Shown in pieces: positions 1 through 64,000 of a stretch of 64,000 nt of DNA. A program made the position numbers and the translations under genes. A model generated the notes under the pieces. It was not told the DNA's origin. It saw nothing but the letters and a program-made list of their open reading frames with translations, and ran no database searches. Every line of letters starts with the position of its first letter. The first letter of the stretch is position 1. Origin of the DNA: an uncultured Flavobacteriaceae bacterium (lineage in GTDB: Bacteria > Bacteroidota > Bacteroidia > Flavobacteriales > Flavobacteriaceae); contig CANKZQ010000001.1 in NCBI GenBank assembly GCA_947488345.1, positions 1,129,501 to 1,193,500 on the forward strand, read 5' to 3'.

Positions 1-571
1 TAATTATTTTCGCTTTTTTACTGGCCCTATATAATGATAAATTCAACGCATGATCAGCTAAAATTTTATATTTCAATTCGTAACTTCTATTTTTAAACGC
101 TTCTTTATTATAAAAAATGGCCTGATGATGAACAGAATTTTTAAGCCATAATTTGAAAGACCAAGATGGTTTAATCTGGCCATCTTTAGTATGCGTATAT
201 ACAATATCATTTTCTTTTAAATCATATCTGATAACACCTATAATTAATGTAAATACGTTAGAAATAGGTTTATTAAAAACTGTATTCAATACATTTTCAT
301 TATAAAGTTGATCATCGGCGCCTAAAAAATAAAGCCATTCTTTGTTTGTCAAAGAGATTCCTTTATTCATGGCATCATAAACACCGTTGTCTTTTTCGCT
401 AATCCAATGAAAAGGGGCCTCTAATTTTTTTAAGTACGCTAATGTACCGTCTGTTGATTGATTATCAATTATCCAAACTTCATAATTCTTGAACCTCTGA
501 TTTTGTATGCTAGCAACACACTTCTTCAGATGCTTTAAATTATTGAATGATGGAATTATAATTGAAACCAA
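1..571 (-). CDS. Glycosyltransferase family 2, 3' part missing
   Basis: Partial GT-A glycosyltransferase that runs off the left edge of the window. The N-terminus reads VSIIIPSFNN, the usual first beta strand of GT2 enzymes, followed by IDNQSTDGT (nucleotide-sugar contact), DNGVYDAMNKG and LGADDQLY, the last being the DxD-like metal site. No ATG is available: an in-frame TAG lies just upstream, so translation probably begins at the TTG at 571 or a rare ATA at 580. It lies about 20 nt after the GT4-type gene at 592-1710, so the two are likely co-transcribed. Probable role is transfer of a sugar in surface polysaccharide synthesis; donor and acceptor are unknown. Family call firm, start uncertain. 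Confidence 0.85.
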   Translation of the reverse strand, partial: MVSIIIPSFNNLKHLKKCVASIQNQRFKNYEVWIIDNQSTDGTLAYLKKLEAPFHWISEKDNGVYDAMNKGISLTNKEWLYFLGADDQLYNENVLNTVFNKPISNVFTLIIGVIRYDLKENDIVYTHTKDGQIKPSWSFKLWLKNSVHHQAIFYNKEAFKNRSYELKYKILADHALNLSLYRASKKAKII

Positions 572-591
572 TACTTTTATTTTAAAAAGAC

Positions 592-1710
592 TTAGCTAAA
601 ATAAGCATCTAATTTGTGCTGTTCATTCTCCCAACAATAATTTTCTTTAATTCTGTGTTGGTTATGCTTTATCTTCTTCAATAGATCTTCATCTTCAAGC
701 AAACTACGAATCTTTTCGGCAATATGTGCTGGTTCATGATGATCAATTAAAATGCCAACTTCGTGCTGATCTATTAGCCGTTTCACTTCTACTAACGGCG
801 AAGCCACTACAGGTAATTCATTGTGAATGTAATCAAATAATTTATTCGGAAGTGCGTATGTAAAACTTAAGCCCACCGGTTCTTCTAGAAGAATACCAAT
901 ATCTGCTTGTTTTGTATAATTATGAAGCTTGTCGTGATCGATTCTCCCTAAAAAAAACACTCTCCCTTGTAATTCTTGTTCGGTCACAAAATCAATAAGT
1001 TCATTTTTAACTTTGCCATAGCCAATAATTACTAAGTCTATACCCTTTAAGTACTTAAGCGCAAGCATGGCTTGTTTTAAGCCTCTATTCTCAGTCAAAG
1101 TACCTTGATATAGCAACACCTTATTCTTGGTGGGAAATGTAACAGGAATGTTTTGAGGTCTATCCATGAGATACGGAACATTTCTTATCACACCCATTTC
1201 AATACCATATTTATTGTGATAAAACAATGCAATATGCTCACTCACAGTGTATGCCTTTTTAACTCTTGGAACGAATATCTTTTCAACCGTTCTCCAAAAA
1301 TTTTGCACAAATCGCCTGCCTTGAAGTTCTGGCACTTCGGTGAATAGCTCATGACTATCATAGATGAGTTTATTTCTTTTTAATTTGCTGGCCAGGTAAC
1401 ACGCTGGTAAGGTATCTAGATCATTCGCTAAAATATAGGTTGATTTATATTTCAACAAAAACAACAGGAGCCGTATATTATATTCAGCATAAAAAAGAAA
1501 GTCATTATTAAAACACAACTTCTTTCTTACAATTGAATAGGGTCTGTCTACCTCAAAAGTTGTGGGTAACACTCTCCCAAAGACCACCACTTCATGACCT
1601 TTACTCGTTAAATACTTAGATACTTTATGAACTCTCTGATCAGAGGAAACATCGTTGGTAACTGCTACTAAAACTTTGCCTTTAGTATTCAAAACAGATA
1701 TTTTGCACAA
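592..1710 (-). CDS. GT-B glycosyltransferase (GT4-like)
   Basis: 372-residue glycosyltransferase of the two-domain GT-B fold. The N-terminal half begins KVLVAVTNDVSSDQRVHK, common in flavobacterial family-4 enzymes. The C-terminal donor-binding half carries VLLYQGTLTENRGL (about residues 198-212), VIIGYG, VFFLGRIDHD and the EEPVGLSFTYALPNKLFDYI region with the acidic/PNKLFDY signature for nucleotide-sugar binding. The annotated start is a TTG directly abutting the stop of the FtsE-type gene; a second TTG at 1692 would remove six residues and fits the domain start equally well. Together with the downstream GT2 gene it probably builds a surface glycan. Specific sugar unknown. Confidence 0.87.
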   Translation of the reverse strand: MCKISVLNTKGKVLVAVTNDVSSDQRVHKVSKYLTSKGHEVVVFGRVLPTTFEVDRPYSIVRKKLCFNNDFLFYAEYNIRLLLFLLKYKSTYILANDLDTLPACYLASKLKRNKLIYDSHELFTEVPELQGRRFVQNFWRTVEKIFVPRVKKAYTVSEHIALFYHNKYGIEMGVIRNVPYLMDRPQNIPVTFPTKNKVLLYQGTLTENRGLKQAMLALKYLKGIDLVIIGYGKVKNELIDFVTEQELQGRVFFLGRIDHDKLHNYTKQADIGILLEEPVGLSFTYALPNKLFDYIHNELPVVASPLVEVKRLIDQHEVGILIDHHEPAHIAEKIRSLLEDEDLLKKIKHNQHRIKENYCWENEQHKLDAYFS

Positions 1711-2382
1711 CTAGACAACCTCATATACCTTTTCACCATCACATTTAATTGTTTTATGTGGATATTTTAAAATTAAGGCATAATCATGAGTCGCCATTAA
1801 AATGGTCTTACCACTTTTGTTTATTTCCTCCAGAACACTCATTACTTCCAGTGAAGTCTTCGGGTCTAAATTACCTGTAGGCTCGTCGGCTAGAATTAAA
1901 TCAGGATCATTTAAAAGCGCTCTCGCAATGGCTACTCGCTGTTGTTCTCCTCCCGAAAGTTGATATGCCATCTTGAAACCTTTTGTTTGCATACCTACTT
2001 TTTCTAATACTTCATTAATTTTAGCGTTCATTTTTTTACTATCATTCCAACCAGTTGCCTTTAGAACAAATAATAAATTATCATGTACATTTCTATCATT
2101 TAATAGTTTAAAATCCTGAAAAACAATTCCCAATTTTCTCCTTAAAAACGGAATGTCTTTTTCTTTTAATTTATTCAAATTGAAATCAACAATCACTCCT
2201 TCACCTTTCAATAATGGTAAATCACCATACAATGTCTTCATTAAACTACTTTTCCCACTTCCTGTTTTTCCGATAAGGTACATAAAATCTCCTTCAAAAA
2301 TATCTAGACTAATATTAGATAGAACTAGATTTTCTTGTTGAAAAATAGAAGCATCAGTTAGCTGAAGTAAAGGCTTAGACAT
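1711..2382 (-). CDS. ftsE: FtsE-type ABC transporter ATP-binding protein
   Basis: 223-residue stand-alone ABC ATPase. Visible motifs are Walker [10 protein letters not shown] (about residues 38-46), Q-loop VFQDFKLL, signature LSGGEQQR and Walker [13 protein letters not shown], then the H-loop MATHDY. Length and the PTGNLDP stretch match FtsE/LolD-type ATPases; in Bacteroidota the best match is FtsE, which with FtsX links the divisome to peptidoglycan hydrolases. FtsX is not next to it here, which is common in this phylum. A TAAATTTG -7 box lies 22 nt upstream at 2404-2411. The downstream glycosyltransferase begins at the very next base after the stop, so read-through into that operon is likely. 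A LolD-like role cannot be excluded. Confidence 0.85.
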
Positions 2383-2403
2383 ATATCTTATAAATTAATT
2401 ATG

Positions 2404-2411
2404 CAAATTTA
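2404..2411 (-). promoter_or_regulatory. Candidate -7 promoter box for ftsE
   Basis: Reads TAAATTTG on the minus strand, matching the Bacteroidota -7 consensus TAnnTTTG, 22 nt before the ftsE ATG. No convincing -33 TTG is seen at the expected spacing, so this is tentative. Confidence 0.4.
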
Positions 2412-2460
2412 CTGTTTAAATTTCAAACTTAAAAAATCAAATCTGATGAATGCTTTTAAC

Positions 2461-2468
2461 TATATTTG
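2461..2468 (+). promoter_or_regulatory. Candidate -7 promoter box for kelch lipoprotein gene
   Basis: TATATTTG on the plus strand, an exact match to TAnnTTTG, 22 nt ahead of the ATG at 2491. It is divergent from the ftsE promoter; the two -7 boxes are about 50 bp apart. No clear -33 TTG. Confidence 0.5.
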
Positions 2469-2490
2469 AACACTTCTTCAAAATTTATAA

Positions 2491-3552
2491 ATGAGAATAG
2501 TTATTTTTTTTATTTGTTTCATCTTCATTTTTAGCTGTGCACAAAACGACCATCTAGCATCTGTCAAGAAACTTAAGGTAACCAACCTTAACAGTTTACC
2601 AGAAGCCGTGTCGAATAATGCTGTTGTTGAGGGTTTTATTGGTAACAAGCCCTTCGTATTCACTTTTGGCGGCGTTGATAGTACGCTATCGTATAGTGGT
2701 ATTCATAAACGTTCGTATGCCTATGATGTTACGAATAATTCATGGCGCCAGATTGCTAGTTTACCAGATACGCTCGGTAAAATCGCGAGTGCTGCAAGCA
2801 GAGTACGCGATACTATTTATATTCTTGGGGGATACCATGTTTTCAAAGATCATTCTGAGAAGTCATCTAACAAGGTACATCGCTATGACATTGTAAATGA
2901 TAGATATTTAGAAAACGGTACGCCCATTCCAGTACCCATCGATGATCAGGTGCAAGCTGTTTGGCGTGACAGCCTAATTTATGTTGTTTCTGGGTGGTAT
3001 GACAAAGAGAATGTTGCTGATGTTCAAATTTATAATCCTGCCAAAAATAGTTGGCAAGTTGGCACCTCTGTACCTAATAACCATAGATACAAATCGTTTG
3101 GTGCCTCTGGAACTATCGTTGGTGATACCATTTTTTATTTTGGTGGAGCCTCGATGGGTACACATTACCCTATTCAAAATGTGCTTCGGAAAGGAGTTAT
3201 TAACGCAAAAGATCCAACCGAAATTAAGTGGTCACATGCAATTATCGATTCAACAATAGTGGGTTATCGTATGGCCGCAACAGCTTTTCGTAACACTCCT
3301 TTTTGGTTAGGAGGAAGTACCACTACCTATAATTATAACGCGATCGCTTATGATGGGTCTGGAGTTGTGTCACCTTCTAACCGAGTATTGTATTTAAAAA
3401 ATAATCAATGGAAACTTGACCTAGCGAAACATTTACCAATGGATTTGAGAGGAATTGCCGAAATTAACGACTCAACAAAAATAGTTGTTGGTGGTATTTT
3501 AGAAAACCAACAAGTAAGTACTAAAGCATATCTTTTAGAATGGAAAAAATAA
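2491..3552 (+). CDS. Kelch-repeat lipoprotein
   Basis: 353-residue predicted lipoprotein. A hydrophobic signal (residues 2-15) ends in IFSC, giving Cys16 as lipidation site. The mature part is built from kelch motifs, seen as repeated GG-containing blades: FTFGGVDST, YDVTNNSWRQIASLP, IYILGGYHVF, YNPAKNSWQVGTSVP, FYFGGAS, FWLGGST and VVGGILEN. This predicts a six- or seven-bladed beta-propeller on the outer membrane or periplasmic face. Ligand unknown; such proteins may bind glycans or proteins. The stop overlaps the start of the TlpA-like gene by 13 nt, so the two are probably translated from one mRNA and may work together. Confidence 0.82.
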   Translation: MRIVIFFICFIFIFSCAQNDHLASVKKLKVTNLNSLPEAVSNNAVVEGFIGNKPFVFTFGGVDSTLSYSGIHKRSYAYDVTNNSWRQIASLPDTLGKIASAASRVRDTIYILGGYHVFKDHSEKSSNKVHRYDIVNDRYLENGTPIPVPIDDQVQAVWRDSLIYVVSGWYDKENVADVQIYNPAKNSWQVGTSVPNNHRYKSFGASGTIVGDTIFYFGGASMGTHYPIQNVLRKGVINAKDPTEIKWSHAIIDSTIVGYRMAATAFRNTPFWLGGSTTTYNYNAIAYDGSGVVSPSNRVLYLKNNQWKLDLAKHLPMDLRGIAEINDSTKIVVGGILENQQVSTKAYLLEWKK

Positions 3553-4778
3553 AATTAAATCTTTTACTCGTGGCATTTGCCTGCATCACTTTTCTCTTTT
3601 CGTGTAACTCTAAAAATGAGGTAAATACCGAATTAAAGCAAGGTTTTTGGCGTGCTGAAATCAACATGCAACAAGACACCTTGCCTTTTAATTTTGAAGT
3701 ATTTAAAAAAGGTGACCAATATAGCGCGAAATTAATCAATGGAGATAAAGAGACAATACCCTTAGATGAAATAAAGGTTGTAGGTGACTCTGTTTTTATC
3801 ACCTTGCACATTTTTGATATCGAATTACGAGCTAAAATAAATGATGACGCACTTAGCGGACTTTATATCAAAAATTATAAAGACGGATATCGCGTTCCAT
3901 TTAACGCAACACATAATAATGCCAATCGATTCATAAACCCTATGAGTTCCTCAAAATTCGATGGCAAATGGCAAATCACTTTTGTGGAAGAGGATACCAT
4001 AAAATTCCCTGGGGTCGGTATTTTCAAAAAAGAAGGTGATCTCTTGAAAGGCACTTTTTTAACTGAAACTGGTGACTATCGTTACTTAGAAGGCGTGGCG
4101 ACAGATTCTACCATGAGTCTATACACCTTTGATGGTAACCATGCTTTCATTTTCAATGCAACTACAAAAAATGATTCTATTTCGGGAGAATTTTTGTCTG
4201 GAATGGATTACCGAGCCACCTTTACAGGATATAAAAACCAACATGCGACGCTTACAGATGCCGATGATCTTACTTTTTTAAAAGAAGGGTATGATGAAAT
4301 ATCATTTTCGTTTCCAGGGTTAGATGGTAAAAACGTGACGCTGGATGACGAGAAGTATCAAAATAAAGTAGTATTACTACAAATATTTGGCACTTGGTGT
4401 CCGAATTGTATGGATGAAACTATTTTTTATGCCGATTGGTACGAAAAACATAAAAATGAAGCTGTAGAAATCATTGGATTGGCTTATGAGGCTAAAGATG
4501 ATTTTGAGTATGCAAAAGCGAGAGTCGAAAAAATGATAGCTAAATATAATGTCGGTTATGACTATGTAATTGCCGGTGAATACGACAAAGAAGCAGCAGC
4601 AAAAACACTTCCGATGTTAAATCACGTTCTCTCATTTCCGACCACCATTTTCATAGATAAAAAGGGAAAAGTTCGGAAAATCCATACTGGTTTTTCTGGT
4701 CCAGCAACAGGCGTTTATTATGAAGAATTTAAAGACGACTTCAATAGTTTTATGACTCTATTATTAAATGAAGAATAG
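3540..4778 (+). CDS. TlpA-like thioredoxin-domain lipoprotein
   Basis: 412-residue predicted lipoprotein; the signal ends LFSCNSKNE with Cys22. Residues about 35-245 form an all-beta region of tandem halves (DALSGLY..., DGKWQITF...), unlike any enzyme domain I can name. The C-terminal region (about 255-410) is an AhpC/TSA-TlpA thioredoxin domain with LFGTWCPNCMDE, i.e. a WCxxC redox site, and the cis-Pro neighbourhood SFPTTIFIDKKGKV. It is expected to reduce or resolve disulfides in the cell envelope, perhaps in cytochrome maturation or on partner proteins. Starts inside the last codons of the kelch gene, so translational coupling is likely. Confidence 0.87.
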   Translation: MEKIKLNLLLVAFACITFLFSCNSKNEVNTELKQGFWRAEINMQQDTLPFNFEVFKKGDQYSAKLINGDKETIPLDEIKVVGDSVFITLHIFDIELRAKINDDALSGLYIKNYKDGYRVPFNATHNNANRFINPMSSSKFDGKWQITFVEEDTIKFPGVGIFKKEGDLLKGTFLTETGDYRYLEGVATDSTMSLYTFDGNHAFIFNATTKNDSISGEFLSGMDYRATFTGYKNQHATLTDADDLTFLKEGYDEISFSFPGLDGKNVTLDDEKYQNKVVLLQIFGTWCPNCMDETIFYADWYEKHKNEAVEIIGLAYEAKDDFEYAKARVEKMIAKYNVGYDYVIAGEYDKEAAAKTLPMLNHVLSFPTTIFIDKKGKVRKIHTGFSGPATGVYYEEFKDDFNSFMTLLLNEE

Positions 4779-4936
4779 AACTTTGGCGCGATTCATGCAA
4801 TAGAACCCCTAAATGTTAATTTTTTTCTTAACAAAATGTTATATTAATTAACAATTATACAATTTCAATTTAATTGTACGTTGTTTAATTTAGATGCTGT
4901 GTGTTTTACAGTATTATTTAAAAGAATCCTCAAGCA

Positions 4937-7900
4937 ATGAAGCACAGTAATTTCTGGTTTTTAATATTCCTATTTGTTTTTTCGGCTACAAGCTTTGCGC
5001 AAAAATCTGATATCTACACAAATGATTTAAAAGAGTATAATCATGCTGTAGCTTTGTACAATAATCGAGATTTTGTCGCCTCAAAATATTTATTCAATAA
5101 GTTAAAGAGTGATTTCGACGCAAGTTCTGAGCACAAGGCGAATTGTGAATACTACGAAGCATTTTGCGCCATTCGCTTGGGTGATCAAAAAGGCGATAAA
5201 ATGATGCGTAGTTTTGTGGAACGCTATCCAACCAGCACCAAACAAAATACCGCGTTTATCGAAGTGGGCGATTATTATTTTAAGAATGCAAACTATTCGT
5301 ATGCCTTAAAATGGTATAATCGTGTAGAAACGAGAAATCTTTCTATAGCACAAGAAGAAGAATTTAATTTTAAATATGCGTACGGTTTGTTCGCGGTTCG
5401 TAGCTATAAAAGAGCAAAAGAATACTTTCAAAAACTATTGACTTCTCAAGAATATGGTTCACAAGCGAAATATTACTATGGATTTATTGCGTATCAGGCT
5501 GATGACTATGAGAATGCTGATCGCTACTTGAGTCAGATTTCGGATGATAAAGAACTGGGAGATGATGTACCATATTATATGGCCAATATCAAATTCAAAA
5601 CAGGTAATTTCGAAGAAGCCATCAAGATTGCAAAACCTTTTCTTACACAGGCCGATCGAAATCAGAAATCTGAAATTTCAAAGATAATAGGCGAAAGTTA
5701 TTTCAACCTTGAAAAATACAAAGAGGCAATTCCTTATTTAAAAGCGTACAGAGGCAAGCGACGCAAATGGAATAATACAGATTATTATTTGTTGGGTTAT
5801 TCTTACTACAAACAAAAAGATTTTAAAAACGCCATTGCAAATTTTAATAAAATAATCAACGGGAAGAACGCGGTCTCTCAAAACGCCTATTATCATTTAG
5901 CAGAATGTTATTTAAATAGCGAACAAAAAACTGAAGCTTTGAATGCTTTTCGAAATGCTTCGCAAATGGAATTCGATACAGACATCAAAAAAGATGCTTG
6001 GTTAAATTATGCCAAACTCAGCTACGAAATTGGAAATCCCTATCAGAGTGTACCTGATGTTTTACAAGAATATATAGATACCTATCCAAAATCTGATGCG
6101 ATTGATGAAATAAACGAATTGCTCATTAGTGCGTATATTACTTCGGCAGATTATGAGGGCGCGCTTAAAGCCTTGAAAGATAAAAAAGACGCCGATAGTA
6201 AAACAGTCTATCAAAAAGTCGCTCTTTATAGAGGTATTCAACTATTTAATGCGAATTCTCTAGACGAGGCCAAAAAACATTTTGACATTGCTATAAATGA
6301 TCCACGTGACACAAAAATTTCAGCTAGAGCTCTTTTCTGGAAAGCTGAAGCGGATTATTTATTAACGAACTACGAAATGGCTCGTGTTGGATTTAAACAA
6401 TTTGAAAACGCAAGCAATACTGATGGTCTTTCAGAAAAACAACAATTATATTACAGTTTCGGCTACACTCATTTCAAGTTAAAATTATATGATCTTGCAA
6501 ATATTAATTTCAAGGGTTATTTGATATCCTCACCAAAAGACCAGGAAAAAGTAAGCGATGCTAAGGTACGATTAGGAGATACTTATTTCGTGGCGAGTGA
6601 TTATAAAAATGCGATAAAACAATATAACGAAGTTATTGCCGAAAAAGGTAAAGCTATAGATTATGCTCATTTTCAACGAGCTATGAGCTATGGTTTTACA
6701 GGTAAAAACAATGATAAAATTTTAGATCTTACTAAATTTTTAGCTGCCTATTCAAAATCAACATATCGTGATGATGCCTATTTTGAGCTAGGAAATTCTT
6801 ATGTGAGAGCGAACAAAAATGATGAAGCTCTAGAGGCTTATGACAAATTATTGAAATACCATAAACGTAGTTCTTATGTTCCTAAAACATTATTAAAACA
6901 GGGGCTTATTTATTATAATACAGAAAGAGATAATCAGGCCCTTGATAAATACAAAAAAGTAGTGAAAGAATACCCAAATACCGATGAGGGCAAACAAGCG
7001 GTGGCGAATGCCAGGCAAATATATGTCGATCTGGGTCGTGTTGATGAATATGCCGATTGGGTAAAAGATGTTGATTTTGTTGAAGTATCGGATGATGATT
7101 TAGATAATGATATGTATGAATCAGCTGAGAAACAATATCTGCAAAACAATCGTAAAAAGGCCATTTCGGCGCTTAGAAAATATATTGAACGCTTCCCAAA
7201 AGGTGCACATGCCTTGCAGGCTAACTTTTACTTGGCAGAATCTTTATTCGCTGAAAAACAATTAGCTGCTTCTGAAAATAGTTATATCTATGTGACCAAC
7301 CAGGAGCGTAACGAATATACTGAGCAGGCCCTTTCTAAACTGGCGCAAGTTTATTTAGAGTCAGATCAATGGAAAAAAGCAATGCCGATTTTAGAACGTC
7401 TTGAAGAGCAAGCCGATTTCCCTCAAAATATAACATTTGCGCAAAGCAATCTTATGAAAGGTCATTATGAATTAGAACAGTATGAAGATGCCGTTTCGTA
7501 TGCCGAAAAAGTATTAAAAAGGCCTAAAATAGAAGCAAGAGTAAAATCTGATGCTAAAGTAATTATTGCACGATCAGCCATGAAAACTGGAGATGAAATA
7601 AAAGGTGAAGAAGCCTATAAAGAAGTAGGCAAAATCGCAAAAGGAGAACTAAAAGCTGAGTCACTCTATTATGACGCCTATTTCAAACATAATGAAGGTA
7701 ATTATAAAGTATCAAATACAGTGATTCAAAAATTGGTGTCAGACTATGCAGCCTATAAATACTATGGTGCAAAAGGCTTGGTCATCATGGCCAAAAATTT
7801 CTATGGTTTAAAAGATGCGTATCAAGCAACCTATATCTTGGAGAGTGTAATTAAAAACTTTAAAGATTATAAAGATGTCACTGATGAAGCAAAAGCCGAA

Positions 7901-7963
7901 TTGCAAAAAATTAAAACAGAAGAAGCAAAGACCAACGAATCGGTAAACCCAGACGGAAACTAA
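4937..7963 (+). CDS. Large periplasmic TPR protein
   Basis: 1008-residue exported protein: signal peptide ends TSFAQKSD (cleavage near residue 21). The rest is almost entirely tetratricopeptide-type helical hairpins from about residue 28 to 990, with recurrent motifs such as YYYGFIAYQADDYENAD, YYLLGYSYYKQKDFKNA, AYFELGNSYVRANKNDEAL and FYLAESLFAEKQLAASE, ending in a charged tail. Likely a periplasmic or outer-membrane-attached scaffold. The next gene, 44 nt downstream, encodes a beta-barrel outer membrane protein; the pairing suggests that this solenoid serves that barrel. No enzymatic domain is visible and I cannot give a gene name. Confidence 0.85.
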   Translation: MKHSNFWFLIFLFVFSATSFAQKSDIYTNDLKEYNHAVALYNNRDFVASKYLFNKLKSDFDASSEHKANCEYYEAFCAIRLGDQKGDKMMRSFVERYPTSTKQNTAFIEVGDYYFKNANYSYALKWYNRVETRNLSIAQEEEFNFKYAYGLFAVRSYKRAKEYFQKLLTSQEYGSQAKYYYGFIAYQADDYENADRYLSQISDDKELGDDVPYYMANIKFKTGNFEEAIKIAKPFLTQADRNQKSEISKIIGESYFNLEKYKEAIPYLKAYRGKRRKWNNTDYYLLGYSYYKQKDFKNAIANFNKIINGKNAVSQNAYYHLAECYLNSEQKTEALNAFRNASQMEFDTDIKKDAWLNYAKLSYEIGNPYQSVPDVLQEYIDTYPKSDAIDEINELLISAYITSADYEGALKALKDKKDADSKTVYQKVALYRGIQLFNANSLDEAKKHFDIAINDPRDTKISARALFWKAEADYLLTNYEMARVGFKQFENASNTDGLSEKQQLYYSFGYTHFKLKLYDLANINFKGYLISSPKDQEKVSDAKVRLGDTYFVASDYKNAIKQYNEVIAEKGKAIDYAHFQRAMSYGFTGKNNDKILDLTKFLAAYSKSTYRDDAYFELGNSYVRANKNDEALEAYDKLLKYHKRSSYVPKTLLKQGLIYYNTERDNQALDKYKKVVKEYPNTDEGKQAVANARQIYVDLGRVDEYADWVKDVDFVEVSDDDLDNDMYESAEKQYLQNNRKKAISALRKYIERFPKGAHALQANFYLAESLFAEKQLAASENSYIYVTNQERNEYTEQALSKLAQVYLESDQWKKAMPILERLEEQADFPQNITFAQSNLMKGHYELEQYEDAVSYAEKVLKRPKIEARVKSDAKVIIARSAMKTGDEIKGEEAYKEVGKIAKGELKAESLYYDAYFKHNEGNYKVSNTVIQKLVSDYAAYKYYGAKGLVIMAKNFYGLKDAYQATYILESVIKNFKDYKDVTDEAKAELQKIKTEEAKTNESVNPDGN

Positions 7964-8007
7964 AATCAACCAGCCATTCTGCGTTTAACGATGAATTAAA
8001 AACACAT

Positions 8008-9747
8008 ATGAAAAATACTATTTTACTATTCATATTACTCACAAGTACAACAATTCTCTTTGCTCAAGACAAAAAGAAAGATACGCTCGATACAGAAGTT
8101 ATCAATGTTGTAAAGCCTTATACTCCAACAGTCTCTGATGCATTTAAAATACGAGTAGCTCCGGCCATTAACGATACAATTATTGGTAAGAAAAAACCGA
8201 TTGAATATTCAATTTTTTCAATACCCGTGGCCTCTACATTTACGCCTGCCAAAGGTAAAGCCAAAATACTCAGGGTAGACCCTAGTGCTCCGATCTATGA
8301 CAATTTTGTCACTGCTGGATTTGGTAATTTCGGAACACCTGCATTAGAACTTTTTGCGCATAGCGATAGTAATAGTTACAATGAGTTCGGCGGTTTTTTA
8401 AAATATCATTCTTCTAAAGGTGGCATCAAAGATGTTCAATTAGATGATAATTTCTTAGACACACGATTAGATCTTTTTTATAAGCAAGAAGAACGTGATT
8501 TTGAATGGCAATTAAATGGTGGTTTCAGATATCAAAAATACAATTGGTATGGCTTACCAGAAGGATTAAGTTTTACCGAAACCACACTGAACAGTATCTC
8601 GGAAGCACAAAATTATACAGAGATATATGTTGGTGGAAAAATCGATTATAATGATTCGTTTTTTCAAGGAGCAACGGCAGAATTATATCGTTTTACAGAT
8701 AATGAAGGAAGTAGTGAAATTCATTTGCTAGCAAAACCAAAAATAGAGTTTCCGATAGCTTCAGAATATATAAATCTTGAAGCCAGGATAGAAGTCCTGA
8801 GAGGAGAGTTTTTCACCAATTTTGACAATACTGATGATCTTTCGTACACATACCTTAACCTTGGAGTCAATCCAAATTTTGAGGTGTTACGTGATAATTT
8901 AACACTTAATTTAGGTGCTGATATTTTGTTCAGTGCAGCTTCTGGTGTTAGTGAAAGTAAAGCTTATTTTTATCCGAAAATCACAGCATCATTTATTTTA
9001 ATAGATCAAATAGCCACATTGTATGCCGGTGTACTCGGCGGATTACATCAAAACTCATATCGAGATTTCGCCAATGAAAATCCGTTTGTATCTCCTACGC
9101 TCAACGTTCTTAGAACTGACCAGCAATATAATGCTTACGGAGGTATTCGAGGTAAATTAGCATCGAATGTGAGTTACAACTTAAAAGGTGGCTACACAAG
9201 CGAAAGAGACAAGCCTTTGTACAAATTAAATCCAACAAAAACATTGGGCGATACTGATGTGGTCAAAGGTTATGAAGCTGGTAATTCATTTCAAATTATT
9301 TATGATGATGTTAAAACATTATACGCTTTCGCGGAAGTGAGTGTAGATTTTTCTAAGCAATTAAAATTTGGAGGAAATGTGGCATATAATAATTATTCAA
9401 CCACAAATGAAGCGGAACCTTGGGGTTTACCAAGTTTGAAGGCTACAGCTTTTGCCAATTATAATGTAAATAAATGGTTCGCTGGAGCTGATTTATTCTT
9501 TGTAGGACAGCGAATGGATGAGTTGGACTTTGCTATACCAGGCGTTTTAATTAATCGATCGCCAGAATTGATCGATGTGGGTAATTACGTGGATTTAAAT
9601 TTAAACGCGGGCTATAAATTTACAGATAGATTAACGGCTTTTGCAAAAGTGAATAATGCACTTGGTAGTAATTATCAAAAATATACCAATTTTAAAGTGC
9701 AAGGTTTACAGTTCTTTGCCGGATTAACATATAAGTTTGACTTATAA
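8008..9747 (+). CDS. Outer membrane beta-barrel protein (TonB-receptor-like)
   Basis: 579-residue protein with a signal peptide ending ILFAQDKKK. A short N-terminal segment (LDTEVINVVKPYTPTVSDAF) precedes about 450 residues of alternating polar/aromatic strands typical of a barrel, e.g. DRPLYKLNPT-like turns, ending in FFAGLTYKFDL as outer membrane proteins do. The barrel resembles the C-terminal part of TonB-dependent receptors, but I see no clear plug domain, so substrate uptake is not demonstrated. It lies 44 nt after the large TPR gene and probably forms a unit with it. A strong inverted repeat at 9844-9890 closes the transcription unit. Confidence 0.75.
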   Translation: MKNTILLFILLTSTTILFAQDKKKDTLDTEVINVVKPYTPTVSDAFKIRVAPAINDTIIGKKKPIEYSIFSIPVASTFTPAKGKAKILRVDPSAPIYDNFVTAGFGNFGTPALELFAHSDSNSYNEFGGFLKYHSSKGGIKDVQLDDNFLDTRLDLFYKQEERDFEWQLNGGFRYQKYNWYGLPEGLSFTETTLNSISEAQNYTEIYVGGKIDYNDSFFQGATAELYRFTDNEGSSEIHLLAKPKIEFPIASEYINLEARIEVLRGEFFTNFDNTDDLSYTYLNLGVNPNFEVLRDNLTLNLGADILFSAASGVSESKAYFYPKITASFILIDQIATLYAGVLGGLHQNSYRDFANENPFVSPTLNVLRTDQQYNAYGGIRGKLASNVSYNLKGGYTSERDKPLYKLNPTKTLGDTDVVKGYEAGNSFQIIYDDVKTLYAFAEVSVDFSKQLKFGGNVAYNNYSTTNEAEPWGLPSLKATAFANYNVNKWFAGADLFFVGQRMDELDFAIPGVLINRSPELIDVGNYVDLNLNAGYKFTDRLTAFAKVNNALGSNYQKYTNFKVQGLQFFAGLTYKFDL

Positions 9748-9843
9748 TGCGTTGCGCTGAACTAACTTCAGGGCTTTGCAGAAGTACAGCTTATAAAATA
9801 GCCTAAATTTCTCGAGATTTCGGGACAAAAAAGATCATTTTGG

Positions 9844-9890
9844 GTAGCGTTATGTTTTTTACCCTTTCCCTTTTTTTAACATAACGCTGC
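9844..9890. terminator. Long inverted repeat between convergent genes
   Basis: Arms of 13 bp at 9844-9856 and 9878-9890 (core AGCGTTATGTT / AACATAACGCT, with one G.T pair near the outer end) enclose a pyrimidine-rich 21-nt loop. It sits between the plus-strand barrel gene ending 9747 and the minus-strand rfbB ending 9900. Best read as a bidirectional transcription terminator, although there is no classic U-tract after either arm; T-rich loop sequence may contribute. Confidence 0.55.
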
Positions 9891-9899
9891 TTGATTTGA

Positions 9900-10949
9900 T
9901 CAATTGTACATTTTCTCGTAATACTCTTTATAGGCACCAGAAGTTACATTTTGAAGCCACTCTTGGTTTGCTAAGTACCAATCAATTGTTTTTGCCAAAC
10001 CCTCTTCGAAAGTTACTGATGGTTTCCAACCCAATTCTTTATTTAGTTTAGACGCATCAATAGCATAACGTCTATCATGGCCTGCTCTATCTTTTACATA
10101 GGTAATCAATTCGGCCGAAGTTCCTTTAGATCTTCCTAATTTCTCATCCATTTGCGCACATAGCAAGTGTATCAAATCTAAATTCGTCCATTCATTAAAA
10201 CCTCCGATATTATAAGTATCTCCTTTTTTTCCTTCATGGAAAATCAAATCAATCGCCTGCGCATGATCTTCTACAAATAACCAGTCGCGCGTATATTGAC
10301 CATCACCATAAACAGGCAAGGATTTATTGTTTTTGATATTATTAATGAATAGCGGAATTAATTTTTCAGGAAAGTGATTCGCTCCATAATTGTTCGAGCA
10401 ATTGCTAATAACAAAGGGCATATCATAGGTGTTTCCAAAAGCCCTTACCATATGATCTGAAGCCGCCTTAGACGCGGCATAAGGAGATTGTGGATCGTAT
10501 GCCGTAGTTTCGGTAAATAGTCCTGTCTTACCTAAAGAACCATATACCTCATCCGTTGAAACATGATAAAACAATTTATTTTCGAAGTTACCATTACAGG
10601 TATCCCGAAAAGCATTTAATAAATTTGAAGTGCCAATCACATTGGTTTCGATGAAAGCATTCGGATCTTTAATAGATCGATCTACATGACTTTCGGCGGC
10701 TAAGTGAATGACGCCATCGAATTGATGTTCCTGAAATAAGGCATTCAGAAAGTTTATATCTTTAATGTTTCCTTTTACAAAAGTATAGTTAGGTGCATCA
10801 GCAATATCTTTAATATTTTCTAAATTTCCTGCGTAAGTGAGCGCATCCAAATTAAAAATACGATACGTTGGATACTTCTTTACAAAAAGCCTTACTACAT
10901 GCGAACCAATAAAGCCCGCTCCTCCTGTTATTAAAACCTTCTTTGACAT
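9900..10949 (-). CDS. rfbB: dTDP-glucose 4,6-dehydratase
   Basis: 349-residue extended short-chain dehydrogenase. The Rossmann motif GGAGFIGSHVV lies at residues 8-18, the catalytic triad region shows HVSTDEVYG (Thr-Asp-Glu) and YAASKAASDH (YxxxK), and HLAAESHVDRSI is diagnostic for RfbB/RmlB. It converts dTDP-glucose to dTDP-4-keto-6-deoxyglucose, the branch point to dTDP-rhamnose and other deoxysugars for surface polysaccharide. The other rml genes are not in the window; here it stands alone between the barrel gene and the TonB receptor. A TAAATTTG -7 box at 10973-10980 gives it a likely own promoter. Confidence 0.96.
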   Translation of the reverse strand: MSKKVLITGGAGFIGSHVVRLFVKKYPTYRIFNLDALTYAGNLENIKDIADAPNYTFVKGNIKDINFLNALFQEHQFDGVIHLAAESHVDRSIKDPNAFIETNVIGTSNLLNAFRDTCNGNFENKLFYHVSTDEVYGSLGKTGLFTETTAYDPQSPYAASKAASDHMVRAFGNTYDMPFVISNCSNNYGANHFPEKLIPLFINNIKNNKSLPVYGDGQYTRDWLFVEDHAQAIDLIFHEGKKGDTYNIGGFNEWTNLDLIHLLCAQMDEKLGRSKGTSAELITYVKDRAGHDRRYAIDASKLNKELGWKPSVTFEEGLAKTIDWYLANQEWLQNVTSGAYKEYYEKMYN

Positions 10950-10972
10950 GTGAACAATTTTTTAGTGATTGA

Positions 10973-10980
10973 CAAATTTA
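10973..10980 (-). promoter_or_regulatory. Candidate -7 promoter box for rfbB
   Basis: TAAATTTG on the minus strand, 24 nt upstream of the rfbB ATG. Matches TAnnTTTG; -33 element not evident. Confidence 0.45.
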
Positions 10981-11025
10981 GAGAAATTTAGATGCAATCT
11001 CACGCGATATAAAAAAAAGCTTTCA

Positions 11026-11053
11026 TAAAAATGCCGATGTTTTCACATCGGCA
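11026..11053 (-). terminator. Rho-independent terminator after thiamine-type TonB receptor
   Basis: Perfect 8-bp stem TGCCGATG / CATCGGCA with a 6-nt loop, followed on the minus strand by a short U-run and a further T-rich stretch. It lies just past the receptor stop at 11060. Confidence 0.8.
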
Positions 11054-11059
11054 CCTTAT

Positions 11060-13192
11060 TTAAAACTTGAACGTCGCTCCGAGCAAAAAGTTTATGGTTG
11101 CCTGAGGATAAAAACCAGAGAAATTTCCTGTTCTTATACCCGTTGGACTGGTAGCATCATCAAAATCAAACGAACCAAAATATCCATTTGAAACATATTC
11201 TTTATCAAAAATGTTATTTACCAAGGCAGTCAAAACAATTGATTTAAAAATTTTGGTGGGTTTTAATTCATAAATAATGTTGATATCATTTACAAAGTAG
11301 CTTTCTAACTTAGAGCTTTCGGCGTCAATATTGCCCATATACTGCTCGCCCACATATTTTGATAATAAACTGAATTGTAAATTTTTACTTGGCTGAAATG
11401 TAAAAGCGTTTCCTGCAATAATACTCGGCGAAAATGAAATATTCGTATTACCAATATTTTGCAATTCCCCATCTAACAATGTGATAAAATCTTGATTCTT
11501 ATTATCACTGAAGGCAATATTTGGTTGGATGGAGAATTTTTTTGACAATCTAATTGCGGCATCGATTTCCAATCCTAACCGATAGCTCTTATCACTATTT
11601 GCTCTCACTCTCGCTCCAACATCATCAATAGCTCCCGTTAATACCAACTGATCTTTATAAGCCATATAATACAAATTGGTGTTTAACTGAATTTTTTCAT
11701 TTTTGAAACGCCAACCTAATTCGAAATCGTTTAGTTTTTCTGCCTCAACACCTGTATTATCTTCAAAGTCATCTCTATTTGGTTCACGATTGGCTCGTGC
11801 ATATGAGGCGTACAAATTACTTTTCGAATTCAATGCATATGTAAATCCTAATTTCGGATTAAAAAACCCAAAATTTTTATCGACATTGATTACTGCTCTA
11901 TCAGAAGTCAAGCCCTCAGTTTCATAATTCACGAAACGTCCTTGTAAATCAATATATGCACTTAATTTAGGATTCAAATTAAAGGTGGCTTTCGAAAAGA
12001 CACTGAAATCTGTTTTCTTGGCATCGCTAAAATAATAACGGTCTCTTATGTTGGTGCCCGGACTCAAATCACTACCCCAAATCACTTCTCCAAAATGATC
12101 ACCGGTATAGTTACTATAAGAAATTCCTGTAATAATGTCAAGATCATCTTTTCTATAATTCACATTAAAATTAGCAACATAAAAATCATTGTCTAGCCAT
12201 CTACGAACTATAACATCACTATCGTCTTCAATCAAATTATTGAAATCAGCTGCCGTTTCTCCTTCTTTGAATTGCTCAAAGAAACCTTCACCTTTTGTAA
12301 AGTTTAATCCCAAATTGGTAGACCAAAAATCACCGAAACGTTGGTTCCAATGTAGTTGGTAGTGATTCTGTTCGTAATTATCAGTTTCATTTTCGTATGT
12401 ATACGGATTCTGACGGCGATTCTCAACTAATTGTTCGGCTGTTAATCCGAACCACGATTGATAGGTCTGCTCTGTACCGCCAAAGGTCAAGGCTTTTATC
12501 AAGGTGTTATCATCAATGTAGGAAGCCTGCAAAAAGTATGATTTCAAATCAGTAAACGCCCGATCTACATAGCCATCAGAATAGATGTTTGAAAAACGTC
12601 CGACAACTTCAATATGATCATTAATCAATCCTGTACTTAACTTCACCGTATGCTTTCTTGTTCCGAAAGACCCAAAAGAATTGGAAACTTCCGCGAAAGC
12701 TTTATCAGAAATAGCATCGGTTAATAGATTTAAGCTTGCTCCAAAAGCCCCAGAACCGTTGGTAGATGTACCAACACCACGCTGTAATTGTAAGCTTTGT
12801 GTCGATGAAGCAAAATCTCCTAAATTCACCCAAAACGTGCCCTGACTTTCGGCATCATTATAAGGTATTCCGTTTACAGTAACATTGATACGCGTAGCAT
12901 CAGAGCCACGAACCCGCAAATACGTATAACCAACCCCTGCACCGGCGTCAGAAGTACTTACCACTGAAGGTAAAAAATTGAGTAGCATAGGGATGTCTTG
13001 CCCTAAATTACGCTTGGCTAGTTGTTTTTTTGTAAGATTAGAATGTGTTACCGGAGCATTGGCCTTTACTCTTACAGCCTTTACAACAGCTTCTTCTAGC
13101 CGTTCAACTTTTGTGGTGTCTTGTTTTTTTTCTTGACCATGTACACAGACCGACAGTACAAACAATGTCAAGAATAGAAATAAATTTTTCAT
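11060..13192 (-). CDS. TonB-dependent receptor, likely thiamine importer
   Basis: 710-residue TonB-dependent outer membrane receptor with signal peptide (ends CVHGQEKK). The plug is visible from about residue 30: VTHSNLTKKQLAKRNLGQDI (TonB box region and start of plug), the YLRVRGSDATRINVTVNGIPYND stretch and LQRGVGTSTNGSGAFGASLNL are conserved plug motifs. The 22-strand barrel follows and ends FLLGATFKF. The substrate is inferred from a TPP riboswitch in the leader (13311-13392) and from neighbouring PnuC/thiamine-binding genes: thiamine or a phosphorylated derivative. No carboxypeptidase-like N-terminal domain. The receptor class is certain; the substrate is a well-supported inference. Confidence 0.92.
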   Translation of the reverse strand: MKNLFLFLTLFVLSVCVHGQEKKQDTTKVERLEEAVVKAVRVKANAPVTHSNLTKKQLAKRNLGQDIPMLLNFLPSVVSTSDAGAGVGYTYLRVRGSDATRINVTVNGIPYNDAESQGTFWVNLGDFASSTQSLQLQRGVGTSTNGSGAFGASLNLLTDAISDKAFAEVSNSFGSFGTRKHTVKLSTGLINDHIEVVGRFSNIYSDGYVDRAFTDLKSYFLQASYIDDNTLIKALTFGGTEQTYQSWFGLTAEQLVENRRQNPYTYENETDNYEQNHYQLHWNQRFGDFWSTNLGLNFTKGEGFFEQFKEGETAADFNNLIEDDSDVIVRRWLDNDFYVANFNVNYRKDDLDIITGISYSNYTGDHFGEVIWGSDLSPGTNIRDRYYFSDAKKTDFSVFSKATFNLNPKLSAYIDLQGRFVNYETEGLTSDRAVINVDKNFGFFNPKLGFTYALNSKSNLYASYARANREPNRDDFEDNTGVEAEKLNDFELGWRFKNEKIQLNTNLYYMAYKDQLVLTGAIDDVGARVRANSDKSYRLGLEIDAAIRLSKKFSIQPNIAFSDNKNQDFITLLDGELQNIGNTNISFSPSIIAGNAFTFQPSKNLQFSLLSKYVGEQYMGNIDAESSKLESYFVNDINIIYELKPTKIFKSIVLTALVNNIFDKEYVSNGYFGSFDFDDATSPTGIRTGNFSGFYPQATINFLLGATFKF

Positions 13193-13310
13193 TACGATTA
13201 AAATTTTAATCGAATAAAAAGAGGTTATTATTCTTTATTAATATTGATTTTTAATGAAACATAGTTTCATTTATTGCACTCGCTAAAAAGGTCTACTCGC
13301 CCTTTTTTAC

Positions 13311-13392
13311 GCTCGCTTCCTTGGCAGCATTATCCGCCCAGGTTCAATGGGTATGATCTCAGCCGATATTTGGCACCCCTTTTTGAGAACGC
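13311..13392 (-). promoter_or_regulatory. TPP riboswitch (THI element)
   Basis: Read on the minus strand, this leader contains the conserved TPP aptamer cores in the right order: GGGGTGCC, then GGCTGAGA, then ATACCC...TTGAACCTG, then CGGATAATGCTGCCAAGGAAGCG. Flanking GCGTTCTC and GGAAGCG can form the closing P1 helix with a bulge. The aptamer ends about 118 nt before the ATG of the TonB-dependent receptor, so TPP should repress receptor synthesis. The expression platform (13193-13310) shows no strong terminator hairpin that I can identify, so translational control is possible. This accounts for most of the gap between the receptor and the S9 peptidase gene. Confidence 0.93.
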
Positions 13393-13494
13393 TGCAAAAA
13401 TAAATGCATTTTTCTAATTTAAAAAGATAAAACGTCTTTAAATTTAAAAGACCGACTAATTAGTACGAACATCTATGCCTATTTCAACAACTGT

Positions 13495-16293
13495 CTACTC
13501 TTTCTTATTGTCTATAAGCTCATAACCTTGATGTATTCCTTTCTCTATAGCTGGAACTCCACGTTCCATCCACTTTGGCTTTAGGTCTCCTTTTAAATAA
13601 TAATCAAAGAATTGTGCCATTCTTATGTTAAAATCTTTTCTGTTTTGAAGTTTTAGAGGCCAGTGTGGCTCTCCATTATAATTCAAAAACCATGACGGTT
13701 TTCCTAGTCGTCTCAGGCTCACAAAAAATTCAATGCCTTGATACCATGGAACATGACCATCGGCATCGTTGTGCATGATTAACAAAGGTGTATGTATTTT
13801 ATCAATATTAAATATTGGAGAGTTCTCAATATAACGCGCTGGATACTCCCAAGGAGTACCTCCAATTCTACTTTGTGTATGCTCATATTGAAACTGACGA
13901 CTTAAACCTGTCCACCAACGAATACCTCCATAGGCACTGATCATATTTGGGACCGGAGCTCCCGATTCAGCAGCTTTAAAAATATTTGTTTTCGTTACCA
14001 GATATGCGATCTGATATCCTCCCCAACTGTGTCCTTGAACACCAATATTTTCTTTGTCAACAAAGCCTTTTTCTATTAAAGATGTTACGCCCGGAATGAC
14101 ACAATTGTAAGCGCTTTCTCCAGGATAACCAATGCGGTAATGAACATCAGGGTTAAAAATAAGATAGCCTCGACTCGCATAAAAACTATAATTAATGGTT
14201 GACCTTCCCGGCGAAGGCACCCAATGCCGATTCAAGCGATTCGAGCTTTTTTCATAAAAGTTAACAATCATAGGATATTTCTTATTCGGATCAAAATTTT
14301 CGGGCTTAACCAGCATACCCGTGAGCTCTTTTCCATCTAAAGATGTCCAGTTTATTAGTTCAATAGAACCCCAATTATACTCTTTCTGTTGAGGATTTGC
14401 ATCGCTAATAACTGTCTGGGTTTTGAATGTCACATCAGAAAAACGAATATTTGGAAACTCTTGAAACGACTGTCTGCTAAAAATCACCTTATCACTTTGC
14501 TGCGCCATTATAGGAGTTGAATAGCTATAAGGTCCGTTTAACAACTGTGTCCCTTTTTTATTCTTTCTACTATACTGAAAGTACCCTGCATTTTTATTGG
14601 CCTCATTAAAAGTAGTAAGGAGCCATTTTTTCTTCGGATTTAGTGCTCGTTCTTCATTATCTAGCTGCACATATCGATACACTGTTTTATGTTCTCTTCC
14701 TTGTGTTAGTTTTATACCAGCTCCTGTTTCAGGATTGAATTGCCATATATCATAGCGATCATATAATAGAATGGATTCATCTTTTTCGGTCCAACCGGCA
14801 GAACCATAAGAATTTGGATGTCGTGGGGAATCGTTTAATTCATTGTAAAAGCGCTTTCCTTTAGTTAAGGCTTTATATTTATTCGTGACAACGTTGTGGG
14901 CAAACCATGTACTATCGACAGGATTATAACCGTAAACATATTTTCCTTTTGGACTTAAACGTACGAATCCTGGAACCTTCGTTAAGATGGTATTGCTTTC
15001 TCCTGTATGTACGTCGACAATAGCGAAATTTTGGGCACGCATTCCCGTCCATTGACTTTCCAGTTGATGTGGGCGAGAGGCACTTACTAATGCATAATTC
15101 GCATTTCCCTCATCTCCAAGAATGGCATTTGGAAAGTCTTTAGTTGCTATTTGAACCAGTTTATCATTCTTGAAGTGAATTACTGTTTGATATGATTTCT
15201 TTTTATCATTTTCTAATTGTAATTCTTGCACTGTATATAATCTAGGCTCATCATATGTCCAAACTTCTACATTAACAATTTCATCATCAATAAGCGTTGT
15301 GTCTTTTACAATTGGCGGCTCAGCTAAACCAAAGAATAATTTTGATTCATCTTTAGAAAAATGAATTATTCCATCAGATGACACTCTATATCCCTCGGGA
15401 GAAGAACTTGCATCCAATACCTTTTTCGCTTGAGATGCTCCTTCGGCCCATCGATACAATTCATTGGGTCTAACTTGAACTTTCGTTGTATCGGTATCAA
15501 CTATAAAAGCGAGGTTTTTACCCGTTTCACTTAAGCTAAGTTGATAATAAGATGCCTTTTTGGTTTTATAAACTTCGGTTAGCTTATTGTTATCTAAATT
15601 TAAAACGTAAACGCCAGAACTATTTTTTTTATCTTCATCTCCCGTGGTGGTAAAAGCAAAACGTTTCCCTTTTTCGGCAAACGAAAAATTAGTAACATAT
15701 TTAAACGTGTCTTGCTTTTTAGTCACTAAATTTCTCAATACCACATGATATCCATTCTTTTTACTTACTTTTTTAATCTTCTTTTTCTTTTCTTTTGTTT
15801 CTAAAGAATCTTTCTTTTCTTTCTTTTTAGGTTTAATTTCCTCTAATTCATAGGCTATATATCCTGACCATTTCTCTGGAATTTTATATGATTTTACATG
15901 CGCTATTTTTGTAAGAGATTTTTCATTTACATTAAAAATTCCCAATGAGTCTTTCGGCATTTTATCCTTCTTCATCTTTCTTCGTTTCATAGCAGAGATA
16001 CTATCTTTAAAAGGCTTTATAGTGAACAAAGCAAACTTTGAATCATTCGTAAATTTTCCTTTTTGACCTCTAGGGTATTCAAAAAGAGTTACTGCTTTGG
16101 TGGTTTTAATCTTTAAAAAATGATCTTTTTCTCCCTTTTCCAAAGAATACATGATAAGATTTCCATTGGGCGAAATACTTCGATTTTTAATCGTTTTCCA
16201 TATTTCAAAATCGGAGTGGTCTAAAGTTTTCTTTTGCGCAAATGAAAAAGTCGTCAAAAGAATAACAAGGTAGAAAAGTGTAGGTTTCATCAT
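13495..16293 (-). CDS. Secreted S9 family (prolyl oligopeptidase-like) peptidase
   Basis: 932-residue exported serine peptidase; signal peptide ends FSFAQKK. Residues about 30-650 form a beta-propeller-like region; the C-terminal alpha/beta-hydrolase carries the nucleophile in GVQGHSWGGYQIAYL, the Asp in HNDADGHVPW and the His in NGEPHWPL, giving a complete catalytic triad. Such enzymes act on short peptides in the periplasm. An unusual Lys/Glu-rich block (about residues 153-180) interrupts the propeller. No type IX secretion tail is seen. It sits between arfB and the riboswitch-controlled receptor, both on the same strand, but its 141-nt and 302-nt flanks suggest independent transcription. 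Confidence 0.92.
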   Translation of the reverse strand: MMKPTLFYLVILLTTFSFAQKKTLDHSDFEIWKTIKNRSISPNGNLIMYSLEKGEKDHFLKIKTTKAVTLFEYPRGQKGKFTNDSKFALFTIKPFKDSISAMKRRKMKKDKMPKDSLGIFNVNEKSLTKIAHVKSYKIPEKWSGYIAYELEEIKPKKKEKKDSLETKEKKKKIKKVSKKNGYHVVLRNLVTKKQDTFKYVTNFSFAEKGKRFAFTTTGDEDKKNSSGVYVLNLDNNKLTEVYKTKKASYYQLSLSETGKNLAFIVDTDTTKVQVRPNELYRWAEGASQAKKVLDASSSPEGYRVSSDGIIHFSKDESKLFFGLAEPPIVKDTTLIDDEIVNVEVWTYDEPRLYTVQELQLENDKKKSYQTVIHFKNDKLVQIATKDFPNAILGDEGNANYALVSASRPHQLESQWTGMRAQNFAIVDVHTGESNTILTKVPGFVRLSPKGKYVYGYNPVDSTWFAHNVVTNKYKALTKGKRFYNELNDSPRHPNSYGSAGWTEKDESILLYDRYDIWQFNPETGAGIKLTQGREHKTVYRYVQLDNEERALNPKKKWLLTTFNEANKNAGYFQYSRKNKKGTQLLNGPYSYSTPIMAQQSDKVIFSRQSFQEFPNIRFSDVTFKTQTVISDANPQQKEYNWGSIELINWTSLDGKELTGMLVKPENFDPNKKYPMIVNFYEKSSNRLNRHWVPSPGRSTINYSFYASRGYLIFNPDVHYRIGYPGESAYNCVIPGVTSLIEKGFVDKENIGVQGHSWGGYQIAYLVTKTNIFKAAESGAPVPNMISAYGGIRWWTGLSRQFQYEHTQSRIGGTPWEYPARYIENSPIFNIDKIHTPLLIMHNDADGHVPWYQGIEFFVSLRRLGKPSWFLNYNGEPHWPLKLQNRKDFNIRMAQFFDYYLKGDLKPKWMERGVPAIEKGIHQGYELIDNKKE

Positions 16294-16434
16294 AACGTGT
16301 TTAACTTAACGACATAAATATACTATAAATCAATAGTATCTTACTCGCTAAGTGTAAGTTTCAAAATCCTTCAATATATATGAATAGTTAAAAAACATGA
16401 CGACCTAGATATCAGGAAAAAGAATTCACTCGTT

Positions 16435-16839
16435 TTAATCCAAATTTGGCTTCTTCCTTGAATCTTTCTTTTCTGAATGCTTTTTTTTAGACGTTAATCT
16501 TTTTTGAATCGCACCTTTAGATGGTTTTGTTTTTTTTCTTCTCTTAGGAACTATTAAGGCTTTCGTAATTATGTCTAGGAATCTGTCAATTACAATTTCT
16601 TTATTGCGATGCTGACTTCTGCTTTCGTCACATTGTAATACCAACACATGAATTTTTGTTAGTTTGATAGCTAAATTTTTAAGTAATCGTTCTTTTTCTT
16701 CATCAGAAAATTCTTTTGAATTTTCTAAATCAAAGGTGAGTTCAATTTTTGACGACACTTTATTTACGTGTTGACCTCCAGCTCCTGAACTTCGAATGGC
16801 TTTAAATGACAGTTCTTTGATGAGACTTTCTTTGTTCAC
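16435..16839 (-). CDS. arfB: Alternative ribosome-rescue factor ArfB (YaeJ-like)
   Basis: 134-residue protein with the release-factor GGQ loop in RSSGAGGQHVNKVSSKIEL (about residues 16-35) and no codon-recognition domain, as in ArfB/ICT1. The C-terminal tail from about residue 98 is strongly basic (PKRRKKTKPSKG...KKKHSEKKDSRKK), matching the ArfB tail that enters the empty mRNA channel. It hydrolyses peptidyl-tRNA on stalled ribosomes. Its ATG overlaps the last base of the upstream kinase gene (shared position 16839), so it is the terminal gene of the pnuC operon. Confidence 0.93.
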   Translation of the reverse strand: MNKESLIKELSFKAIRSSGAGGQHVNKVSSKIELTFDLENSKEFSDEEKERLLKNLAIKLTKIHVLVLQCDESRSQHRNKEIVIDRFLDIITKALIVPKRRKKTKPSKGAIQKRLTSKKKHSEKKDSRKKPNLD

Positions 16840-17495
16840 TAGAGATTATAATCGTTATTTGAATCGATGTTTTGATGTAAGAAATGCATATCAACATCGG
16901 TTAGTGTATCAGAAAAACTATCAAGATCTTTGCGCTCATCTAATAGTATATCTATGGCATCAGTTGCCTCTTTCAAGCGCCGTTGTTTGTCGCCTTTTAA
17001 CAACATATATGGGCGGTTGTACTTTTTTAAGGCATTTTCAAAAGCATTAAACATCTCTAAACGTTGCTCTGGTCTGTCACGCAAATCATCAGCCTCCCAT
17101 GGAGTATCTATATAGGTTAATAAATACAAATCATATTGATTTTCTAAAGCCGCCTTGTCTAAAAATGCATCCACATGACCTCCATAGTATTCTTCAGAAT
17201 ATACTTTAGTCTCAAGCAAATCGGTATCGCAAATCAGTAATTTATCGGCTTTCTTAGCCAATTTATTTTCCAGTTGCATTTGTCCGATGGCAATCGGAAT
17301 CAGATCAGAATTTTCACAAGTTTTACGTTCATTATTCCATTTATCCTGTAAATATTCTCGTGCATACTCTGGTGCCCAAACGGTATTATAATGACGTGCT
17401 AATTGATTAGAAAGTGTTGTTTTGCCTGTAGATTCAGGGCCAAACAATACTACCTTTATGATGTTTGCAGGGTCTTGTTTAAGCTTTTTTTCCAT
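16839..17495 (-). CDS. NadR-like kinase (nicotinamide riboside or thiamine kinase candidate)
   Basis: 218-residue P-loop kinase. Walker A is GPESTGKTTLS (about residues 19-29), followed by VWAPEYAREYL and LLICDTDLLETKVYSEEYYGG, the pattern of the NadR C-terminal ribosylnicotinamide kinase domain (compare WEYxREF and DTDFxTT). There is no adenylyltransferase or HTH domain. Such kinases usually phosphorylate nicotinamide riboside delivered by PnuC. Here, however, it follows a PnuC-family gene and a thiamine-binding protein, near a TPP-riboswitch receptor, so thiamine may be the substrate instead. Its start overlaps the end of the transporter gene by 40 nt, implying coupled translation. The C-terminal 25 residues are acidic and poorly conserved in appearance. 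Confidence 0.8.
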   Translation of the reverse strand: MEKKLKQDPANIIKVVLFGPESTGKTTLSNQLARHYNTVWAPEYAREYLQDKWNNERKTCENSDLIPIAIGQMQLENKLAKKADKLLICDTDLLETKVYSEEYYGGHVDAFLDKAALENQYDLYLLTYIDTPWEADDLRDRPEQRLEMFNAFENALKKYNRPYMLLKGDKQRRLKEATDAIDILLDERKDLDSFSDTLTDVDMHFLHQNIDSNNDYNL

Positions 17496-18088
17496 GCTAT
17501 ATATCCAAAAATTGCGATAAATGTAAATCCAAAATATTGAAAACTTGTAAAGGTAAAGCCTTTATAGAAATATAAAGGTACAGAAATGATATTTCCAATT
17601 ATCCAAAAAATCCAATTTTCTATCTTACGTTTAGCCATCAACCACATTCCTACAAAGAAAATAGCCGTAGTAACTGTATCTACATAAGCAACCCAGCTTG
17701 TCCATTTATCGAAATTTTTATACACTAGGTATACAAATACTAGGGTTGCTATAAAAATACCTATGCCTACTATTTGTTCTTTTCTGGTTGTTCTAGAAAT
17801 TGGGGTCACATGCGTTGCATCAACTTTGCGAGTCCATATATACCACCCATATACGCTCATAATAAAATAGTACGCATTAATCATCATATCGCCCAACAAC
17901 TCCCATTTTACCAACAAATAAACAAATATTGCCGTGCTAATCATTCCTGTAGGAAATACCCAAATTTTATTTTGTTTCGAAAACCACACAGATAGGAATC
18001 CAAAAATCACCGCAACTATTTCTAAACTGATATCTGCGGTTGAATACGTTTCATATTGACTGAAAAAAAATTCAAAAATCTGGTTCAT
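17456..18088 (-). CDS. PnuC/PnuT-family vitamin transporter
   Basis: Seven-helix inner-membrane carrier of the PnuC family (about 210 residues). Key signature YFIMSVYGWYIWTRK with the WYxW substrate-binding motif lies in the middle; hydrophobic helices include LEIVAVIFGFLSVWF, FPTGMISTAIFVYLLV and IVGIGIFIATLVFVYLV. I chose the ATG at 18088; a TTG at 18112 is possible. PnuC moves nicotinamide riboside, PnuT moves thiamine by facilitated diffusion trapped by a kinase. The preceding gene codes a thiamine-binding protein and overlaps this one by 17 nt, favouring thiamine. The downstream kinase would trap the substrate. Family certain, substrate not. Confidence 0.88.
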   Translation of the reverse strand: MNQIFEFFFSQYETYSTADISLEIVAVIFGFLSVWFSKQNKIWVFPTGMISTAIFVYLLVKWELLGDMMINAYYFIMSVYGWYIWTRKVDATHVTPISRTTRKEQIVGIGIFIATLVFVYLVYKNFDKWTSWVAYVDTVTTAIFFVGMWLMAKRKIENWIFWIIGNIISVPLYFYKGFTFTSFQYFGFTFIAIFGYIAWKKSLNKTLQTS

Positions 18089-18332
18089 AATCGCTTCTAT
18101 CTGTTTTAACAATTTTGAGTAGTATCAATCCGTTTTCAATCAAACTAAAGGCATCTTTTATTTCTGTCGTTAGCAGTTTCATCACCGTATCATAGTCTCC
18201 ATATACTTGAGTGCTTAATGGGTTTTCAAGAACGACCAATCCAGAGGCTCGTAATTGTTTTATAAAATGCATAATGGGCTCTTCAAACTCATTTTGAAGA
18301 GGTGTTAATGTTAATTCGACAGATATGTTCAT
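18072..18332 (-). CDS. YkoF/MTH1187-type thiamine-binding protein
   Basis: 86-residue protein matching the small thiamine-binding (DUF77) family: NISVELTLTPLQ...EPIMHFIKQLRASGL then LSTQVYGDYDTVMKLLTTEI, where the conserved STQV-G-Y/D motif forms the ligand pocket, and ILLKIVKTD at the end forms the last strand. Family members are ferredoxin-like dimers that bind thiamine or precursors. It precedes the PnuC-family transporter and overlaps it, so the protein likely buffers or hands over vitamin taken up by that carrier. Only 3 nt separate it from the pcrB stop. Residue identification was by eye; I consider the family assignment fairly good. Confidence 0.78.
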   Translation of the reverse strand: MNISVELTLTPLQNEFEEPIMHFIKQLRASGLVVLENPLSTQVYGDYDTVMKLLTTEIKDAFSLIENGLILLKIVKTDRSDYEPDF

Positions 18333-18335
18333 TGT

Positions 18336-19058
18336 TTATTTCTTTAAGTGATCAAAAAAAGAAAGGTTTTTTTCAAAAGCCGTACCAATAACTACCAAAT
18401 CTGCTCCGGCAAGATAGGCCCCTTCTAATTGCTCTTTTGTGCGTATACCTCCACCTACAATCAAGGGAACCGACAAACTATTTTTCACGCGCTTTATAAT
18501 TGTTGGTGCTACCGTTTCGGTAGCTCCTGAACCTGCTTCTAAATAGATTAATTTTTTACCCGAATATTCACCTGCCAAGGCTGTATTTTCAATTAAATCG
18601 GTATTATCTTGACACATGGGTTTTGTATTACTTACTCGCTGCACGGCAGTTTCAACACCGCCATCAATTAAAATATAACCTGTTGGAATAATCTCTAGAT
18701 TGGTGTTTTTTAAACGTGGAATTGATTGTACTTGCTGTTCAATTAGATACTCAGAATTTCGACCAGAAATCAATGATAAAAAAAGCAAGGCATCTGCCTC
18801 CTCAGTCACGTGCGAATAATCGCCAGGGAATAATATAACTGGTAATTTCGTTTCTCCTTTGATGGCTTTGACCACATTTTCAGTTTTATTATAGGTATCA
18901 GTGCTACCTCCAACAAAAATGTGCGTGGCAATTGATGCATTTATCTTGTTCATAACCATTGGCAAGGTCTCAAGAACAACTTTATCGGGATCGATAAGCA
19001 CTGCCAATAGCTTCTGTTCTTCTTGTATGGCCTTTAATATGTGGTTGTAATTGTGCAT
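18336..19058 (-). CDS. Geranylgeranylglyceryl phosphate synthase (PcrB/GGGPS family)
   Basis: 240-residue TIM-barrel prenyltransferase. Conserved segments are LLAVLIDPDK (glycerol phosphate side), THIFVGGSTDT, VILFPGDYSHV, YLEAGSGA and the phosphate-binding VPLIVGGGIRTKEQ...ADLVVIGTA. It couples sn-glycerol-1-phosphate to a polyprenyl diphosphate with an ether bond; group II bacterial members make geranylgeranyl (Bacteroidota) products. The ATG at 19058 is preferred over an upstream in-frame start inside the BLUF gene, which would add 18 poorly conserved residues. It lies 13 nt after the BLUF gene stop, so co-expression is likely. A UbiA prenyltransferase for the next step may be the gene at 43292-44227. 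Confidence 0.93.
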   Translation of the reverse strand: MHNYNHILKAIQEEQKLLAVLIDPDKVVLETLPMVMNKINASIATHIFVGGSTDTYNKTENVVKAIKGETKLPVILFPGDYSHVTEEADALLFLSLISGRNSEYLIEQQVQSIPRLKNTNLEIIPTGYILIDGGVETAVQRVSNTKPMCQDNTDLIENTALAGEYSGKKLIYLEAGSGATETVAPTIIKRVKNSLSVPLIVGGGIRTKEQLEGAYLAGADLVVIGTAFEKNLSFFDHLKK

Positions 19059-19071
19059 GAAAATAAAAAAG

Positions 19072-19467
19072 CTAAGATAGAATTTCTTCTTGAAAAGCTT
19101 TGATAAGTTCAATATCTGTTGAGCTATATAATTTATCTAAAAGGGAGAATTCATCAAATGTGGCTTTTTCATCGTTCCAAAAGTCAAGAATAGCCATATT
19201 CCAATTCATCATCGTTCTTTTTTCAATTTCTTTATCCAGAATCATGGAAACATCAGTATGTCGTGTATCATTTTTAATGCGATTGTACAATGCATCAATC
19301 ACCTCGTCATCACCTTCAATTAACTGAACAATTTTTGTTTTGCTTAAAAAAATATAGCCGGTAATATGATGCATTTGGTTTCGCTCTTGCGAATTCTGAA
19401 GCAGCTCTTGAAACTCACTTTTTTTAATACCCTTATCAGGTATAGATTTATACATGATTGCCTTCAT
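19072..19467 (-). CDS. BLUF-domain blue-light sensor
   Basis: 131-residue stand-alone BLUF protein. The flavin-site residues can be followed: Tyr6 in MKAIMYKS, Asn in RNQMHHITGYIFL, Gln in KIVQLIEGDDEVI, and the later NDTRHTDVSMI plus RTMMNWNMAILDF with the semi-conserved Trp/Met. This Tyr-Asn-Gln set supports a functional FAD photocycle. There is no effector domain, so output would go through a partner protein. It lies directly upstream of the GGGP synthase gene (13-nt gap) and downstream of a phosphopantetheinyl transferase gene (73-nt gap). Family call good; light response is inferred. Confidence 0.87.
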   Translation of the reverse strand: MKAIMYKSIPDKGIKKSEFQELLQNSQERNQMHHITGYIFLSKTKIVQLIEGDDEVIDALYNRIKNDTRHTDVSMILDKEIEKRTMMNWNMAILDFWNDEKATFDEFSLLDKLYSSTDIELIKAFQEEILS

Positions 19468-19540
19468 AAAAAATACTATTCAATAGACAAACGCTCATCA
19501 TTCATTTAAAGTATTCTTAGAATTAAGTAATTCCAAAATA

Positions 19541-20179
19541 TCAATGATCAATGAGTAACGCATACACGCATGTAAAGCCTTCGAATTCTAAAAAATGGAT
19601 GTTGTATTTTGACATGGCATTTTTAAACGTTATGGTTCCAAAGGTCTTGGTATCCTCAAAAGTGAAGTTTTGAATATCAATATGTTGTAAAAAACTCAAT
19701 CCTTCTTGCTCATATATTTTATAAAGAGATTCTTTTCCTCCCCAAACAATGGTCAATTTACGCACTAAGGCTTCATGATTGGCGATAGTTTTATACTCCC
19801 TGATAGGTGTGAATTTATGCGCTATTTTAGAAATCTTATCGCGTTGTTTTTCGATATCGATACCTACATGATCCTCTTCGCTTACAATGATTCCAGAAAA
19901 ATGAAAGGAATGTGTAATAGAGATATAGGTGCCATCTTTTAAATGTGGTTTTCCTAAAGTATCATAGTACAGATCAGCGTCTTCATATCCCGCAATTGCC
20001 AGTAAATGACGTATGCTCATAAAACCTCGTCGGTGAAGATCAGACTTCATACCATCAACACGTTCTTGAGAATTTTTGGTGAGTGATACTGCACGACTTA
20101 ACGCATCAAATGATTCTTCAATTTTCCAAATAAATACTTTTGTGTTTTTATTAACTACGATAGTTTTATAGAGAGGCAT
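19541..20179 (-). CDS. 4'-phosphopantetheinyl transferase (Sfp-type)
   Basis: 212-residue enzyme of the Sfp superfamily. It shows YISITHSFHFSGIIV, the Mg-binding VGIDIEKQRDK (Asp and Glu) and WGGKESLYKIYEQEG (WxxKES/AxxK), in the right order. It transfers the 4'-phosphopantetheine arm of CoA to carrier proteins (acyl, aryl or peptidyl carrier). The length of about 210 residues is normal for pseudodimeric Sfp enzymes. No biosynthetic cluster is next to it. It is divergent from ahcY, with 62 nt between start codons, and may head the minus-strand operon that includes the BLUF and PcrB genes. Confidence 0.9.
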   Translation of the reverse strand: MPLYKTIVVNKNTKVFIWKIEESFDALSRAVSLTKNSQERVDGMKSDLHRRGFMSIRHLLAIAGYEDADLYYDTLGKPHLKDGTYISITHSFHFSGIIVSEEDHVGIDIEKQRDKISKIAHKFTPIREYKTIANHEALVRKLTIVWGGKESLYKIYEQEGLSFLQHIDIQNFTFEDTKTFGTITFKNAMSKYNIHFLEFEGFTCVYALLIDH

Positions 20180-20198
20180 GTCTTTTTAATTTATTGCG

Positions 20199-20206
20199 TA
20201 ACTTTG
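20199..20206 (+). promoter_or_regulatory. Candidate -7 promoter box for ahcY
   Basis: TAACTTTG on the plus strand (consensus TAnnTTTG), 36 nt before the ahcY ATG. The -33 region is AT-rich without a clear TTG. Confidence 0.5.
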
Positions 20207-20241
20207 CAGTCAATTTTTAAGATAAAAACAAAGATACTATT

Positions 20242-21558
20242 ATGAGTACAAAAACTGCTACATATGTGCCTTTTAAAGTTAAAGATATTTCTTTAGCAGA
20301 TTGGGGAAGAAAAGAAATTGAACTCGCTGAGGCAGAAATGCCAGGTTTAATGTCTTTACGTGAAGAATACAAAAACGAACAACCTCTTAAGGGAGCGAGA
20401 ATTGCTGGCTGTTTACACATGACCATACAAACTGCTGTTTTAATAGAAACCTTAAAGGAACTAGGAGCTGAGGTAACTTGGAGTTCTTGTAATATTTTTT
20501 CGACACAAGATCAAGCCGCCGCGGCCATTGCAGATGCCGGAATACCCGTATATGCATGGAAAGGTATGAACGATGAGGAGTTTGACTGGTGTATTGAACA
20601 AACACTCTTTTTTGGAGAAGATAGAAAACCATTGAATATGATTTTAGATGATGGTGGTGATTTGACGAATATGGTACTTGATAAATATCCTGAATTGGTA
20701 GATGGTATTAAAGGTTTATCAGAAGAGACCACAACAGGTGTTCATAGGTTGTATGATCGAATGAAGGAGGGAACATTACCGATGCCAGCAATCAATGTAA
20801 ATGATTCTGTAACGAAGTCGAAGTTCGATAATAAATATGGCTGTAAAGAATCAGCAGTCGATGCTATTCGAAGAGCAACTGATCTTATGTTGGCTGGTAA
20901 ACGTGTAGTTGTTTGCGGATACGGAGATGTTGGAAAAGGAACTGCAGCCTCGTTTAGAGGAGCTGGTTCTATTGTTACTGTAACAGAAATTGATCCTATT
21001 TGTGCGTTACAAGCCGCTATGGATGGTTTTGAAGTGAAAAAATTAGAAACTGCAGCACCAAAAGCGGATATCATTATTACCACTACAGGTAATAAAGATA
21101 TTGTTCAAGCGCATCACTTTGAGGCCTTAAAAGACAAAACAATCGTATGTAATATCGGTCATTTTGATAATGAAATTGATATGGCTTGGTTGAACGAAAA
21201 TCATGGTGCATCTAAAGTAGAAATCAAACCTCAAGTTGATAAATACACCGTGAACGGAAAAGATATTATCATCTTGGCAGAAGGACGTTTGGTAAATTTA
21301 GGTTGTGCTACCGGACACCCTAGTTTCGTTATGAGTAATTCATTTACCAATCAGACATTGGCGCAAATAGAATTGTGGAAAAACTCAGACGCGTATAAAA
21401 ACGAAGTGTACATGTTACCGAAGCATTTAGACGAAAAAGTGGCTAAATTACATTTGGCAAAAATAGGCGTTGAATTGACTGAATTACGCGAAGATCAAGC
21501 GGCTTATATTGGTGTAAATACGAAAGGACCATACAAGCCAGAATATTACAGATATTAA
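20242..21558 (+). CDS. ahcY: Adenosylhomocysteinase
   Basis: 438-residue S-adenosylhomocysteine hydrolase. Diagnostic elements are [15 protein letters not shown] near the N-terminus, [10 protein letters not shown] (substrate Cys), [10 protein letters not shown], the NAD-binding [26 protein letters not shown], and the C-terminal [11 protein letters not shown] with the Lys/Tyr that reach into the partner subunit. It reversibly splits SAH to adenosine and homocysteine, keeping the activated methyl cycle moving. Length and both ends match the family, so the start is secure. Transcribed alone with a terminator at 21583-21612. Confidence 0.98.
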
Positions 21559-21582
21559 TTTTTAGTATGAAATACTATAACG

Positions 21583-21612
21583 AAACCCTTTCCGTTATGG
21601 AAGGGGTTTTTT
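21583..21612 (+). terminator. Rho-independent terminator after ahcY
   Basis: Stem AAACCCTTTCC / GGAAGGGGTTT with a 5-nt loop and one G.T pair, followed by a T-run. Positioned 24 nt past the ahcY stop. Confidence 0.85.
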
Positions 21613-21656
21613 AATACATTCTTTTAAATTCTATTATCTTTATCAAAAAATAACCA

Positions 21657-22451
21657 ATGAAAAATTTATTAGTTCCTATTGGCTCTAGCGGTAACGCTGT
21701 AAATACCTTGCAATATGCTATAGATTTTGCGCATACTATGAATGCAAAAATATTTGTAACTCAAGTATATGAAAGTACAAAGGTTGCGGGTAACTTAAAA
21801 AATATTGATGCCTTTTTAGAAGAAGAAACAACAAAAGAACTTCAAGAAGTTCTAAATAAAGTGGATGCTAAAAATGTTCAGATTTCTTCAGTTACAATGA
21901 AAGGTAAAGTGTTGGAGTCTATTGAGGCTATGTCTAAAAATTTAGAAATTGATCTCATTGTTTCATCGGCTAAAAGTGTGTCTGTAGATGAAACAGTTTA
22001 CTTAGGCCGAGTTGCAGGAAGTCTTGTAAAAGATATTGATGTTCCGGTGTTAATCGTTCCTGCTCAGTATCGTTTTAAACCCGTTTCAAAAATTTTAATG
22101 GCTATTAAATCTGGAAAAATAAAGCCGGGTAATGTGTTGGAGCCTTTAAAGAAACTAGTACATACATTTTCGGCGACCATCAGTTTGATCCAAATAATTA
22201 CACCGAAAGCGAGCGACGATGAAAAAGAAGTTAATGAAGATCTAAAAGCATTGGCAACACATTTTAAAACAACCGAAAATGCCACTATTTTTCAAGGTGT
22301 TTTAGAACATTTACATGTTACTGAACCTGATATGTTATGTGTGATGCGTCGTAAACGTGGTTTTTTTGCAAAGCTTTGGGAAAAGGATACGGTAAAAAAA
22401 TCGTATTTTGAAAGCCGAATTCCCTTACTTGTTTTAAAGGGAATTATATAA
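21657..22451 (+). CDS. Universal stress protein (tandem UspA domains)
   Basis: 264-residue protein with two Usp folds. The first starts KNLLVPIGSSGNAVNTLQYAIDFA and continues to LIVSSAKSVSVDETVYLGRVAGSLVKDIDVPVLIVPA (residues about 1-138); the second, from VSKILMAIKSGKI to SRIPLLVLKG, is shorter and lacks a clean nucleotide-binding G-x2-G-x9-G motif. Usp proteins modulate stress survival and bind nucleotides in some cases. The tRNA-Ala gene begins 6 nt after the stop, so read-through could help transcribe the tRNA. Function beyond family is not deducible. Confidence 0.88.
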   Translation: MKNLLVPIGSSGNAVNTLQYAIDFAHTMNAKIFVTQVYESTKVAGNLKNIDAFLEEETTKELQEVLNKVDAKNVQISSVTMKGKVLESIEAMSKNLEIDLIVSSAKSVSVDETVYLGRVAGSLVKDIDVPVLIVPAQYRFKPVSKILMAIKSGKIKPGNVLEPLKKLVHTFSATISLIQIITPKASDDEKEVNEDLKALATHFKTTENATIFQGVLEHLHVTEPDMLCVMRRKRGFFAKLWEKDTVKKSYFESRIPLLVLKGII

Positions 22452-22457
22452 TGTTTT

Positions 22458-22531
22458 GGGGATGTAGCTCAGCTGGCTAGAGCGCTTGACTGGCAGTCAA
22501 GAGGTCGTGGGTTCGACTCCCATCTTCTCCA
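22458..22531 (+). tRNA. tRNA-Ala (anticodon GGC)
   Basis: Full cloverleaf: acceptor GGGGATG / CTTCTCC with discriminator A, D-arm GCTC...GAGC, anticodon stem CTTGA/TCAAG around loop CTGGCAG (anticodon GGC, codons GCC/GCU), T-arm GTGGG/CCCAT. The acceptor carries the G3.U70 wobble that marks alanine tRNAs, confirming identity; a U6.U67 mismatch is the only irregularity. CCA is not encoded. Confidence 0.95.
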
Positions 22532-22541
22532 CATCACATAG

Positions 22542-22569
22542 AAAATCCGTACATACGTGTGGATTTTTT
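22542..22569 (+). terminator. Terminator after tRNA-Ala
   Basis: Stem AAAATCC / GGATTTT extended by ACA/TGT around a TACG tetraloop, then a T-run. Begins 11 nt past the tRNA. Confidence 0.75.
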
Positions 22570-22692
22570 ATTTCTGCATAAATCATAGAGCTTGCTTTAA
22601 TGATTTAGAAAGGAATAAAAAACAGCATGGCGTAGCATGGTGTAATTTTCTATTTGCAGAAGTGCGTGAATGTTGGGAGCAACGAAGTTAAC

Positions 22693-22704
22693 CCCATCTT
22701 CTCC
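22693..22704 (+). repeat. 12-bp copy of the tRNA-Ala 3' end
   Basis: CCCATCTTCTCC here repeats exactly the last 12 nt before the discriminator of the tRNA-Ala (22519-22530), 174 bp downstream. The rest of 22532-22805 contains the terminator and a short near-duplicate GCATGG(C/T)GTA pair at 22624-22643, and no gene that I can support. The copy may be a degenerate tRNA remnant or an old attachment-site trace. Confidence 0.45.
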
Positions 22705-22805
22705 CCACTGCGAATAGACCTATACTTATCGGTGATTTTTTCATTTTAACTCGGCTTTAAAAGATTACTTTATTTCATTTCTTATCTTTAGAAAAATTTT
22801 AACAC

Positions 22806-24182
22806 ATGCTTCGTATCCCTTTTCGAGTTTTCATGCTCTTTATTTCATGCTTACCATTGCTAATAACCTCTTGTAGTAAAGACGATACCTCTGGAGGAGA
22901 AGGAGAAGAACCTAAGGGCGTAGGATTACCCCTTATTTCTATCAATACGAATGGTGCCGTTATTGTTGATGAGCCTAAAGTAAACGCCAAAATTACCGTT
23001 TTTGAAGAGGATGTTATCTCCTACGAAGGAGACATCGCCATTGAATTTCGAGGAGCTTCCTCACAAGCTTTATTTCCAAAGAAATCATATGGTTTCGAAA
23101 CAAGAGATGCAAACAATGAGGATCTAGATGTACCTTTATTAGGATTTCCAGAAGAAGAAGATTGGATTTTGAATGGGCCATATAGTGACAAAACCTTATT
23201 GCGAAATGTGCTGATCTATGACCTTTCTCGTAATATGAATATGTACGCTAGTCGCACGAAATTGGTAGAACTCAATGTCAATAGCTCTTATCAAGGTGTC
23301 TATGTATTTATGGAGAAGTTAAAGAGAGATTCGCAACGCATTGCTATTGAAAAGTTGAATGAAGCAGAAAATAGTGGTGAAGATCTCACGGGAGGTTATA
23401 TTCTAAAAATTGATAAAGTTTCAGGATCTAATTTAGGTGAGGGTTACAATCCGCAGAATTCTTTTAATTCTAGTTATGCCCCTCCAAGAGGAAGCTCAGA
23501 CAAACGCATACGATTTTTATATGAATATCCTAAGGCCGAAGAGATAACAACAGCCCAAAAATCGTATATCGAAACCTATATAAACGATTTTGAAAACGCG
23601 CTTGCGTCAGACAATTTTACAGACCCAACAACAGGGTATGCCGCTTATATTGACGTGAATAGTTTTATTGACTTCTTTATCTTGAATGAATTGTCAAATA
23701 ATGTAGATGGTTATAGACTAAGCACCTTTATGCATAAAGATAAAAATGGCAAATTAAAAATGGGGCCTATTTGGGATTTTAATTTAGCTTTTGGTAATGC
23801 TGGTTATTGTAGGGGCGAAGCCACGAATGTATGGACCTATAAGTTCAATGAACGTTGTTCGGATGATTTTTGGCTCATTCCTTTTTGGTGGGAACGTTTG
23901 TTAGAAGATCCCTCATTTGTGAATCAATTAAAAAGTAGATGGACGAGTCTTCGAGCAAATACCCTTTCAGAAAATGGTATTTTTAGTATTGTTGATGCAT
24001 ATACAGATCAACTTTCTGGAATAGGTGCTCTCAATAGAAACTTCAGTACTTGGGATATTATTGGTGAATGGATCTGGCCTAATAATTTTGTTGGAAATAC
24101 ATATACCGAAGAAACCAACTACTTTAAAAACTTTATAAGCGATCGACTCACTTGGCTTGATAGTAATATTAACGCTTTATAA
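22806..24182 (+). CDS. CotH-kinase-family lipoprotein
   Basis: 458-residue predicted lipoprotein (signal ends LLITSCSKDD, Cys23). The CotH kinase fold shows IEFRGASSQALFPKKSYGFETRD (about residues 79-101), KTLLRNVLIYDLSRNM, NSSYQGVYVFMEKLKRD, TGGYILKIDK and the metal-binding GPIWDFNLAFGNAG near residue 330. CotH proteins transfer phosphate to protein or surface targets; in Bacteroidota many are secreted or surface anchored and their targets are unknown. A Gly/Glu linker follows the lipid-modified Cys. Its stop overlaps the end of the convergent alpha/beta-hydrolase gene by 14 bp. Confidence 0.9.
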   Translation: MLRIPFRVFMLFISCLPLLITSCSKDDTSGGEGEEPKGVGLPLISINTNGAVIVDEPKVNAKITVFEEDVISYEGDIAIEFRGASSQALFPKKSYGFETRDANNEDLDVPLLGFPEEEDWILNGPYSDKTLLRNVLIYDLSRNMNMYASRTKLVELNVNSSYQGVYVFMEKLKRDSQRIAIEKLNEAENSGEDLTGGYILKIDKVSGSNLGEGYNPQNSFNSSYAPPRGSSDKRIRFLYEYPKAEEITTAQKSYIETYINDFENALASDNFTDPTTGYAAYIDVNSFIDFFILNELSNNVDGYRLSTFMHKDKNGKLKMGPIWDFNLAFGNAGYCRGEATNVWTYKFNERCSDDFWLIPFWWERLLEDPSFVNQLKSRWTSLRANTLSENGIFSIVDAYTDQLSGIGALNRNFSTWDIIGEWIWPNNFVGNTYTEETNYFKNFISDRLTWLDSNINAL

Positions 24183-25014
24183 AATCTATAGACGCCTTGA
24201 TCACTTCCGCCAAGTGCTTTGAAACATGTTGATGTTCCCAAGGATGTTTGGTTCCAAAAACATGATCTGCATCTTCGACGGCAATGAGCGTACTATTTGG
24301 GTTCCATTGGTGTAAATTCACCGCCTCATCAAATACTATAGACGTATCTTTGGTTCCATGAATGATCAAATGAGGAATGTCTATTTTTCTCGTAGCTTGT
24401 TCGATATTAAAACGTGTTTCATTAGCTTTGTAATCTTCATAAAATTGATAAAAATGCGGCATTTGCTGCTTTGTTCTTCCATTCAACACATACTTAACCC
24501 CATTTTTTTTCCAAGCTTCGAGTTCTCCGATCGTCGATGACCGTTGTCCAAAATTACTCACTGCCGCCCATGAAATGAGTCGGCTTACGCGGCTTTCTTC
24601 ATTTGCTTTCAAGGTTACAATTCCGCCTCCGCGAGAATGGCCTATTAAAGTAAGGTTAGTGGAGTCTATGTCATCCGAAAAGGCCTCATTACCTAACAAC
24701 CAATCTATTACGGTTTGTAAATCATCTAATTCCTTAGTGTAATTGTTATTTCCAAAGGCTTCCAGATCCGGAAAATCAATAGGTTGTTCGAGTGTACCAC
24801 CGTTATGAGAAAAATTAAATTTTATAAAAAAAAGTGCTTGCTCAGCAAATTTCTCGGCAACCAAATTCCAACAGCCCCAATCTTTATAACCCTTATAGCC
24901 ATGTGCAAAAATTACAATGGGTTTTGGCTGTTTTGTCTTTTTATAAAACACATCGGTCACGATGGGTTTCTGATGCTTTCCCTTTACGGGAATATTTTTT
25001 ACTACTTCTATCAT
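24169..25014 (-). CDS. Alpha/beta hydrolase (dienelactone hydrolase-like)
   Basis: 281-residue cytoplasmic serine hydrolase. The oxyanion strand VIFAHGYKGYKDWG, nucleophile elbow LIGHSRGGGIV (Ser about 126), acid LIIHGTKDTSIVFDEA and catalytic His in VEDADHVFGTKHPWE form a complete triad. No signal peptide. This fits the DLH/acyl-peptidase-like esterase group; substrate is unknown. Its start codon overlaps the stop region of the upstream nuclease gene at 25014, so they are probably co-transcribed. Confidence 0.87.
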   Translation of the reverse strand: MIEVVKNIPVKGKHQKPIVTDVFYKKTKQPKPIVIFAHGYKGYKDWGCWNLVAEKFAEQALFFIKFNFSHNGGTLEQPIDFPDLEAFGNNNYTKELDDLQTVIDWLLGNEAFSDDIDSTNLTLIGHSRGGGIVTLKANEESRVSRLISWAAVSNFGQRSSTIGELEAWKKNGVKYVLNGRTKQQMPHFYQFYEDYKANETRFNIEQATRKIDIPHLIIHGTKDTSIVFDEAVNLHQWNPNSTLIAVEDADHVFGTKHPWEHQHVSKHLAEVIKASIDFIKR

Positions 25015-27728
25015 TAGTATGGAAGGTTTTCGGTTTCTACAAAGGAGACTTCTGGGTTATATATTTCAATCAACAACTGCTTCAATTCATGTACAAATTG
25101 GTCCATATCTTCTTGATTTATTGGTTTTCTATTCACTTTCATAAACCCAGCTCCTAAGTTTTTAAATGATATAATACCACTTTCCATTGGTTGTACATTC
25201 ACATCCACCGTATGCATCTGAGCGTACATAAATGCATACATTAATACTTGAAAACTCTTGTGGTATTTTTTATAATCCGTTGTAATAAGTTCCCAGTCTT
25301 TGATCATTAATTCAGATTGGCTAACTTTTCCTGTCTTGTAATCTACAATTCTAATGACACCATCTACTTCGTCAATTCTATCTGCTTCTCCTCTCAATTG
25401 AATTGGAAAATCAATACCGGCTATCTCTACCTTGGTATACAATTCATACTCAAGTTCCAAAATTTTGAGTTGTTTCCCTTGTTGAATGAGCTCTAGTTCT
25501 TGCTTCAAAAAATTTTGAACGAACTGCTGCGCTACATTATAAATCAATAAGTTTTTCCCAGTACTGATATCTCCATTAATATATTCCCGTTGGAACCATT
25601 TCTTGACCGCAGCCGGTGTTTCTTTCTGCATCTTTTGAATATGCTCTTTTTCCAAAAAATGACCTCTAATAGGGAGATAAAAGGCTTCTAAAGTTTTATG
25701 TATAATAGTGCCCAATGTATTCGCCGCCACAGTCTCTTCCATATCATCATAGGGGCGAACTCCTAATATTTTCTGCTGATAAAATTCTATTGGGTTGTAC
25801 ATATAGGTCGTTAATGCCGTCGGTGAAAGTCCCTTTTGAGCTAAGACTTTTAGTCGATCAAAAATAGTCTCGTTTTTCGTAACTTTTTTCTGCGTTAGTT
25901 TGGAATTTACCAATTTCGGACTCACAATATATTGTTGAATATCCTCAGGTCGATTGATTTCTAATTGCGTAATAAATCGACTCTGTTCGCCAGAACCATA
26001 CTGATCATTTTCGGTATTATACAATAAATAAATGTTTTTAGCGCGTTGTAATAGTCGATAAAAGTGATAAGAAAAAATAGCGTCTTTTTCTTGATATGTT
26101 GGCAGTCCTACTTCTTTCTTAACATCAAAAGGAATAAAAGAATTTTCTGATTTTCCTGCGGGTAATATGCCTTCATTAACAGAGGTTAAAATCACTGTTT
26201 CGAAATCTAATACACGAGTTTCTAGCATCCCCATTAATTGCAAGCCAGAGAGGGGTTGTCCTTTAAAAGATAGCTTTTCAAAACTCAACAATTGATTATA
26301 AAATTGCTGTAATGTTCTTATATTTTTGATGTATCCGTAACGCGTATTCAGCGTTATTATTTGTTGAAAAACAGTGCGTAATTTGAATAGATATTCTTTT
26401 TCTAAAATACTTTCGGTATGTTTCTCTAATGCGTTCAAGAGCTCCATACAATTGTATAGCGCTTTGTCGACATTATTATTCCAATTAGAGAACAGAAAAA
26501 GCAATGCAGCTTTAGTATCTTTGGTATTGGTTAACTTAGCGAGTATACTATGATCGACAAAAATAAAATTGTTCTTTACTATTTCATTGCTTAGCGCGTC
26601 GGTCACCGCAATTTTCTTTATCGAAGGATGATTCAATACGTGTAAGACATCCTTATAATAAAAAGTACTATTCGAGCTCGTAATATTGGCATTTACATGT
26701 AATTTTAAAAGTGTGTCGAACATCTGAGCCACGGGCATATTCACAAGACCATAACCCATAGTAATATTAATTGCCCCAACCTCCTTAGGTAAGGAGTTTA
26801 ATGTTAGTGGCAGCAGTGTTTCATCGGCTAGGACTAAGGCCGTATTTTGAAAATTATCTGTACTAGATTTGGATAATAACTCCCCAACATATTTTAATTG
26901 TGTATTATTCTTTGGAGTACCAATAATTCGAATTTGCTTCGGTTTGCTAAAATTTTCCTGTATCCAATTGAATTTATTCTTTTGATAGTAGGGCCAGTTT
27001 TTTATGTATTTTTTAAGAAAACTTGCCGCTTGATTATTTTCGAAATAGAAGGCATCGGCATCCCAATAGATCGATGCGATATCATTTTGGAGGAGTTCCT
27101 GAAAAATGGTTTCTTCGGCGGCATTTAGTGCATTAAAACCAACAAAAAGTAATTTGTCGGTTGTTGTTTCAATATAGTTGTTCAAATTTTCAACAGCTTC
27201 TCTATATTGCAAGCCCTGATAACCGTACCCTTTGCCCAATAAAACTTCGGTTAATTTTAAATAATACCGCTCTAGGCGTTCAAAAAACTCAAAGTAATTC
27301 TTTATTATCGGCGTTTCTTTTTCGAGCGACCACTTTTCTAATTGATTGATATCTTTTAAATAATTAAATATATACTTCGTATCAACTAAATGACGATCTA
27401 TCTCATTAAAATCCTGTAATACTATGGTAGCCCATTTGGTAAAGGCATCGAAATCGTCTGCATACTTTGCATCAGTAACAGTTCTATACACCGAATAAAA
27501 CTCAAATAGCAAGGTAGTATTATCAATTAGGTGTATCGATGATAATTCATCTATAAAATCTTCAATACTTATAATTTTAGGAAAAATAAGTGCTTGGTTA
27601 CTTTTATTTTTAATCTCATGCTTTAAAAATACGCCGGCTCTTTTACTAGGAAGAATAAATGTATACTCCGATATATTCTTTCCTTTGGAAAGCATATCGT
27701 CAATAACATTTGAAAGGAAGGTCTGCAT
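25014..27728 (-). CDS. AddB-like PD-(D/E)XK nuclease
   Basis: About 904-residue protein related to the AddB subunit of bacterial recombination nuclease-helicases. The N-terminus TFILPSKRAGVFLKHEI marks an inactivated helicase domain (no Walker A). The C-terminus has the RecB-type nuclease core: LRGEADRIDEVDGVIRIVDYKTGKVSQSEL (Asp, Asp-Tyr-Lys) and a downstream QVLMYAFMYAQ. The four-Cys iron-sulfur cluster of Bacillus AddB is not apparent. An AddA-type helicase partner is not in the window. I used the ATG at 27728; an upstream TTG at 27743 adds five residues. Role: double-strand break end processing. Confidence 0.88.
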   Translation of the reverse strand: MQTFLSNVIDDMLSKGKNISEYTFILPSKRAGVFLKHEIKNKSNQALIFPKIISIEDFIDELSSIHLIDNTTLLFEFYSVYRTVTDAKYADDFDAFTKWATIVLQDFNEIDRHLVDTKYIFNYLKDINQLEKWSLEKETPIIKNYFEFFERLERYYLKLTEVLLGKGYGYQGLQYREAVENLNNYIETTTDKLLFVGFNALNAAEETIFQELLQNDIASIYWDADAFYFENNQAASFLKKYIKNWPYYQKNKFNWIQENFSKPKQIRIIGTPKNNTQLKYVGELLSKSSTDNFQNTALVLADETLLPLTLNSLPKEVGAINITMGYGLVNMPVAQMFDTLLKLHVNANITSSNSTFYYKDVLHVLNHPSIKKIAVTDALSNEIVKNNFIFVDHSILAKLTNTKDTKAALLFLFSNWNNNVDKALYNCMELLNALEKHTESILEKEYLFKLRTVFQQIITLNTRYGYIKNIRTLQQFYNQLLSFEKLSFKGQPLSGLQLMGMLETRVLDFETVILTSVNEGILPAGKSENSFIPFDVKKEVGLPTYQEKDAIFSYHFYRLLQRAKNIYLLYNTENDQYGSGEQSRFITQLEINRPEDIQQYIVSPKLVNSKLTQKKVTKNETIFDRLKVLAQKGLSPTALTTYMYNPIEFYQQKILGVRPYDDMEETVAANTLGTIIHKTLEAFYLPIRGHFLEKEHIQKMQKETPAAVKKWFQREYINGDISTGKNLLIYNVAQQFVQNFLKQELELIQQGKQLKILELEYELYTKVEIAGIDFPIQLRGEADRIDEVDGVIRIVDYKTGKVSQSELMIKDWELITTDYKKYHKSFQVLMYAFMYAQMHTVDVNVQPMESGIISFKNLGAGFMKVNRKPINQEDMDQFVHELKQLLIEIYNPEVSFVETENLPY

Positions 27729-27751
27729 GTAGCGAATGTACAAATGTTATT

Positions 27752-27790
27752 AAAAAGAAAAAAGCCGCACAATTAAGTGCGGCTCTTTTA
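27752..27790 (-). terminator. Terminator after ompA-family gene
   Basis: 8-bp stem AGCCGCAC / GTGCGGCT with a 6-nt AATTAA loop and A/T tracts on both sides. It lies 20 nt past the OmpA stop (27810), before the nuclease start, so the nuclease must have its own promoter or rely on read-through. Confidence 0.85.
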
Positions 27791-27809
27791 ATATATTATG
27801 ATGAAAAAC

Positions 27810-29174
27810 TTATTCAGCTAAGTTTATTTCAACTCTTCTGTTTTGTGCTCTACCTCTTCTTGTTCTGTTTGAAGAAATTGGATTGTCTTCACCAAAACCT
27901 TTAGAAGTTAATCTAGAAGCATCAATACCTTTAGTGGCTAGGTAATCCATTACAGCTTTTGCTCTTTTTTCAGATAAAGCAGCATTTAATTTAGCCGAAC
28001 CAACACTATCAGTATGTCCTTCAATTTTAAAGTTAGAATCTTTAAATTCTTTCATGATATCAGCAATTAAATCTAATTTTTCGCTTACACCTACTCTAAA
28101 ACTATCTTTACCACTATTAAAGTAGATTGCTTTTGCAAACTCATCTAATTTAGCTTTCGCTTCTTCTGTGATAATCTTTTCTGGACAACCTTGGTTAGAA
28201 GCAGGACCTACTTCGCTCACACAATTATCGTCTTTATCTAATACTCCGTCTCCGTCAGTATCAGGCCAAGGACAACCATCATTTTCAGCTGGACCAGCTA
28301 CATCTTTACATTTATCTTTGCTATCGATTACACCGTCACCATCAGCATCAGGACAACCGTTATTTGCAGCAGTACCTTTTTCGTTAGGACAAGCATCATC
28401 TTTATCAGCAATACCATCACCGTCAGCATCAGGACAACCATTTAAGGCTGCTAAACCAGCAGTGTTAGGACACGCATCATCACCATCTTTAATACCATCA
28501 CCATCCGTATCAGGACAACCGTTGAAAGCTTCTAAACCGAATACTTCAGGACACTCGTCATCTTTGTCATAAATACCATCTTTATCAGTGTCTTTACCAC
28601 CAAATTTAACAACGATACCTAAAGCATGCTGAAAATGTGGTAATTGACGTGCTTCGTCAAAAGAGTGCTTATATGTAGACTGTAAGTTTAAACCTACAAA
28701 GTCACTGAACATAAAGTTCACACCAAGACCTCCATTAAATGTACCAGCACCTAAGTCATCTAAAAAAGTATATCCACCACCAACTGCAACATAAGGATCT
28801 AACCATTTTGATTGACCAAAAACATTGTTCAAATCGTAACGGATGTCTAAATCAGCTCCAACATAAGATAATGCGTCAACTGAGCTATCTCCTACTTTGT
28901 CTATTCTGTTAATCGACGCCGCAACACCTAAAGAGAAACCGTCTCCTAAATATCTACCAACGTGAACACGTGAAATTGAAGGTACTAAGTTGTAGTGATC
29001 ACCTACATTGAAATACTCATCAAACCAATTTCCTAATCCTGGCTGATTTGTAGGGTATAAATCAACTGCGTTAATACCTACATCAATCTTCCATGGATTG
29101 TTTTCGTCCTGTGCACTCATGCTGAAACCAGCAAAAAGAACTAAAACGAATAATACTTTTTTTAAATGTTTCAT
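27810..29174 (-). CDS. OmpA-family protein with thrombospondin-3 repeats
   Basis: 454-residue outer membrane protein; signal peptide ends FSMSAQDEN. Residues about 25-190 form an eight-strand OmpA-like barrel. Next come five Ca-binding thrombospondin type 3 repeats ([45 protein letters not shown] and two more) linking to a C-terminal OmpA peptidoglycan-binding domain with [24 protein letters not shown]. It likely anchors the outer membrane to peptidoglycan and is highly expressed in flavobacteria. It is a single-gene unit with a promoter at 29237-29244 and a terminator at 27752-27790. Confidence 0.95.
28183..28603 (-). repeat. Tandem TSP3-encoding repeats
   Basis: Five imperfect copies, about 75 nt each, encode the DxDGDGxxDxxDxCP calcium-binding units of the OmpA-family protein. 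The coding periodicity and the lack of spacers show that this is a protein repeat, not a CRISPR array. Confidence 0.85.
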
Positions 29175-29236
29175 TTTAACTAATTTAAATTATAATTTCT
29201 GTTTCTAGTTTTAACAAACGTTTCCGCTTGTAATTG

Positions 29237-29244
29237 CAAATATA
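29237..29244 (-). promoter_or_regulatory. -7 promoter box for ompA-family gene
   Basis: TATATTTG on the minus strand, an exact TAnnTTTG match, 62 nt before the ATG, leaving a leader of roughly 55-60 nt. -33 TTG not evident. Confidence 0.55.
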
Positions 29245-29278
29245 TAAAATCTTATTAAGATACTATTCTTTTGGATAA

Positions 29279-31423
29279 TTAATAAAAAGTAGCTCGATTG
29301 TCTTCTATCTCAGCAAATTTCTTTAACGCATCATACGCCTTACCCGTTTTACCTTGCAGTTTACTTTGTAAGGTCGATGTAAAGCTCTTGTAATTTTCTA
29401 TTTTTGCTGGAGCCTCAATACTCGTCATTTTCACTGAAAACATCCCATTTTTACCTTCTATTTTTCCGTAAATTTTATTTGGCTCTAAATCAATTAAAGC
29501 TCCTATCAATTCTGGAGCACTACCTACTCCTGGAAGTGCAGGACTTGCTAAAGAAACCGCCTTCGAAGAATTCTTTCTAAGGTTAAAGTCTTGAGCAATA
29601 TCATCTAAGGTAGTTCCCGTCATTTTATCGGCGATTAGTTTCGCTTTCTTCTTGTTTAAAAGGGTCAATCGTATCAGTCCTTTAGAGGTACCCAAAGACA
29701 ATCCTTTTTTATTCTTTTTTGTTAATTTAACAACAGCATAACCATTATCGATATCGAATCTTTTAATCTCGTTTTCTTTGGTAGCAGAATCGAAAGCCCA
29801 AATAACAATCGCTCTTTGGTTTCCTAAAGTAGATACTCTTTCATCGAGATTTTGAATACCCATAGTAGGTTGTACCGAATAACCATTATCTTTTGCTAGT
29901 TTAATAATATCACCATTGTCGGTTAAATTTGAAGCAAAAGTTTCCGCTTTTTCAAATACCGCATTTTCTGTTTTGTCTGATGCTTCGATAGCTCTTGAGA
30001 ATCTCGCCACTTTGTAAGCCGGCTGTTTGTTTTTTTGACCTTGAATCTCAATAATATGAAATCCGAAAGCCGTTTTTACAACACCTATATCACCTACTTT
30101 CCCTTCAAAAGTATAATCTCTAAATTCTGGCACCATTCTACCATAGTTATACCAACCTAAATCTCCGCCTTTAGCGCCACTTCCTTTATCAGATGACAAC
30201 TCTTTTGCCAAATCCGCAAATTTAGAATTATCTCTTTTCAACATAGCCGCTAAACTATCTGCCGTTTTTTGAACTGCTGCTTCGGGTCTAGCATTAGACG
30301 GATCAGCACTTCTAGAGCCTAAAAATGGCAATAAAATATGTCTAGACTGTACAGAATCAGGCATCTGTCTAACCTCAATTAATTTTGCCAATTCATAATT
30401 AGATCCTTCTTTATAAGGGCCATAAACACTCCCAACTGTTAAACCTGAAATCGTATCTGCAATACTTCGTGGTAATAAAGCCCTTGTATAGAATTTATTA
30501 TCCAACGGTGTATCTGATTGATTATCTCTTAAAAAAGCTGCCACGTCCGTTGCATTTTGAAAACCAACAATACTCACATTTCCTTTAGCCGCCGTACTAT
30601 ATTCTTCTCTATCATCGATCAATTTTGCCAATTCTTCTTTGATGATAGCTTCATCTTCTTCTGTAGCCGTGATATCAAATTTCACGAAACTGAGGTTCAC
30701 TGTAGGCTCTGTGATGTAGTCTTCTTTATGTGCTTTGACGTATTCTTTAATTTCGTCATCTGTGATCGTAATTAAACTATCAGCAATTGAGCTATAAGGA
30801 ACATATACATATTCCAAATCCATTTTTGTATTCTGCTCATGATAATAATATTCTCCTTCTTTCAACGTAACGCCTAATCCTGCTTTTATTAAGTTAGAAT
30901 ACGTTCCAAGCTCTAAGTTCGTCTTAATGCTTTTTTCATAGTTCAACCATCCTAACCAAGCATTTCTTCCTTCGTCAGTGTCAGACTCATCTTTCAACGT
31001 CGCTACATATTCTTTCAACTTATCTTCATCAAATAATCCTGCTTCATTTTTAAACATTGGACTATTCTGCACAAAAGGCTGACTAACAATGGCATCCCAT
31101 ACATCTTTTTCTCCAACAACAATGCCCGACTTTTCTAATTGCGTTTTGTATACTTTTTCACGAACCAAATTGTCCCAAGCAGATTTCACATTTTGTATTT
31201 GAGAAGTTCTATTATTTGTACTTGCTCTTTGCTGATCTACTAGCTGAGCAAACTCTTCACGACTTATCTTCTCTCCATTGATCTCACCTATATCATTTGC
31301 ATTCTTATTAAACAGTGGGCTATTTGCATCAAACAAGCCTGTTAATACAAACGAAAACAACGCGAGTGCAATGATTATTATTAAAAACATTGAACGTTCT
31401 CTAATCTTTCCTAAAATGGCCAT
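29279..31423 (-). CDS. PpiD-like peptidyl-prolyl isomerase / chaperone
   Basis: 714-residue inner-membrane-anchored periplasmic foldase. One N-terminal membrane helix (MFLIIIIALALFSFVLTGLF, residues 12-31) is followed by a SurA/PpiD N-terminal chaperone region (ISREEFAQLVDQQR...), a parvulin domain around residues 350-465 (QSRHILLPFL ... SKFADLAKELSSDKGSGAKGGDLGWYNYGRMVPEF ... TAFGFHIIEI), and a C-terminal region resembling a second, degenerate parvulin. It assists folding of exported outer membrane proteins. Gene order with the CorC-like gene upstream is common in flavobacteria. Confidence 0.93.
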   Translation of the reverse strand: MAILGKIRERSMFLIIIIALALFSFVLTGLFDANSPLFNKNANDIGEINGEKISREEFAQLVDQQRASTNNRTSQIQNVKSAWDNLVREKVYKTQLEKSGIVVGEKDVWDAIVSQPFVQNSPMFKNEAGLFDEDKLKEYVATLKDESDTDEGRNAWLGWLNYEKSIKTNLELGTYSNLIKAGLGVTLKEGEYYYHEQNTKMDLEYVYVPYSSIADSLITITDDEIKEYVKAHKEDYITEPTVNLSFVKFDITATEEDEAIIKEELAKLIDDREEYSTAAKGNVSIVGFQNATDVAAFLRDNQSDTPLDNKFYTRALLPRSIADTISGLTVGSVYGPYKEGSNYELAKLIEVRQMPDSVQSRHILLPFLGSRSADPSNARPEAAVQKTADSLAAMLKRDNSKFADLAKELSSDKGSGAKGGDLGWYNYGRMVPEFRDYTFEGKVGDIGVVKTAFGFHIIEIQGQKNKQPAYKVARFSRAIEASDKTENAVFEKAETFASNLTDNGDIIKLAKDNGYSVQPTMGIQNLDERVSTLGNQRAIVIWAFDSATKENEIKRFDIDNGYAVVKLTKKNKKGLSLGTSKGLIRLTLLNKKKAKLIADKMTGTTLDDIAQDFNLRKNSSKAVSLASPALPGVGSAPELIGALIDLEPNKIYGKIEGKNGMFSVKMTSIEAPAKIENYKSFTSTLQSKLQGKTGKAYDALKKFAEIEDNRATFY

Positions 31424-31517
31424 TCTTCTTTTCTTTTAAATTCAGTGTGCGAAAATACAATATCCGTTCAAATAAAAAAACAGAATTTACAGTAAATTTA
31501 CTCCTCCAAAAATAGAG

Positions 31518-32780
31518 CTACTCTTCTTTAAATAAAACTTTTAGGTAAATATTTTCAATTTTTGAAGAGGATACTTCTTTAATTGTAAATTGATAATTCT
31601 CAATTTCGACGATCTCTTGTGCTTCTGGAATATTTTCGGTGTGGTGCACGATTAATCCTCCGAGTGTTTCATACGCATCATTTTCTGGCAGTTCCAGATC
31701 ATATGTTTCATTCACATAATCCACTTCGATCCTTGCCGAAAATTCAAACTCTCGATCGTTGATTTTGTATTCAATCAATTCACTTGAATCGTGTTCATCT
31801 TCAATTTCGCCAAATAACTCTTCTACAATATCTTCTACCGTAATCAATCCGGAAGTTCCGCCATACTCATCTAACACAATCGCTACACTTTTGCTCTTCT
31901 TAGTGAGTTCATTCATGATGTCATTAATCATCATCGTTTCTGGCACGATAACTATTGGTAATAAAATAGACCGAATGCTTTTCGGCTTCTTAAACAGGTC
32001 GAACACATGAACGTACCCAATGATGTCATCTAAAGAATCTTTATATACCATAATTTTTGAAAGACCTGTTTCCATAAAAAGATCTTTTAAACTTTTCAAG
32101 GATTCATGCAGTTCAATCGCTACAATTTCTGTTCGCGGAATCATGGCTTCACGCGCCTTGACATCATGAAAGTCTAACGCATTTTGAAATATTTGAATTT
32201 CAGAATCTACCTCTTCATCACTCGCTGTCTCTAGCTGTTCTGAAATATAATTACTGAGCTCTACTTTGCTGAATACAAGTTGCGCATCATCTTTTTTCGT
32301 ATTAAAGAAAACACGCAAAATAAAATCTGAAATAAAAATGATAAACTCAGATATGATATAAAATAGTATAAAAAAAATATAGGCTGGCAAGGCAAACATT
32401 TTCAAAGCTTCATTGGCATAAATTCTATAAATAGCTTTCGGAATAAACTCAGCAGTCACTAAAATGATAAACGTAGAAATCACCGTTTGTGTTAACAGCA
32501 TCAAAAATTCGCTCTCGATATAAGGAGCTAAAAAAGATAGCAGCAATTCGCCCATAAAATATCCATAGACAACAAGCGAAATATTGTTACCAACAAGCAT
32601 TGTGGTGATAAATTTTGACGGATTTTCGGTTAAATTATGCAGAATCCTTGATAAGAAATTACCTCGTTTCTTCTCGAGTTCGATATGCATTTTGTTGGCC
32701 GATACAAATGCAATTTCCATTCCAGAAAAGAAGGCTGAAAGCAATACTGATATGAATATGATAAGAATGTGTAGCTCCAA
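31518..32780 (-). CDS. CNNM/CBS/CorC-domain membrane protein (hemolysin family)
   Basis: 420-residue membrane protein. Residues 1-190 form the CNNM transmembrane domain (FSGMEIAFVSANKMHIELEKKRG, TMLVGNNISLVVYGYFMG), residues about 195-320 hold two CBS domains (AREAMIPRTEIVAIEL, IMVYKDSLDDIIGYVHVFDLF, VAIVLDEYGGTSGLITVEDIVEELFGEIEDEHD), and the end is a CorC/HlyC domain. Despite the historic hemolysin name, relatives mediate or regulate Mg/Co ion transport. It is distinct from the gliding protein GldE, to which it is related. The start is 2 nt after the M24 peptidase stop, so they are co-transcribed. Confidence 0.9.
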   Translation of the reverse strand: MELHILIIFISVLLSAFFSGMEIAFVSANKMHIELEKKRGNFLSRILHNLTENPSKFITTMLVGNNISLVVYGYFMGELLLSFLAPYIESEFLMLLTQTVISTFIILVTAEFIPKAIYRIYANEALKMFALPAYIFFILFYIISEFIIFISDFILRVFFNTKKDDAQLVFSKVELSNYISEQLETASDEEVDSEIQIFQNALDFHDVKAREAMIPRTEIVAIELHESLKSLKDLFMETGLSKIMVYKDSLDDIIGYVHVFDLFKKPKSIRSILLPIVIVPETMMINDIMNELTKKSKSVAIVLDEYGGTSGLITVEDIVEELFGEIEDEHDSSELIEYKINDREFEFSARIEVDYVNETYDLELPENDAYETLGGLIVHHTENIPEAQEIVEIENYQFTIKEVSSSKIENIYLKVLFKEE

Positions 32781-32782
32781 TG

Positions 32783-34105
32783 TTATCGTACTTTTACAGG
32801 AATAATAGCTTCTTGTCGTTTATTGATATATCTGAACCCATCTTTCCCATAAAAACCAGGTTCCTCCAACATAATTCTAATATCTCTATTCCAAGCCTTG
32901 ATATGCACCGTCGTATTCAACTCAATGGCGTAGGCTGTATTTCTATGTAATGGGTAATCTCCATTAACGGGTACTCCACCTTGAGAATCCCACATACCTA
33001 TGGTTGAACCCGATGAATGCCCATAAAGCCCCAAAGGGTGCGTATAAATTGATGGTCTAAGGCCTTCTTGTTTTGCCTCTTTTAAAGATTTTGATAAGAT
33101 TTCATTTCCCGTTTTGCCTTCAATATAATTCGCCGTTAAAATATCTTGCAATCTATTTCCTTTTTGAAAAGCGCTCGTTAAAAATTTCGGAACATCGGTC
33201 TCATCATCTTTTAAGACATAGGCATGCTGCTGACAATCGGTGTTTAAGCGGAGATAGGTAATTCCAAAATCGCAGTGTAGTAAATCGCCTTTTTGGATGA
33301 TATTCTCACCCGGTCTTTTCGAAAAAGAGGTAATATGACTCCCTAATTTTTCACTTGAGCGTTGTATGTCCACTGTTGGATGAAACCATGTTTGCAAACC
33401 TAAGTCGTTCACTTTTTGACGCATATACCAAACCAAATCATCGGTTGTTGTTTGCGATGGTTTGATGACCTTATCGGAAAACGTTTCAGCAATGATGTCA
33501 TGTGTTATTTGGGTAAGTTGCTCAAATAACTGCATCTCTTTTTCGGTTCTAGTTTCTATCCAAGCAATGGCCAACTTTTCTGAAGATGTGATCTTCGATT
33601 TGTATGATTCGGGTAACTTTTCAGTAAACCAATCGTAGTCTGTCTTTACCAATCCGTCCGCAATAGCGAAGTGCTTCGACATATTTAACGCTATTTTTTG
33701 CGGATTCCTTTCTTTTATCAAAGCGAACAACGCTTCCCATTGATCAGGTTGCTTTTCTTTTTGCCACGCTGATGTGATATTCTCTCCAACATTATAGCGC
33801 GCAACGGCTAATTTTTCAATAGTGTTTTTCTGTTTGCTTCGATAAAAAACTAAGACAGTACGTCTTCTGGCATTTAACCAAGTTGATGGCAACATGGTAC
33901 GCAATACCGGATCTTCATTATATTCTCTCGAAATGAGAATCCACATATCGATATTGGTACGATCCATTAATTGTGGTAAGAGATTGTCAAAACGATCTTT
34001 TAAAATGTCATCTTCGATCTTGGCTCTTTCCCGTAAGGGTACTATTTGAGCAAAGGATAATTGGGCTAATATACAGCAACCTAAAATGAAGGCTTTCTTT
34101 GTCAT
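32783..34105 (-). CDS. Exported M24 metallopeptidase (Xaa-Pro aminopeptidase-like)
   Basis: 440-residue exported protein (signal ends AQLSFAQIV). The N-terminal half is a creatinase-like domain; the C-terminal pita-bread fold keeps the five dimetal ligands: Asp in LLHCDFGITYLRLNTDCQQH (two Asp), His in PLGLYGHSSG, Glu in AIELNTTVH and Glu in IMLEEPGFYG. Likely removes N-terminal residues before proline from peptides in the periplasm. It interrupts the otherwise familiar CorC - LptC gene order and shares an operon with the CorC-like gene. Confidence 0.9.
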   Translation of the reverse strand: MTKKAFILGCCILAQLSFAQIVPLRERAKIEDDILKDRFDNLLPQLMDRTNIDMWILISREYNEDPVLRTMLPSTWLNARRRTVLVFYRSKQKNTIEKLAVARYNVGENITSAWQKEKQPDQWEALFALIKERNPQKIALNMSKHFAIADGLVKTDYDWFTEKLPESYKSKITSSEKLAIAWIETRTEKEMQLFEQLTQITHDIIAETFSDKVIKPSQTTTDDLVWYMRQKVNDLGLQTWFHPTVDIQRSSEKLGSHITSFSKRPGENIIQKGDLLHCDFGITYLRLNTDCQQHAYVLKDDETDVPKFLTSAFQKGNRLQDILTANYIEGKTGNEILSKSLKEAKQEGLRPSIYTHPLGLYGHSSGSTIGMWDSQGGVPVNGDYPLHRNTAYAIELNTTVHIKAWNRDIRIMLEEPGFYGKDGFRYINKRQEAIIPVKVR

Positions 34106-34165
34106 AAAAATAAGTGGTATGTTGGTTTTAGCTAACCAAATTACAATTTTATATTTTTATACCTC

Positions 34166-34375
34166 TTATTTTTTGTGCTGTTCATTTTTCGCTCTTTCTT
34201 CGTATCGTTTGATGAATTTTCTTTTAAAGAAAAATAAAAAAACCAATACTACCGAAAAACCCAAGAAAATATAGGCATTATCTCTTTCTGTTTCCCATCT
34301 TGAAATAGCTGTATACACTGAAAAGGCCGCTAAGAATAAGTAGGCAATTCCAGAAAATTTTAAATATTTTATCAT
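34166..34375 (-). CDS. Small two-helix membrane protein
   Basis: 69-residue protein with two predicted membrane helices (GIAYLFLAAFSVYTAISRW and AYIFLGFSVVLVFLFFF) and a basic C-terminal tail rich in Lys/Arg and ending EQHKK, predicted to face the cytoplasm. No family that I can name. It follows LptC after a 3-nt gap, which suggests co-translation and perhaps a link with LPS transport. Coding status is supported by composition, spacing and operon position. Confidence 0.7.
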   Translation of the reverse strand: MIKYLKFSGIAYLFLAAFSVYTAISRWETERDNAYIFLGFSVVLVFLFFFKRKFIKRYEERAKNEQHKK

Positions 34376-34378
34376 AAT

Positions 34379-34948
34379 TTAATTACTTTCATTCACATAA
34401 ATTGTACCACTGATATCTTTCATGATACGTTTTGATAAATCTTCACTAGACTCAAAACCTTTTCCGTTTATGGTATCGGTCTTTGTGATAAGTTTAAAGG
34501 CCTTTTCGGTGTATACATAGTGCGTATTTTGATCCCAAAAGAGCTGCTCTGTGTACAATCGAATGCCGTCTTTATAATTTACAATCACCACATTATTTTT
34601 AACTTCAGAAATTCCTGTTTTGTTATAACTTCTACAGTAATCTGCTGTTAAGGTAACCGAATCTTTATTTTTATCGAAATTAGTTACCTGAATGCCTTCA
34701 GGGAACTCTTGATATGGATGGATTTTTCGATTGGCAAAGTCATAACGAAGTGGCGTAACCATTTTTACTTTTACAGCACCCGAATCTGTATGTACAAGAT
34801 TCACGTTTTTTGCAACACCTACAGGCAAATTCTTATCTGCTAAAAAATCTTGTACTTCTTTGATATTGTTACCACAGGAAGAACAAAACAACATCAAGCA
34901 GATGAGTGTCATTGTATAAACACCTATATATGTCTTGCCTTTTAGCAT
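34379..34948 (-). CDS. lptC: LPS export protein LptC
   Basis: 189-residue lipoprotein-like protein of the LptC family. The N-terminal hydrophobic stretch ends LFCSSCGNN, so it is probably lipid-modified in this phylum rather than membrane-anchored by a helix. The single LptC/OstA-type beta-jellyroll repeats follow: VKVKMVTPLRYDF, EGIQVTNFDKNKDSVTLTADYC, NVVIVNYKDGIRLYTEQLFWD, YVYTEKAFKLITKTDTINGKGFES. It bridges LptB2FG to LptA for lipopolysaccharide transport. It is the last large gene of the coaX-OMP-TPR-LptC block. Confidence 0.88.
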   Translation of the reverse strand: MLKGKTYIGVYTMTLICLMLFCSSCGNNIKEVQDFLADKNLPVGVAKNVNLVHTDSGAVKVKMVTPLRYDFANRKIHPYQEFPEGIQVTNFDKNKDSVTLTADYCRSYNKTGISEVKNNVVIVNYKDGIRLYTEQLFWDQNTHYVYTEKAFKLITKTDTINGKGFESSEDLSKRIMKDISGTIYVNESN

Positions 34949-34957
34949 GGGTCAAAG

Positions 34958-36295
34958 CTACGGAATTTTCACTGTCTCACCAATCCAACATTTGATTTCA
35001 AACTCAGTATCTTTGTTTACTATGCCCCCAGGAAACCCTCCTCTTCTTCTAGGTGCATTCCCTAAGTATGATTTGATGTATTTATTTGCTCGCGAAGTGA
35101 TGCTAGGGTCCACTTCTTTTGCCTTTTTTGCCATATCGGCAGCGGCCACGAATACCATTCTTTTAGAAAACTCGTCAGTACCACACGCATTTGCACTAGC
35201 AGCATATAGATTTGCAATGAGCAAATAGGCTTTTCCTAAACTCGGACGTTCTTTTAGCGCTTTGTATGCATAGCTTCGAGATTGACTTTTACTTTTCCTT
35301 CTTAAAGAATAAGCAATTCTATAATAATATTCAGCTCTTTTATAGGGGTCATTTTCCATTAGAATTGCACGTTCTCGATCATTTATAGATATGATCCCAG
35401 AGGGCGAAGTATCAGCCTTCCAATACGCTTCTCTTATTTTATTAAATATGGTGCTGTTAGCACATTCATTTTTGCTCAACCTAAAAAGGGCTCTTCGAAG
35501 CCACTTAACATCTGTTATATGGGCATCCAATCCTTTTTTATAAAGTGGCAGTAATCGTTCACAAGAGACCGTCGTTCCTCTATGTAAAATCATATCTAAA
35601 ACACCTTCAATTTGACCTAAACCTCGAAGGTTTACCTCGTTATTCTTAAACAGTAATGTCTCTTTCTTGGATAATAGCTCTCCTCTTGCCTTTTTTGCCT
35701 TCAAACCATCCAAAGATTTAGAATGTCTCTCGATTTTTTCATTCACCGCTTCAAGAGCAATATCATAGGTGTCAAATACTCTTTGAACGCTTAAATCTTT
35801 ATTGGTATTTGAAATATGTTGGAAGTATTTCGCAATATTCTTAATACTCATTTGGGCAGGGTCCGCCTGAAATGCCAATTCGAGCTGTTTAAAAACTTGC
35901 TTCTTTGACGCACCTCTGTTTTCTAATGAAGTCGCCCAATCGCTATACACCTTTCCTAAATTATCAGGAAAATATTGAACTCTTTGGGCGTAAATGCTGT
36001 CAATTAGTGCGCTTTCTATTTTCTTTTGTGTACCTAAAGATTTTTGATAACGATCTTCAACTATTTTCAATCCGTATTTATAAATCACTTTTGAAGATGC
36101 AGGGCACTTTTTAAAGCTTTCTAACCAAGGCTCATAAGCATTGATATAATCCTTGGCCTTCGCATAATTATAAAACGCTAAGACCATATTTTTACAATTT
36201 CGAACTGGAGTATCTTTTGTTTCTTGGGCAAATGAAGGACCATGCCTAAAAAAGCACAAACAGGTAAGCATTAATATGTAGCAATGCCTTTTCAA
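34958..36295 (-). CDS. TPR paralogue 1 of a tandem triplet (degenerate)
   Basis: 445-residue exported helical-repeat protein (signal ends GPSFAQETK). It aligns end to end with the next two genes: FYNYAKAKDYINAYEPWLESFKKCPASSKVIYKYGL, DPAQMSIKNIAKYFQ, LRGLGQIEGVLD and the closing CWIGETVKIP are shared. It differs by lacking about 12 residues in the central TPR (ADTSPSGIISINDRERA instead of the AEPSSEAYI... helix pair), so one repeat is broken. No enzymatic motif. It is next to lptC with a 9-nt gap. Function is unknown; perhaps an envelope scaffold. Confidence 0.82.
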   Translation of the reverse strand: MKRHCYILMLTCLCFFRHGPSFAQETKDTPVRNCKNMVLAFYNYAKAKDYINAYEPWLESFKKCPASSKVIYKYGLKIVEDRYQKSLGTQKKIESALIDSIYAQRVQYFPDNLGKVYSDWATSLENRGASKKQVFKQLELAFQADPAQMSIKNIAKYFQHISNTNKDLSVQRVFDTYDIALEAVNEKIERHSKSLDGLKAKKARGELLSKKETLLFKNNEVNLRGLGQIEGVLDMILHRGTTVSCERLLPLYKKGLDAHITDVKWLRRALFRLSKNECANSTIFNKIREAYWKADTSPSGIISINDRERAILMENDPYKRAEYYYRIAYSLRRKSKSQSRSYAYKALKERPSLGKAYLLIANLYAASANACGTDEFSKRMVFVAAADMAKKAKEVDPSITSRANKYIKSYLGNAPRRRGGFPGGIVNKDTEFEIKCWIGETVKIP

Positions 36296-36324
36296 TATGT
36301 TTGAATTGAGTAGTCGGTATTCTA

Positions 36325-37695
36325 TTATGGAACCCTTACGGTTTCATTGATCCAGCAACCAATTTTATAGGAATCACCAGATTTATAATCACTACTAAAA
36401 ATAAGTTTCTTATTAGGCCCGCTTGCTCTATAACTCTTAATATATCTATTGGCTAACGATGTAATACTTGGATCAACTGACTTTGCCTTTATAGCTTTAT
36501 TCACCGCAGCAATAAAAACCATACGTTTCGAAATTTCGTCAGTACCACAACTATTTGCACTTGCAGCATACGCACTCGCAATCAACAAATAAGCTTTCCC
36601 CATACTTGGTCTATGCACCAGCGCTTTCTTGGCGTAGGAAGCGGCCGTTGCAGGACTACTTCTCCTATAGGTCGCACCTATCTTATATAAATAATCAGCT
36701 TTTTTATATGGGTCTTTCTCTAAATCAACTGCTTTGTTCCGGAATTCATTGGCTTTAGCCTCCTGACCTTTTTTATCATAGATAATTGAAACTAAAATAT
36801 AGGCTTCAGATGAAGGTTCTGCAGCAGCATATGCTTCCACAAGTTTTCCGAAGATAGCTTCATCAGTACATTCTTTCGCATTCAATCTAGAGGCCGCTCT
36901 GCGTAACCACTTCGCATCACTTTTATGTGCTTCGAAACCTTTGGTATATAAAGGGACTAATCTCTCACAAGTAGCAACTTCGCCCACAATTTGGTCTAAA
37001 ACGCCTTCAACTTGGCCTAGACCTCTTAAATTAATAGCATCGTTTTTAATCTTGGTAGCCTCTTTTTTAGTAAGCGTACCGCCATCAGCTACTTTTTTAT
37101 CTAGTCTATCTTTACTTTTTGTATGGTAATCAATCTTCTTATTTACAGCTTCTAGGGCATCATCATACGTATCAAATACTTTCTGCGTATTACCATCTTT
37201 ATTTTTATCGGTGACTTCCTCAAAATACACCGCCAATTTTTTAATACTCATTTGGGCAGGATCAGCGTTAAACGCTAATTCTAGCTTTTCAAAAACCTGT
37301 TTTTTGGAAGCACCTCTGGATTCTAAGGAAATGGCCCAGTCGCTATATACTTTTCCTAAATTATCTGGAAAATACTTGATTCGCTGCTCGTAAATCTTAT
37401 CAATTAAAGCACTCTCAGTTTCTTTTTGAGCACCTGTTGCTTTGCTGTAACGATGTTCAATTATCTTTAAGCCGTATTTATAAATATTTTTTGAAGATGC
37501 CGGACAGTTTTCAAAACACCATACCCATGGTTCATATGAGTATTGATAATCTTTATTTCGAGCAAACTCATAGAACTCAGATAGTTTTTCTCTACAAAGC
37601 TCCGGGTTTTCGCCATATTTATCCTGTGAAAAAGCACCTTCAAAAGTTAGTAAACATAGTATAATGCTAATATAATTTTGAAGGTGCTTTTTCAT
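36325..37695 (-). CDS. TPR paralogue 2 of a tandem triplet
   Basis: 456-residue exported protein, signal ends EGAFSQDK. TPR helical hairpins run through the protein: FYEFARNKDYQYSYEPWVWCFENCPASSKNIYKYGL, DEAIFGKLVEAYAAAEPSSEAYILVSIIYDKKGQ, and YKKADYLYKIGATYRRSSPATA. The C-terminus shares the CWINETVRVP end with its neighbours. Cys residues are conserved between paralogues, consistent with periplasmic disulfides. Intergenic gaps to the neighbours are 29 and 26 nt. Confidence 0.87.
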   Translation of the reverse strand: MKKHLQNYISIILCLLTFEGAFSQDKYGENPELCREKLSEFYEFARNKDYQYSYEPWVWCFENCPASSKNIYKYGLKIIEHRYSKATGAQKETESALIDKIYEQRIKYFPDNLGKVYSDWAISLESRGASKKQVFEKLELAFNADPAQMSIKKLAVYFEEVTDKNKDGNTQKVFDTYDDALEAVNKKIDYHTKSKDRLDKKVADGGTLTKKEATKIKNDAINLRGLGQVEGVLDQIVGEVATCERLVPLYTKGFEAHKSDAKWLRRAASRLNAKECTDEAIFGKLVEAYAAAEPSSEAYILVSIIYDKKGQEAKANEFRNKAVDLEKDPYKKADYLYKIGATYRRSSPATAASYAKKALVHRPSMGKAYLLIASAYAASANSCGTDEISKRMVFIAAVNKAIKAKSVDPSITSLANRYIKSYRASGPNKKLIFSSDYKSGDSYKIGCWINETVRVP

Positions 37696-37721
37696 AAGGG
37701 TGATGTATTAATAATCTCTTT

Positions 37722-39092
37722 TTATGGGATCTTTACAGTTTCTCCAATCCAACAGCCTACTTTATGAGATGCTCCTGAAGTTTTACCTAAGGTAAATATT
37801 AACTTTTTAGATGGTGCACTCGCGTTGTAGCTCTTGATATATTTGTTCGCTCTAGACGTTAAACTTGGATCAACTCTCTTAGCTTGAGCTGCCTTATTTT
37901 TGGCAGCAACAAATGTCATTCTTTTAGAAAATTCATCCGTACCACAGCCATTCGCACTTGAGGCATATAAATTTGCAATTAACAAATAAGCTTTCCCCAT
38001 ACTTGGTCTCACTTTTAATGCTCTATATGCATAAGCTCTAGATTGACTTTTACTTTTTCCTTTCAACGTATAAGCAATTCTATATAAGTATTCTGATTTC
38101 TTATAGGTGTCTGTTTCTAAATCAATCGCCTTATTTCTATATTCTAACGCTTCCGTTGTCTTACCCCTATCTTCTAACACTTTCGCATAGAAAATATACG
38201 CATCTGCCGAAGGCTCAGCATTTACAAATGCTTCTACCAATTTCGGGAAGATAGGATCAGCCGTACATTCCTTAGCATTCAATCTAGACGCTGCTCTTCT
38301 TAACCATTTGGTATCCGTTTTGTGCGATTCAAAACCTTTATTATATAACGGTATCAATCTTTCACACGTTGCAACTTCACCTAAAATTTGATCTAAAACT
38401 CCCTCAACTTGTCCTAAACCTCTTAAGTTAATAGCATCGTTCTTCAGTTTTCTTGCTTCCTTCTTATTCAATGCTTGTCCAGCCGCTTCTTTTTTATCAA
38501 GGGCATCTTTTGACTTAGAATGACCATCAATTTTCTTATTTACAGCTTCCAAAGCATCATCATACGTATCAAATACTTTTTGCGTATTCGTATCTTTATT
38601 TCTACTAGTTACTTCTTGAAAATATTTTGCCAAATTTTTAATACTCATTCGAGCAGGATCCGTGTTAAACGCCTTTTCTAATTTTGTGAACACATCTGAT
38701 TTAGGCGCTCCTCTCTCTTCTAAAGAAGTAGCCCAATCACTGTATACTTTTCCTAAGTTATCTGGAAAATTCTCTACTCTCCTTCCGTAAATCTTATCAA
38801 TTAATTTACTTTCAATTTCCTTTTGAGCACCCGTAGCCTTTTCATATCTATCTTGGGCGATTATTAAGCCATATTTATAGATATTTTTTGAGCCTTTTGG
38901 ACAATTATCGAAAACCCATGTCCAAGGCTCATAAGCTGGTGTATAATTTTTTGCCTTTGCATATTCATAGAATATAGACAAATTCGTTTTACATTTCTCC
39001 GGTTCTGCACCGTACTTATCCTGCGCATAAACATTACTTATTCCTGCTAAAAGAAATAAGCTGAATAGTAGTTGTGTAACATTTTTTCTCAT
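37722..39092 (-). CDS. TPR paralogue 3 of a tandem triplet
   Basis: 456-residue exported protein (signal ends ISNVYAQDK), the copy nearest the outer membrane protein gene and probably the ancestral member, since flavobacteria often have one such TPR gene between an OMP and lptC. It shares FYEYAKAKNYTPAYEPWTWVFDNCPKGSKNIYKYGL, DPARMSIKNLAKYFQEV and GCWIGETVKIP with the other two, with higher resemblance to copy 2. Upstream OMP gene ends 21 nt before its start. Confidence 0.87.
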   Translation of the reverse strand: MRKNVTQLLFSLFLLAGISNVYAQDKYGAEPEKCKTNLSIFYEYAKAKNYTPAYEPWTWVFDNCPKGSKNIYKYGLIIAQDRYEKATGAQKEIESKLIDKIYGRRVENFPDNLGKVYSDWATSLEERGAPKSDVFTKLEKAFNTDPARMSIKNLAKYFQEVTSRNKDTNTQKVFDTYDDALEAVNKKIDGHSKSKDALDKKEAAGQALNKKEARKLKNDAINLRGLGQVEGVLDQILGEVATCERLIPLYNKGFESHKTDTKWLRRAASRLNAKECTADPIFPKLVEAFVNAEPSADAYIFYAKVLEDRGKTTEALEYRNKAIDLETDTYKKSEYLYRIAYTLKGKSKSQSRAYAYRALKVRPSMGKAYLLIANLYASSANGCGTDEFSKRMTFVAAKNKAAQAKRVDPSLTSRANKYIKSYNASAPSKKLIFTLGKTSGASHKVGCWIGETVKIP

Positions 39093-39112
39093 CGTTGGTT
39101 ATATTTAATTTT

Positions 39113-40375
39113 TTATCTAATTCGATTCTTTCTGAACCATTTGTCACTTAGTGATAAACCGAGCCTAAAATTAAAATAATTTTCTTTAACTAGCCCATTG
39201 TTGATTTCTCCTCTGGTTCCGAGTTCAAATCCTAAGTTTATACTAGAGAGTCCTTTCATCGGTAATGCTACTCCAAAAGATATGCCAAAGTCATTTACTT
39301 CGGTATTATTCACGAGTAAACCTGTCTTAGTATAGGAAATACCTGCTCTGTATGTCGCTCGTTGCCAATAACTTGTAATAGAATTGTATTTTGGAGTATA
39401 AAAACCTCCAAAAGAAAGTCTATTAGATGCTCCGAAGCCAAAACTTCTATCATTTACCGACAAGCCGTCTTCTATAGTTTTTGCACCTTGAAACTCGTAT
39501 TCTACTCCAGTATACCATTTATTTTCTTCCCCGATACCAGCACTTAATGTTGTTTTTAAGGGACTTTTAAAATTAGTTTTAAATGGTTCATTTAAAATCG
39601 TGTCTCTTGGGCTCTCAAAATTTCCAAGGACACTAACTGAATATCGATATCTTGTTCCTTCGTTTTCTAATTCATTACTCAGCCCTAGATTCAATCCTGC
39701 TCTCAAGGTTAACTTTTCTGATACTTTCGTTTGATATTGAGCTCCTACTTTAACCTCTGAGCCAGAAACGTCAGAATCTGACGTGTCTACCGTTCCTAAC
39801 GGAACTTCATTTCTTCTGTTCAATAGCCTGTTTTCAACACTACCAAAAATATAGGCGGCTTCTATACCAAGGCTAAAATTTTGACCAATTTTATGTCCAA
39901 AACCTACAAAAACTCGGTTAGTTCCACCTTCTCCTTCAAACAGATTGGTTTGAGTCAAAGTATTCTCAGCATCTCTAATTTCCTGAAGCAACGAATAACC
40001 CACTGTGGTATTCGGTTGTAAGCCAAATGCCATTCCCGCTTTTTCTCCTATCGGAAAACCCAGTGCTAAATAAGAGAAGGACGCTGAAGAGCTAGATTCA
40101 TTATTTGTTCCATCATCAATACTTAGTGCCTTGTTCTGTCCGGCTACTGCAAAGGTAGTCAAACGTAAAGATGCATACGATGCTGGGTTTGTAAATGTCA
40201 ATTGAAAAGGGCTACTATACGCTCCTCCTATTTGCCCCATACTTATCTCCTCTACAGTTTTTATACTGTTGTTATCACCTACACCGAAGAAAGAATAAGG
40301 AGAAATATTATTTTTTTGAGCAAAAGTAGTAAGGGAAATCAGGCATATAAGAGATCCTATTATTTTTTTTATCAT
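39113..40375 (-). CDS. Outer membrane beta-barrel protein
   Basis: 420-residue exported protein: signal ends TTFAQKNN, then NISPYSFFGVGDNNS, a typical start for a family of flavobacterial outer membrane proteins. The rest is strand-rich with a FadL/PorV-like flavour (GAYSSPFQLTFTNPASYASLRLTTF, AGMAFGLQPNTTVGYSLLQEI), ending in RLGLSLSDKWFRKNRIR. No TonB plug. Its start overlaps the coaX stop by 4 bp (ATGA type), so it is translated with coaX; the TPR proteins downstream may be its periplasmic partners. Confidence 0.8.
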   Translation of the reverse strand: MIKKIIGSLICLISLTTFAQKNNISPYSFFGVGDNNSIKTVEEISMGQIGGAYSSPFQLTFTNPASYASLRLTTFAVAGQNKALSIDDGTNNESSSSASFSYLALGFPIGEKAGMAFGLQPNTTVGYSLLQEIRDAENTLTQTNLFEGEGGTNRVFVGFGHKIGQNFSLGIEAAYIFGSVENRLLNRRNEVPLGTVDTSDSDVSGSEVKVGAQYQTKVSEKLTLRAGLNLGLSNELENEGTRYRYSVSVLGNFESPRDTILNEPFKTNFKSPLKTTLSAGIGEENKWYTGVEYEFQGAKTIEDGLSVNDRSFGFGASNRLSFGGFYTPKYNSITSYWQRATYRAGISYTKTGLLVNNTEVNDFGISFGVALPMKGLSSINLGFELGTRGEINNGLVKENYFNFRLGLSLSDKWFRKNRIR

Positions 40376-41097
40376 TCGTCTAAATTATGTATCAAGATAC
40401 TGTTCAATCCTTCCAACAAAAAATTTGGATTGGCAAATATGCTACTTTTTACCTTTTTAGCCAAGAAATTTGTGTCCCCTCCTGTTAAAACTACTGTTAA
40501 ATTTGGGTATTTGTACTGATATTCAGCGATTACGCCATTAATTTCATGTAAAACTCCATTCAACACACCAGAATGCATAGAGGACTTTGTATCTCGTCCA
40601 ATAAGTGAAAATTTGGCTATTTCTAGTTTCGGCAAGTTGGCGGTAAACGTATTTAAAGATTGATAACGTAGGTTTATTCCAGGTGATATGGCTCCACCGA
40701 AATAGACACCTTTATGATCTACAAAATCATAGGTAATACACGTTCCTGCATCTATTACCAAAACATCTTCTGAAGGATACTGATGTATGGCTGCAGAGAC
40801 CAACGCGATTCTATCCACTCCTAAGGTTGTAGGCGTTTTATACTTGTTTGTAAAAGGAATTTTAACCGCATGGCTTAACGTCACCACATTTTCAAATGTG
40901 CTTAGTTCTTTGAGGTCTTCATGTCTTAACTCACCCACAGAAGATAGTATCACATTCTTAATGGTGTACTTTTTTTGCAGTTTCGCAATTTCTTTTCCTA
41001 CCTTTTTAGGATCGGCGACGCTTGATTCAACGATGGTATGCTCTTGAAATACAGCCAGTTTAATTCGGGTATTTCCTATATCTAATATTAAGTTCAT
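40372..41097 (-). CDS. coaX: Type III pantothenate kinase
   Basis: 241-residue ASKHA kinase. MNLILDIGNTRIKLAVF carries the DxGNT phosphate motif, TTLGVDRIALVSAA the TxGxDR pantothenate site, and VIDAGTCITYDFVD with YFGGAISPGINLRYQSL the second phosphate motif; VVLTGGD lies near the end. It makes 4'-phosphopantothenate in CoA synthesis and is insensitive to CoA feedback. Heads the coaX-OMP-TPR-lptC run, divergent from tRNA-Phe. Confidence 0.96.
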   Translation of the reverse strand: MNLILDIGNTRIKLAVFQEHTIVESSVADPKKVGKEIAKLQKKYTIKNVILSSVGELRHEDLKELSTFENVVTLSHAVKIPFTNKYKTPTTLGVDRIALVSAAIHQYPSEDVLVIDAGTCITYDFVDHKGVYFGGAISPGINLRYQSLNTFTANLPKLEIAKFSLIGRDTKSSMHSGVLNGVLHEINGVIAEYQYKYPNLTVVLTGGDTNFLAKKVKSSIFANPNFLLEGLNSILIHNLDE

Positions 41098-41147
41098 GTA
41101 GATTTTTCAGGAAATGTAAAAATACAAATACAATTTTTATATAATTG

Positions 41148-41180
41148 TTTTGAATAGTATAAAATTTACATTTATATTTG
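41148..41180 (+). promoter_or_regulatory. Bacteroidota promoter of tRNA-Phe
   Basis: TTTTG at 41148-41152 (-33) and TATATTTG at 41173-41180 (-7) with 20 nt between TTG and TATATTTG, matching both boxes of the phylum consensus. Transcription should begin near 41185, giving a 40-nt tRNA leader that can fold into a weak hairpin. Confidence 0.85.
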
Positions 41181-41227
41181 CACCCGCCTTGAGCGACATA
41201 GTCGGTCGGGCATGCTGAAAAGCGACT

Positions 41228-41300
41228 GGTGCCTTAGCTCAGTTGGTAGAGCAAAGGACTGAAAATCCTTGTGTCCCTGGTTCGATTCCTGGAGGCACCA
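41228..41300 (+). tRNA. tRNA-Phe (anticodon GAA)
   Basis: Cloverleaf with perfect 7-bp acceptor GGTGCCT/AGGCACC, D-arm GCTC...GAGC, anticodon stem AAGGA/TCCTT with loop CTGAAAA (anticodon GAA) and T-loop TTCGATT. The T-stem has a central U.U mismatch. The next three bases are CCA, so the tail may be encoded. Confidence 0.95.
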
Positions 41301-41305
41301 CCACT

Positions 41306-41336
41306 AAAAACTCGAACATTTCTGTTCGAGTTTTTT
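41306..41336 (+). terminator. Terminator after tRNA-Phe
   Basis: Stem AACTCGAAC / GTTCGAGTT with a 6-nt loop and a T6 tract. Ends just short of the convergent rluB-type gene stop at 41340, so it may also stop transcription from that side. Confidence 0.9.
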
Positions 41337-41339
41337 GGT

Positions 41340-42230
41340 TTATAACATTTTTAAATTGTTGACTTCTTGCTGACTTAGGTGTCGCCAATGACCTCGTGGT
41401 AAATTTTTCTTTGTTAAATCTGAGAATAAGACTCTATCCAACTTCACAACTTTATATCCAAAGTGAGCAAAGATTTTACGTACAATCCTGTTTCGACCAG
41501 AGTGTATTTCAATACCTACTTCTGTTTTCGGTTGACCATCTACGTATGAAACAGCATCTACATATACCATTTTACCTTCTAACATAAAGTTTTCGCCGAT
41601 CTTTTGTAAATCTTTTAAGGCTACTTTCTTATCTAATGAAGCGTGGTACAATTTACGCACATTGTGCTTAGGGTGTGTTAACTTTTTTGCCATTTCTCCA
41701 TCGTTGGTAAATAACAATAGCCCTGTTGTTTGTCTATCCAATCTGCCTACTGGATAAATACGTTCTTTACTAGCATTCGCCACTAAAGACATCACCGTAT
41801 CTCTTCCTTTTTCATCATCCATTGTGGTGATAAAATTCTTAGGCTTATTCAACAAAACATATCTTTTCGTTTCCGGACTGATTAAAGAGCCATCAAAACG
41901 TACTTCATCACCTAGTTGTACTTTATAGCCCATTTCGGTTATAACCTTTCCGTTTACGGTCGCACTACCGGCTTTGATATAGGTATCAGCATCTCTACGC
42001 GAGCAAATACCTGAATTCGAAATATATTTATTTAACCTAATCTCTGTAGGTTCTTCTATGCGTTGCTTAGGCGTATCTTTACGGATGCGTTTCCCATAAG
42101 GATTTGGCTTACCCTTTCCAGAAAATTTGCTGTTTTTAGAAAATGGTTTTTTCTGATCTGAAGTGTTATTTGAGCGAGAAGTTGACTTTTTAGCATGTCG
42201 TCCTCCCGACGAGTTTTTTTTTGCTGTCAT
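41340..42230 (-). CDS. Ribosomal large-subunit pseudouridine synthase (RluB/RsuA family)
   Basis: 296-residue enzyme: a basic, low-complexity N-terminal extension (residues 1-60, rich in Lys, Ser, Asn), an S4 RNA-binding domain (RLNKYISNSGICSRRDADTYIKAGSATVNGK), then the RsuA/RluB catalytic domain with YPVGRLDRQTTGLLLFTNDGEM, where the Asp in GRLD is catalytic, and GRNRIVRKIFAHFG. It isomerises uridine in 23S rRNA (RluB-like) or 16S rRNA. The basic tail probably binds the ribosome precursor. A TACTTTTG -7 box lies 14 nt upstream. Confidence 0.9.
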   Translation of the reverse strand: MTAKKNSSGGRHAKKSTSRSNNTSDQKKPFSKNSKFSGKGKPNPYGKRIRKDTPKQRIEEPTEIRLNKYISNSGICSRRDADTYIKAGSATVNGKVITEMGYKVQLGDEVRFDGSLISPETKRYVLLNKPKNFITTMDDEKGRDTVMSLVANASKERIYPVGRLDRQTTGLLLFTNDGEMAKKLTHPKHNVRKLYHASLDKKVALKDLQKIGENFMLEGKMVYVDAVSYVDGQPKTEVGIEIHSGRNRIVRKIFAHFGYKVVKLDRVLFSDLTKKNLPRGHWRHLSQQEVNNLKML

Positions 42231-42244
42231 TATTAAAATTTTGG

Positions 42245-42252
42245 CAAAAGTA
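42245..42252 (-). promoter_or_regulatory. Candidate -7 promoter box for pseudouridine synthase gene
   Basis: TACTTTTG on the minus strand 14 nt before the ATG, with a TTG about 21 nt further upstream. The predicted 5' leader is under 15 nt. Confidence 0.5.
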
Positions 42253-42272
42253 CTTCTTTTTAACGATGTACA

Positions 42273-43226
42273 TCAATCTTTTACCTCAATTATTTGCTGA
42301 CGTTCTCTATTTACCATCAATTTTGTGACATCAGGACGTGAATAATGACCTACGGCGTCAAAATTTTGGCGCTCTTCATACACCCGATTAAAATCAATAG
42401 TATGCACGATGAGACCTTCTTTATGCAATACCGGTTCAATGATCCATTCCCCATCTGGACCCGCAATACAAGAACCTCCATTTGCCATGACCTCTGGAGC
42501 TTTTTCTAGGAGTTGTTCTATATGTGGCGTATTCTTGGGAAAGTCTTCACGCGACATTAAGCTCGACACCGAAATCACAAAAGACCTCGACTCTCTTGCA
42601 ATAAAGCGCGTAATGTCTTTGGTATTATGATCACTTCCTGGCCATACTGCAATATGAAGGTTTTCTCCGAGACCGTATAAGGCCGTTCTTGGCAGTGGCA
42701 TCCAATTTTCCCAACAGTTTAATCCGCCCACCGTAAATTCTTTCAATGGGTGGACTTGTAAGCCATTACCGTCACCTGGAGCCCAGGTCAGACGTTCATC
42801 ATAAGTTGGTTGTAGTTTTCTGTGTATCGACTGAATCTTTCCTTTTTGATCAACATACACCAACGAACAATATAAGCTATGACCTCCTCGATTCTGAGCA
42901 CGCTCTATAATCCCTAAATAAATGGCGATGTTATTCTCAGCAGCAAGTTGACATATATCATCTAGCTCTCCTGCCTCTATTTGAATAGCATTACGCGTAT
43001 AATGCGCGTGTAATTCTTTATTCACTTTTGTATTCCATTCGGCTCCACCTGTTAAAGCCAACCAAAAAGGATATCCTGGTAATAAGGCTTCTCCAAAGAC
43101 AATAAGTTCACATTGCTGTTTCGCAGCATCCTGAATACTATTCTTTATTTTAGTTATTGTTTTTTCCTTATTCAACCAAACTGGTGAGATTTGTGCTAAG
43201 GCTACTTTAAGAAGGTTTGAACTCAT
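42273..43226 (-). CDS. Nitrilase-superfamily hydrolase
   Basis: 317-residue carbon-nitrogen hydrolase. The Glu-Lys-Cys triad is visible: Glu in IVFGEALLPGYPFW, Lys in HRKLQPTYDE, Cys in GGLNCWENWMPLPR. The CWEN context and the GYPFW motif point to true nitrilase/cyanide hydratase-type enzymes (branch 1) acting on nitriles, rather than amidases. Natural substrate is unknown. Located after a 65-nt gap downstream of the UbiA gene on the same strand; this may be a separate unit. Confidence 0.9.
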   Translation of the reverse strand: MSSNLLKVALAQISPVWLNKEKTITKIKNSIQDAAKQQCELIVFGEALLPGYPFWLALTGGAEWNTKVNKELHAHYTRNAIQIEAGELDDICQLAAENNIAIYLGIIERAQNRGGHSLYCSLVYVDQKGKIQSIHRKLQPTYDERLTWAPGDGNGLQVHPLKEFTVGGLNCWENWMPLPRTALYGLGENLHIAVWPGSDHNTKDITRFIARESRSFVISVSSLMSREDFPKNTPHIEQLLEKAPEVMANGGSCIAGPDGEWIIEPVLHKEGLIVHTIDFNRVYEERQNFDAVGHYSRPDVTKLMVNRERQQIIEVKD

Positions 43227-43291
43227 GGTGTAACGTTTTATTTGAGAGAATCGATTCGTAAAATTATACAGACGAAAAAGCTATTCATAAA

Positions 43292-44227
43292 TTACAATAA
43301 TCTCTTAATTAGTACTGACGTATCTATGAGTGCCAAACTAAAAACGCCTATAATGATGACCAATTTCATAATATTATGTAGTAATAAATAATTTTTCTTT
43401 GTGGAATTCATCCAAAGTATTACAGTGAAAAGTAATAAAACGATGCCTGTACCGTAAAAGTAATATTTCATATATCCAATCTCTGGATATTCGTATAATA
43501 AATACATAGGTACAAAAGCTAATACCACTAAAAAAGTTATCAATTTCTTTGTAAAAGATTCACCATACTGTATCGGTACCGTTTTGTAATTCAGTAACAT
43601 ATCGCCTTTTAAATTTTCGAGTTGCTTTATTAATTCTCGAATCAGCAATACCACAAAAACAAATAGTGCATGCACAAAAATTACCTTCGAAAAATTTCGA
43701 TAATACACAAAAATCACAAAGAATGGCAAGATCGAAATGACCGTCGCTGAGAGCAATCCAGTCAAAGGGTATTTCTTTAGCTTATGAGAATAAAACCAAA
43801 TTAAAAAAATATAAATAGCGAAAAACAAGGCAGCTCGCCAAGAGACCATAAAGCCAAAAACAAATCCTAGAAAATTTAAGAAAAAGTAAATATTCAGTTT
43901 TGTTTTTTGATTCACAATACTGTCGATTTTGGCTTTTACAGGACGATTAATCTTATCTTTTTCGGCATCATAAAAATTATTGATGATATAACCAGCTGCG
44001 ATCACACATATAGACGCTAAGACTACGAAAAACAAGTCGGTATTAAATAATACTTCCTTTATTTTTTTGTTGGGTGAAAAGATAAAAATGGACGCTAGAT
44101 ATTGCGCAATAACAATGATTAAAATATTGTAGCCTCTTACAACAGATAGTAAGCTGAAAAATTTATAGAAAATAGAGTAATGTTTGACGCTACCAGAAGT
44201 ATTTGATGTTTTAGCAGAACCCTCCAT
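43292..44227 (-). CDS. UbiA-family prenyltransferase (GGGP geranylgeranyltransferase-like)
   Basis: 311-residue membrane enzyme with about eight helices. The first Asp-rich motif NNFYDAEKDKINRPVK (NxxxDxxxD) binds the prenyl diphosphate via Mg; the second lies near QLENLKGDMLLNYKTVPI. Closest class by motif is the digeranylgeranylglyceryl phosphate synthase group. Lying 11 nt after mevalonate kinase and with a PcrB gene elsewhere in the window, it may add a second isoprenoid ether chain to glycerol phosphate, but a quinone or other aromatic acceptor cannot be excluded. Confidence 0.82.
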   Translation of the reverse strand: MEGSAKTSNTSGSVKHYSIFYKFFSLLSVVRGYNILIIVIAQYLASIFIFSPNKKIKEVLFNTDLFFVVLASICVIAAGYIINNFYDAEKDKINRPVKAKIDSIVNQKTKLNIYFFLNFLGFVFGFMVSWRAALFFAIYIFLIWFYSHKLKKYPLTGLLSATVISILPFFVIFVYYRNFSKVIFVHALFVFVVLLIRELIKQLENLKGDMLLNYKTVPIQYGESFTKKLITFLVVLAFVPMYLLYEYPEIGYMKYYFYGTGIVLLLFTVILWMNSTKKNYLLLHNIMKLVIIIGVFSLALIDTSVLIKRLL

Positions 44228-44238
44228 ACTAAAAGGGA

Positions 44239-45168
44239 TTAAAATCTATATACCAACTCTAACTTGTAATCTTTCAGAATGCTTTTGGCTTGCTGGAAAT
44301 CTTGTGTAAATCCTAGAATATAACCTCCACCACCAGAACCACATAATTTTAGGTAATAGGCATTAGAATCGATCCCTTGTTGCCATAAGCTATGAAAAGC
44401 TTTAGGAATCATCGGTTTAAAATTTGCCAACACCACCTTAGAAAGCTGCTTGACATTTCCAAATAAAGATTTCACATTACCATGCAAAAAGTCATCAATA
44501 CAAGCATCAGTGTGTTTCGCAAAGTCTTCATTCAACATTCTTCTAAAACCTTCATTTTTCATTTTATTCATGAACAATGATACCATCGGTTCTGTTTCAC
44601 CAACTTGTTGAGAATCGAGTAAGAAAACTGCTCCTTTTCCTTCTTTTTGAGAAGGAATACCAGTAGCTTCTAAATCATCTTTTGAATTGATTAGGATTGG
44701 TAAACTTAAATAACTATTTAATGGATCTAGCCCTGAACTTTTCCCATGAAAGAATGATTCCATCAAAGAAAAGACCTCTTTCAGTTTTAGTAATTTATCT
44801 CTAGTTAAATTTTCTAATACGGTTATCTTATTATCAGCATACTTATCATATACTGCAGCCACTAAAGCACCCGAACTTCCGACACCATACCCTTGTGGGA
44901 TACTCGAATCGAAATACATACCATTGTCAATATCTCGTTTTAGCTCTTCTAATCTAAAATCAGCTAAATTTTGAGCTTCTAAATCACTCAAATGGTAATA
45001 GAATTTTAGAAGATTTTTATTCGATTCGACGGCCTCAATAGAAGGGTTTTCGGAAACCTTTAAGGCACCTTGATATGTGTTAAATGGAATCGCCAATCCT
45101 TTGGAATCTTTAATAATTCCGTACTCACCGAATAGCAAAATTTTTGCGTAAAATAAAGGACCCTTCAT
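44239..45168 (-). CDS. Mevalonate kinase (GHMP family)
   Basis: 309-residue GHMP kinase. AKILLFGEYGIIKDSKGLAIPF is the N-terminal motif 1, IPQGYGVGSSGALVAAVY is the ATP-binding motif 2, HGKSSGLDPLNSYLSLPI contains the catalytic Asp environment, and LKLCGSGGGGYILGFT is motif 3. Operon linkage to UbiA and closeness to diphosphomevalonate decarboxylase support mevalonate kinase rather than galactokinase or homoserine kinase. A TATATTTG box at 45202-45209 is its likely promoter. Confidence 0.88.
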   Translation of the reverse strand: MKGPLFYAKILLFGEYGIIKDSKGLAIPFNTYQGALKVSENPSIEAVESNKNLLKFYYHLSDLEAQNLADFRLEELKRDIDNGMYFDSSIPQGYGVGSSGALVAAVYDKYADNKITVLENLTRDKLLKLKEVFSLMESFFHGKSSGLDPLNSYLSLPILINSKDDLEATGIPSQKEGKGAVFLLDSQQVGETEPMVSLFMNKMKNEGFRRMLNEDFAKHTDACIDDFLHGNVKSLFGNVKQLSKVVLANFKPMIPKAFHSLWQQGIDSNAYYLKLCGSGGGGYILGFTQDFQQAKSILKDYKLELVYRF

Positions 45169-45201
45169 GAAATTCTGTTTAGCTTAATCATAACAACAAC
45201 G

Positions 45202-45209
45202 CAAATATA
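45202..45209 (-). promoter_or_regulatory. -7 promoter box for mevalonate kinase operon
   Basis: TATATTTG on the minus strand 33 nt upstream of the ATG, with a TTG 18 nt further upstream; both boxes are near-consensus. Confidence 0.65.
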
Positions 45210-45260
45210 CTAGATTCATTGCAAAACCAAGCCATAGAAACCATTAAAATGAGGCCTTAA

Positions 45261-45845
45261 CTATTCATCTTCAGACTTCCCGTCGTAATAATACATTTTC
45301 CAGGCACCAACTTTCTTACCGGCCTTATACTTGCCTTCGCCCTTCAATTTTCCGTTCTTGTGGTACTCTTTCCACGCACCATCACGTAGGCCTTTTACAC
45401 AGGTTCCTGATTCGGATAATTTCGCATTTTCATAGTAACCAACCCACGGCCCACTGATCAAGGCATCTTTATAGGAATATTGACTTTTTAACGGACCACT
45501 TTCATGATAATTCTTACGCTCTCCGACCAATACCCCTTTTTTGTAATTCACCGTTTGCATGACGTTCCCATTCTCAAAATACCAAGTAACGGATCCATCA
45601 AAAATCTCCTCGGTTTCATCGAGAGATACGGCATCCATTTGTTTGGCGCCAGACAAATAATAATCCATCCAAACGAAACCATTTCCTTTTTTTACAGGCT
45701 GCGGTCTAAAATACGAAGCTTGATTTTTAGCGCTAGGGCTCCAATTGGCATCAAACCATAAGGTGTCTTTTGCTGCTTGAGCAGCTGCGACTGATGTTGT
45801 ACCTATAAAACATCCGACAAGAAAAGTAAAAATATATGTTTTCAT
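45261..45845 (-). CDS. Exported YwqK-like MORN-repeat protein
   Basis: 194-residue exported protein; signal region ends SVAAAQAAK. It carries about five MORN-like repeats with G-x-W-x-Y-Y-x-N-G-x-L pattern: GSVTWYFENGNVMQTV, VGERKNYHESGPLKSQ, SGPWVGYYENAKLSESG, DGAWKEYHKNGKLKGEG and VGAWKMYYYDGKSED. Database labels call this family toxin-antitoxin antitoxin YwqK, but secretion and lack of a toxin gene here argue against that. Likely a cell-surface or periplasmic structural protein. Confidence 0.8.
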   Translation of the reverse strand: MKTYIFTFLVGCFIGTTSVAAAQAAKDTLWFDANWSPSAKNQASYFRPQPVKKGNGFVWMDYYLSGAKQMDAVSLDETEEIFDGSVTWYFENGNVMQTVNYKKGVLVGERKNYHESGPLKSQYSYKDALISGPWVGYYENAKLSESGTCVKGLRDGAWKEYHKNGKLKGEGKYKAGKKVGAWKMYYYDGKSEDE

Positions 45846-45988
45846 AATTTATGATTTAGAGTTAGTATTCAAACAATAGTTTCCCACAGCCTTGTAGGCC
45901 ATAAAAAATATGTTGTTTAGTGTTCTCTATATCATAAATACTTAATGCTAGGGCAGCACACTAAATAAGTAGCGCAGGTATCTCAAGA

Positions 45989-47107
45989 CTACATCTGCTT
46001 GGCTCCAGAACCGACACTGTCGCTAATATACTCATTTTTTTGACAAAAATCAACTAATTCTCTAGCTATAAAGTCATTAACACGCACTTTTTCTTTTTCT
46101 GGGAAAAGCACATGTACATTAGCTCCTGCATCCAACGTAAAACAAACGTTTGAGCCTGTTTCTGTTCTAAACTTCCATATTTTATCTATGATTTGCAAGG
46201 TATTTGGTTTCATTAAGATAAAATAAGGGTTACTGGTCATCATCATGGCGTGCAACGTAAGCGCTTCACTCTCTACTAAATTTACAAAGGCTTCTAAATC
46301 TCCGTTTTGTAGAATTTCAGATAATTTAGATAGATTTTCGTTGGCTTGGGCAAAACGCTGCTGGGCAAAGGGATGCCCGTGCATCAAGTTATGACCTACG
46401 GTACTCGAAACTACTTTTTCTCCTTTGTCGACCAAGAGAATAGTATCTTGGTAATTTTTAAAATTCTCATGCATCTCATGTGGGAAGGCAACACCAAATT
46501 GATCTGAACTTCCTTGAATACTGCTGTGTTGACCCCATACGACTAATTCGCCTTTGATACTTCGAGCAGCACTACCCGAACCTAAACGTGCCAGCAAGGA
46601 AGCTTTTTGATAAAATTGAGCTTCAGACATCGACGGATTTAACGCTTTTTCCATACTCATGATACATAAAGAAAGCGCCGCCATACCACTAGCAGAAGAG
46701 GCAATACCACTAGAATGTGGAAAAGAGTTATGGGTTTTAATCACAAAGTCATAATCACTAATAAAAGGAACGAGTTTACCAATTCTTGTTAAAAAAGAAC
46801 CAATTTTATCACTAAACTCAGGTTTTTCCTTTCCATCAAGATAAATACGAAAACTTGCTGCTCTACTCGTACTTTCATATTCACCAAAATCAACAACTTT
46901 TAAACTGTTGTTTTTCTTAAACTCCAAGGTCGTTTCTGTAAAGCAATTCGACAAAGTAAAACTGATCGACGGGTTTTCGGGCAGTTGTACTTCGCGTTTT
47001 CCCCAGTATTTCACCAAGGCAATATTACTAGGTGCTCTCCAAGCAAAACTACCATCTTCTAAGACGGTTGAATTATCTTTTTTGTATATAAATTCGTTTT
47101 CGTTCAA
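45989..47107 (-). CDS. mvaD: Diphosphomevalonate decarboxylase
   Basis: GHMP-family decarboxylase of about 372 residues. WRAPSNIALVKYWGKRE is the family hallmark, followed by LPENPSISFTL, HSSGIASSASGMAALSL (ATP site), the ARLGSGSAARSI and FTLDAGANVHVLFPE regions with the catalytic Asp. It forms isopentenyl diphosphate from diphosphomevalonate with ATP. No ATG is available; I favour the TTG at 47107, because the TTG at 47125 overlaps the TATATTTG promoter box (47123-47130). The next upstream gene (DMT transporter) ends 47135. Confidence 0.92.
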   Translation of the reverse strand: MNENEFIYKKDNSTVLEDGSFAWRAPSNIALVKYWGKREVQLPENPSISFTLSNCFTETTLEFKKNNSLKVVDFGEYESTSRAASFRIYLDGKEKPEFSDKIGSFLTRIGKLVPFISDYDFVIKTHNSFPHSSGIASSASGMAALSLCIMSMEKALNPSMSEAQFYQKASLLARLGSGSAARSIKGELVVWGQHSSIQGSSDQFGVAFPHEMHENFKNYQDTILLVDKGEKVVSSTVGHNLMHGHPFAQQRFAQANENLSKLSEILQNGDLEAFVNLVESEALTLHAMMMTSNPYFILMKPNTLQIIDKIWKFRTETGSNVCFTLDAGANVHVLFPEKEKVRVNDFIARELVDFCQKNEYISDSVGSGAKQM

Positions 47108-47122
47108 AATCTTGATTTTATG

Positions 47123-47130
47123 CAAATATA
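47123..47130 (-). promoter_or_regulatory. -7 promoter box within the start region of mvaD
   Basis: TATATTTG on the minus strand, exact consensus, located inside the gap to the DMT transporter and overlapping the upstream candidate TTG start. If used, translation must begin downstream, at or after 47107. No -33 TTG at the usual spacing. Confidence 0.45.
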
Positions 47131-47134
47131 AATG

Positions 47135-48058
47135 TTAGTCCAGCATTTTTTTGCTTTTTTTTGATTTATTGAGTGACACTATCACAATACCTACTATGAC
47201 GATTATCGCCCCTAAAATTTGTAGTAAAGTAAGTTTTTCATCTAAAAATAAGTAGGCTAAAATTATCGTCGAAATTGGCCCAATGCTTCCAATGATGGAA
47301 AAATTCGATGCCCCTAATTTTTTTATCGCCAATGAAACCAGAAACGACGGGATTATTGTCGACAATATAGCCATCATAAAACTTAAAACATAGACCTCAT
47401 AAGCATATCCAAAGATATCATTTCTATCAGTTACTAGATAGTGAAGAATTACACAAACAGACGAAACAATCATGGCGTATGCCGTAAATATTACAACCCC
47501 AAATTTCGGAATTAACCATCCACTACCCACAATATAAGATGCATAAGTTAAGGCACTTAGAAAAACAAGAAAGCCTCCTAGAACAACCGTATCGCTATTG
47601 TACTGCAGCTCGCCCCAAAAAGTCACGATAACGCCAAAGTACGTAATTAGAATCGCTATAATTTGATGAGCCGAAATCTTTTCTTTTAAAAATATCTTGG
47701 AAATAATAATGACCAGCGTTGGATATACAAATAGAATTATTCGTTCTAACCCCGCCTTGATATACTGCAGGCCTAAAAAATCAAAATAACTCGCCAGATA
47801 GTAGCCAATAAAACCAAAAAAAATGACCCATAGATAGTCTTTACGTTTAATTTTATCAGGAAACAATGGTTTAAAATAAAATGCAATTACTAGGTAGAAT
47901 GGAAGAGAAAACAGCATACGGAAGAGTAATAAATGTATCGAACTAACTTCGTATTGATATGCCAATTTTACGAGAATTGCTTTCGCAGAAAATAAGACGA
48001 TTCCGAGAATTGCTATGAATATTCCTGAATTTTTGATTTGAGAAAATTGCATCCTCAA
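47135..48058 (-). CDS. EamA/DMT-family transporter
   Basis: 307-residue protein with ten predicted helices in two EamA halves, e.g. IFIAILGIVLFSAKAILVKLAY and FMMAILSTIIPSFLVSLAIKKLGASNFSIIGSIGPISTIILAYLFLDEKL, the GxxP...LxEK pattern common in drug/metabolite exporters. Substrate unknown. It is upstream of mvaD on the same strand with a 27-nt gap to the preferred start. Confidence 0.9.
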   Translation of the reverse strand: MRMQFSQIKNSGIFIAILGIVLFSAKAILVKLAYQYEVSSIHLLLFRMLFSLPFYLVIAFYFKPLFPDKIKRKDYLWVIFFGFIGYYLASYFDFLGLQYIKAGLERIILFVYPTLVIIISKIFLKEKISAHQIIAILITYFGVIVTFWGELQYNSDTVVLGGFLVFLSALTYASYIVGSGWLIPKFGVVIFTAYAMIVSSVCVILHYLVTDRNDIFGYAYEVYVLSFMMAILSTIIPSFLVSLAIKKLGASNFSIIGSIGPISTIILAYLFLDEKLTLLQILGAIIVIVGIVIVSLNKSKKSKKMLD

Positions 48059-48125
48059 ATGTATATGAATTCAAACTAGCAGGGAAAATCAAGCTAGAGA
48101 AATTACAATACTCAAAACATTTAAA

Positions 48126-48839
48126 TTATTCATTTTCTAATCTTTGCAGTACTGCCGTTTTATAACTTCTGCTAATTGGAAGTGCTTTCTCGTTTACTTC
48201 GACAAATTCATTCGTAAAAGATTCTATTTGAGAAATTGACACAATATAGGATCGATGTATCCTCAGAAATTTAACAACCGGTAATTTGGCTTCTATATTA
48301 CTGATAGTTTCTCTTGTAACTACCATCTTATTTATAAGATATATTTTAATATAATCGCTTAAACTCTCGATATACAGAATTTCCTTAAAATTTATCTTCA
48401 CCATCTTCCGATCTGACCGAACAAAAACAAAATCATTTTTCATTTCTGCTTCTATCGATTGCGTCTCTTTGGTATCTATATTTTCATGACAATACTTTTG
48501 AATAGCCTGTTGTAAACGCTCAAATGAAATAGGTTTTAATAAATAATCAACCACTTGTAAATCAAAACCTTCAACGGCATATTCTCTGTATGCTGTCGTA
48601 AAAATCACCTTGATATCTTTGGTAATTGATTTTACAAAAGACAAGCCTGATATTTCGGGCATATTGATATCCAAAAAAACGAGATCTACATCTTCGGTAC
48701 TCACAACATTAAAAGCCTCTACAGCATTCTTACATGTACTAGCAACAGTTACAAAATCCATTTTTTCTAAATGGGTTTGTAAAATTTCACGTGCCATAGG
48801 CTCGTCATCTACAATGATGCAATTAATCGTTTTTGACAT
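48126..48839 (-). CDS. LytTR-family response regulator
   Basis: 237-residue two-domain regulator. The receiver domain (residues 1-120) has NCIIVDDEPMA (acidic pair), LVFLDINMPEISG (phosphorylated Asp), TTAYREYAVEGF (Thr/Ser) and YLLKPIS (Lys). The LytTR DNA-binding domain (about residues 140-235) shows KMVKINFKEILYIESLSDYIKIY and FLRIHRSYIV. The start overlaps the upstream kinase gene by 17 nt, confirming a cognate pair. Target genes not evident. Confidence 0.94.
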   Translation of the reverse strand: MSKTINCIIVDDEPMAREILQTHLEKMDFVTVASTCKNAVEAFNVVSTEDVDLVFLDINMPEISGLSFVKSITKDIKVIFTTAYREYAVEGFDLQVVDYLLKPISFERLQQAIQKYCHENIDTKETQSIEAEMKNDFVFVRSDRKMVKINFKEILYIESLSDYIKIYLINKMVVTRETISNIEAKLPVVKFLRIHRSYIVSISQIESFTNEFVEVNEKALPISRSYKTAVLQRLENE

Positions 48840-49902
48840 TTTTTAAGAGACTTAAACCATAAATTTTTAAAACTACGCTAAATTCTTTTTCTTCTTGTAC
48901 AATTTCTATCGAATGCGCATCTGGATACAGCATTTTTAAGCGTTTTTTGATATTCTCTAATCCAATTCCCCCCTCTTTTTCATCATTATTGATAGAAGAA
49001 TTGCTTATTTTAAAATAAAGTGTGTCACCCTCAAACTTGATTTCGATCGCTACGCCTAACTTTCCATCAACAATTGTTCCGTGCTTGAAACTATTTTCTA
49101 CAAAAGGAATCAAGAGCATTGGTGCAATTCGAATGGCTTCGTTAGAAACCTTATTCTCAATATGTACATCTAATGTGTCGTGAAATCGCATGCGTTCTAA
49201 AGCCACATAATCATGCAAGTGATTCAACTCATCTTTTAATAAAACTTGTGGCTTTTCAATTTGATATAAAATATAATCTAACAGGTTAGACAGTTTTAAA
49301 ATCATTTCTGGCGCTTCATCTCCCTTTTTCAATGCATATCCATAAATCGTATTTAATGAATTAAACAAAAAATGAGGATGAATCTGCATTTTTAAAAACT
49401 TTAGTTCTTGTTCTTTCAGCTGGAGCTGGGTTTGTAAAATTTTATTTTTCAAATTCTCATTGGTCACGGCTGACTTATAACTCTGTACGATCAAGCTAAT
49501 TGAAATGACTATAAGTACTACAAAAAATACCCCAAGCACCATAAAAGGTACCGTTTTGGTTAACGGTGAGGTATTGTCGGCTTTTAAATTTTCAGAATAG
49601 ACCAATCCATACAAAATAGATAGTACAATTAGAAAAATTGAAATTATAATCGTGTAAATTGTATATAGGGCAAAGAGTCCGTATTTTTTCTTTAACAGGT
49701 AATTCGGGATCAATCGATAGATAAAAAAATAACTGATAGTCATCGTTATCGGCATCAAAAATGCCGAAAAGAGATTGATATATTTAGTATTTGTGCTTCC
49801 ATACCCTAGGAAATAAGCATAAAAAAAATACACTGCCACCCAAAAAGCAACATGCACCAAAGGTGTAAGTACATATTTTAGTATTGTTTTTTTGCTATCC
49901 AT
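48823..49902 (-). CDS. LytS/YehU-type sensor histidine kinase
   Basis: 359-residue membrane kinase. Four N-terminal helices (HVAFWVAVYFFYAYFL, LFSAFLMPITMTISYFFIY, LFALYTIYTIIISIFLIVL, VLGVFFVVLIVISISL) are followed by a coiled-coil (NLKNKILQTQLQLKEQELKFLK), the His_kinase region MQIHPHFLFNSLNTIYGYAL with the phospho-His, and an ATPase domain (LIPFVENSFKHGTIVDGKLG, KEGGIGLENIKKRLKMLYP). Overlaps the LytTR regulator gene. Signal unknown. Confidence 0.93.
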   Translation of the reverse strand: MDSKKTILKYVLTPLVHVAFWVAVYFFYAYFLGYGSTNTKYINLFSAFLMPITMTISYFFIYRLIPNYLLKKKYGLFALYTIYTIIISIFLIVLSILYGLVYSENLKADNTSPLTKTVPFMVLGVFFVVLIVISISLIVQSYKSAVTNENLKNKILQTQLQLKEQELKFLKMQIHPHFLFNSLNTIYGYALKKGDEAPEMILKLSNLLDYILYQIEKPQVLLKDELNHLHDYVALERMRFHDTLDVHIENKVSNEAIRIAPMLLIPFVENSFKHGTIVDGKLGVAIEIKFEGDTLYFKISNSSINNDEKEGGIGLENIKKRLKMLYPDAHSIEIVQEEKEFSVVLKIYGLSLLKNVKND

Positions 49903-50078
49903 TAACTTGCAAGATGCATCTTTTTATTAAAGTCTCCTTATTTTAGCGATGAAATTCAATATTGAGACGGGATTCTACCAAATCGTTTGTTTTTTTTCAA
50001 AAGAACCTAGTAAATTGTAAAAAACATTGGTTTTCAGGTCAACCATCGCATTTAAATACGCAACATACAGATAACTGT

Positions 50079-50086
50079 TAGTTTTG
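50079..50086 (+). promoter_or_regulatory. Candidate -7 promoter box for ExbB-like gene
   Basis: TAGTTTTG on the plus strand, 26 nt before the ATG at 50113; a TAnnTTTG match. The upstream gap back to the histidine kinase start (49903-50078) holds no gene that I can support. Confidence 0.45.
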
Positions 50087-50112
50087 AGTATTAATTTTAA
50101 AAGATCATCACT

Positions 50113-50469
50113 ATGTATTTATTTATTACGAATTTATTGAATGAAGGTGGACCTCTTTTCATGTACACAACCTTGCTTATTTTGATTGCTATTATTGCAT
50201 TATTGGTAAAGGCATTTTTAAACTCAGGGAGCAAAGAAAAAACTGTAGCATTAATCAAACACTTAAGTCTATTTGTTTTGGTTTGGGGATTTACCGGACA
50301 AATGATTGGTTTAATAGGAGCTTTCGATGCAATACAAATGCAGGGAAATATAGCTCCCGAGGTCTTAGCAGGTGGCATTAAAGTCGCCATTCTCTCCCCT
50401 TTATTCGGAATGATTGTTTTCTTAATTGCTCGATTGGGTATTATTGGGCTAACATTACTTAAGAAATAA
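50113..50469 (+). CDS. Small MotA/TolQ/ExbB-like membrane protein
   Basis: 118-residue protein with about three helices: MYTTLLILIAIIALLVKAFL, HLSLFVLVWGFTGQMIGLIGAF and AILSPLFGMIVFLIARLGII. The GLIGAFDAI...IAPEVLAGGIKVAILSPLFG segment resembles the pore-lining half of ExbB/TolQ, but the large cytoplasmic loop and first helix are missing, so it is about half the normal size. Its stop overlaps the start of the DUF6624 protein gene by one base (TAATG), suggesting coupled function. Channel activity is not proven. Confidence 0.75.
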   Translation: MYLFITNLLNEGGPLFMYTTLLILIAIIALLVKAFLNSGSKEKTVALIKHLSLFVLVWGFTGQMIGLIGAFDAIQMQGNIAPEVLAGGIKVAILSPLFGMIVFLIARLGIIGLTLLKK

Positions 50470-51383
50470 TGGTCAGAATTCTGTTCGTAATATGCGCGTT
50501 TCTCATCTCATTTTTTTCTTCTTTTGCCCAAAAAAATGGAGATGAATTTAGAAATAAAGGTGCCTTAGAGGATGCTATTAAAGCCTACACATTAGATTTT
50601 GTAAAAGATTCATCGAACTCTAAGAACGTTTATAATTTGGCTTGTGCTTATGCATTAACCTATATGCAAAAAGATAGTGCTTTTCATTACTTAAACATTG
50701 CTTTAAAAAATGACAATTCTTTATGGGCCTTAGCCGACAACGATTTGATCTCATTGAGTACGGATAATCGATGGAAAACCGTTGAACTACTTCAACTCAA
50801 AAAATATCAAAAGGCAAAAGGTGTTTTAAAACAACCAGATTATGCGATTAAATTACTTCGATTAATCCAAAAGGATCAGGCACTAGATTATCAAATGGAT
50901 ATGGCGAAGCAATATTTTATGCAACATGGTAAAGCACCACATTGGTATTATCCAATTGCCGAATTGAAAAAAACGATCAGTGCTGGAAGTTTTGATGAAA
51001 TGGAAAATCTCATTCGTGAATATGGCTGGCCTTCCTATACAACAGTGGGTAAATTGGCCGCCGATGCTCCATTATTAATTATCAATCATCATGAAAGTGA
51101 AGCCATACGCATTAAGTATTTAGAAAAAATCAAAAATGCTTGTTTAACTAATGAAGGAAGTTGTATGGAATATGCAAAAATTCAAGATAGAATTTTAGTA
51201 AACACTGGAAAGCCTCAAATTTACGGCATGCAATTTCGATATAACGCTCAAAGAACTTTAGAGCCTTTCCCAATTGACAATCCTGAATATGTCGATCAGC
51301 GAAGAAAAAAAATAGGTCTAGAACCCCTCAAAGTCTATTTAAAACGCAAGATTAATTATGATTGGAATGTAAATCAAAAATAA
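50469..51383 (+). CDS. Exported DUF6624-domain protein with TPR-like N-terminus
   Basis: 304-residue protein: signal ends SFAQKNGD. N-terminal half has TPR-like helices (ALEDAIKAYTLDFVKD, NVYNLACAYALTYMQKDSAFHYLNIA); the C-terminal part matches DUF6624: YGWPSYTTVGKLAADAPLLIINHHESEAIRIKYLEKIK, YAKIQDRILVNTGKPQIYGMQF, PIDNPEYVDQRRKKIGLEPLKVYL. The conserved His/Gln/Asp residues suggest an enzyme or binding domain, but no function is known. Translationally coupled to the small ExbB-like protein. Confidence 0.8.
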   Translation: MVRILFVICAFLISFFSSFAQKNGDEFRNKGALEDAIKAYTLDFVKDSSNSKNVYNLACAYALTYMQKDSAFHYLNIALKNDNSLWALADNDLISLSTDNRWKTVELLQLKKYQKAKGVLKQPDYAIKLLRLIQKDQALDYQMDMAKQYFMQHGKAPHWYYPIAELKKTISAGSFDEMENLIREYGWPSYTTVGKLAADAPLLIINHHESEAIRIKYLEKIKNACLTNEGSCMEYAKIQDRILVNTGKPQIYGMQFRYNAQRTLEPFPIDNPEYVDQRRKKIGLEPLKVYLKRKINYDWNVNQK

Positions 51384-51446
51384 AATCTAATTCAAATATT
51401 CATTAAGATATTCTTTTCTCGTGTAGAAAAGGATATCTTTGCTTTT

Positions 51447-51683
51447 ATGAGCAGAAATATAAAACTCATTTGGGATTTTCGTGGTCCTAATGCCCAAAAA
51501 ACAGCCGAACATCATTGCATTCATTTGAAAGAATTTGTCGCTCTTGAAGAATTACCATTTCAAGAAATTAATTCTCACCGATTTTCTGATTTTTACACCA
51601 TTGCCTATGTAATTGTAAGTGAAAACGACATGCTTACTTTTCGCGATGCATTAAAACCTCATCGCGGCGAAGTAGCCCCTTAA
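51447..51683 (+). CDS. Conserved small cytoplasmic protein
   Basis: 78-residue protein with the sequence start MSRNIKLIWDFRGPNAQKTAEHH, rich in His and aromatic residues; ends FRDALKPHRGEVAP. No signal or membrane segment. I recognise it only as a widespread flavobacterial hypothetical; no function. It has its own gaps on both sides (63 and 168 nt). Confidence 0.7.
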   Translation: MSRNIKLIWDFRGPNAQKTAEHHCIHLKEFVALEELPFQEINSHRFSDFYTIAYVIVSENDMLTFRDALKPHRGEVAP

Positions 51684-51851
51684 GTTGACACGGCCTACAC
51701 ATAATTTGTTACTTTTTACTTCATTGTTCGTCATTAGAATAACAATTATATAGCAAAAGTTAAAAACAACTTAAAACTGTCTTAATAAAATCTTAAAGGC
51801 ATGGTTTTAAATTATAGAAACCTTTAATTCGCAGTCCAAAATAAAGAATAC

Positions 51852-53372
51852 ATGCTTAAAATTACAATCAAACTATCTACACTATGTATCCTACTTTTTT
51901 CTGTTGCCATCAATGCACAAAAGGTAAGTTCTAAACTCATAGACTCGATAAGCAAGGAACCTGTGCCATATGCGAATATCATTTTTAAAACTAGTGGAAC
52001 TATCAGTAACGAAGAAGGAAAATTTACGTTTCTATTTGGTAAAAATGCAAAGCCCACAGATACCTTAATGATTTCGTGTATTGGATATGAAACTATTAAA
52101 AGACCCTTGACCCAGTTTACAGATAGTGTCATTTTTATGGCACCTAAAACCAATGAACTACGGGAAGTAATTTTGACGAATAAAAATTATACGGCGAAAG
52201 AAATTATTGAAAAAGTAAGAGAAAATATAGCGAAGAACTACAATTTTGATCTGACTAAAAAAAGGCTTTTTTTCAGAGAGTCTAGTCATCAAAATTTTGT
52301 GAAGACCGACTACAAATTAAAAAAATCGAGTATCAAAGAGTTCAATAAAGCTTTTTTAGACAGTGTTTTAAGAAGTGTTCCTAAAAACAATTCCTATTAT
52401 ACCGAAGTGTTGTGTGATCTCTATGGAAACTTTACGCGAGAAAAGCAAAAAATTGATATGATAAAGGCTTCTGAATTGTATGATAAAAACAATGAAATCG
52501 GACTCGAAGCTTTCGAGGATAAATTTGAGCGTATTATCAATGATAATGTAAAGCCTGACTCTTATTTTAAAATCAAGTCAGGTATCTTTTCACAAAAAAT
52601 TAAGCCGGAAGATTTACAAGGTAAGAAAGTTGATTCTACCGATGCCGAAGCACTAAAAAAGAAGATCGAAGATCAAAAGAAAAGAGAAGCTGAGCGAAAA
52701 TCGAATTTTTCGAAGTATCGAAAAACGACTCTTGCAAGTATGATGCAAGACCTATTTTTTCAAGAAAAGACTAAACTTAACTTTATACGTAAATCAAATA
52801 AATATAATTTTGAAATTGCTGATCTAGCCTATGTAGGAAACGATGCGGCATATGTCATTAAATTTGCCCCAAAAGGCGGTGCAGATTATAAAGGTACGCT
52901 TTATGTAAATATGGAAGACTTTGCCATTCTGAGAGCTGACTATGAAAACGTAAAACTTGTTAAGAATTTTAAACTCCTTGGTATTTCATTTAGCATTTTT
53001 CGCTCTAAAGGTAAAATGATTTTTGCAAAAGATGCTACCGACCTATACAGTTTACAATATTTAGAAAAAGAAGATGCAAGTAGATTCGGTATCAAGCGTC
53101 CTTTGAAAATTGTAGAAAAAAATAAAAATGTCAAAGGTAGGCGTAAGCAAAATGAACTCTCGGTAAAACTAAATATGGCGATGACCAATTCAGAAAAATT
53201 CGAAGTTGTTGTTTTTAATACCGATGCTGTTTCGAGCACTACTTTCGAAAGTTTTAAGGAGAAAAATACCGTGACAGCCACTTATATGCCAGCATACAAT
53301 CCAGAATTTTGGAAAGGGTACAATATCATAGAACCCAACCAAGCCATTAAAGATTATACAGTGATAGAATAG
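51852..53372 (+). CDS. Exported carboxypeptidase-like regulatory domain protein
   Basis: 506-residue exported protein: signal ends VAINAQKVS. Residues about 22-105 form a CarboxypepD_reg-like beta-sandwich (SSKLIDSISKEPVPYANIIFKTSGTISNEEGKF, DTLMISCIGYETIKRP), as at the N-terminus of many TonB receptors, but no barrel or plug follows. The remainder is Lys-rich, with strand-rich segments such as YVGNDAAYVIKFAPKGGADYKGTLYVN near the end, a repeat type found in related proteins. Likely an outer membrane-associated protein of unknown role. Confidence 0.83.
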   Translation: MLKITIKLSTLCILLFSVAINAQKVSSKLIDSISKEPVPYANIIFKTSGTISNEEGKFTFLFGKNAKPTDTLMISCIGYETIKRPLTQFTDSVIFMAPKTNELREVILTNKNYTAKEIIEKVRENIAKNYNFDLTKKRLFFRESSHQNFVKTDYKLKKSSIKEFNKAFLDSVLRSVPKNNSYYTEVLCDLYGNFTREKQKIDMIKASELYDKNNEIGLEAFEDKFERIINDNVKPDSYFKIKSGIFSQKIKPEDLQGKKVDSTDAEALKKKIEDQKKREAERKSNFSKYRKTTLASMMQDLFFQEKTKLNFIRKSNKYNFEIADLAYVGNDAAYVIKFAPKGGADYKGTLYVNMEDFAILRADYENVKLVKNFKLLGISFSIFRSKGKMIFAKDATDLYSLQYLEKEDASRFGIKRPLKIVEKNKNVKGRRKQNELSVKLNMAMTNSEKFEVVVFNTDAVSSTTFESFKEKNTVTATYMPAYNPEFWKGYNIIEPNQAIKDYTVIE

Positions 53373-53384
53373 TTAATGTTTAAC

Positions 53385-53813
53385 TCAACGTGTTTTTCTA
53401 TTCTTCCATGCTTTCCATGCACCTGTTGACCATAGTGCCCAAATGACTAATACGGGTTGAAAGAATAGCCGTATCAATCTTGCTTTGTCAGAATTCAAGG
53501 CGCCAAAAGCATCAATGCCATTGAGATATTGATGTATGTTGCCAGGAAAAATGAGTATGAAAAATAAGGCTAAGGTAACACCAACTTTGACACGTTGTTT
53601 GACCCAAAATACCATAGCAAGACCTAATAGTATTTCAATCACACCGGATATGATGACGACGCTATCTTTAGTCAATGGCAGCCAATCTGGTACTTGCGCT
53701 TGAAATTGGATTCTATTAAATGTAAGATGACTGTATCCGGCGAAGAGCATAAATCCACCTAATAAAACTCTAAAGATATTTTGGACAAGTGTTGTTTTTA
53801 TATAGGCCTTCAT
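53385..53813 (-). CDS. DoxX-family membrane protein
   Basis: 142-residue protein with four helices. The DoxX signature is seen in RVLLGGFMLFAGYSHLTFNRIQFQAQVPDWLP and VIISGVIEILLGLAMVF. DoxX-family members take part in oxidative stress and thiosulfate/quinone-related membrane reactions; the exact role here is unknown. It is divergent from arsR with 123 nt between starts, and convergent with the preceding plus-strand gene. Confidence 0.85.
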   Translation of the reverse strand: MKAYIKTTLVQNIFRVLLGGFMLFAGYSHLTFNRIQFQAQVPDWLPLTKDSVVIISGVIEILLGLAMVFWVKQRVKVGVTLALFFILIFPGNIHQYLNGIDAFGALNSDKARLIRLFFQPVLVIWALWSTGAWKAWKNRKTR

Positions 53814-53897
53814 ACAATGCTGGTGTTTCTCAAAGATTTTATAGTTGGCTGAACTCTACAATTGAAGATCATGCTGCTAACAAATATATCGTTTTAT

Positions 53898-53927
53898 TTG
53901 GTATTTCGTTTATTAATCGTATATTTG
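53898..53927 (+). promoter_or_regulatory. arsR promoter
   Basis: TTG at 53898-53900 and TATATTTG at 53920-53927 with 19 nt between them: a full match to the phylum consensus. The start codon is only 10 nt after the -7 box, so the leader is about 5 nt (nearly leaderless). Confidence 0.85.
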
Positions 53928-53934
53928 CGATTAA
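53913..53934 (+). promoter_or_regulatory. ArsR operator (inverted repeat)
   Basis: Perfect 7-8-7 inverted repeat TTAATCG - TATATTTG - CGATTAA. Its central spacer is exactly the -7 box of the arsR promoter, so a dimeric repressor bound here would block the promoter. Typical geometry for ArsR/SmtB autoregulation. Confidence 0.8.
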
Positions 53935-53936
53935 CT

Positions 53937-54269
53937 ATGAGTAAAGCAATTCAACATATTGATTATAGTCAAGAAACGGAGGTATTAGCGCGTTTTGCAA
54001 AGGCCTTAGGGCATCCAACACGCTTAATTATTTTAAAATATTTAAGCAATCAGAGCTGTTGCTATACGGGTGATTTGGTCGATGCTTTACCATTAGCACA
54101 ATCGACTATATCACAACATTTAAAAGAACTAAAGGAAGCTGGATTAATTGAAGGTGAAATCAATCCACCAAAAATTAAATATTGTATACATCAAGCAAAT
54201 TGGCAACGAGCAAAAGCCCTATTTTCAACCTTATTTAAGGAGGATTTTAACTCCTTTAAATGCTGTTGA
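53937..54269 (+). CDS. arsR: ArsR-family transcriptional repressor
   Basis: 110-residue winged-helix regulator. ALGHPTRLIILKYLSNQSCCYTGDLVDALPLAQSTISQHLKELKEAGLIEGE is the DNA-binding core. The Cys pair SCCYTGD in the DNA-recognition region resembles the ArsR metalloid site (CxC/C-C type), and the extra Cys pair at the C-terminus (FKCC) may add a third ligand. I chose the ATG at 53937, which follows the promoter; an upstream in-frame start at 53862 would lie before the promoter. First gene of the arsenic operon. Confidence 0.93.
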   Translation: MSKAIQHIDYSQETEVLARFAKALGHPTRLIILKYLSNQSCCYTGDLVDALPLAQSTISQHLKELKEAGLIEGEINPPKIKYCIHQANWQRAKALFSTLFKEDFNSFKCC

Positions 54270-54303
54270 CTTTTTTTGCTTAGGATCATCGTTAAATTAC
54301 GAT

Positions 54304-54801
54304 ATGAAACTAGAAATAAAGCATATAACACCAGATAATTGGCACGAAATTGCCAGGATTTATAAACACGGAATCGAAACTGGTATAGCCACTTTTGAAA
54401 CAGAAACCCCTTCATGGAAACACTGGGATCTATCACATTTATCATCTTGTAGAATGGCCGCTTGGTTAGAACAGGATCTTGTCGGCTGGACCGCTTTGTC
54501 CCCAGTTTCAAAGCGAAGCGTTTATGCAGGTGTTGCCGAAGTAAGTGTGTATGTCGATGTAAATCTTAGCCAAAGAGGTATTGGCACACAACTTTTAGAA
54601 CAGATGACTTCTGAAAGTGAAAAAGAAGGAATCTGGAGCTTACAGGCGAGTATTTTTCGCGAAAACAAAGCGAGTATACAACTCCATAAAAAAGTAGGGT
54701 TTAGAGAAATTGGGTATCGAGAAAGAGTGGGCAAACGAAATGGCGTTTGGTACGACAATATACTCTTAGAAAGAAGAAGTAAACTAATAGGAATAGCATA
54801 A
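54304..54801 (+). CDS. GNAT acetyltransferase (phosphinothricin/ArsN-like)
   Basis: 165-residue GNAT protein. GIATFETETPSWKHWD and VAEVSVYVDVNLSQRGIGTQLLEQMTSESEKEGIWSLQASIFRENKASIQLHKKVGFREIGYRERVGKRNGVWYDNILLERR match the bar/pat phosphinothricin acetyltransferase group, with the acetyl-CoA motif QRGIG. In arsenic operons, ArsN1 of this group acetylates the arsenical antibiotic arsinothricin; the position after arsR makes that role plausible. Start ATG 54304 chosen over upstream in-frame codons that would overlap arsR. Confidence 0.88.
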   Translation: MKLEIKHITPDNWHEIARIYKHGIETGIATFETETPSWKHWDLSHLSSCRMAAWLEQDLVGWTALSPVSKRSVYAGVAEVSVYVDVNLSQRGIGTQLLEQMTSESEKEGIWSLQASIFRENKASIQLHKKVGFREIGYRERVGKRNGVWYDNILLERRSKLIGIA

Positions 54802-54813
54802 AATTTTAATAAT

Positions 54814-55305
54814 ATGAAAACACAAGAATTTTTAAACGTATTAAAAGAAAACGAGCGCAAGGCGTTATTGTTTGAATATCAAGAAAACAAATTTGTAGAT
54901 ACGAATTATCATATCACAGAAGTAAAAAATACGGTCATCGATTCGGTTGATTGTGGTGGTAAGACTGACCAATGGAATGAAACCATCATTCAGCTCTGGG
55001 AAAGTCCAGAAGAAAAAGGTAAAATAGGATACCTGAAGTCTGATAAAGCCTTGTCGATTTTAGAGCGGGTTCATAATATGCGACCGCTTGACGGAAATGC
55101 TCTCTTAAAGTTCGAGTATAGCAATACAGTTTTTCACAAAGCGCATTTGGAAGTACAGCAAGTCGAAATAACAGATAGTAAAGTCATTGTACAATTGTTT
55201 GTTTCTGAAACAGATTGCAAAGCAAAAGACACATGCGGAGTGCCCGAAACAGCATTGGTAGATGCTGATCAAAATGCTTGTGCTCCTGGTTCTGGTTGTT
55301 GCTAG
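54814..55305 (+). CDS. DUF6428 protein of ars operon
   Basis: 163-residue cytoplasmic protein of the DUF6428 family (my recognition by pattern: FLNVLKENERKALLFEYQENKFVDTNYHITEVKN). Residues 1-140 form a mixed alpha/beta domain with VIDSVDCGGKTDQWNETIIQLW. The tail is Cys-rich (DCKAKDTCGVPE ... NACAPGSGCC, seven Cys in the last 40 residues), which could bind arsenite or another soft metal. Function not established. Sits 12 nt after the GNAT gene, thus co-transcribed. Confidence 0.75.
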   Translation: MKTQEFLNVLKENERKALLFEYQENKFVDTNYHITEVKNTVIDSVDCGGKTDQWNETIIQLWESPEEKGKIGYLKSDKALSILERVHNMRPLDGNALLKFEYSNTVFHKAHLEVQQVEITDSKVIVQLFVSETDCKAKDTCGVPETALVDADQNACAPGSGCC

Positions 55306-55349
55306 TTTCAAAAAGTATACTCTTATCTGATATCTCAATTAAAACCAAT

Positions 55350-55970
55350 ATGAAACATACCTTATATCCAGAAATTGAAGCATTTATTAATACTATAGAC
55401 GTTTCGAAAATTTCTAACGACCGAAAACAAATCCTTCAATCTCTTATCGATTTTATTCAGGAAAAAAAAGATGCAGGTAGAGCGATCAAGCTAAATTTTA
55501 TCTGCACTCATAATTCTCGCAGAAGTCATTTATCACAGGTCTGGGCGCAAACAATGGCCTCTCATTTTGATATTCAACAAGTAACCTGCTATTCAGGCGG
55601 TACCGAAGCAACCGCAGTATATCCAATGGTGATAGAGACCCTACAAAACATGGGCTTTCATATATCATCGTCAAATACAGCAGAGAATCCTATTTATGAC
55701 ATCAAGTACGCGGCAAATGAACCTGGTGTCGTTGGTTTTTCAAAAAAATATGACGATAATTTCAACCCTGCTGAGGGTTTTGCGGCTATCATGACTTGTT
55801 CACATGCCGATGAAAATTGTCCATTTATTGTAGGTGCCGAAAAGCGCATTCCAATTCGATACGACGACCCAAAAGCGTTTGACAACACGCCACAAAAAGC
55901 GGAAAAATATTATGAGCGAAGCCTTCAAATTGCATCTGAACTCTGCTATGTATTTTCAATGATACGATGA
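55350..55970 (+). CDS. Arsenate reductase-like low-molecular-weight phosphatase
   Basis: 206-residue protein. The P-loop LNFICTHNSRRSHL (C-X5-R-S, Cys52) and the acid loop IPIRYDDPKAF (DP motif) define the low-molecular-weight PTP fold, and TCSHADENCPFIVGAEKR matches the Cys-containing segment of thioredoxin-coupled arsenate reductases. An N-terminal extension of about 45 residues is helical. Predicted to reduce arsenate to arsenite. The ATG at 55350 is used; an in-frame upstream start would overlap DUF6428. The stop overlaps the start of the aquaporin gene by 4 nt. Confidence 0.88.
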   Translation: MKHTLYPEIEAFINTIDVSKISNDRKQILQSLIDFIQEKKDAGRAIKLNFICTHNSRRSHLSQVWAQTMASHFDIQQVTCYSGGTEATAVYPMVIETLQNMGFHISSSNTAENPIYDIKYAANEPGVVGFSKKYDDNFNPAEGFAAIMTCSHADENCPFIVGAEKRIPIRYDDPKAFDNTPQKAEKYYERSLQIASELCYVFSMIR

Positions 55971-56737
55971 AAAACTTTAAAGAGTATCTTGGTGAATTTA
56001 TAGGGACGTTTTTACTCGTCTTTATAGGTTGTGGAGCTGTTGGACTCTCCATATTCTCGACTGTTTTAACAAGTCTGCTCCATGTAGCAATTGTATTTGG
56101 AACTGGAGTAAGTATTGCTATATTCTCGGTAAGAGCTATCTGTCCAGCGCACCTAAATCCCGCCGTGAGTATCGCCATGTATTATGACAAAAAATTAACT
56201 CTTGACAAACTTCCAATCTATATTATAGCTCAATTTTTGGGTGCTTTAGTAGCTGCATTCGTGCTATATTTCGCTTTCGCAGAAGCGATTTCTCTGTATG
56301 AACAAACGAATCAGATTGTTCGAGGCACTGAAGCTTCGGTACGAACAGCCATGATGTTTGGTGAATATTTTCCAAATCCGAGTTATGTCGATACCCATAC
56401 CGTTTCGCATGCTTTTGCCTGCCTTATGGAAGGTATTGGTACTTTTGTCCTAGTTTTTGTCATTTTTAGATTAACAAATAAAGCCGGACAAGTACATCAT
56501 TTTCTAATTCCATTACTCATCGGTTTAACCGTCACTCTTTTAATATGTATTATCGCTCCATATACCCAAGGCGGATTTAATCCGGCAAGAGATTTTTCAC
56601 CACGAATAATCGCGTATTTTTCAGGTTGGAAGTCGATGGCTTTTCCCTTACAAAAATTTAGCTTCTTTACAGTATATATAGTATCGCCTATTTTAGGAGG
56701 TATAATGGCCGCATACTTGAATCGAAAATTGAAGTAA
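55967..56737 (+). CDS. Aquaglyceroporin (MIP family), AqpS-like
   Basis: 256-residue six-helix channel. Both NPA loops are intact: HLNPAVSIAMYY and GGFNPARDFSPR; the Asp after the second NPAR is typical of glycerol/arsenite-permeable members. As in AqpS of Sinorhizobium, coupling to an arsenate reductase in an ars operon suggests downhill exit of arsenite made in the cell. No ArsB/Acr3 pump gene is in the window. Confidence 0.9.
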   Translation: MKNFKEYLGEFIGTFLLVFIGCGAVGLSIFSTVLTSLLHVAIVFGTGVSIAIFSVRAICPAHLNPAVSIAMYYDKKLTLDKLPIYIIAQFLGALVAAFVLYFAFAEAISLYEQTNQIVRGTEASVRTAMMFGEYFPNPSYVDTHTVSHAFACLMEGIGTFVLVFVIFRLTNKAGQVHHFLIPLLIGLTVTLLICIIAPYTQGGFNPARDFSPRIIAYFSGWKSMAFPLQKFSFFTVYIVSPILGGIMAAYLNRKLK

Positions 56738-56738
56738 C

Positions 56739-57758
56739 CTATTTATTAAACAAACTTTGCTGCCATTTCCAAGCTGAAGCCAAGCCGTCTTTCAAACTTA
56801 ACTCAGCTTGCCAGTCTAATTCATCATTGGCATACGAGGTATCAGCATAATAAGTGGTTACATCACCTTCTCTTCTTCCAACGATTTTGTAGTTCAATTT
56901 TTCATTGTTCACTTCTTCAAAAGCTTTAATCACTTCTAACACACTATATCCTTTTCCGGTACCAATATTAAACACTTCAAATGAGGTTTTGTTGCTATGT
57001 TTCAACAATCGTTTCATCGCACTTATATGTGCTTTAGCTAGATCGACTACATGAATATAATCACGTATCGCCGTGCCATCTGGCGTGTCATAATCATTTC
57101 CAAAAACGGAAAGCTGATCTCTAACTCCCACCGCTGTTTGCGTAATAAAAGGAATTAAATTCTGAGGCACTCCAATGGGCAACTCACCAATTTTAGCACT
57201 TTCGTGGGCGCCGATGGGATTAAAATATCGTAGTGAAATCGCTCTCAAATCAGTAACTTTAGCTGTATCTGCAAGGATTTCTTCTCCTATTTGCTTGGTA
57301 TTTCCATAAGGTGATGTAGCTGTTTTAAAAGGAGCACTTTCATTAATCGGCATTTTGTCAGCCTTTCCATAAACGGTACATGAAGAACTGAAAATAAAAT
57401 GTTCAATGCCATTTACTGCCATCTCTTCTAACAAATAAATTAAAGAGGAAATGTTGTTATGATAGTATTTTAAGGGTTTTTCGACACTTTCACCAACAGC
57501 CTTCGAAGCGGCAAAATGTATAATACCATCAATTTTTTGATGTTTTTTAAAGAAATTTTGAATAGCACCTTGGTTCTTTAAATCTATCTTTTCGAAGGCT
57601 GGTGCAATTCCAGTAATTGACGTAATCCTATCGAGCACTTCGATAGATGAATTCGACAAATCATCAATAATTATGACTTCAAACCCTTCATTTTGCAATT
57701 CTACAACCGTATGAGAACCAATAAAACCTAAACCTCCAGTGACGACTATCCTTTTCAT
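56739..57758 (-). CDS. galE: UDP-glucose 4-epimerase
   Basis: 339-residue SDR enzyme: VVTGGLGFIGSHTVVELQ (Rossmann GxxGxxG), FSSSCTVYG (Ser/Thr), YGNTKQIGEEI (YxxxK) and LRYFNPIGAHESAKIGE (GalE signature with YFNPIGAH) are all present. It interconverts UDP-glucose and UDP-galactose for surface polysaccharide. The stop is next to the aqpS stop (convergent), and it lies 8 nt downstream of the sugar aminotransferase. Confidence 0.96.
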   Translation of the reverse strand: MKRIVVTGGLGFIGSHTVVELQNEGFEVIIIDDLSNSSIEVLDRITSITGIAPAFEKIDLKNQGAIQNFFKKHQKIDGIIHFAASKAVGESVEKPLKYYHNNISSLIYLLEEMAVNGIEHFIFSSSCTVYGKADKMPINESAPFKTATSPYGNTKQIGEEILADTAKVTDLRAISLRYFNPIGAHESAKIGELPIGVPQNLIPFITQTAVGVRDQLSVFGNDYDTPDGTAIRDYIHVVDLAKAHISAMKRLLKHSNKTSFEVFNIGTGKGYSVLEVIKAFEEVNNEKLNYKIVGRREGDVTTYYADTSYANDELDWQAELSLKDGLASAWKWQQSLFNK

Positions 57759-57766
57759 TATGATGC

Positions 57767-58921
57767 TTACTTTACAAAATCTAAAATAGTTTGTGTTATA
57801 TAAGCGAGTTGTTCATCGTCAAACTCTGTATGAATTGGTAATGACAGTACTGTATCTACCAATTCATTGGTTACTTTAAAGTCTTCTTCCTTATAGCGGA
57901 CATCGGTATAAGCCTTTTGTTTATGCAAAGGAACAGGGTAATAAATAGCATTGGCTATTCCTTTACTATTCAAATGAGCTTGTAAATCAGCTCTGTTTAT
58001 GCCTTTCAATCTCAACGTATATTGATGAAATACGTGACAGTTGCAATCTGCGCAAAGCGTATCTGTATTACATTTTCCTGTTTTTGGGGTGATAATCTTA
58101 TCACTTTCAGCAAACGCCTTGTTATAAAAACTTGCCACATTTCTACGAGCATCACAATAACTGTCTAAATGAGGTAATTTTATATCTAACACGGCAGCTT
58201 GTATTGTATCTAAACGAGAATTAACACCGACTACGTCATGATAATAACGCTCATACATTCCGTGATTCACCATCCCGCGAAGGGTATGCGCTAAAGCATC
58301 ATCATTAGTGAAAATAGCACCTCCATCACCATAACATCCTAAATTTTTTGATGGAAAAAAAGAAGTTGTTCCTACAGTTCCTATGGTTCCGGCTTTTTTC
58401 TTAGTTCCATCACTAAAGGTATAATCTGCACCAATCGCTTGCGCGGTGTCTTCTATCACAAACAAATTATGAGTTTTCGCAATATCCATGACAGCTTCCA
58501 TATTTGAACATTGTCCAAATAAGTGAACTGGAATAATAGCCTTTGTTTTTGAAGTAATCGCTTTTTTTAAAGCGTCTATATCGATATTAAAAGTATCCGG
58601 TTCTACATCAACCAATACGGGTGTCAATTTTAATAAACCGATCGTTTCTACAGTTGCAGCAAAAGTAAAATCAGCTGTAATCACTTCATCACCTTGCTCC
58701 AAACCTAAGCCCATCATAGCAATTTGCAAAGCGTCAGTTCCATTAGCACAAGGAATGACATGTTTTACGCCTAAATAACTTTCAAGATTTTTTTGAAAAG
58801 ACTTTACTTGTGGCCCATTGATAAAGGCAGTATTCTCAATAACCTCAATAATAGCACTATCTACTTCGTTCTTAATTTTTGCATATTGACCTTTAAGGTC
58901 TACCATTGGTATATTTTTCAT
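57767..58921 (-). CDS. DegT/DnrJ/EryC1-family sugar aminotransferase
   Basis: 384-residue PLP enzyme. IPMVDLKGQYAKIKNEVD is the typical start; PCANGTDALQIAMMGLGLEQGDEV, the TFFPSKNLGCYGDGGAIF segment (internal aldimine Lys) and the DTIQAAVLDIKLPHLD region match the DegT family. Unusual: a Cys cluster (residues about 297-305, KCNTDTLCADCNC) just before HVFHQYTLRLK. It transfers an amino group to a keto-sugar nucleotide. ATG at 58921 chosen; upstream ATG at 58930 also possible. Paired with galE. Confidence 0.9.
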   Translation of the reverse strand: MKNIPMVDLKGQYAKIKNEVDSAIIEVIENTAFINGPQVKSFQKNLESYLGVKHVIPCANGTDALQIAMMGLGLEQGDEVITADFTFAATVETIGLLKLTPVLVDVEPDTFNIDIDALKKAITSKTKAIIPVHLFGQCSNMEAVMDIAKTHNLFVIEDTAQAIGADYTFSDGTKKKAGTIGTVGTTSFFPSKNLGCYGDGGAIFTNDDALAHTLRGMVNHGMYERYYHDVVGVNSRLDTIQAAVLDIKLPHLDSYCDARRNVASFYNKAFAESDKIITPKTGKCNTDTLCADCNCHVFHQYTLRLKGINRADLQAHLNSKGIANAIYYPVPLHKQKAYTDVRYKEEDFKVTNELVDTVLSLPIHTEFDDEQLAYITQTILDFVK

Positions 58922-59005
58922 GTAGCTCATTTTCCTATTGATAACGAACAAAAATACGAATTATTTAAGTGCTGTGACCCTAAATTTATATTTTAGCATT
59001 CACTT

Positions 59006-60259
59006 ATGTTTCTTTTGTATAATATAGCGATTTACCTTGTTGGATTTTTATTAAAAATAATAGCGTTTTTTAATAAAAAAATCAACCTTTTCGTTGACGG
59101 TCGAAAGGCTGTTTTTGAGGAATTAACACAACATTTCTCTTCTAATGACACTATTATTTGGTTTCATTGTGCCTCGTTGGGCGAATTCGAACAAGGTAGA
59201 CCGATTATCGAAAGTATTAAGAAATCAGATTCCAGCTTCCAAAACTTTAAAATTCTAGTTACTTTTTTTTCTCCTTCAGGTTATGAAATTCGTAAAAATT
59301 ATGCCTTCGCGGATGCGGTAACCTATTTACCGTTAGATACCAGACGTAATGCCAAAAAATTCATTCAAATTGTAAATCCACAATTAGCCATTTTTGTAAA
59401 ATATGAATTTTGGCCTAACATATTGAAAGAATTAGAATCAAAAAATATCAATACTATATTGGTTTCGGGAATTTTCAGAAAAGAGCAAGCCTTTTTCAAA
59501 TGGTATGGAGCTGGAATGAAAAAGTCACTTCATACATTTAATCATTTTTTTGTGCAAAATGAGGATTCGAAACGTTTATTAAATAGTATTAATTTACACC
59601 ATGTTACGATAAGTGGCGATACACGTTTCGATCGCGTTTTTGAAATCACTAAACAGGACAATCACATAGATTTCATTGAAAAATTTATTGCTGAAAAACG
59701 CGTTCTGGTAGCAGGAAGTACTTGGAAAAAAGATGAAGAATTACTCATCAACTATATCAATAATGAGGCCTCCCAAAATGAAAAATTTATTATTGCTCCG
59801 CATATTATTAGCGAGCATAACATTAATGACCTGCGAAACAAGTTAACCAAACAAACTGTTCTATTTTCTAGTCACACAAAGTCAACTGATGCCGAAGTTT
59901 TAATCATAGATTCAATTGGGTTACTCACCAAAATATATAGCTATGCCCATATTGCCTATGTAGGAGGTGGATTTGGAGCCGGAATTCATAATATCCTGGA
60001 GCCTGCAACATTTGGAGTTCCTGTTCTTATTGGACCCAATCATACCAAATTCAAAGAGGCCCAAGAACTAATTGGCTTAAGTGCCTGCCAGGTAATTCAT
60101 TCGGCTAATGAGCTTACTACAACGCTGAAACATTTGTTTGAAAACGAATCAGAAAGAGTGGCAAAAGGGGAGTTTTCAAAAAGTTATATTGTAAATAATA
60201 CAGGAGCTACGCGACAAATTATGAGTTATATTAACAAAACCCTTCATCGTAATGCTTAA
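59006..60259 (+). CDS. kdtA: 3-deoxy-D-manno-octulosonic acid (Kdo) transferase
   Basis: 417-residue GT-B enzyme with an N-terminal membrane helix. GRKAVFEELTQHF...WFHCASLGEFEQGRPIIE is the WaaA signature, followed by YLPLDTRRNAKKFIQIVNPQLAIFVKYEFWPNILKEL and YVGGGFGAGIHNILEPATFGVPVLIGPNHTKFKEA (donor site). It attaches Kdo to lipid A. Its stop overlaps the crp gene start by 8 nt, so they are co-transcribed. Confidence 0.96.
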   Translation: MFLLYNIAIYLVGFLLKIIAFFNKKINLFVDGRKAVFEELTQHFSSNDTIIWFHCASLGEFEQGRPIIESIKKSDSSFQNFKILVTFFSPSGYEIRKNYAFADAVTYLPLDTRRNAKKFIQIVNPQLAIFVKYEFWPNILKELESKNINTILVSGIFRKEQAFFKWYGAGMKKSLHTFNHFFVQNEDSKRLLNSINLHHVTISGDTRFDRVFEITKQDNHIDFIEKFIAEKRVLVAGSTWKKDEELLINYINNEASQNEKFIIAPHIISEHNINDLRNKLTKQTVLFSSHTKSTDAEVLIIDSIGLLTKIYSYAHIAYVGGGFGAGIHNILEPATFGVPVLIGPNHTKFKEAQELIGLSACQVIHSANELTTTLKHLFENESERVAKGEFSKSYIVNNTGATRQIMSYINKTLHRNA

Positions 60260-60881
60260 GGAAAAAGTAACTTCGAATTTCAGTCATATTTTTGAATCTG
60301 ACCTCATTGATGAAATCGTTCAAGTTGGTATCTTAAAAAAAGTAAAAGAAAACGATTTACTATTAGATATCGGACAGAAGTTCGATAAAATTCCACTTGT
60401 ATTATCTGGAGCCATTAAAATTAGTCGAGAGGATGAGAACGGAGATGAAATATCGCTGTATTTTTTAGAACAAGGGGATACCTGTAATATTACATTTGGT
60501 AGCGGACTCAATAGTGAAAAAAGTAAAGTAAGAGGCATTGCCGAAAGAGACTCTGAAATATTATTTATTCCTCTAGAAAAGCTTGAAGAATGGATGATTA
60601 CCTATAAATCTTGGCGCATTTTTGTGATAAAGAGTTATAACACCCGTCTATCAGAAATGTTAGAAGCCATAGACACACTGGCCTTTATGAAAATGGATCA
60701 GCGCCTATATAAACATCTCACTGATAAGGTGAAAATAATGCAGAGTACAATTCTAAACACTACACATGAGCAAATAGCATTAGACTTAAATACGTCTAGA
60801 GTTGTCGTTTCTCGACTCTTAAAGAAATTGGAGAACGAGCAGAAAATAAAACTCTTTAGAAATAAAATTGAGGTACTCTAA
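60252..60881 (+). CDS. Crp/Fnr-family transcriptional regulator
   Basis: 209-residue regulator: cNMP-binding-like jellyroll (about residues 20-130: LLLDIGQKFDKIPLVLSGAIKISRED, YFLEQGDTCNITFG), a dimer helix (ARSYNTRLSEMLEAIDT type), and a winged-helix HTH (THEQIALDLNTSRVVVSRLLKKLENE). No Cys cluster for Fe-S, so not a classical Fnr. Candidate operator at 60889-60904 precedes the sulfur-transport pair, making those its probable targets. Confidence 0.92.
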   Translation: MLKEKVTSNFSHIFESDLIDEIVQVGILKKVKENDLLLDIGQKFDKIPLVLSGAIKISREDENGDEISLYFLEQGDTCNITFGSGLNSEKSKVRGIAERDSEILFIPLEKLEEWMITYKSWRIFVIKSYNTRLSEMLEAIDTLAFMKMDQRLYKHLTDKVKIMQSTILNTTHEQIALDLNTSRVVVSRLLKKLENEQKIKLFRNKIEVL

Positions 60882-60888
60882 GTAGTAT

Positions 60889-60904
60889 TGTAACATTTGT
60901 TGCA
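60889..60904 (+). promoter_or_regulatory. Candidate Crp/Fnr-type operator
   Basis: TGTAAC-ATTT-GTTGCA: arms are an inverted repeat with one mismatch. Centre is about 40 bp upstream of the predicted start from the -7 box at 60925-60932, the usual position for activation by a Crp-family dimer. The crp-like gene stops 8 bp upstream. Confidence 0.55.
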
Positions 60905-60924
60905 TTCTACAAATTTTACTTCTG

Positions 60925-60932
60925 TAATTTCG
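60925..60932 (+). promoter_or_regulatory. Candidate -7 box of sulfur transporter pair
   Basis: TAATTTCG, one mismatch from TAnnTTTG, 19 nt before the ATG at 60951. Weak alone, but supported by the upstream candidate operator and no -33 TTG, as expected for an activator-dependent promoter. Confidence 0.45.
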
Positions 60933-60950
60933 GACTTTTAAAAAAATAAA

Positions 60951-61508
60951 ATGGATTTTCTCTTTCAACCCTGGCCTTGGTATATAACAGGCCCAATGAT
61001 ATCACTTGTACTATTCTTACTGTACTATCTAGGTAAATCGTTTGGTGTTTCTTCTAATTTAGAAACCTTATGTGCACTTGGTGGAGCGGGAAAATTGGTA
61101 TCCCATTTCAAATTTGACTGGCGAAAAAACAGTTGGAATCTAGTCTTTATCTTAGGAGCTATTCTTGGCGGATTTATTTCATTTCAATGGCTATCACCTA
61201 ATGAAGTTATTGCGCTAAATCCTCAAACCATTCAAGATTTGTCAGCCTTAGGCTTTAAACATCCTGGAGCAACTTTTTTGCCCGATGAAATCTTTAGTGT
61301 TGACACGCTATTATCAGTAAAAGGAATTTCTATCTTACTTGGCGCTGGTCTACTCGTAGGTTTTGGTGCTCGATATGCCGGTGGGTGTACTTCTGGTCAT
61401 GCCATTGTTGGTTTAAGTAATCTCGAATTACCCTCACTAATTTCAGTTATCGGATTTTTCATCGGCGGTTTGCTTATGACATGGATATTCATCCCAATAC
61501 TCTTTTAA
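60951..61508 (+). CDS. YeeE/YedE-family sulfur transporter, N-terminal half
   Basis: 185-residue membrane protein with about five helices. Contains GARYAGGCTSGHAIVGLSNLELPSLISVIGFF, in which the GGCTSGH Cys is the conserved thiosulfate-handling residue of YeeE. It is one half of a split YeeE/YedE system; the second half is the next gene. Imports or moves thiosulfate or sulfur species. Probably under control of the upstream Crp-type regulator. Confidence 0.9.
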   Translation: MDFLFQPWPWYITGPMISLVLFLLYYLGKSFGVSSNLETLCALGGAGKLVSHFKFDWRKNSWNLVFILGAILGGFISFQWLSPNEVIALNPQTIQDLSALGFKHPGATFLPDEIFSVDTLLSVKGISILLGAGLLVGFGARYAGGCTSGHAIVGLSNLELPSLISVIGFFIGGLLMTWIFIPILF

Positions 61509-61510
61509 TT

Positions 61511-61924
61511 ATGAAGCATTTAAAATTTTTGTTGGTTGGTGTTCTTTTCGGAATTATATTGAGTAAAGGAGAAATCATTTCATGGTATAGAATCTATGAG
61601 ATGTTCAAATTTCAATCTTTTCATATGTATGGTGTCATAGGATCGGCTGTCCTAATAGGTATGATTTTAATGGTACTTTTCAAACATCGAATTATAAAAA
61701 CCTACTTAGGTGATACTATTCGAGTTGCGCCTAAGAGAAAAGGATTTACTAGAAATATCGTTGGAGGTACTATTTTCGGATTAGGTTGGGCACTTGCTGG
61801 TGCTTGTCCGGGACCTATGTTTATATTATTGGGTAGAGGAACAATCGCAATAAGTATCGTCATACTTGGAGCATTACTAGGCGCTTTTTTATATCACAGT
61901 GTTAAAAATAAATTACCGCATTAA
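61511..61924 (+). CDS. YeeE/YedE-family (DUF6691) sulfur transporter, C-terminal half
   Basis: 137-residue membrane protein with four helices: FLLVGVLFGIILSKGEI, MYGVIGSAVLIGMILMVLF, IVGGTIFGLGWALAGACPGPMF and ISIVILGALLGAFLYH. The GACPGP motif (GxCPGP) is the second conserved Cys site of YeeE. Starts 2 nt after the previous stop, giving tight coupling; the ATG at 61511 is preferred over an upstream codon inside the previous gene. Confidence 0.9.
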   Translation: MKHLKFLLVGVLFGIILSKGEIISWYRIYEMFKFQSFHMYGVIGSAVLIGMILMVLFKHRIIKTYLGDTIRVAPKRKGFTRNIVGGTIFGLGWALAGACPGPMFILLGRGTIAISIVILGALLGAFLYHSVKNKLPH

Positions 61925-61970
61925 TTCAGCGATTTCTTTTGTAACTTGCAGATACTTATTGTAAGTGAGA

Positions 61971-62966
61971 ATGGAACGTTTAACCGACAAATTTGGAAGA
62001 CAAATAAGCTATTTGCGACTCGCAGTTACAGATCGTTGTAATCTGCGTTGCCAATATTGTATGCCCGCTCGTGGAATCGATATTGTTGATCGAAAAGAGC
62101 TACTTACTTATAAAGAAATGTACCGTATCACTCGCGTCTTGAGTGAACTAGGTGTAAACAAAGTACGGTTGACCGGTGGTGAGCCTTTTGTGCGAAAAGA
62201 TTTTGTCAAGTTTCTCGAGATGCTTTCATTTAACGATCAATTAGATGAAATTAATATCACCACTAATGGCGCATTGATCTCTAAGCATATTTCTAAATTA
62301 GAAACGCTTAATATAGGCACGATCAACTTGAGTATTGATAGTCTAAACCGAGAAAATTTCGCTAAAATAACGCGCAGAGATGTTTTCGATGAAGTCTATA
62401 AAACCTTGGAATCATTAGAAGAAAGTAGCCTTCAGTTAAAATTAAATGTAGTTGTTCAATCGGGAGTAAACACTCATGAATTACTCGATTTCGTAGGACT
62501 CACCAAACATAAAAATTTCGCCGTTCGATTTATCGAAGAAATGCCGTTCAATGGCACGGGGAAACGCGCCACAAAGGAAAATTGGAATTACACCAAAATC
62601 ATAGATCATATCGAGACTCATTATGCGACTATACATCCAATTAAGTCTCATAAGTCTTCTACTTCTAAGAACTTTAAAGTAGAAGGATACCAAGGTTCTT
62701 TCGGAATTATTCCTGCTTTTACACGCACTATTTGTGGCGACTGCAATCGCATACGTATTACCGCAACAGGTTTGTTTAAAAACTGTTTGTTTGATGAGGG
62801 TGTATTTAATGTGCGCGATTTTATCCGTCAAGGAGCTAGTAATGATGATTTGAAACAATTATTCTTATCAATTGTTAAAGAAAAACCTGAAAACGGTTTT
62901 GTAGCTGAAGCAAATAGAAAAAGAAACAAAAATGTTTCTGAAAGTATGTCTACTATAGGAGGATAA
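61971..62966 (+). CDS. moaA: GTP 3',8-cyclase MoaA
   Basis: 331-residue radical-SAM enzyme of molybdenum cofactor synthesis. ERLTDKFGRQISYLRLAVTDRCNLRCQYCMP holds the CxxxCxxC cluster; VRLTGGEPFVRKDF, and the C-terminal second cluster CGDCNRIRITATGLFKNCLFDEG are complete; it ends STIGG, the GG tail needed for activity. ATG 61971 preferred over GTG 61965. Followed 4 nt later by moeA. Confidence 0.97.
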   Translation: MERLTDKFGRQISYLRLAVTDRCNLRCQYCMPARGIDIVDRKELLTYKEMYRITRVLSELGVNKVRLTGGEPFVRKDFVKFLEMLSFNDQLDEINITTNGALISKHISKLETLNIGTINLSIDSLNRENFAKITRRDVFDEVYKTLESLEESSLQLKLNVVVQSGVNTHELLDFVGLTKHKNFAVRFIEEMPFNGTGKRATKENWNYTKIIDHIETHYATIHPIKSHKSSTSKNFKVEGYQGSFGIIPAFTRTICGDCNRIRITATGLFKNCLFDEGVFNVRDFIRQGASNDDLKQLFLSIVKEKPENGFVAEANRKRNKNVSESMSTIGG

Positions 62967-62970
62967 TGTT

Positions 62971-64000
62971 ATGATTTCATCTCAAGAAGCACTTCAAATT
63001 ATTCTTAACAATACACAAGATTTCGGTATTGAAGAAGTTCCTTTTTTAGAAGCTACGAACCGTGTGCTAAAAGAAGATATTAGAGCTGATAGAGATTTTC
63101 CGCCATTTAATAGTGTTCGCATGGACGGTATTGCTGTTTCATTTAAAGCTTTTGCGGAAGGTAAAAGGGTTTTTCCTATTGAAGGTGTGCAACCCGCTGG
63201 TAGTGAACAACAAACCTTAAAAAATAGCACAAACTGCATTGAAGTAATGACCGGAGCAACGCTACCTCACAATGTTGATACTGTGATTCGGTATGAAGAC
63301 GTACATATCTCTGATGGAAATGCGACCATTCATATTGACGCCGTAACGGAAGGTCAGAATGTGCATCTACAAGGCAAAGACCGCAAAACAAATGACGTTT
63401 TAATCAAAAAAAACTGTGTGCTATCTCCTGCCGAAATTGGCGTCTTAGCGACGGTTGGAAAAACTTCAGTTGCAGTTGCAAAACAACCAAAAGTAATGAT
63501 TGTTTCGACTGGAGATGAGTTGGTTGAAGTTGCTGAAAACCCTTTAAGTCATCAGATCCGAAGGAGCAATGTCTATACCTTAGTTTCATTATTAGAAAAA
63601 ATAGGTATTAAAGCGGAAACAGCACATATTTCAGATGATAAACCCCAACTAAAAGAAAAAATACACCAATTTTTATTGAGCTATGACGCCTTATTATTTA
63701 GTGGAGCTGTAAGCAAAGGTAAATTTGATTTTTTGCCAGAGGTGCTAGATGAATTAGGCGTGGAGAAATTATTTCATAAAGTTACACAGCGCCCTGGGAA
63801 ACCTTTCTTTTTTGGTCGCGCAGTAGGTTCGAATGCATTGCAAAAAACAAGTGTGTTTGCTTTTCCTGGCAACCCCGTATCTACCTTTATGGGATGTGTA
63901 AAATATTTTTACCCCTGGTATAAAAAATCGGTAGACCTAGTATTTGAAAACTTTGATAAAGCAATTTTGGCAGAAGACTTTACTTTTAAGCCTGAACTAA
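62971..64000 (+). CDS. moeA: Molybdopterin molybdenumtransferase MoeA, 3' part missing
   Basis: At least 343 residues, cut by the window end. FPPFNSVRMDGIA (MDGxA motif), PAGSEQQTL, IEVMTGATLPHNVDTVI, VMIVSTGDELVE, QIRRSNVYTLVSLLEKIGI, LFSGAVSKGKFDF and VFAFPGNPVSTFMG are MoeA landmarks in order. It inserts molybdate into molybdopterin. The fourth motif reads SGAVSKG where E. coli has SGGVSVG. Coupled to moaA (4-nt gap). Confidence 0.96.
   Translation, partial: MISSQEALQIILNNTQDFGIEEVPFLEATNRVLKEDIRADRDFPPFNSVRMDGIAVSFKAFAEGKRVFPIEGVQPAGSEQQTLKNSTNCIEVMTGATLPHNVDTVIRYEDVHISDGNATIHIDAVTEGQNVHLQGKDRKTNDVLIKKNCVLSPAEIGVLATVGKTSVAVAKQPKVMIVSTGDELVEVAENPLSHQIRRSNVYTLVSLLEKIGIKAETAHISDDKPQLKEKIHQFLLSYDALLFSGAVSKGKFDFLPEVLDELGVEKLFHKVTQRPGKPFFFGRAVGSNALQKTSVFAFPGNPVSTFMGCVKYFYPWYKKSVDLVFENFDKAILAEDFTFKPEL

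Follow-up and report, generated by a model that had tools for sequence, protein, structure and literature searches.

A NadR-like kinase as candidate thiamine kinase in a probable riboswitch-linked uptake locus of Flavobacteriaceae

Thiamine pyrophosphokinase (TPK) makes TPP directly, and ThiK (YcfN) of E. coli converts thiamine to thiamine monophosphate (TMP), on which ThiL then acts. The thiamine-activating enzyme of Bacteroides, Tnr3, is presumably of the TPK type. It is termed a thiamine pyrophosphorylase, and is found in the OMthi-pnuT-tnr3 system together with a TPP riboswitch, a TonB receptor and a PnuC-family carrier, according to the study describing it (PMC5613172). We analyzed a window of 64,000 nucleotides (the whole stretch of DNA under study) from an uncultured Flavobacteriaceae bacterium. 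It holds a locus that shares the riboswitch, receptor, PnuC-family carrier and an activating enzyme with the Bacteroides system as described there, but here the activating enzyme would be a NadR-like kinase, encoded upstream of the riboswitch and not under its control. This kinase belongs to the same fold and sequence family as the ribosylnicotinamide kinase (RNK) domain of NadR; it differs from NadR in lacking the NMN adenylyltransferase (NMNAT) domain, in being complementary to TPK and found with ThiL, and in its linkage to a thiamine receptor, a riboswitch and a PnuT-like carrier. Its proposed reaction is the one catalyzed by ThiK, which is of a different protein family. With TPK/ThiN, an unrelated protein family, it would have in common the role of activating salvaged thiamine, and by profile the two can substitute for each other. 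A full-text search, with subscription journals mostly outside its coverage, returned no title or abstract opening that named a NadR-like thiamine kinase.

Comparative sequence analysis makes it likely that the locus serves thiamine uptake and activation by way of the receptor, a PnuT carrier, a NadR-type thiamine kinase and then ThiL. Thiamine would pass the outer membrane through the receptor, which the TPP riboswitch controls, and the inner membrane through the PnuC-family protein acting as the thiamine facilitator PnuT, with the 86-aa protein perhaps keeping thiamine close to the carrier. The NadR-like kinase would convert thiamine to TMP and so trap it; ThiL, whose gene lies at another place in the genome, would turn TMP into TPP. 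The enzyme so far missing from this pathway, by which vitamin B1 is trapped and activated after import, is most likely this kinase.

Table 1. Features of the putative thiamine locus, with positions in the window.
Feature	Position	Strand	Evidence
TonB-dependent outer-membrane receptor, OMthi/Omr1-like	11060..13192	-	PF00593 + PF07715 (TonB barrel, Plug)
TPP riboswitch aptamer	13300..13390	-	RF00059, 39.2 bits, E 6e-5
S9 peptidase	13495..16293	-	PF00326
ArfB-type peptidyl-tRNA hydrolase	16435..16839	-	NF006718, over cut-off
Single-domain NadR-RNK-like P-loop kinase, 218 aa, putative thiamine kinase	16839..17495	-	PF13521 AAA_28, 152 bits
PnuC-family carrier, read as thiamine facilitator PnuT	17456..18088	-	PF04973, 186 bits
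Thiamine-binding-protein-like (MTH1187/YkoF-like), 86 aa	18072..18332	-	PF01910, 21.6 bits, below cut-off
PcrB-type geranylgeranylglyceryl phosphate synthase	18336..19112	-	NF003198, over cut-off

The earlier note had described an overlapping, same-strand trio of small binding protein, PnuC and kinase, and the open reading frames bear this out: the three genes run head to tail on the minus strand (18332-16839), with overlaps of 17 bases (binding protein and PnuC) and 40 bases (PnuC and kinase). Counted from its ATG, PnuC has 210 aa; the listed reading frame begins earlier, at a TTG at 18112. PnuC lies immediately 5´ of the kinase in all 80 related loci and overlaps it in 79, so the arrangement is not due to chance. 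A gene for the small binding protein is present in 34 of the 80 loci, and a receptor relative (at least 40% identity) lies downstream of the kinase in 61. The trio and the riboswitch downstream of it are separated by the ArfB gene, a conserved bystander present in 69 of the 80 loci, and by the S9 peptidase gene, which among the fetched loci searched was seen in those of the source genome and, as a weak match of 24%, in one more, and is most likely unrelated to the thiamine locus. The PcrB-type gene that adjoins the trio upstream is also a conserved neighbor (51/80). Counts of predicted promoters and terminators were no higher than in shuffles.

A TPP riboswitch before the TonB-dependent receptor, likewise proposed from the sequence, was recovered at 39.2 bits, below the Rfam gathering score of 54.3 bits. 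We consider this weak match a credible TPP riboswitch on sequence grounds: its core motifs are kept in an alignment with seven homologs (eight sequences), and in relatives, too, TPP riboswitches precede receptors at the same class of site. The source genome has no other TPP match at E<=0.001. The trio itself, as had been noted, has no riboswitch of its own, the covariance search of the window giving no TPP match directly upstream of the trio or PnuC. Among the matches listed for 112 genomes, a riboswitch lies at most 10 kb downstream of the kinase on the same strand in 78, the two are not within 10 kb of each other in 34, and none lies in that downstream range on the opposite strand. For this tally and the profile below, three weak entries were dropped from the 146 kinase rows listed, leaving 143, and the riboswitch rows used were the 150 listed. 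The downstream, same-strand placement was found in 64 of 80 loci from named genomes. Beyond the family, a TPP riboswitch and receptor lie downstream in 6 of 26 loci, two of them by weak matches. A crude contiguous-stem test of the closing helix of receptor-type riboswitches, covering 35 of 64 matches, averaged 4.4, compared with 4.26 for shuffled sequences.

By profile model, the kinase is annotated as NadR and the PnuC carrier as a nicotinamide riboside (NR) transporter. PF13521, TIGR01526 and Foldseek all place the RNK P-loop kinase domain of NadR in the kinase. TIGR01526 matches at model positions 164-320 of 325, and its score of 120.8 bits is below the cut-off of 341; the N-terminal half of the NadR model is unmatched in the 218-aa protein, which lacks the NMNAT domain. 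The nearest solved structures are NadR by sequence (9x6f, 8x7f, 1lw7) and by fold (8x7f, 1lw7), and the fold relatives comprise the NadR kinase domain and thymidylate kinases, enzymes that transfer one phosphate. PF13521 is the only Pfam match of the kinase, so that the TPK domain PF04263 is absent, and the ThiK model TIGR02721 does not match it either. The kinase tree, built like the PnuC tree on a selection of loci, has a trichotomy whose branches are one full-length NadR group, the kinases of the family and those from class level. We also looked for a residue signature of specificity against NadR kinase domains. At the thresholds used, only two positions differed between 45 NMNAT-less and 12 NadR-labeled sequences, which is not convincing; three of the latter (L211, L212, L213) match NadR over its kinase portion, with no match to the adenylyltransferase domain, so the NadR label is secure for 9 of the 12.

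The thiamine gene content of these genomes bears directly on the function of the kinase. The source genome has ThiL, and no match in it to ThiC, ThiE/TenI or TPK was found; its best ThiK match, which is not the trio kinase, scores 26.6 bits against a cut-off of 299, such that none of the known alternative enzymes is matched over cut-off. Across 149 family genomes, the kinase is found in 142, ThiL in 148, ThiC in 29 and TPK in 11, and the ThiK cut-off is reached in none. ThiC is missing from 120 of the 149, which should therefore need vitamin B1 or its precursors from outside. A survey of whether the kinase co-occurs with loss of thiamine genes had been suggested: 116 of these 120 genomes also lack TPK and all 116 carry the kinase, as do all 98 genomes that lack ThiC, TPK and a ThiE match of at least 95 bits, in counts made genome by genome. 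Five of the seven kinase-less family genomes have TPK, and the other two have ThiC and lack PnuC. Kinase and TPK occur together in 6 of the 142. The kinase is thus absent from no family genome that lacks both TPK and ThiC, and this, with a TPP-receptor link that recurs across the family and, beyond it, in some families of the class, supports by comparative genomics the proposal that it phosphorylates thiamine.

Outside the family, in the same order or class, TPK is present in none of 26 genomes with an NMNAT-less kinase and in all four without one. In genus g127, TPK is found in nine of nine genomes and a strong kinase match also in seven. TPP-receptor-PnuC-TPK operons such as L250 have TPK in the place of the kinase, and the TPK genomes G100 and G145 have a syntenic locus without the kinase. 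The decayed remnant of a kinase at the G100 locus beats 300 of 300 shuffles; that of G145 (L251) is marginal, its best match beating 300 of 300 shuffles and its 19-query mean being reached by 5 of 300.

The annotation names correspond to ordinary NAD salvage, in which PnuC would import NR, the kinase would make NMN and the thiamine receptor would be a chance neighbor. The NCBIfam equivalog model for PnuC is passed over its cut-off, the nearest structures are NadR, and the NadR model does match, if only over the kinase part and under cut-off. However, NAD salvage predicts neither the complementarity of the kinase with TPK and ThiC, nor the riboswitch linkage in family and class, nor that two TPK genomes have the syntenic locus but no kinase in it. 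The kinase lacks the NMNAT domain, and four genomes (G194, G288, G327 and G217) have a separate, NMNAT-bearing NadR of their own. We therefore regard this explanation as unlikely. The tests that could have contradicted a thiamine kinase favored it, and the sequence comparisons support this assignment. Against it speak the annotation names, the lack of a convincing residue signature and the trichotomy in the kinase tree, genomes that have both kinase and TPK, the few kinase genomes short of ThiL, the position of the riboswitch after the trio or more than 10 kb from the kinase, and the class-level and L228 PnuCs described below.

If thiamine is the substrate, the product could still be TPP, with the kinase an analog of TPK, since it stands at the position that TPK has in operons such as L250 and complements TPK in phylogenetic profile. 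We give this very little credence. Among 198 phylum genomes, each of the 53 that match the kinase strongly has ThiL over cut-off, which suggests TMP as the product, and 47 of the 87 that have TPK and no kinase have no ThiL over cut-off; the transfer of one phosphate by the fold relatives also speaks against direct TPP formation. ThiL presence alone is no proof of TMP, since three TPK genomes that have neither ThiC nor ThiE (G016, G121, G145) retain it. In the family, G081 (66% complete) has the kinase and no ThiL match, and G057 has a ThiL match below cut-off only. Another B1 vitamer, HMP or the thiazole alcohol, could enter through the same carrier and be the substrate, and thiamine transporters may also accept precursors, according to one report (PMC8552899). 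Yet nothing in the source genome matches ThiE, which would be needed to join the two halves, the kinase is retained in the 98 genomes without ThiC, strong ThiE or TPK, and its substitute, TPK, acts on whole thiamine, all of which makes a precursor kinase highly improbable.

The preferred assignment, a thiamine kinase, can be extended with somewhat less assurance than the function of the single locus: NMNAT-less kinases of the NadR-RNK type are probably an unrecognized thiamine kinase family and the standard salvage enzyme in Flavobacteriaceae and much of the wider class, non-orthologous to ThiK and swapped with TPK at the PnuT locus. The step from imported thiamine to ThiL previously had no assigned enzyme, and now has a candidate in 142 of 149 genomes. 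If this is correct, many pairs of PnuC and a NadR-like kinase now annotated as NR salvage would really be vitamin B1 uptake systems, predictions of B1 and B3 phenotypes from genomes and metagenomes would change, and TPK and a nucleoside-kinase-fold enzyme would add a case of non-orthologous exchange.

The two trio partners of the kinase were compared in the same way. The small protein falls short of the PF01910 (Thiamine_BP) cut-off of 24.9 bits and has no meaningful match in the PDB; all 22 aligned homologs, the window protein included, match PF01910 at E<=0.01 (best 1.5e-8). PnuC is present in 147 of 149 family genomes, and the only PnuC of the source genome is that of the trio. The PnuC tree leaves out the long-branch PnuCs L220 and L221 and, of the two PnuCs of L251, the syntenic one. 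In it, the trio PnuC falls in a 43-row clade (support 96/96) with six TPP-controlled PnuCs and one from a TPK operon, and apart from all 11 PnuCs beside NadR-type genes, eight of which neighbor genes have a confirmed NMNAT domain. This grouping argues for a PnuT-like carrier, in agreement with the earlier note. Class-level PnuCs beside TPP-linked kinases, and the TPK-operon PnuC of L228, group with the NadR-neighbor PnuCs. In the PnuC alignment, N71 as opposed to Q separates the groups (31/31 versus 10/11).

The best-supported reading of this locus is a thiamine uptake system in which the TonB-dependent receptor and PnuT would bring in thiamine, a NadR-type thiamine kinase would trap it, and ThiL would complete its activation. 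On the minus strand of the window, the transcription order is BLUF, a PcrB-type synthase, an 86-aa Thiamine_BP-like protein, PnuC, the kinase, ArfB, an S9 peptidase, the TPP riboswitch and the receptor. The small protein, for which a part in uptake is suggested, the carrier and the kinase overlap head to tail, as the earlier note had claimed. At 39.2 bits the riboswitch falls short of the Rfam gathering score, and the window's genome has no other TPP match at E≤0.001; sites with the same core stand before related receptors elsewhere.

Gene order was compared over 80 loci, the best of 573 confirmed stretches, taken from named genomes that include Tenacibaculum, Polaribacter, Lutibacter and Winogradskyella. 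All 80 have PnuC immediately upstream of the kinase, with the two genes overlapping in 79, and ArfB, PcrB and the Thiamine_BP protein are found in 69, 51 and 34, respectively. The receptor is downstream of the kinase in 61 loci (59 of the 67 with at least 3 kb of downstream sequence). A model built from eight sequences identified a TPP riboswitch in 64/80, always downstream and on the kinase strand. Across 149 family genomes, an RF00059 match was found in 138. For the 112 with both a kinase entry and a riboswitch among the 150 matches listed, 78 show a listed riboswitch on the kinase strand, 25 to 7,643 bases downstream of that gene; none shows one within 10 kb on the opposite strand, and in the remaining 34 the listed pair does not lie within 10 kb.

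By eye, TPP riboswitches near ThiC in family genomes score about 60-80 bits, versus mostly 38-55 near the kinase locus. The latter scores are largely below the Rfam cut-off, which a match exceeds in 44/149 genomes; thus, gathering-level scans would miss the majority of receptor-class riboswitches. A DUF4301 gene, absent from the window, is present in 36/49 family loci and 25/80 named-genome loci, and may have a thiamine-related role. Kinase frames of 700-800 aa, in addition to the DUF4301 fusion in the table, occur in several other genomes.

Coordinates of the window genes and of features in fetched loci (L###)
Feature	Location	Remark
Kinase	window 16839-17495 (-)	single-domain, NadR-like; P-loop type
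PnuC	window 17456-18088 (-)	read as PnuT
Second kinase copy	L032:6218-6868	same contig, 5.7 kb past window end; 70% identical
DUF4301 gene	L051:6219-7787	example
DUF4301-kinase fusion	L040:5769-7889	one 706-aa frame
Kinase-aldose 1-epimerase fusion	L198:4166-5659	genome G217; one 498-aa open frame
TPP riboswitch, receptor, TPK, sodium:solute symporter (PF00474)	L224:1362-6049	consecutive

The phylogenetic profile covered 149 family genomes from 148 genera. The kinase is present in 142, PnuC in 147 and ThiL in 148 (147 over cut-off); TPK was found in 11, ThiC in 29 and ThiE/TenI over cut-off in 48. ThiK exceeded its cut-off in none of the 149, with 19 weaker matches that include one in the window's genome. 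That genome carries ThiL, two kinase copies and one PnuC, and gave no match to ThiC, ThiE/TenI or TPK. The kinase is present in all 116 family genomes lacking ThiC and TPK, including every one of the 98 in which no ThiE match reaches 95 bits. Of seven kinase-less genomes, five have TPK and the other two ThiC; since these two are the only ones without PnuC, every PnuC-bearing family genome has the kinase or TPK. Both occur together in six genomes (kinase versus TPK, Fisher's test p = 1.6e-5, relatedness ignored). The sole genome without a ThiL match is a kinase genome, G081 (66% complete); G057 has the kinase with a weak ThiL match only.

Beyond the family, the comparison took in 30 genomes from its order and class. 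Absence of NMNAT (NMN adenylyltransferase) in 26 kinases was judged by frame length and tree, and three of the long frames were checked with Pfam, one of which carries a fused aldose-epimerase domain. TPK is found in 0/26 genomes with an NMNAT-less kinase and in 4/4 without, one of which has only full-length NadR (p = 3.6e-5, relatedness ignored). A riboswitch and receptor lie just downstream in six of the 26 loci (L188, L189, L193, L198, L203 and L216); the L188 riboswitch also exceeds the Rfam cut-off, and the L203 and L216 matches are weak (20 and 22 bits). The fused-kinase locus L198 also holds PnuC. Four class-level genomes (G194, G288, G327 and G217) encode NadR with an NMNAT domain plus a separate NMNAT-less kinase. 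In eleven NadR-labelled regions (L204-L214), each merely 2.2-2.8 kb long, no riboswitch was found, and the NMNAT domain was confirmed in eight. Among 198 phylum genomes, 53 have strong kinase matches (NadR kinase domains counted in), 95 have TPK and 58 have neither. One genus, g127, is an exception, with TPK in 9/9 genomes and a strong kinase match also in 7/9.

Two genomes appear to have lost the kinase in place. G145 and G100 encode TPK elsewhere and have no kinase match, and the locus is still recognisable by PcrB, PnuC, DUF4301, ArfB, riboswitch and receptor, with a PnuC-DUF4301 gap of about 370 bases that holds no kinase reading frame. The G100 gap contains a decayed kinase remnant that beats 300/300 shuffles, and the signal in G145 is marginal. 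Gene order is otherwise close to usual in G145; in G100, other genes also separate PcrB from PnuC, and ArfB stands about 5 kb from the riboswitch. In kinase-less G016, the order riboswitch, receptor, PnuC, TPK is much like that of the Bacteroides operon in the excerpted part of PMC5613172. Given its position in the L224 row, the symporter may substitute for PnuT there.

The natural reading is that the kinase transfers one phosphate, yielding thiamine monophosphate (TMP), because ThiL is over cut-off in 53/53 phylum genomes with a strong kinase match and the modelled fold (mean pLDDT 87.4) has NadR, then thymidylate kinases, as nearest solved relatives. ThiL is missing over cut-off in 47/87 phylum genomes with TPK and no kinase. 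However, TPK genomes that lack ThiC and ThiE also retain ThiL, which weakens the ThiL argument. The excerpted part of PMC6593275 names ThiK, ThiM and ThiN for B1 salvage and NadR for nicotinamide riboside, and no NadR-like thiamine kinase among the salvage enzymes. Searches of an open-licence library turned up none, and an earlier prediction elsewhere is possible.

A tree of 62 selected PnuC proteins places the window carrier in a 43-member clade (support 96/96), together with six PnuCs directly behind a TPP riboswitch and that of the G016 TPK operon. All 11 PnuCs beside NadR-type genes fall outside. The same holds for one PnuC from a TPK operon (L228) and for the class-level PnuCs whose neighbouring kinases are TPP-linked, and sequence alone therefore gives no readout of PnuC substrate. 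Three PnuC subtypes adjoin kinases of the family, and in six family genomes (L244-L249) a TPP riboswitch is immediately followed by a PnuC of an additional or alternative type, which forms its own clade. Between the window and L005 (G119, same genus), the kinase is 79% identical and PnuC only 44%, which suggests that one carrier replaced another at this position.

The second kinase copy lies directly behind a gene with MutS domain V, near moaC and without PnuC, and might be redundant or act on another substrate.
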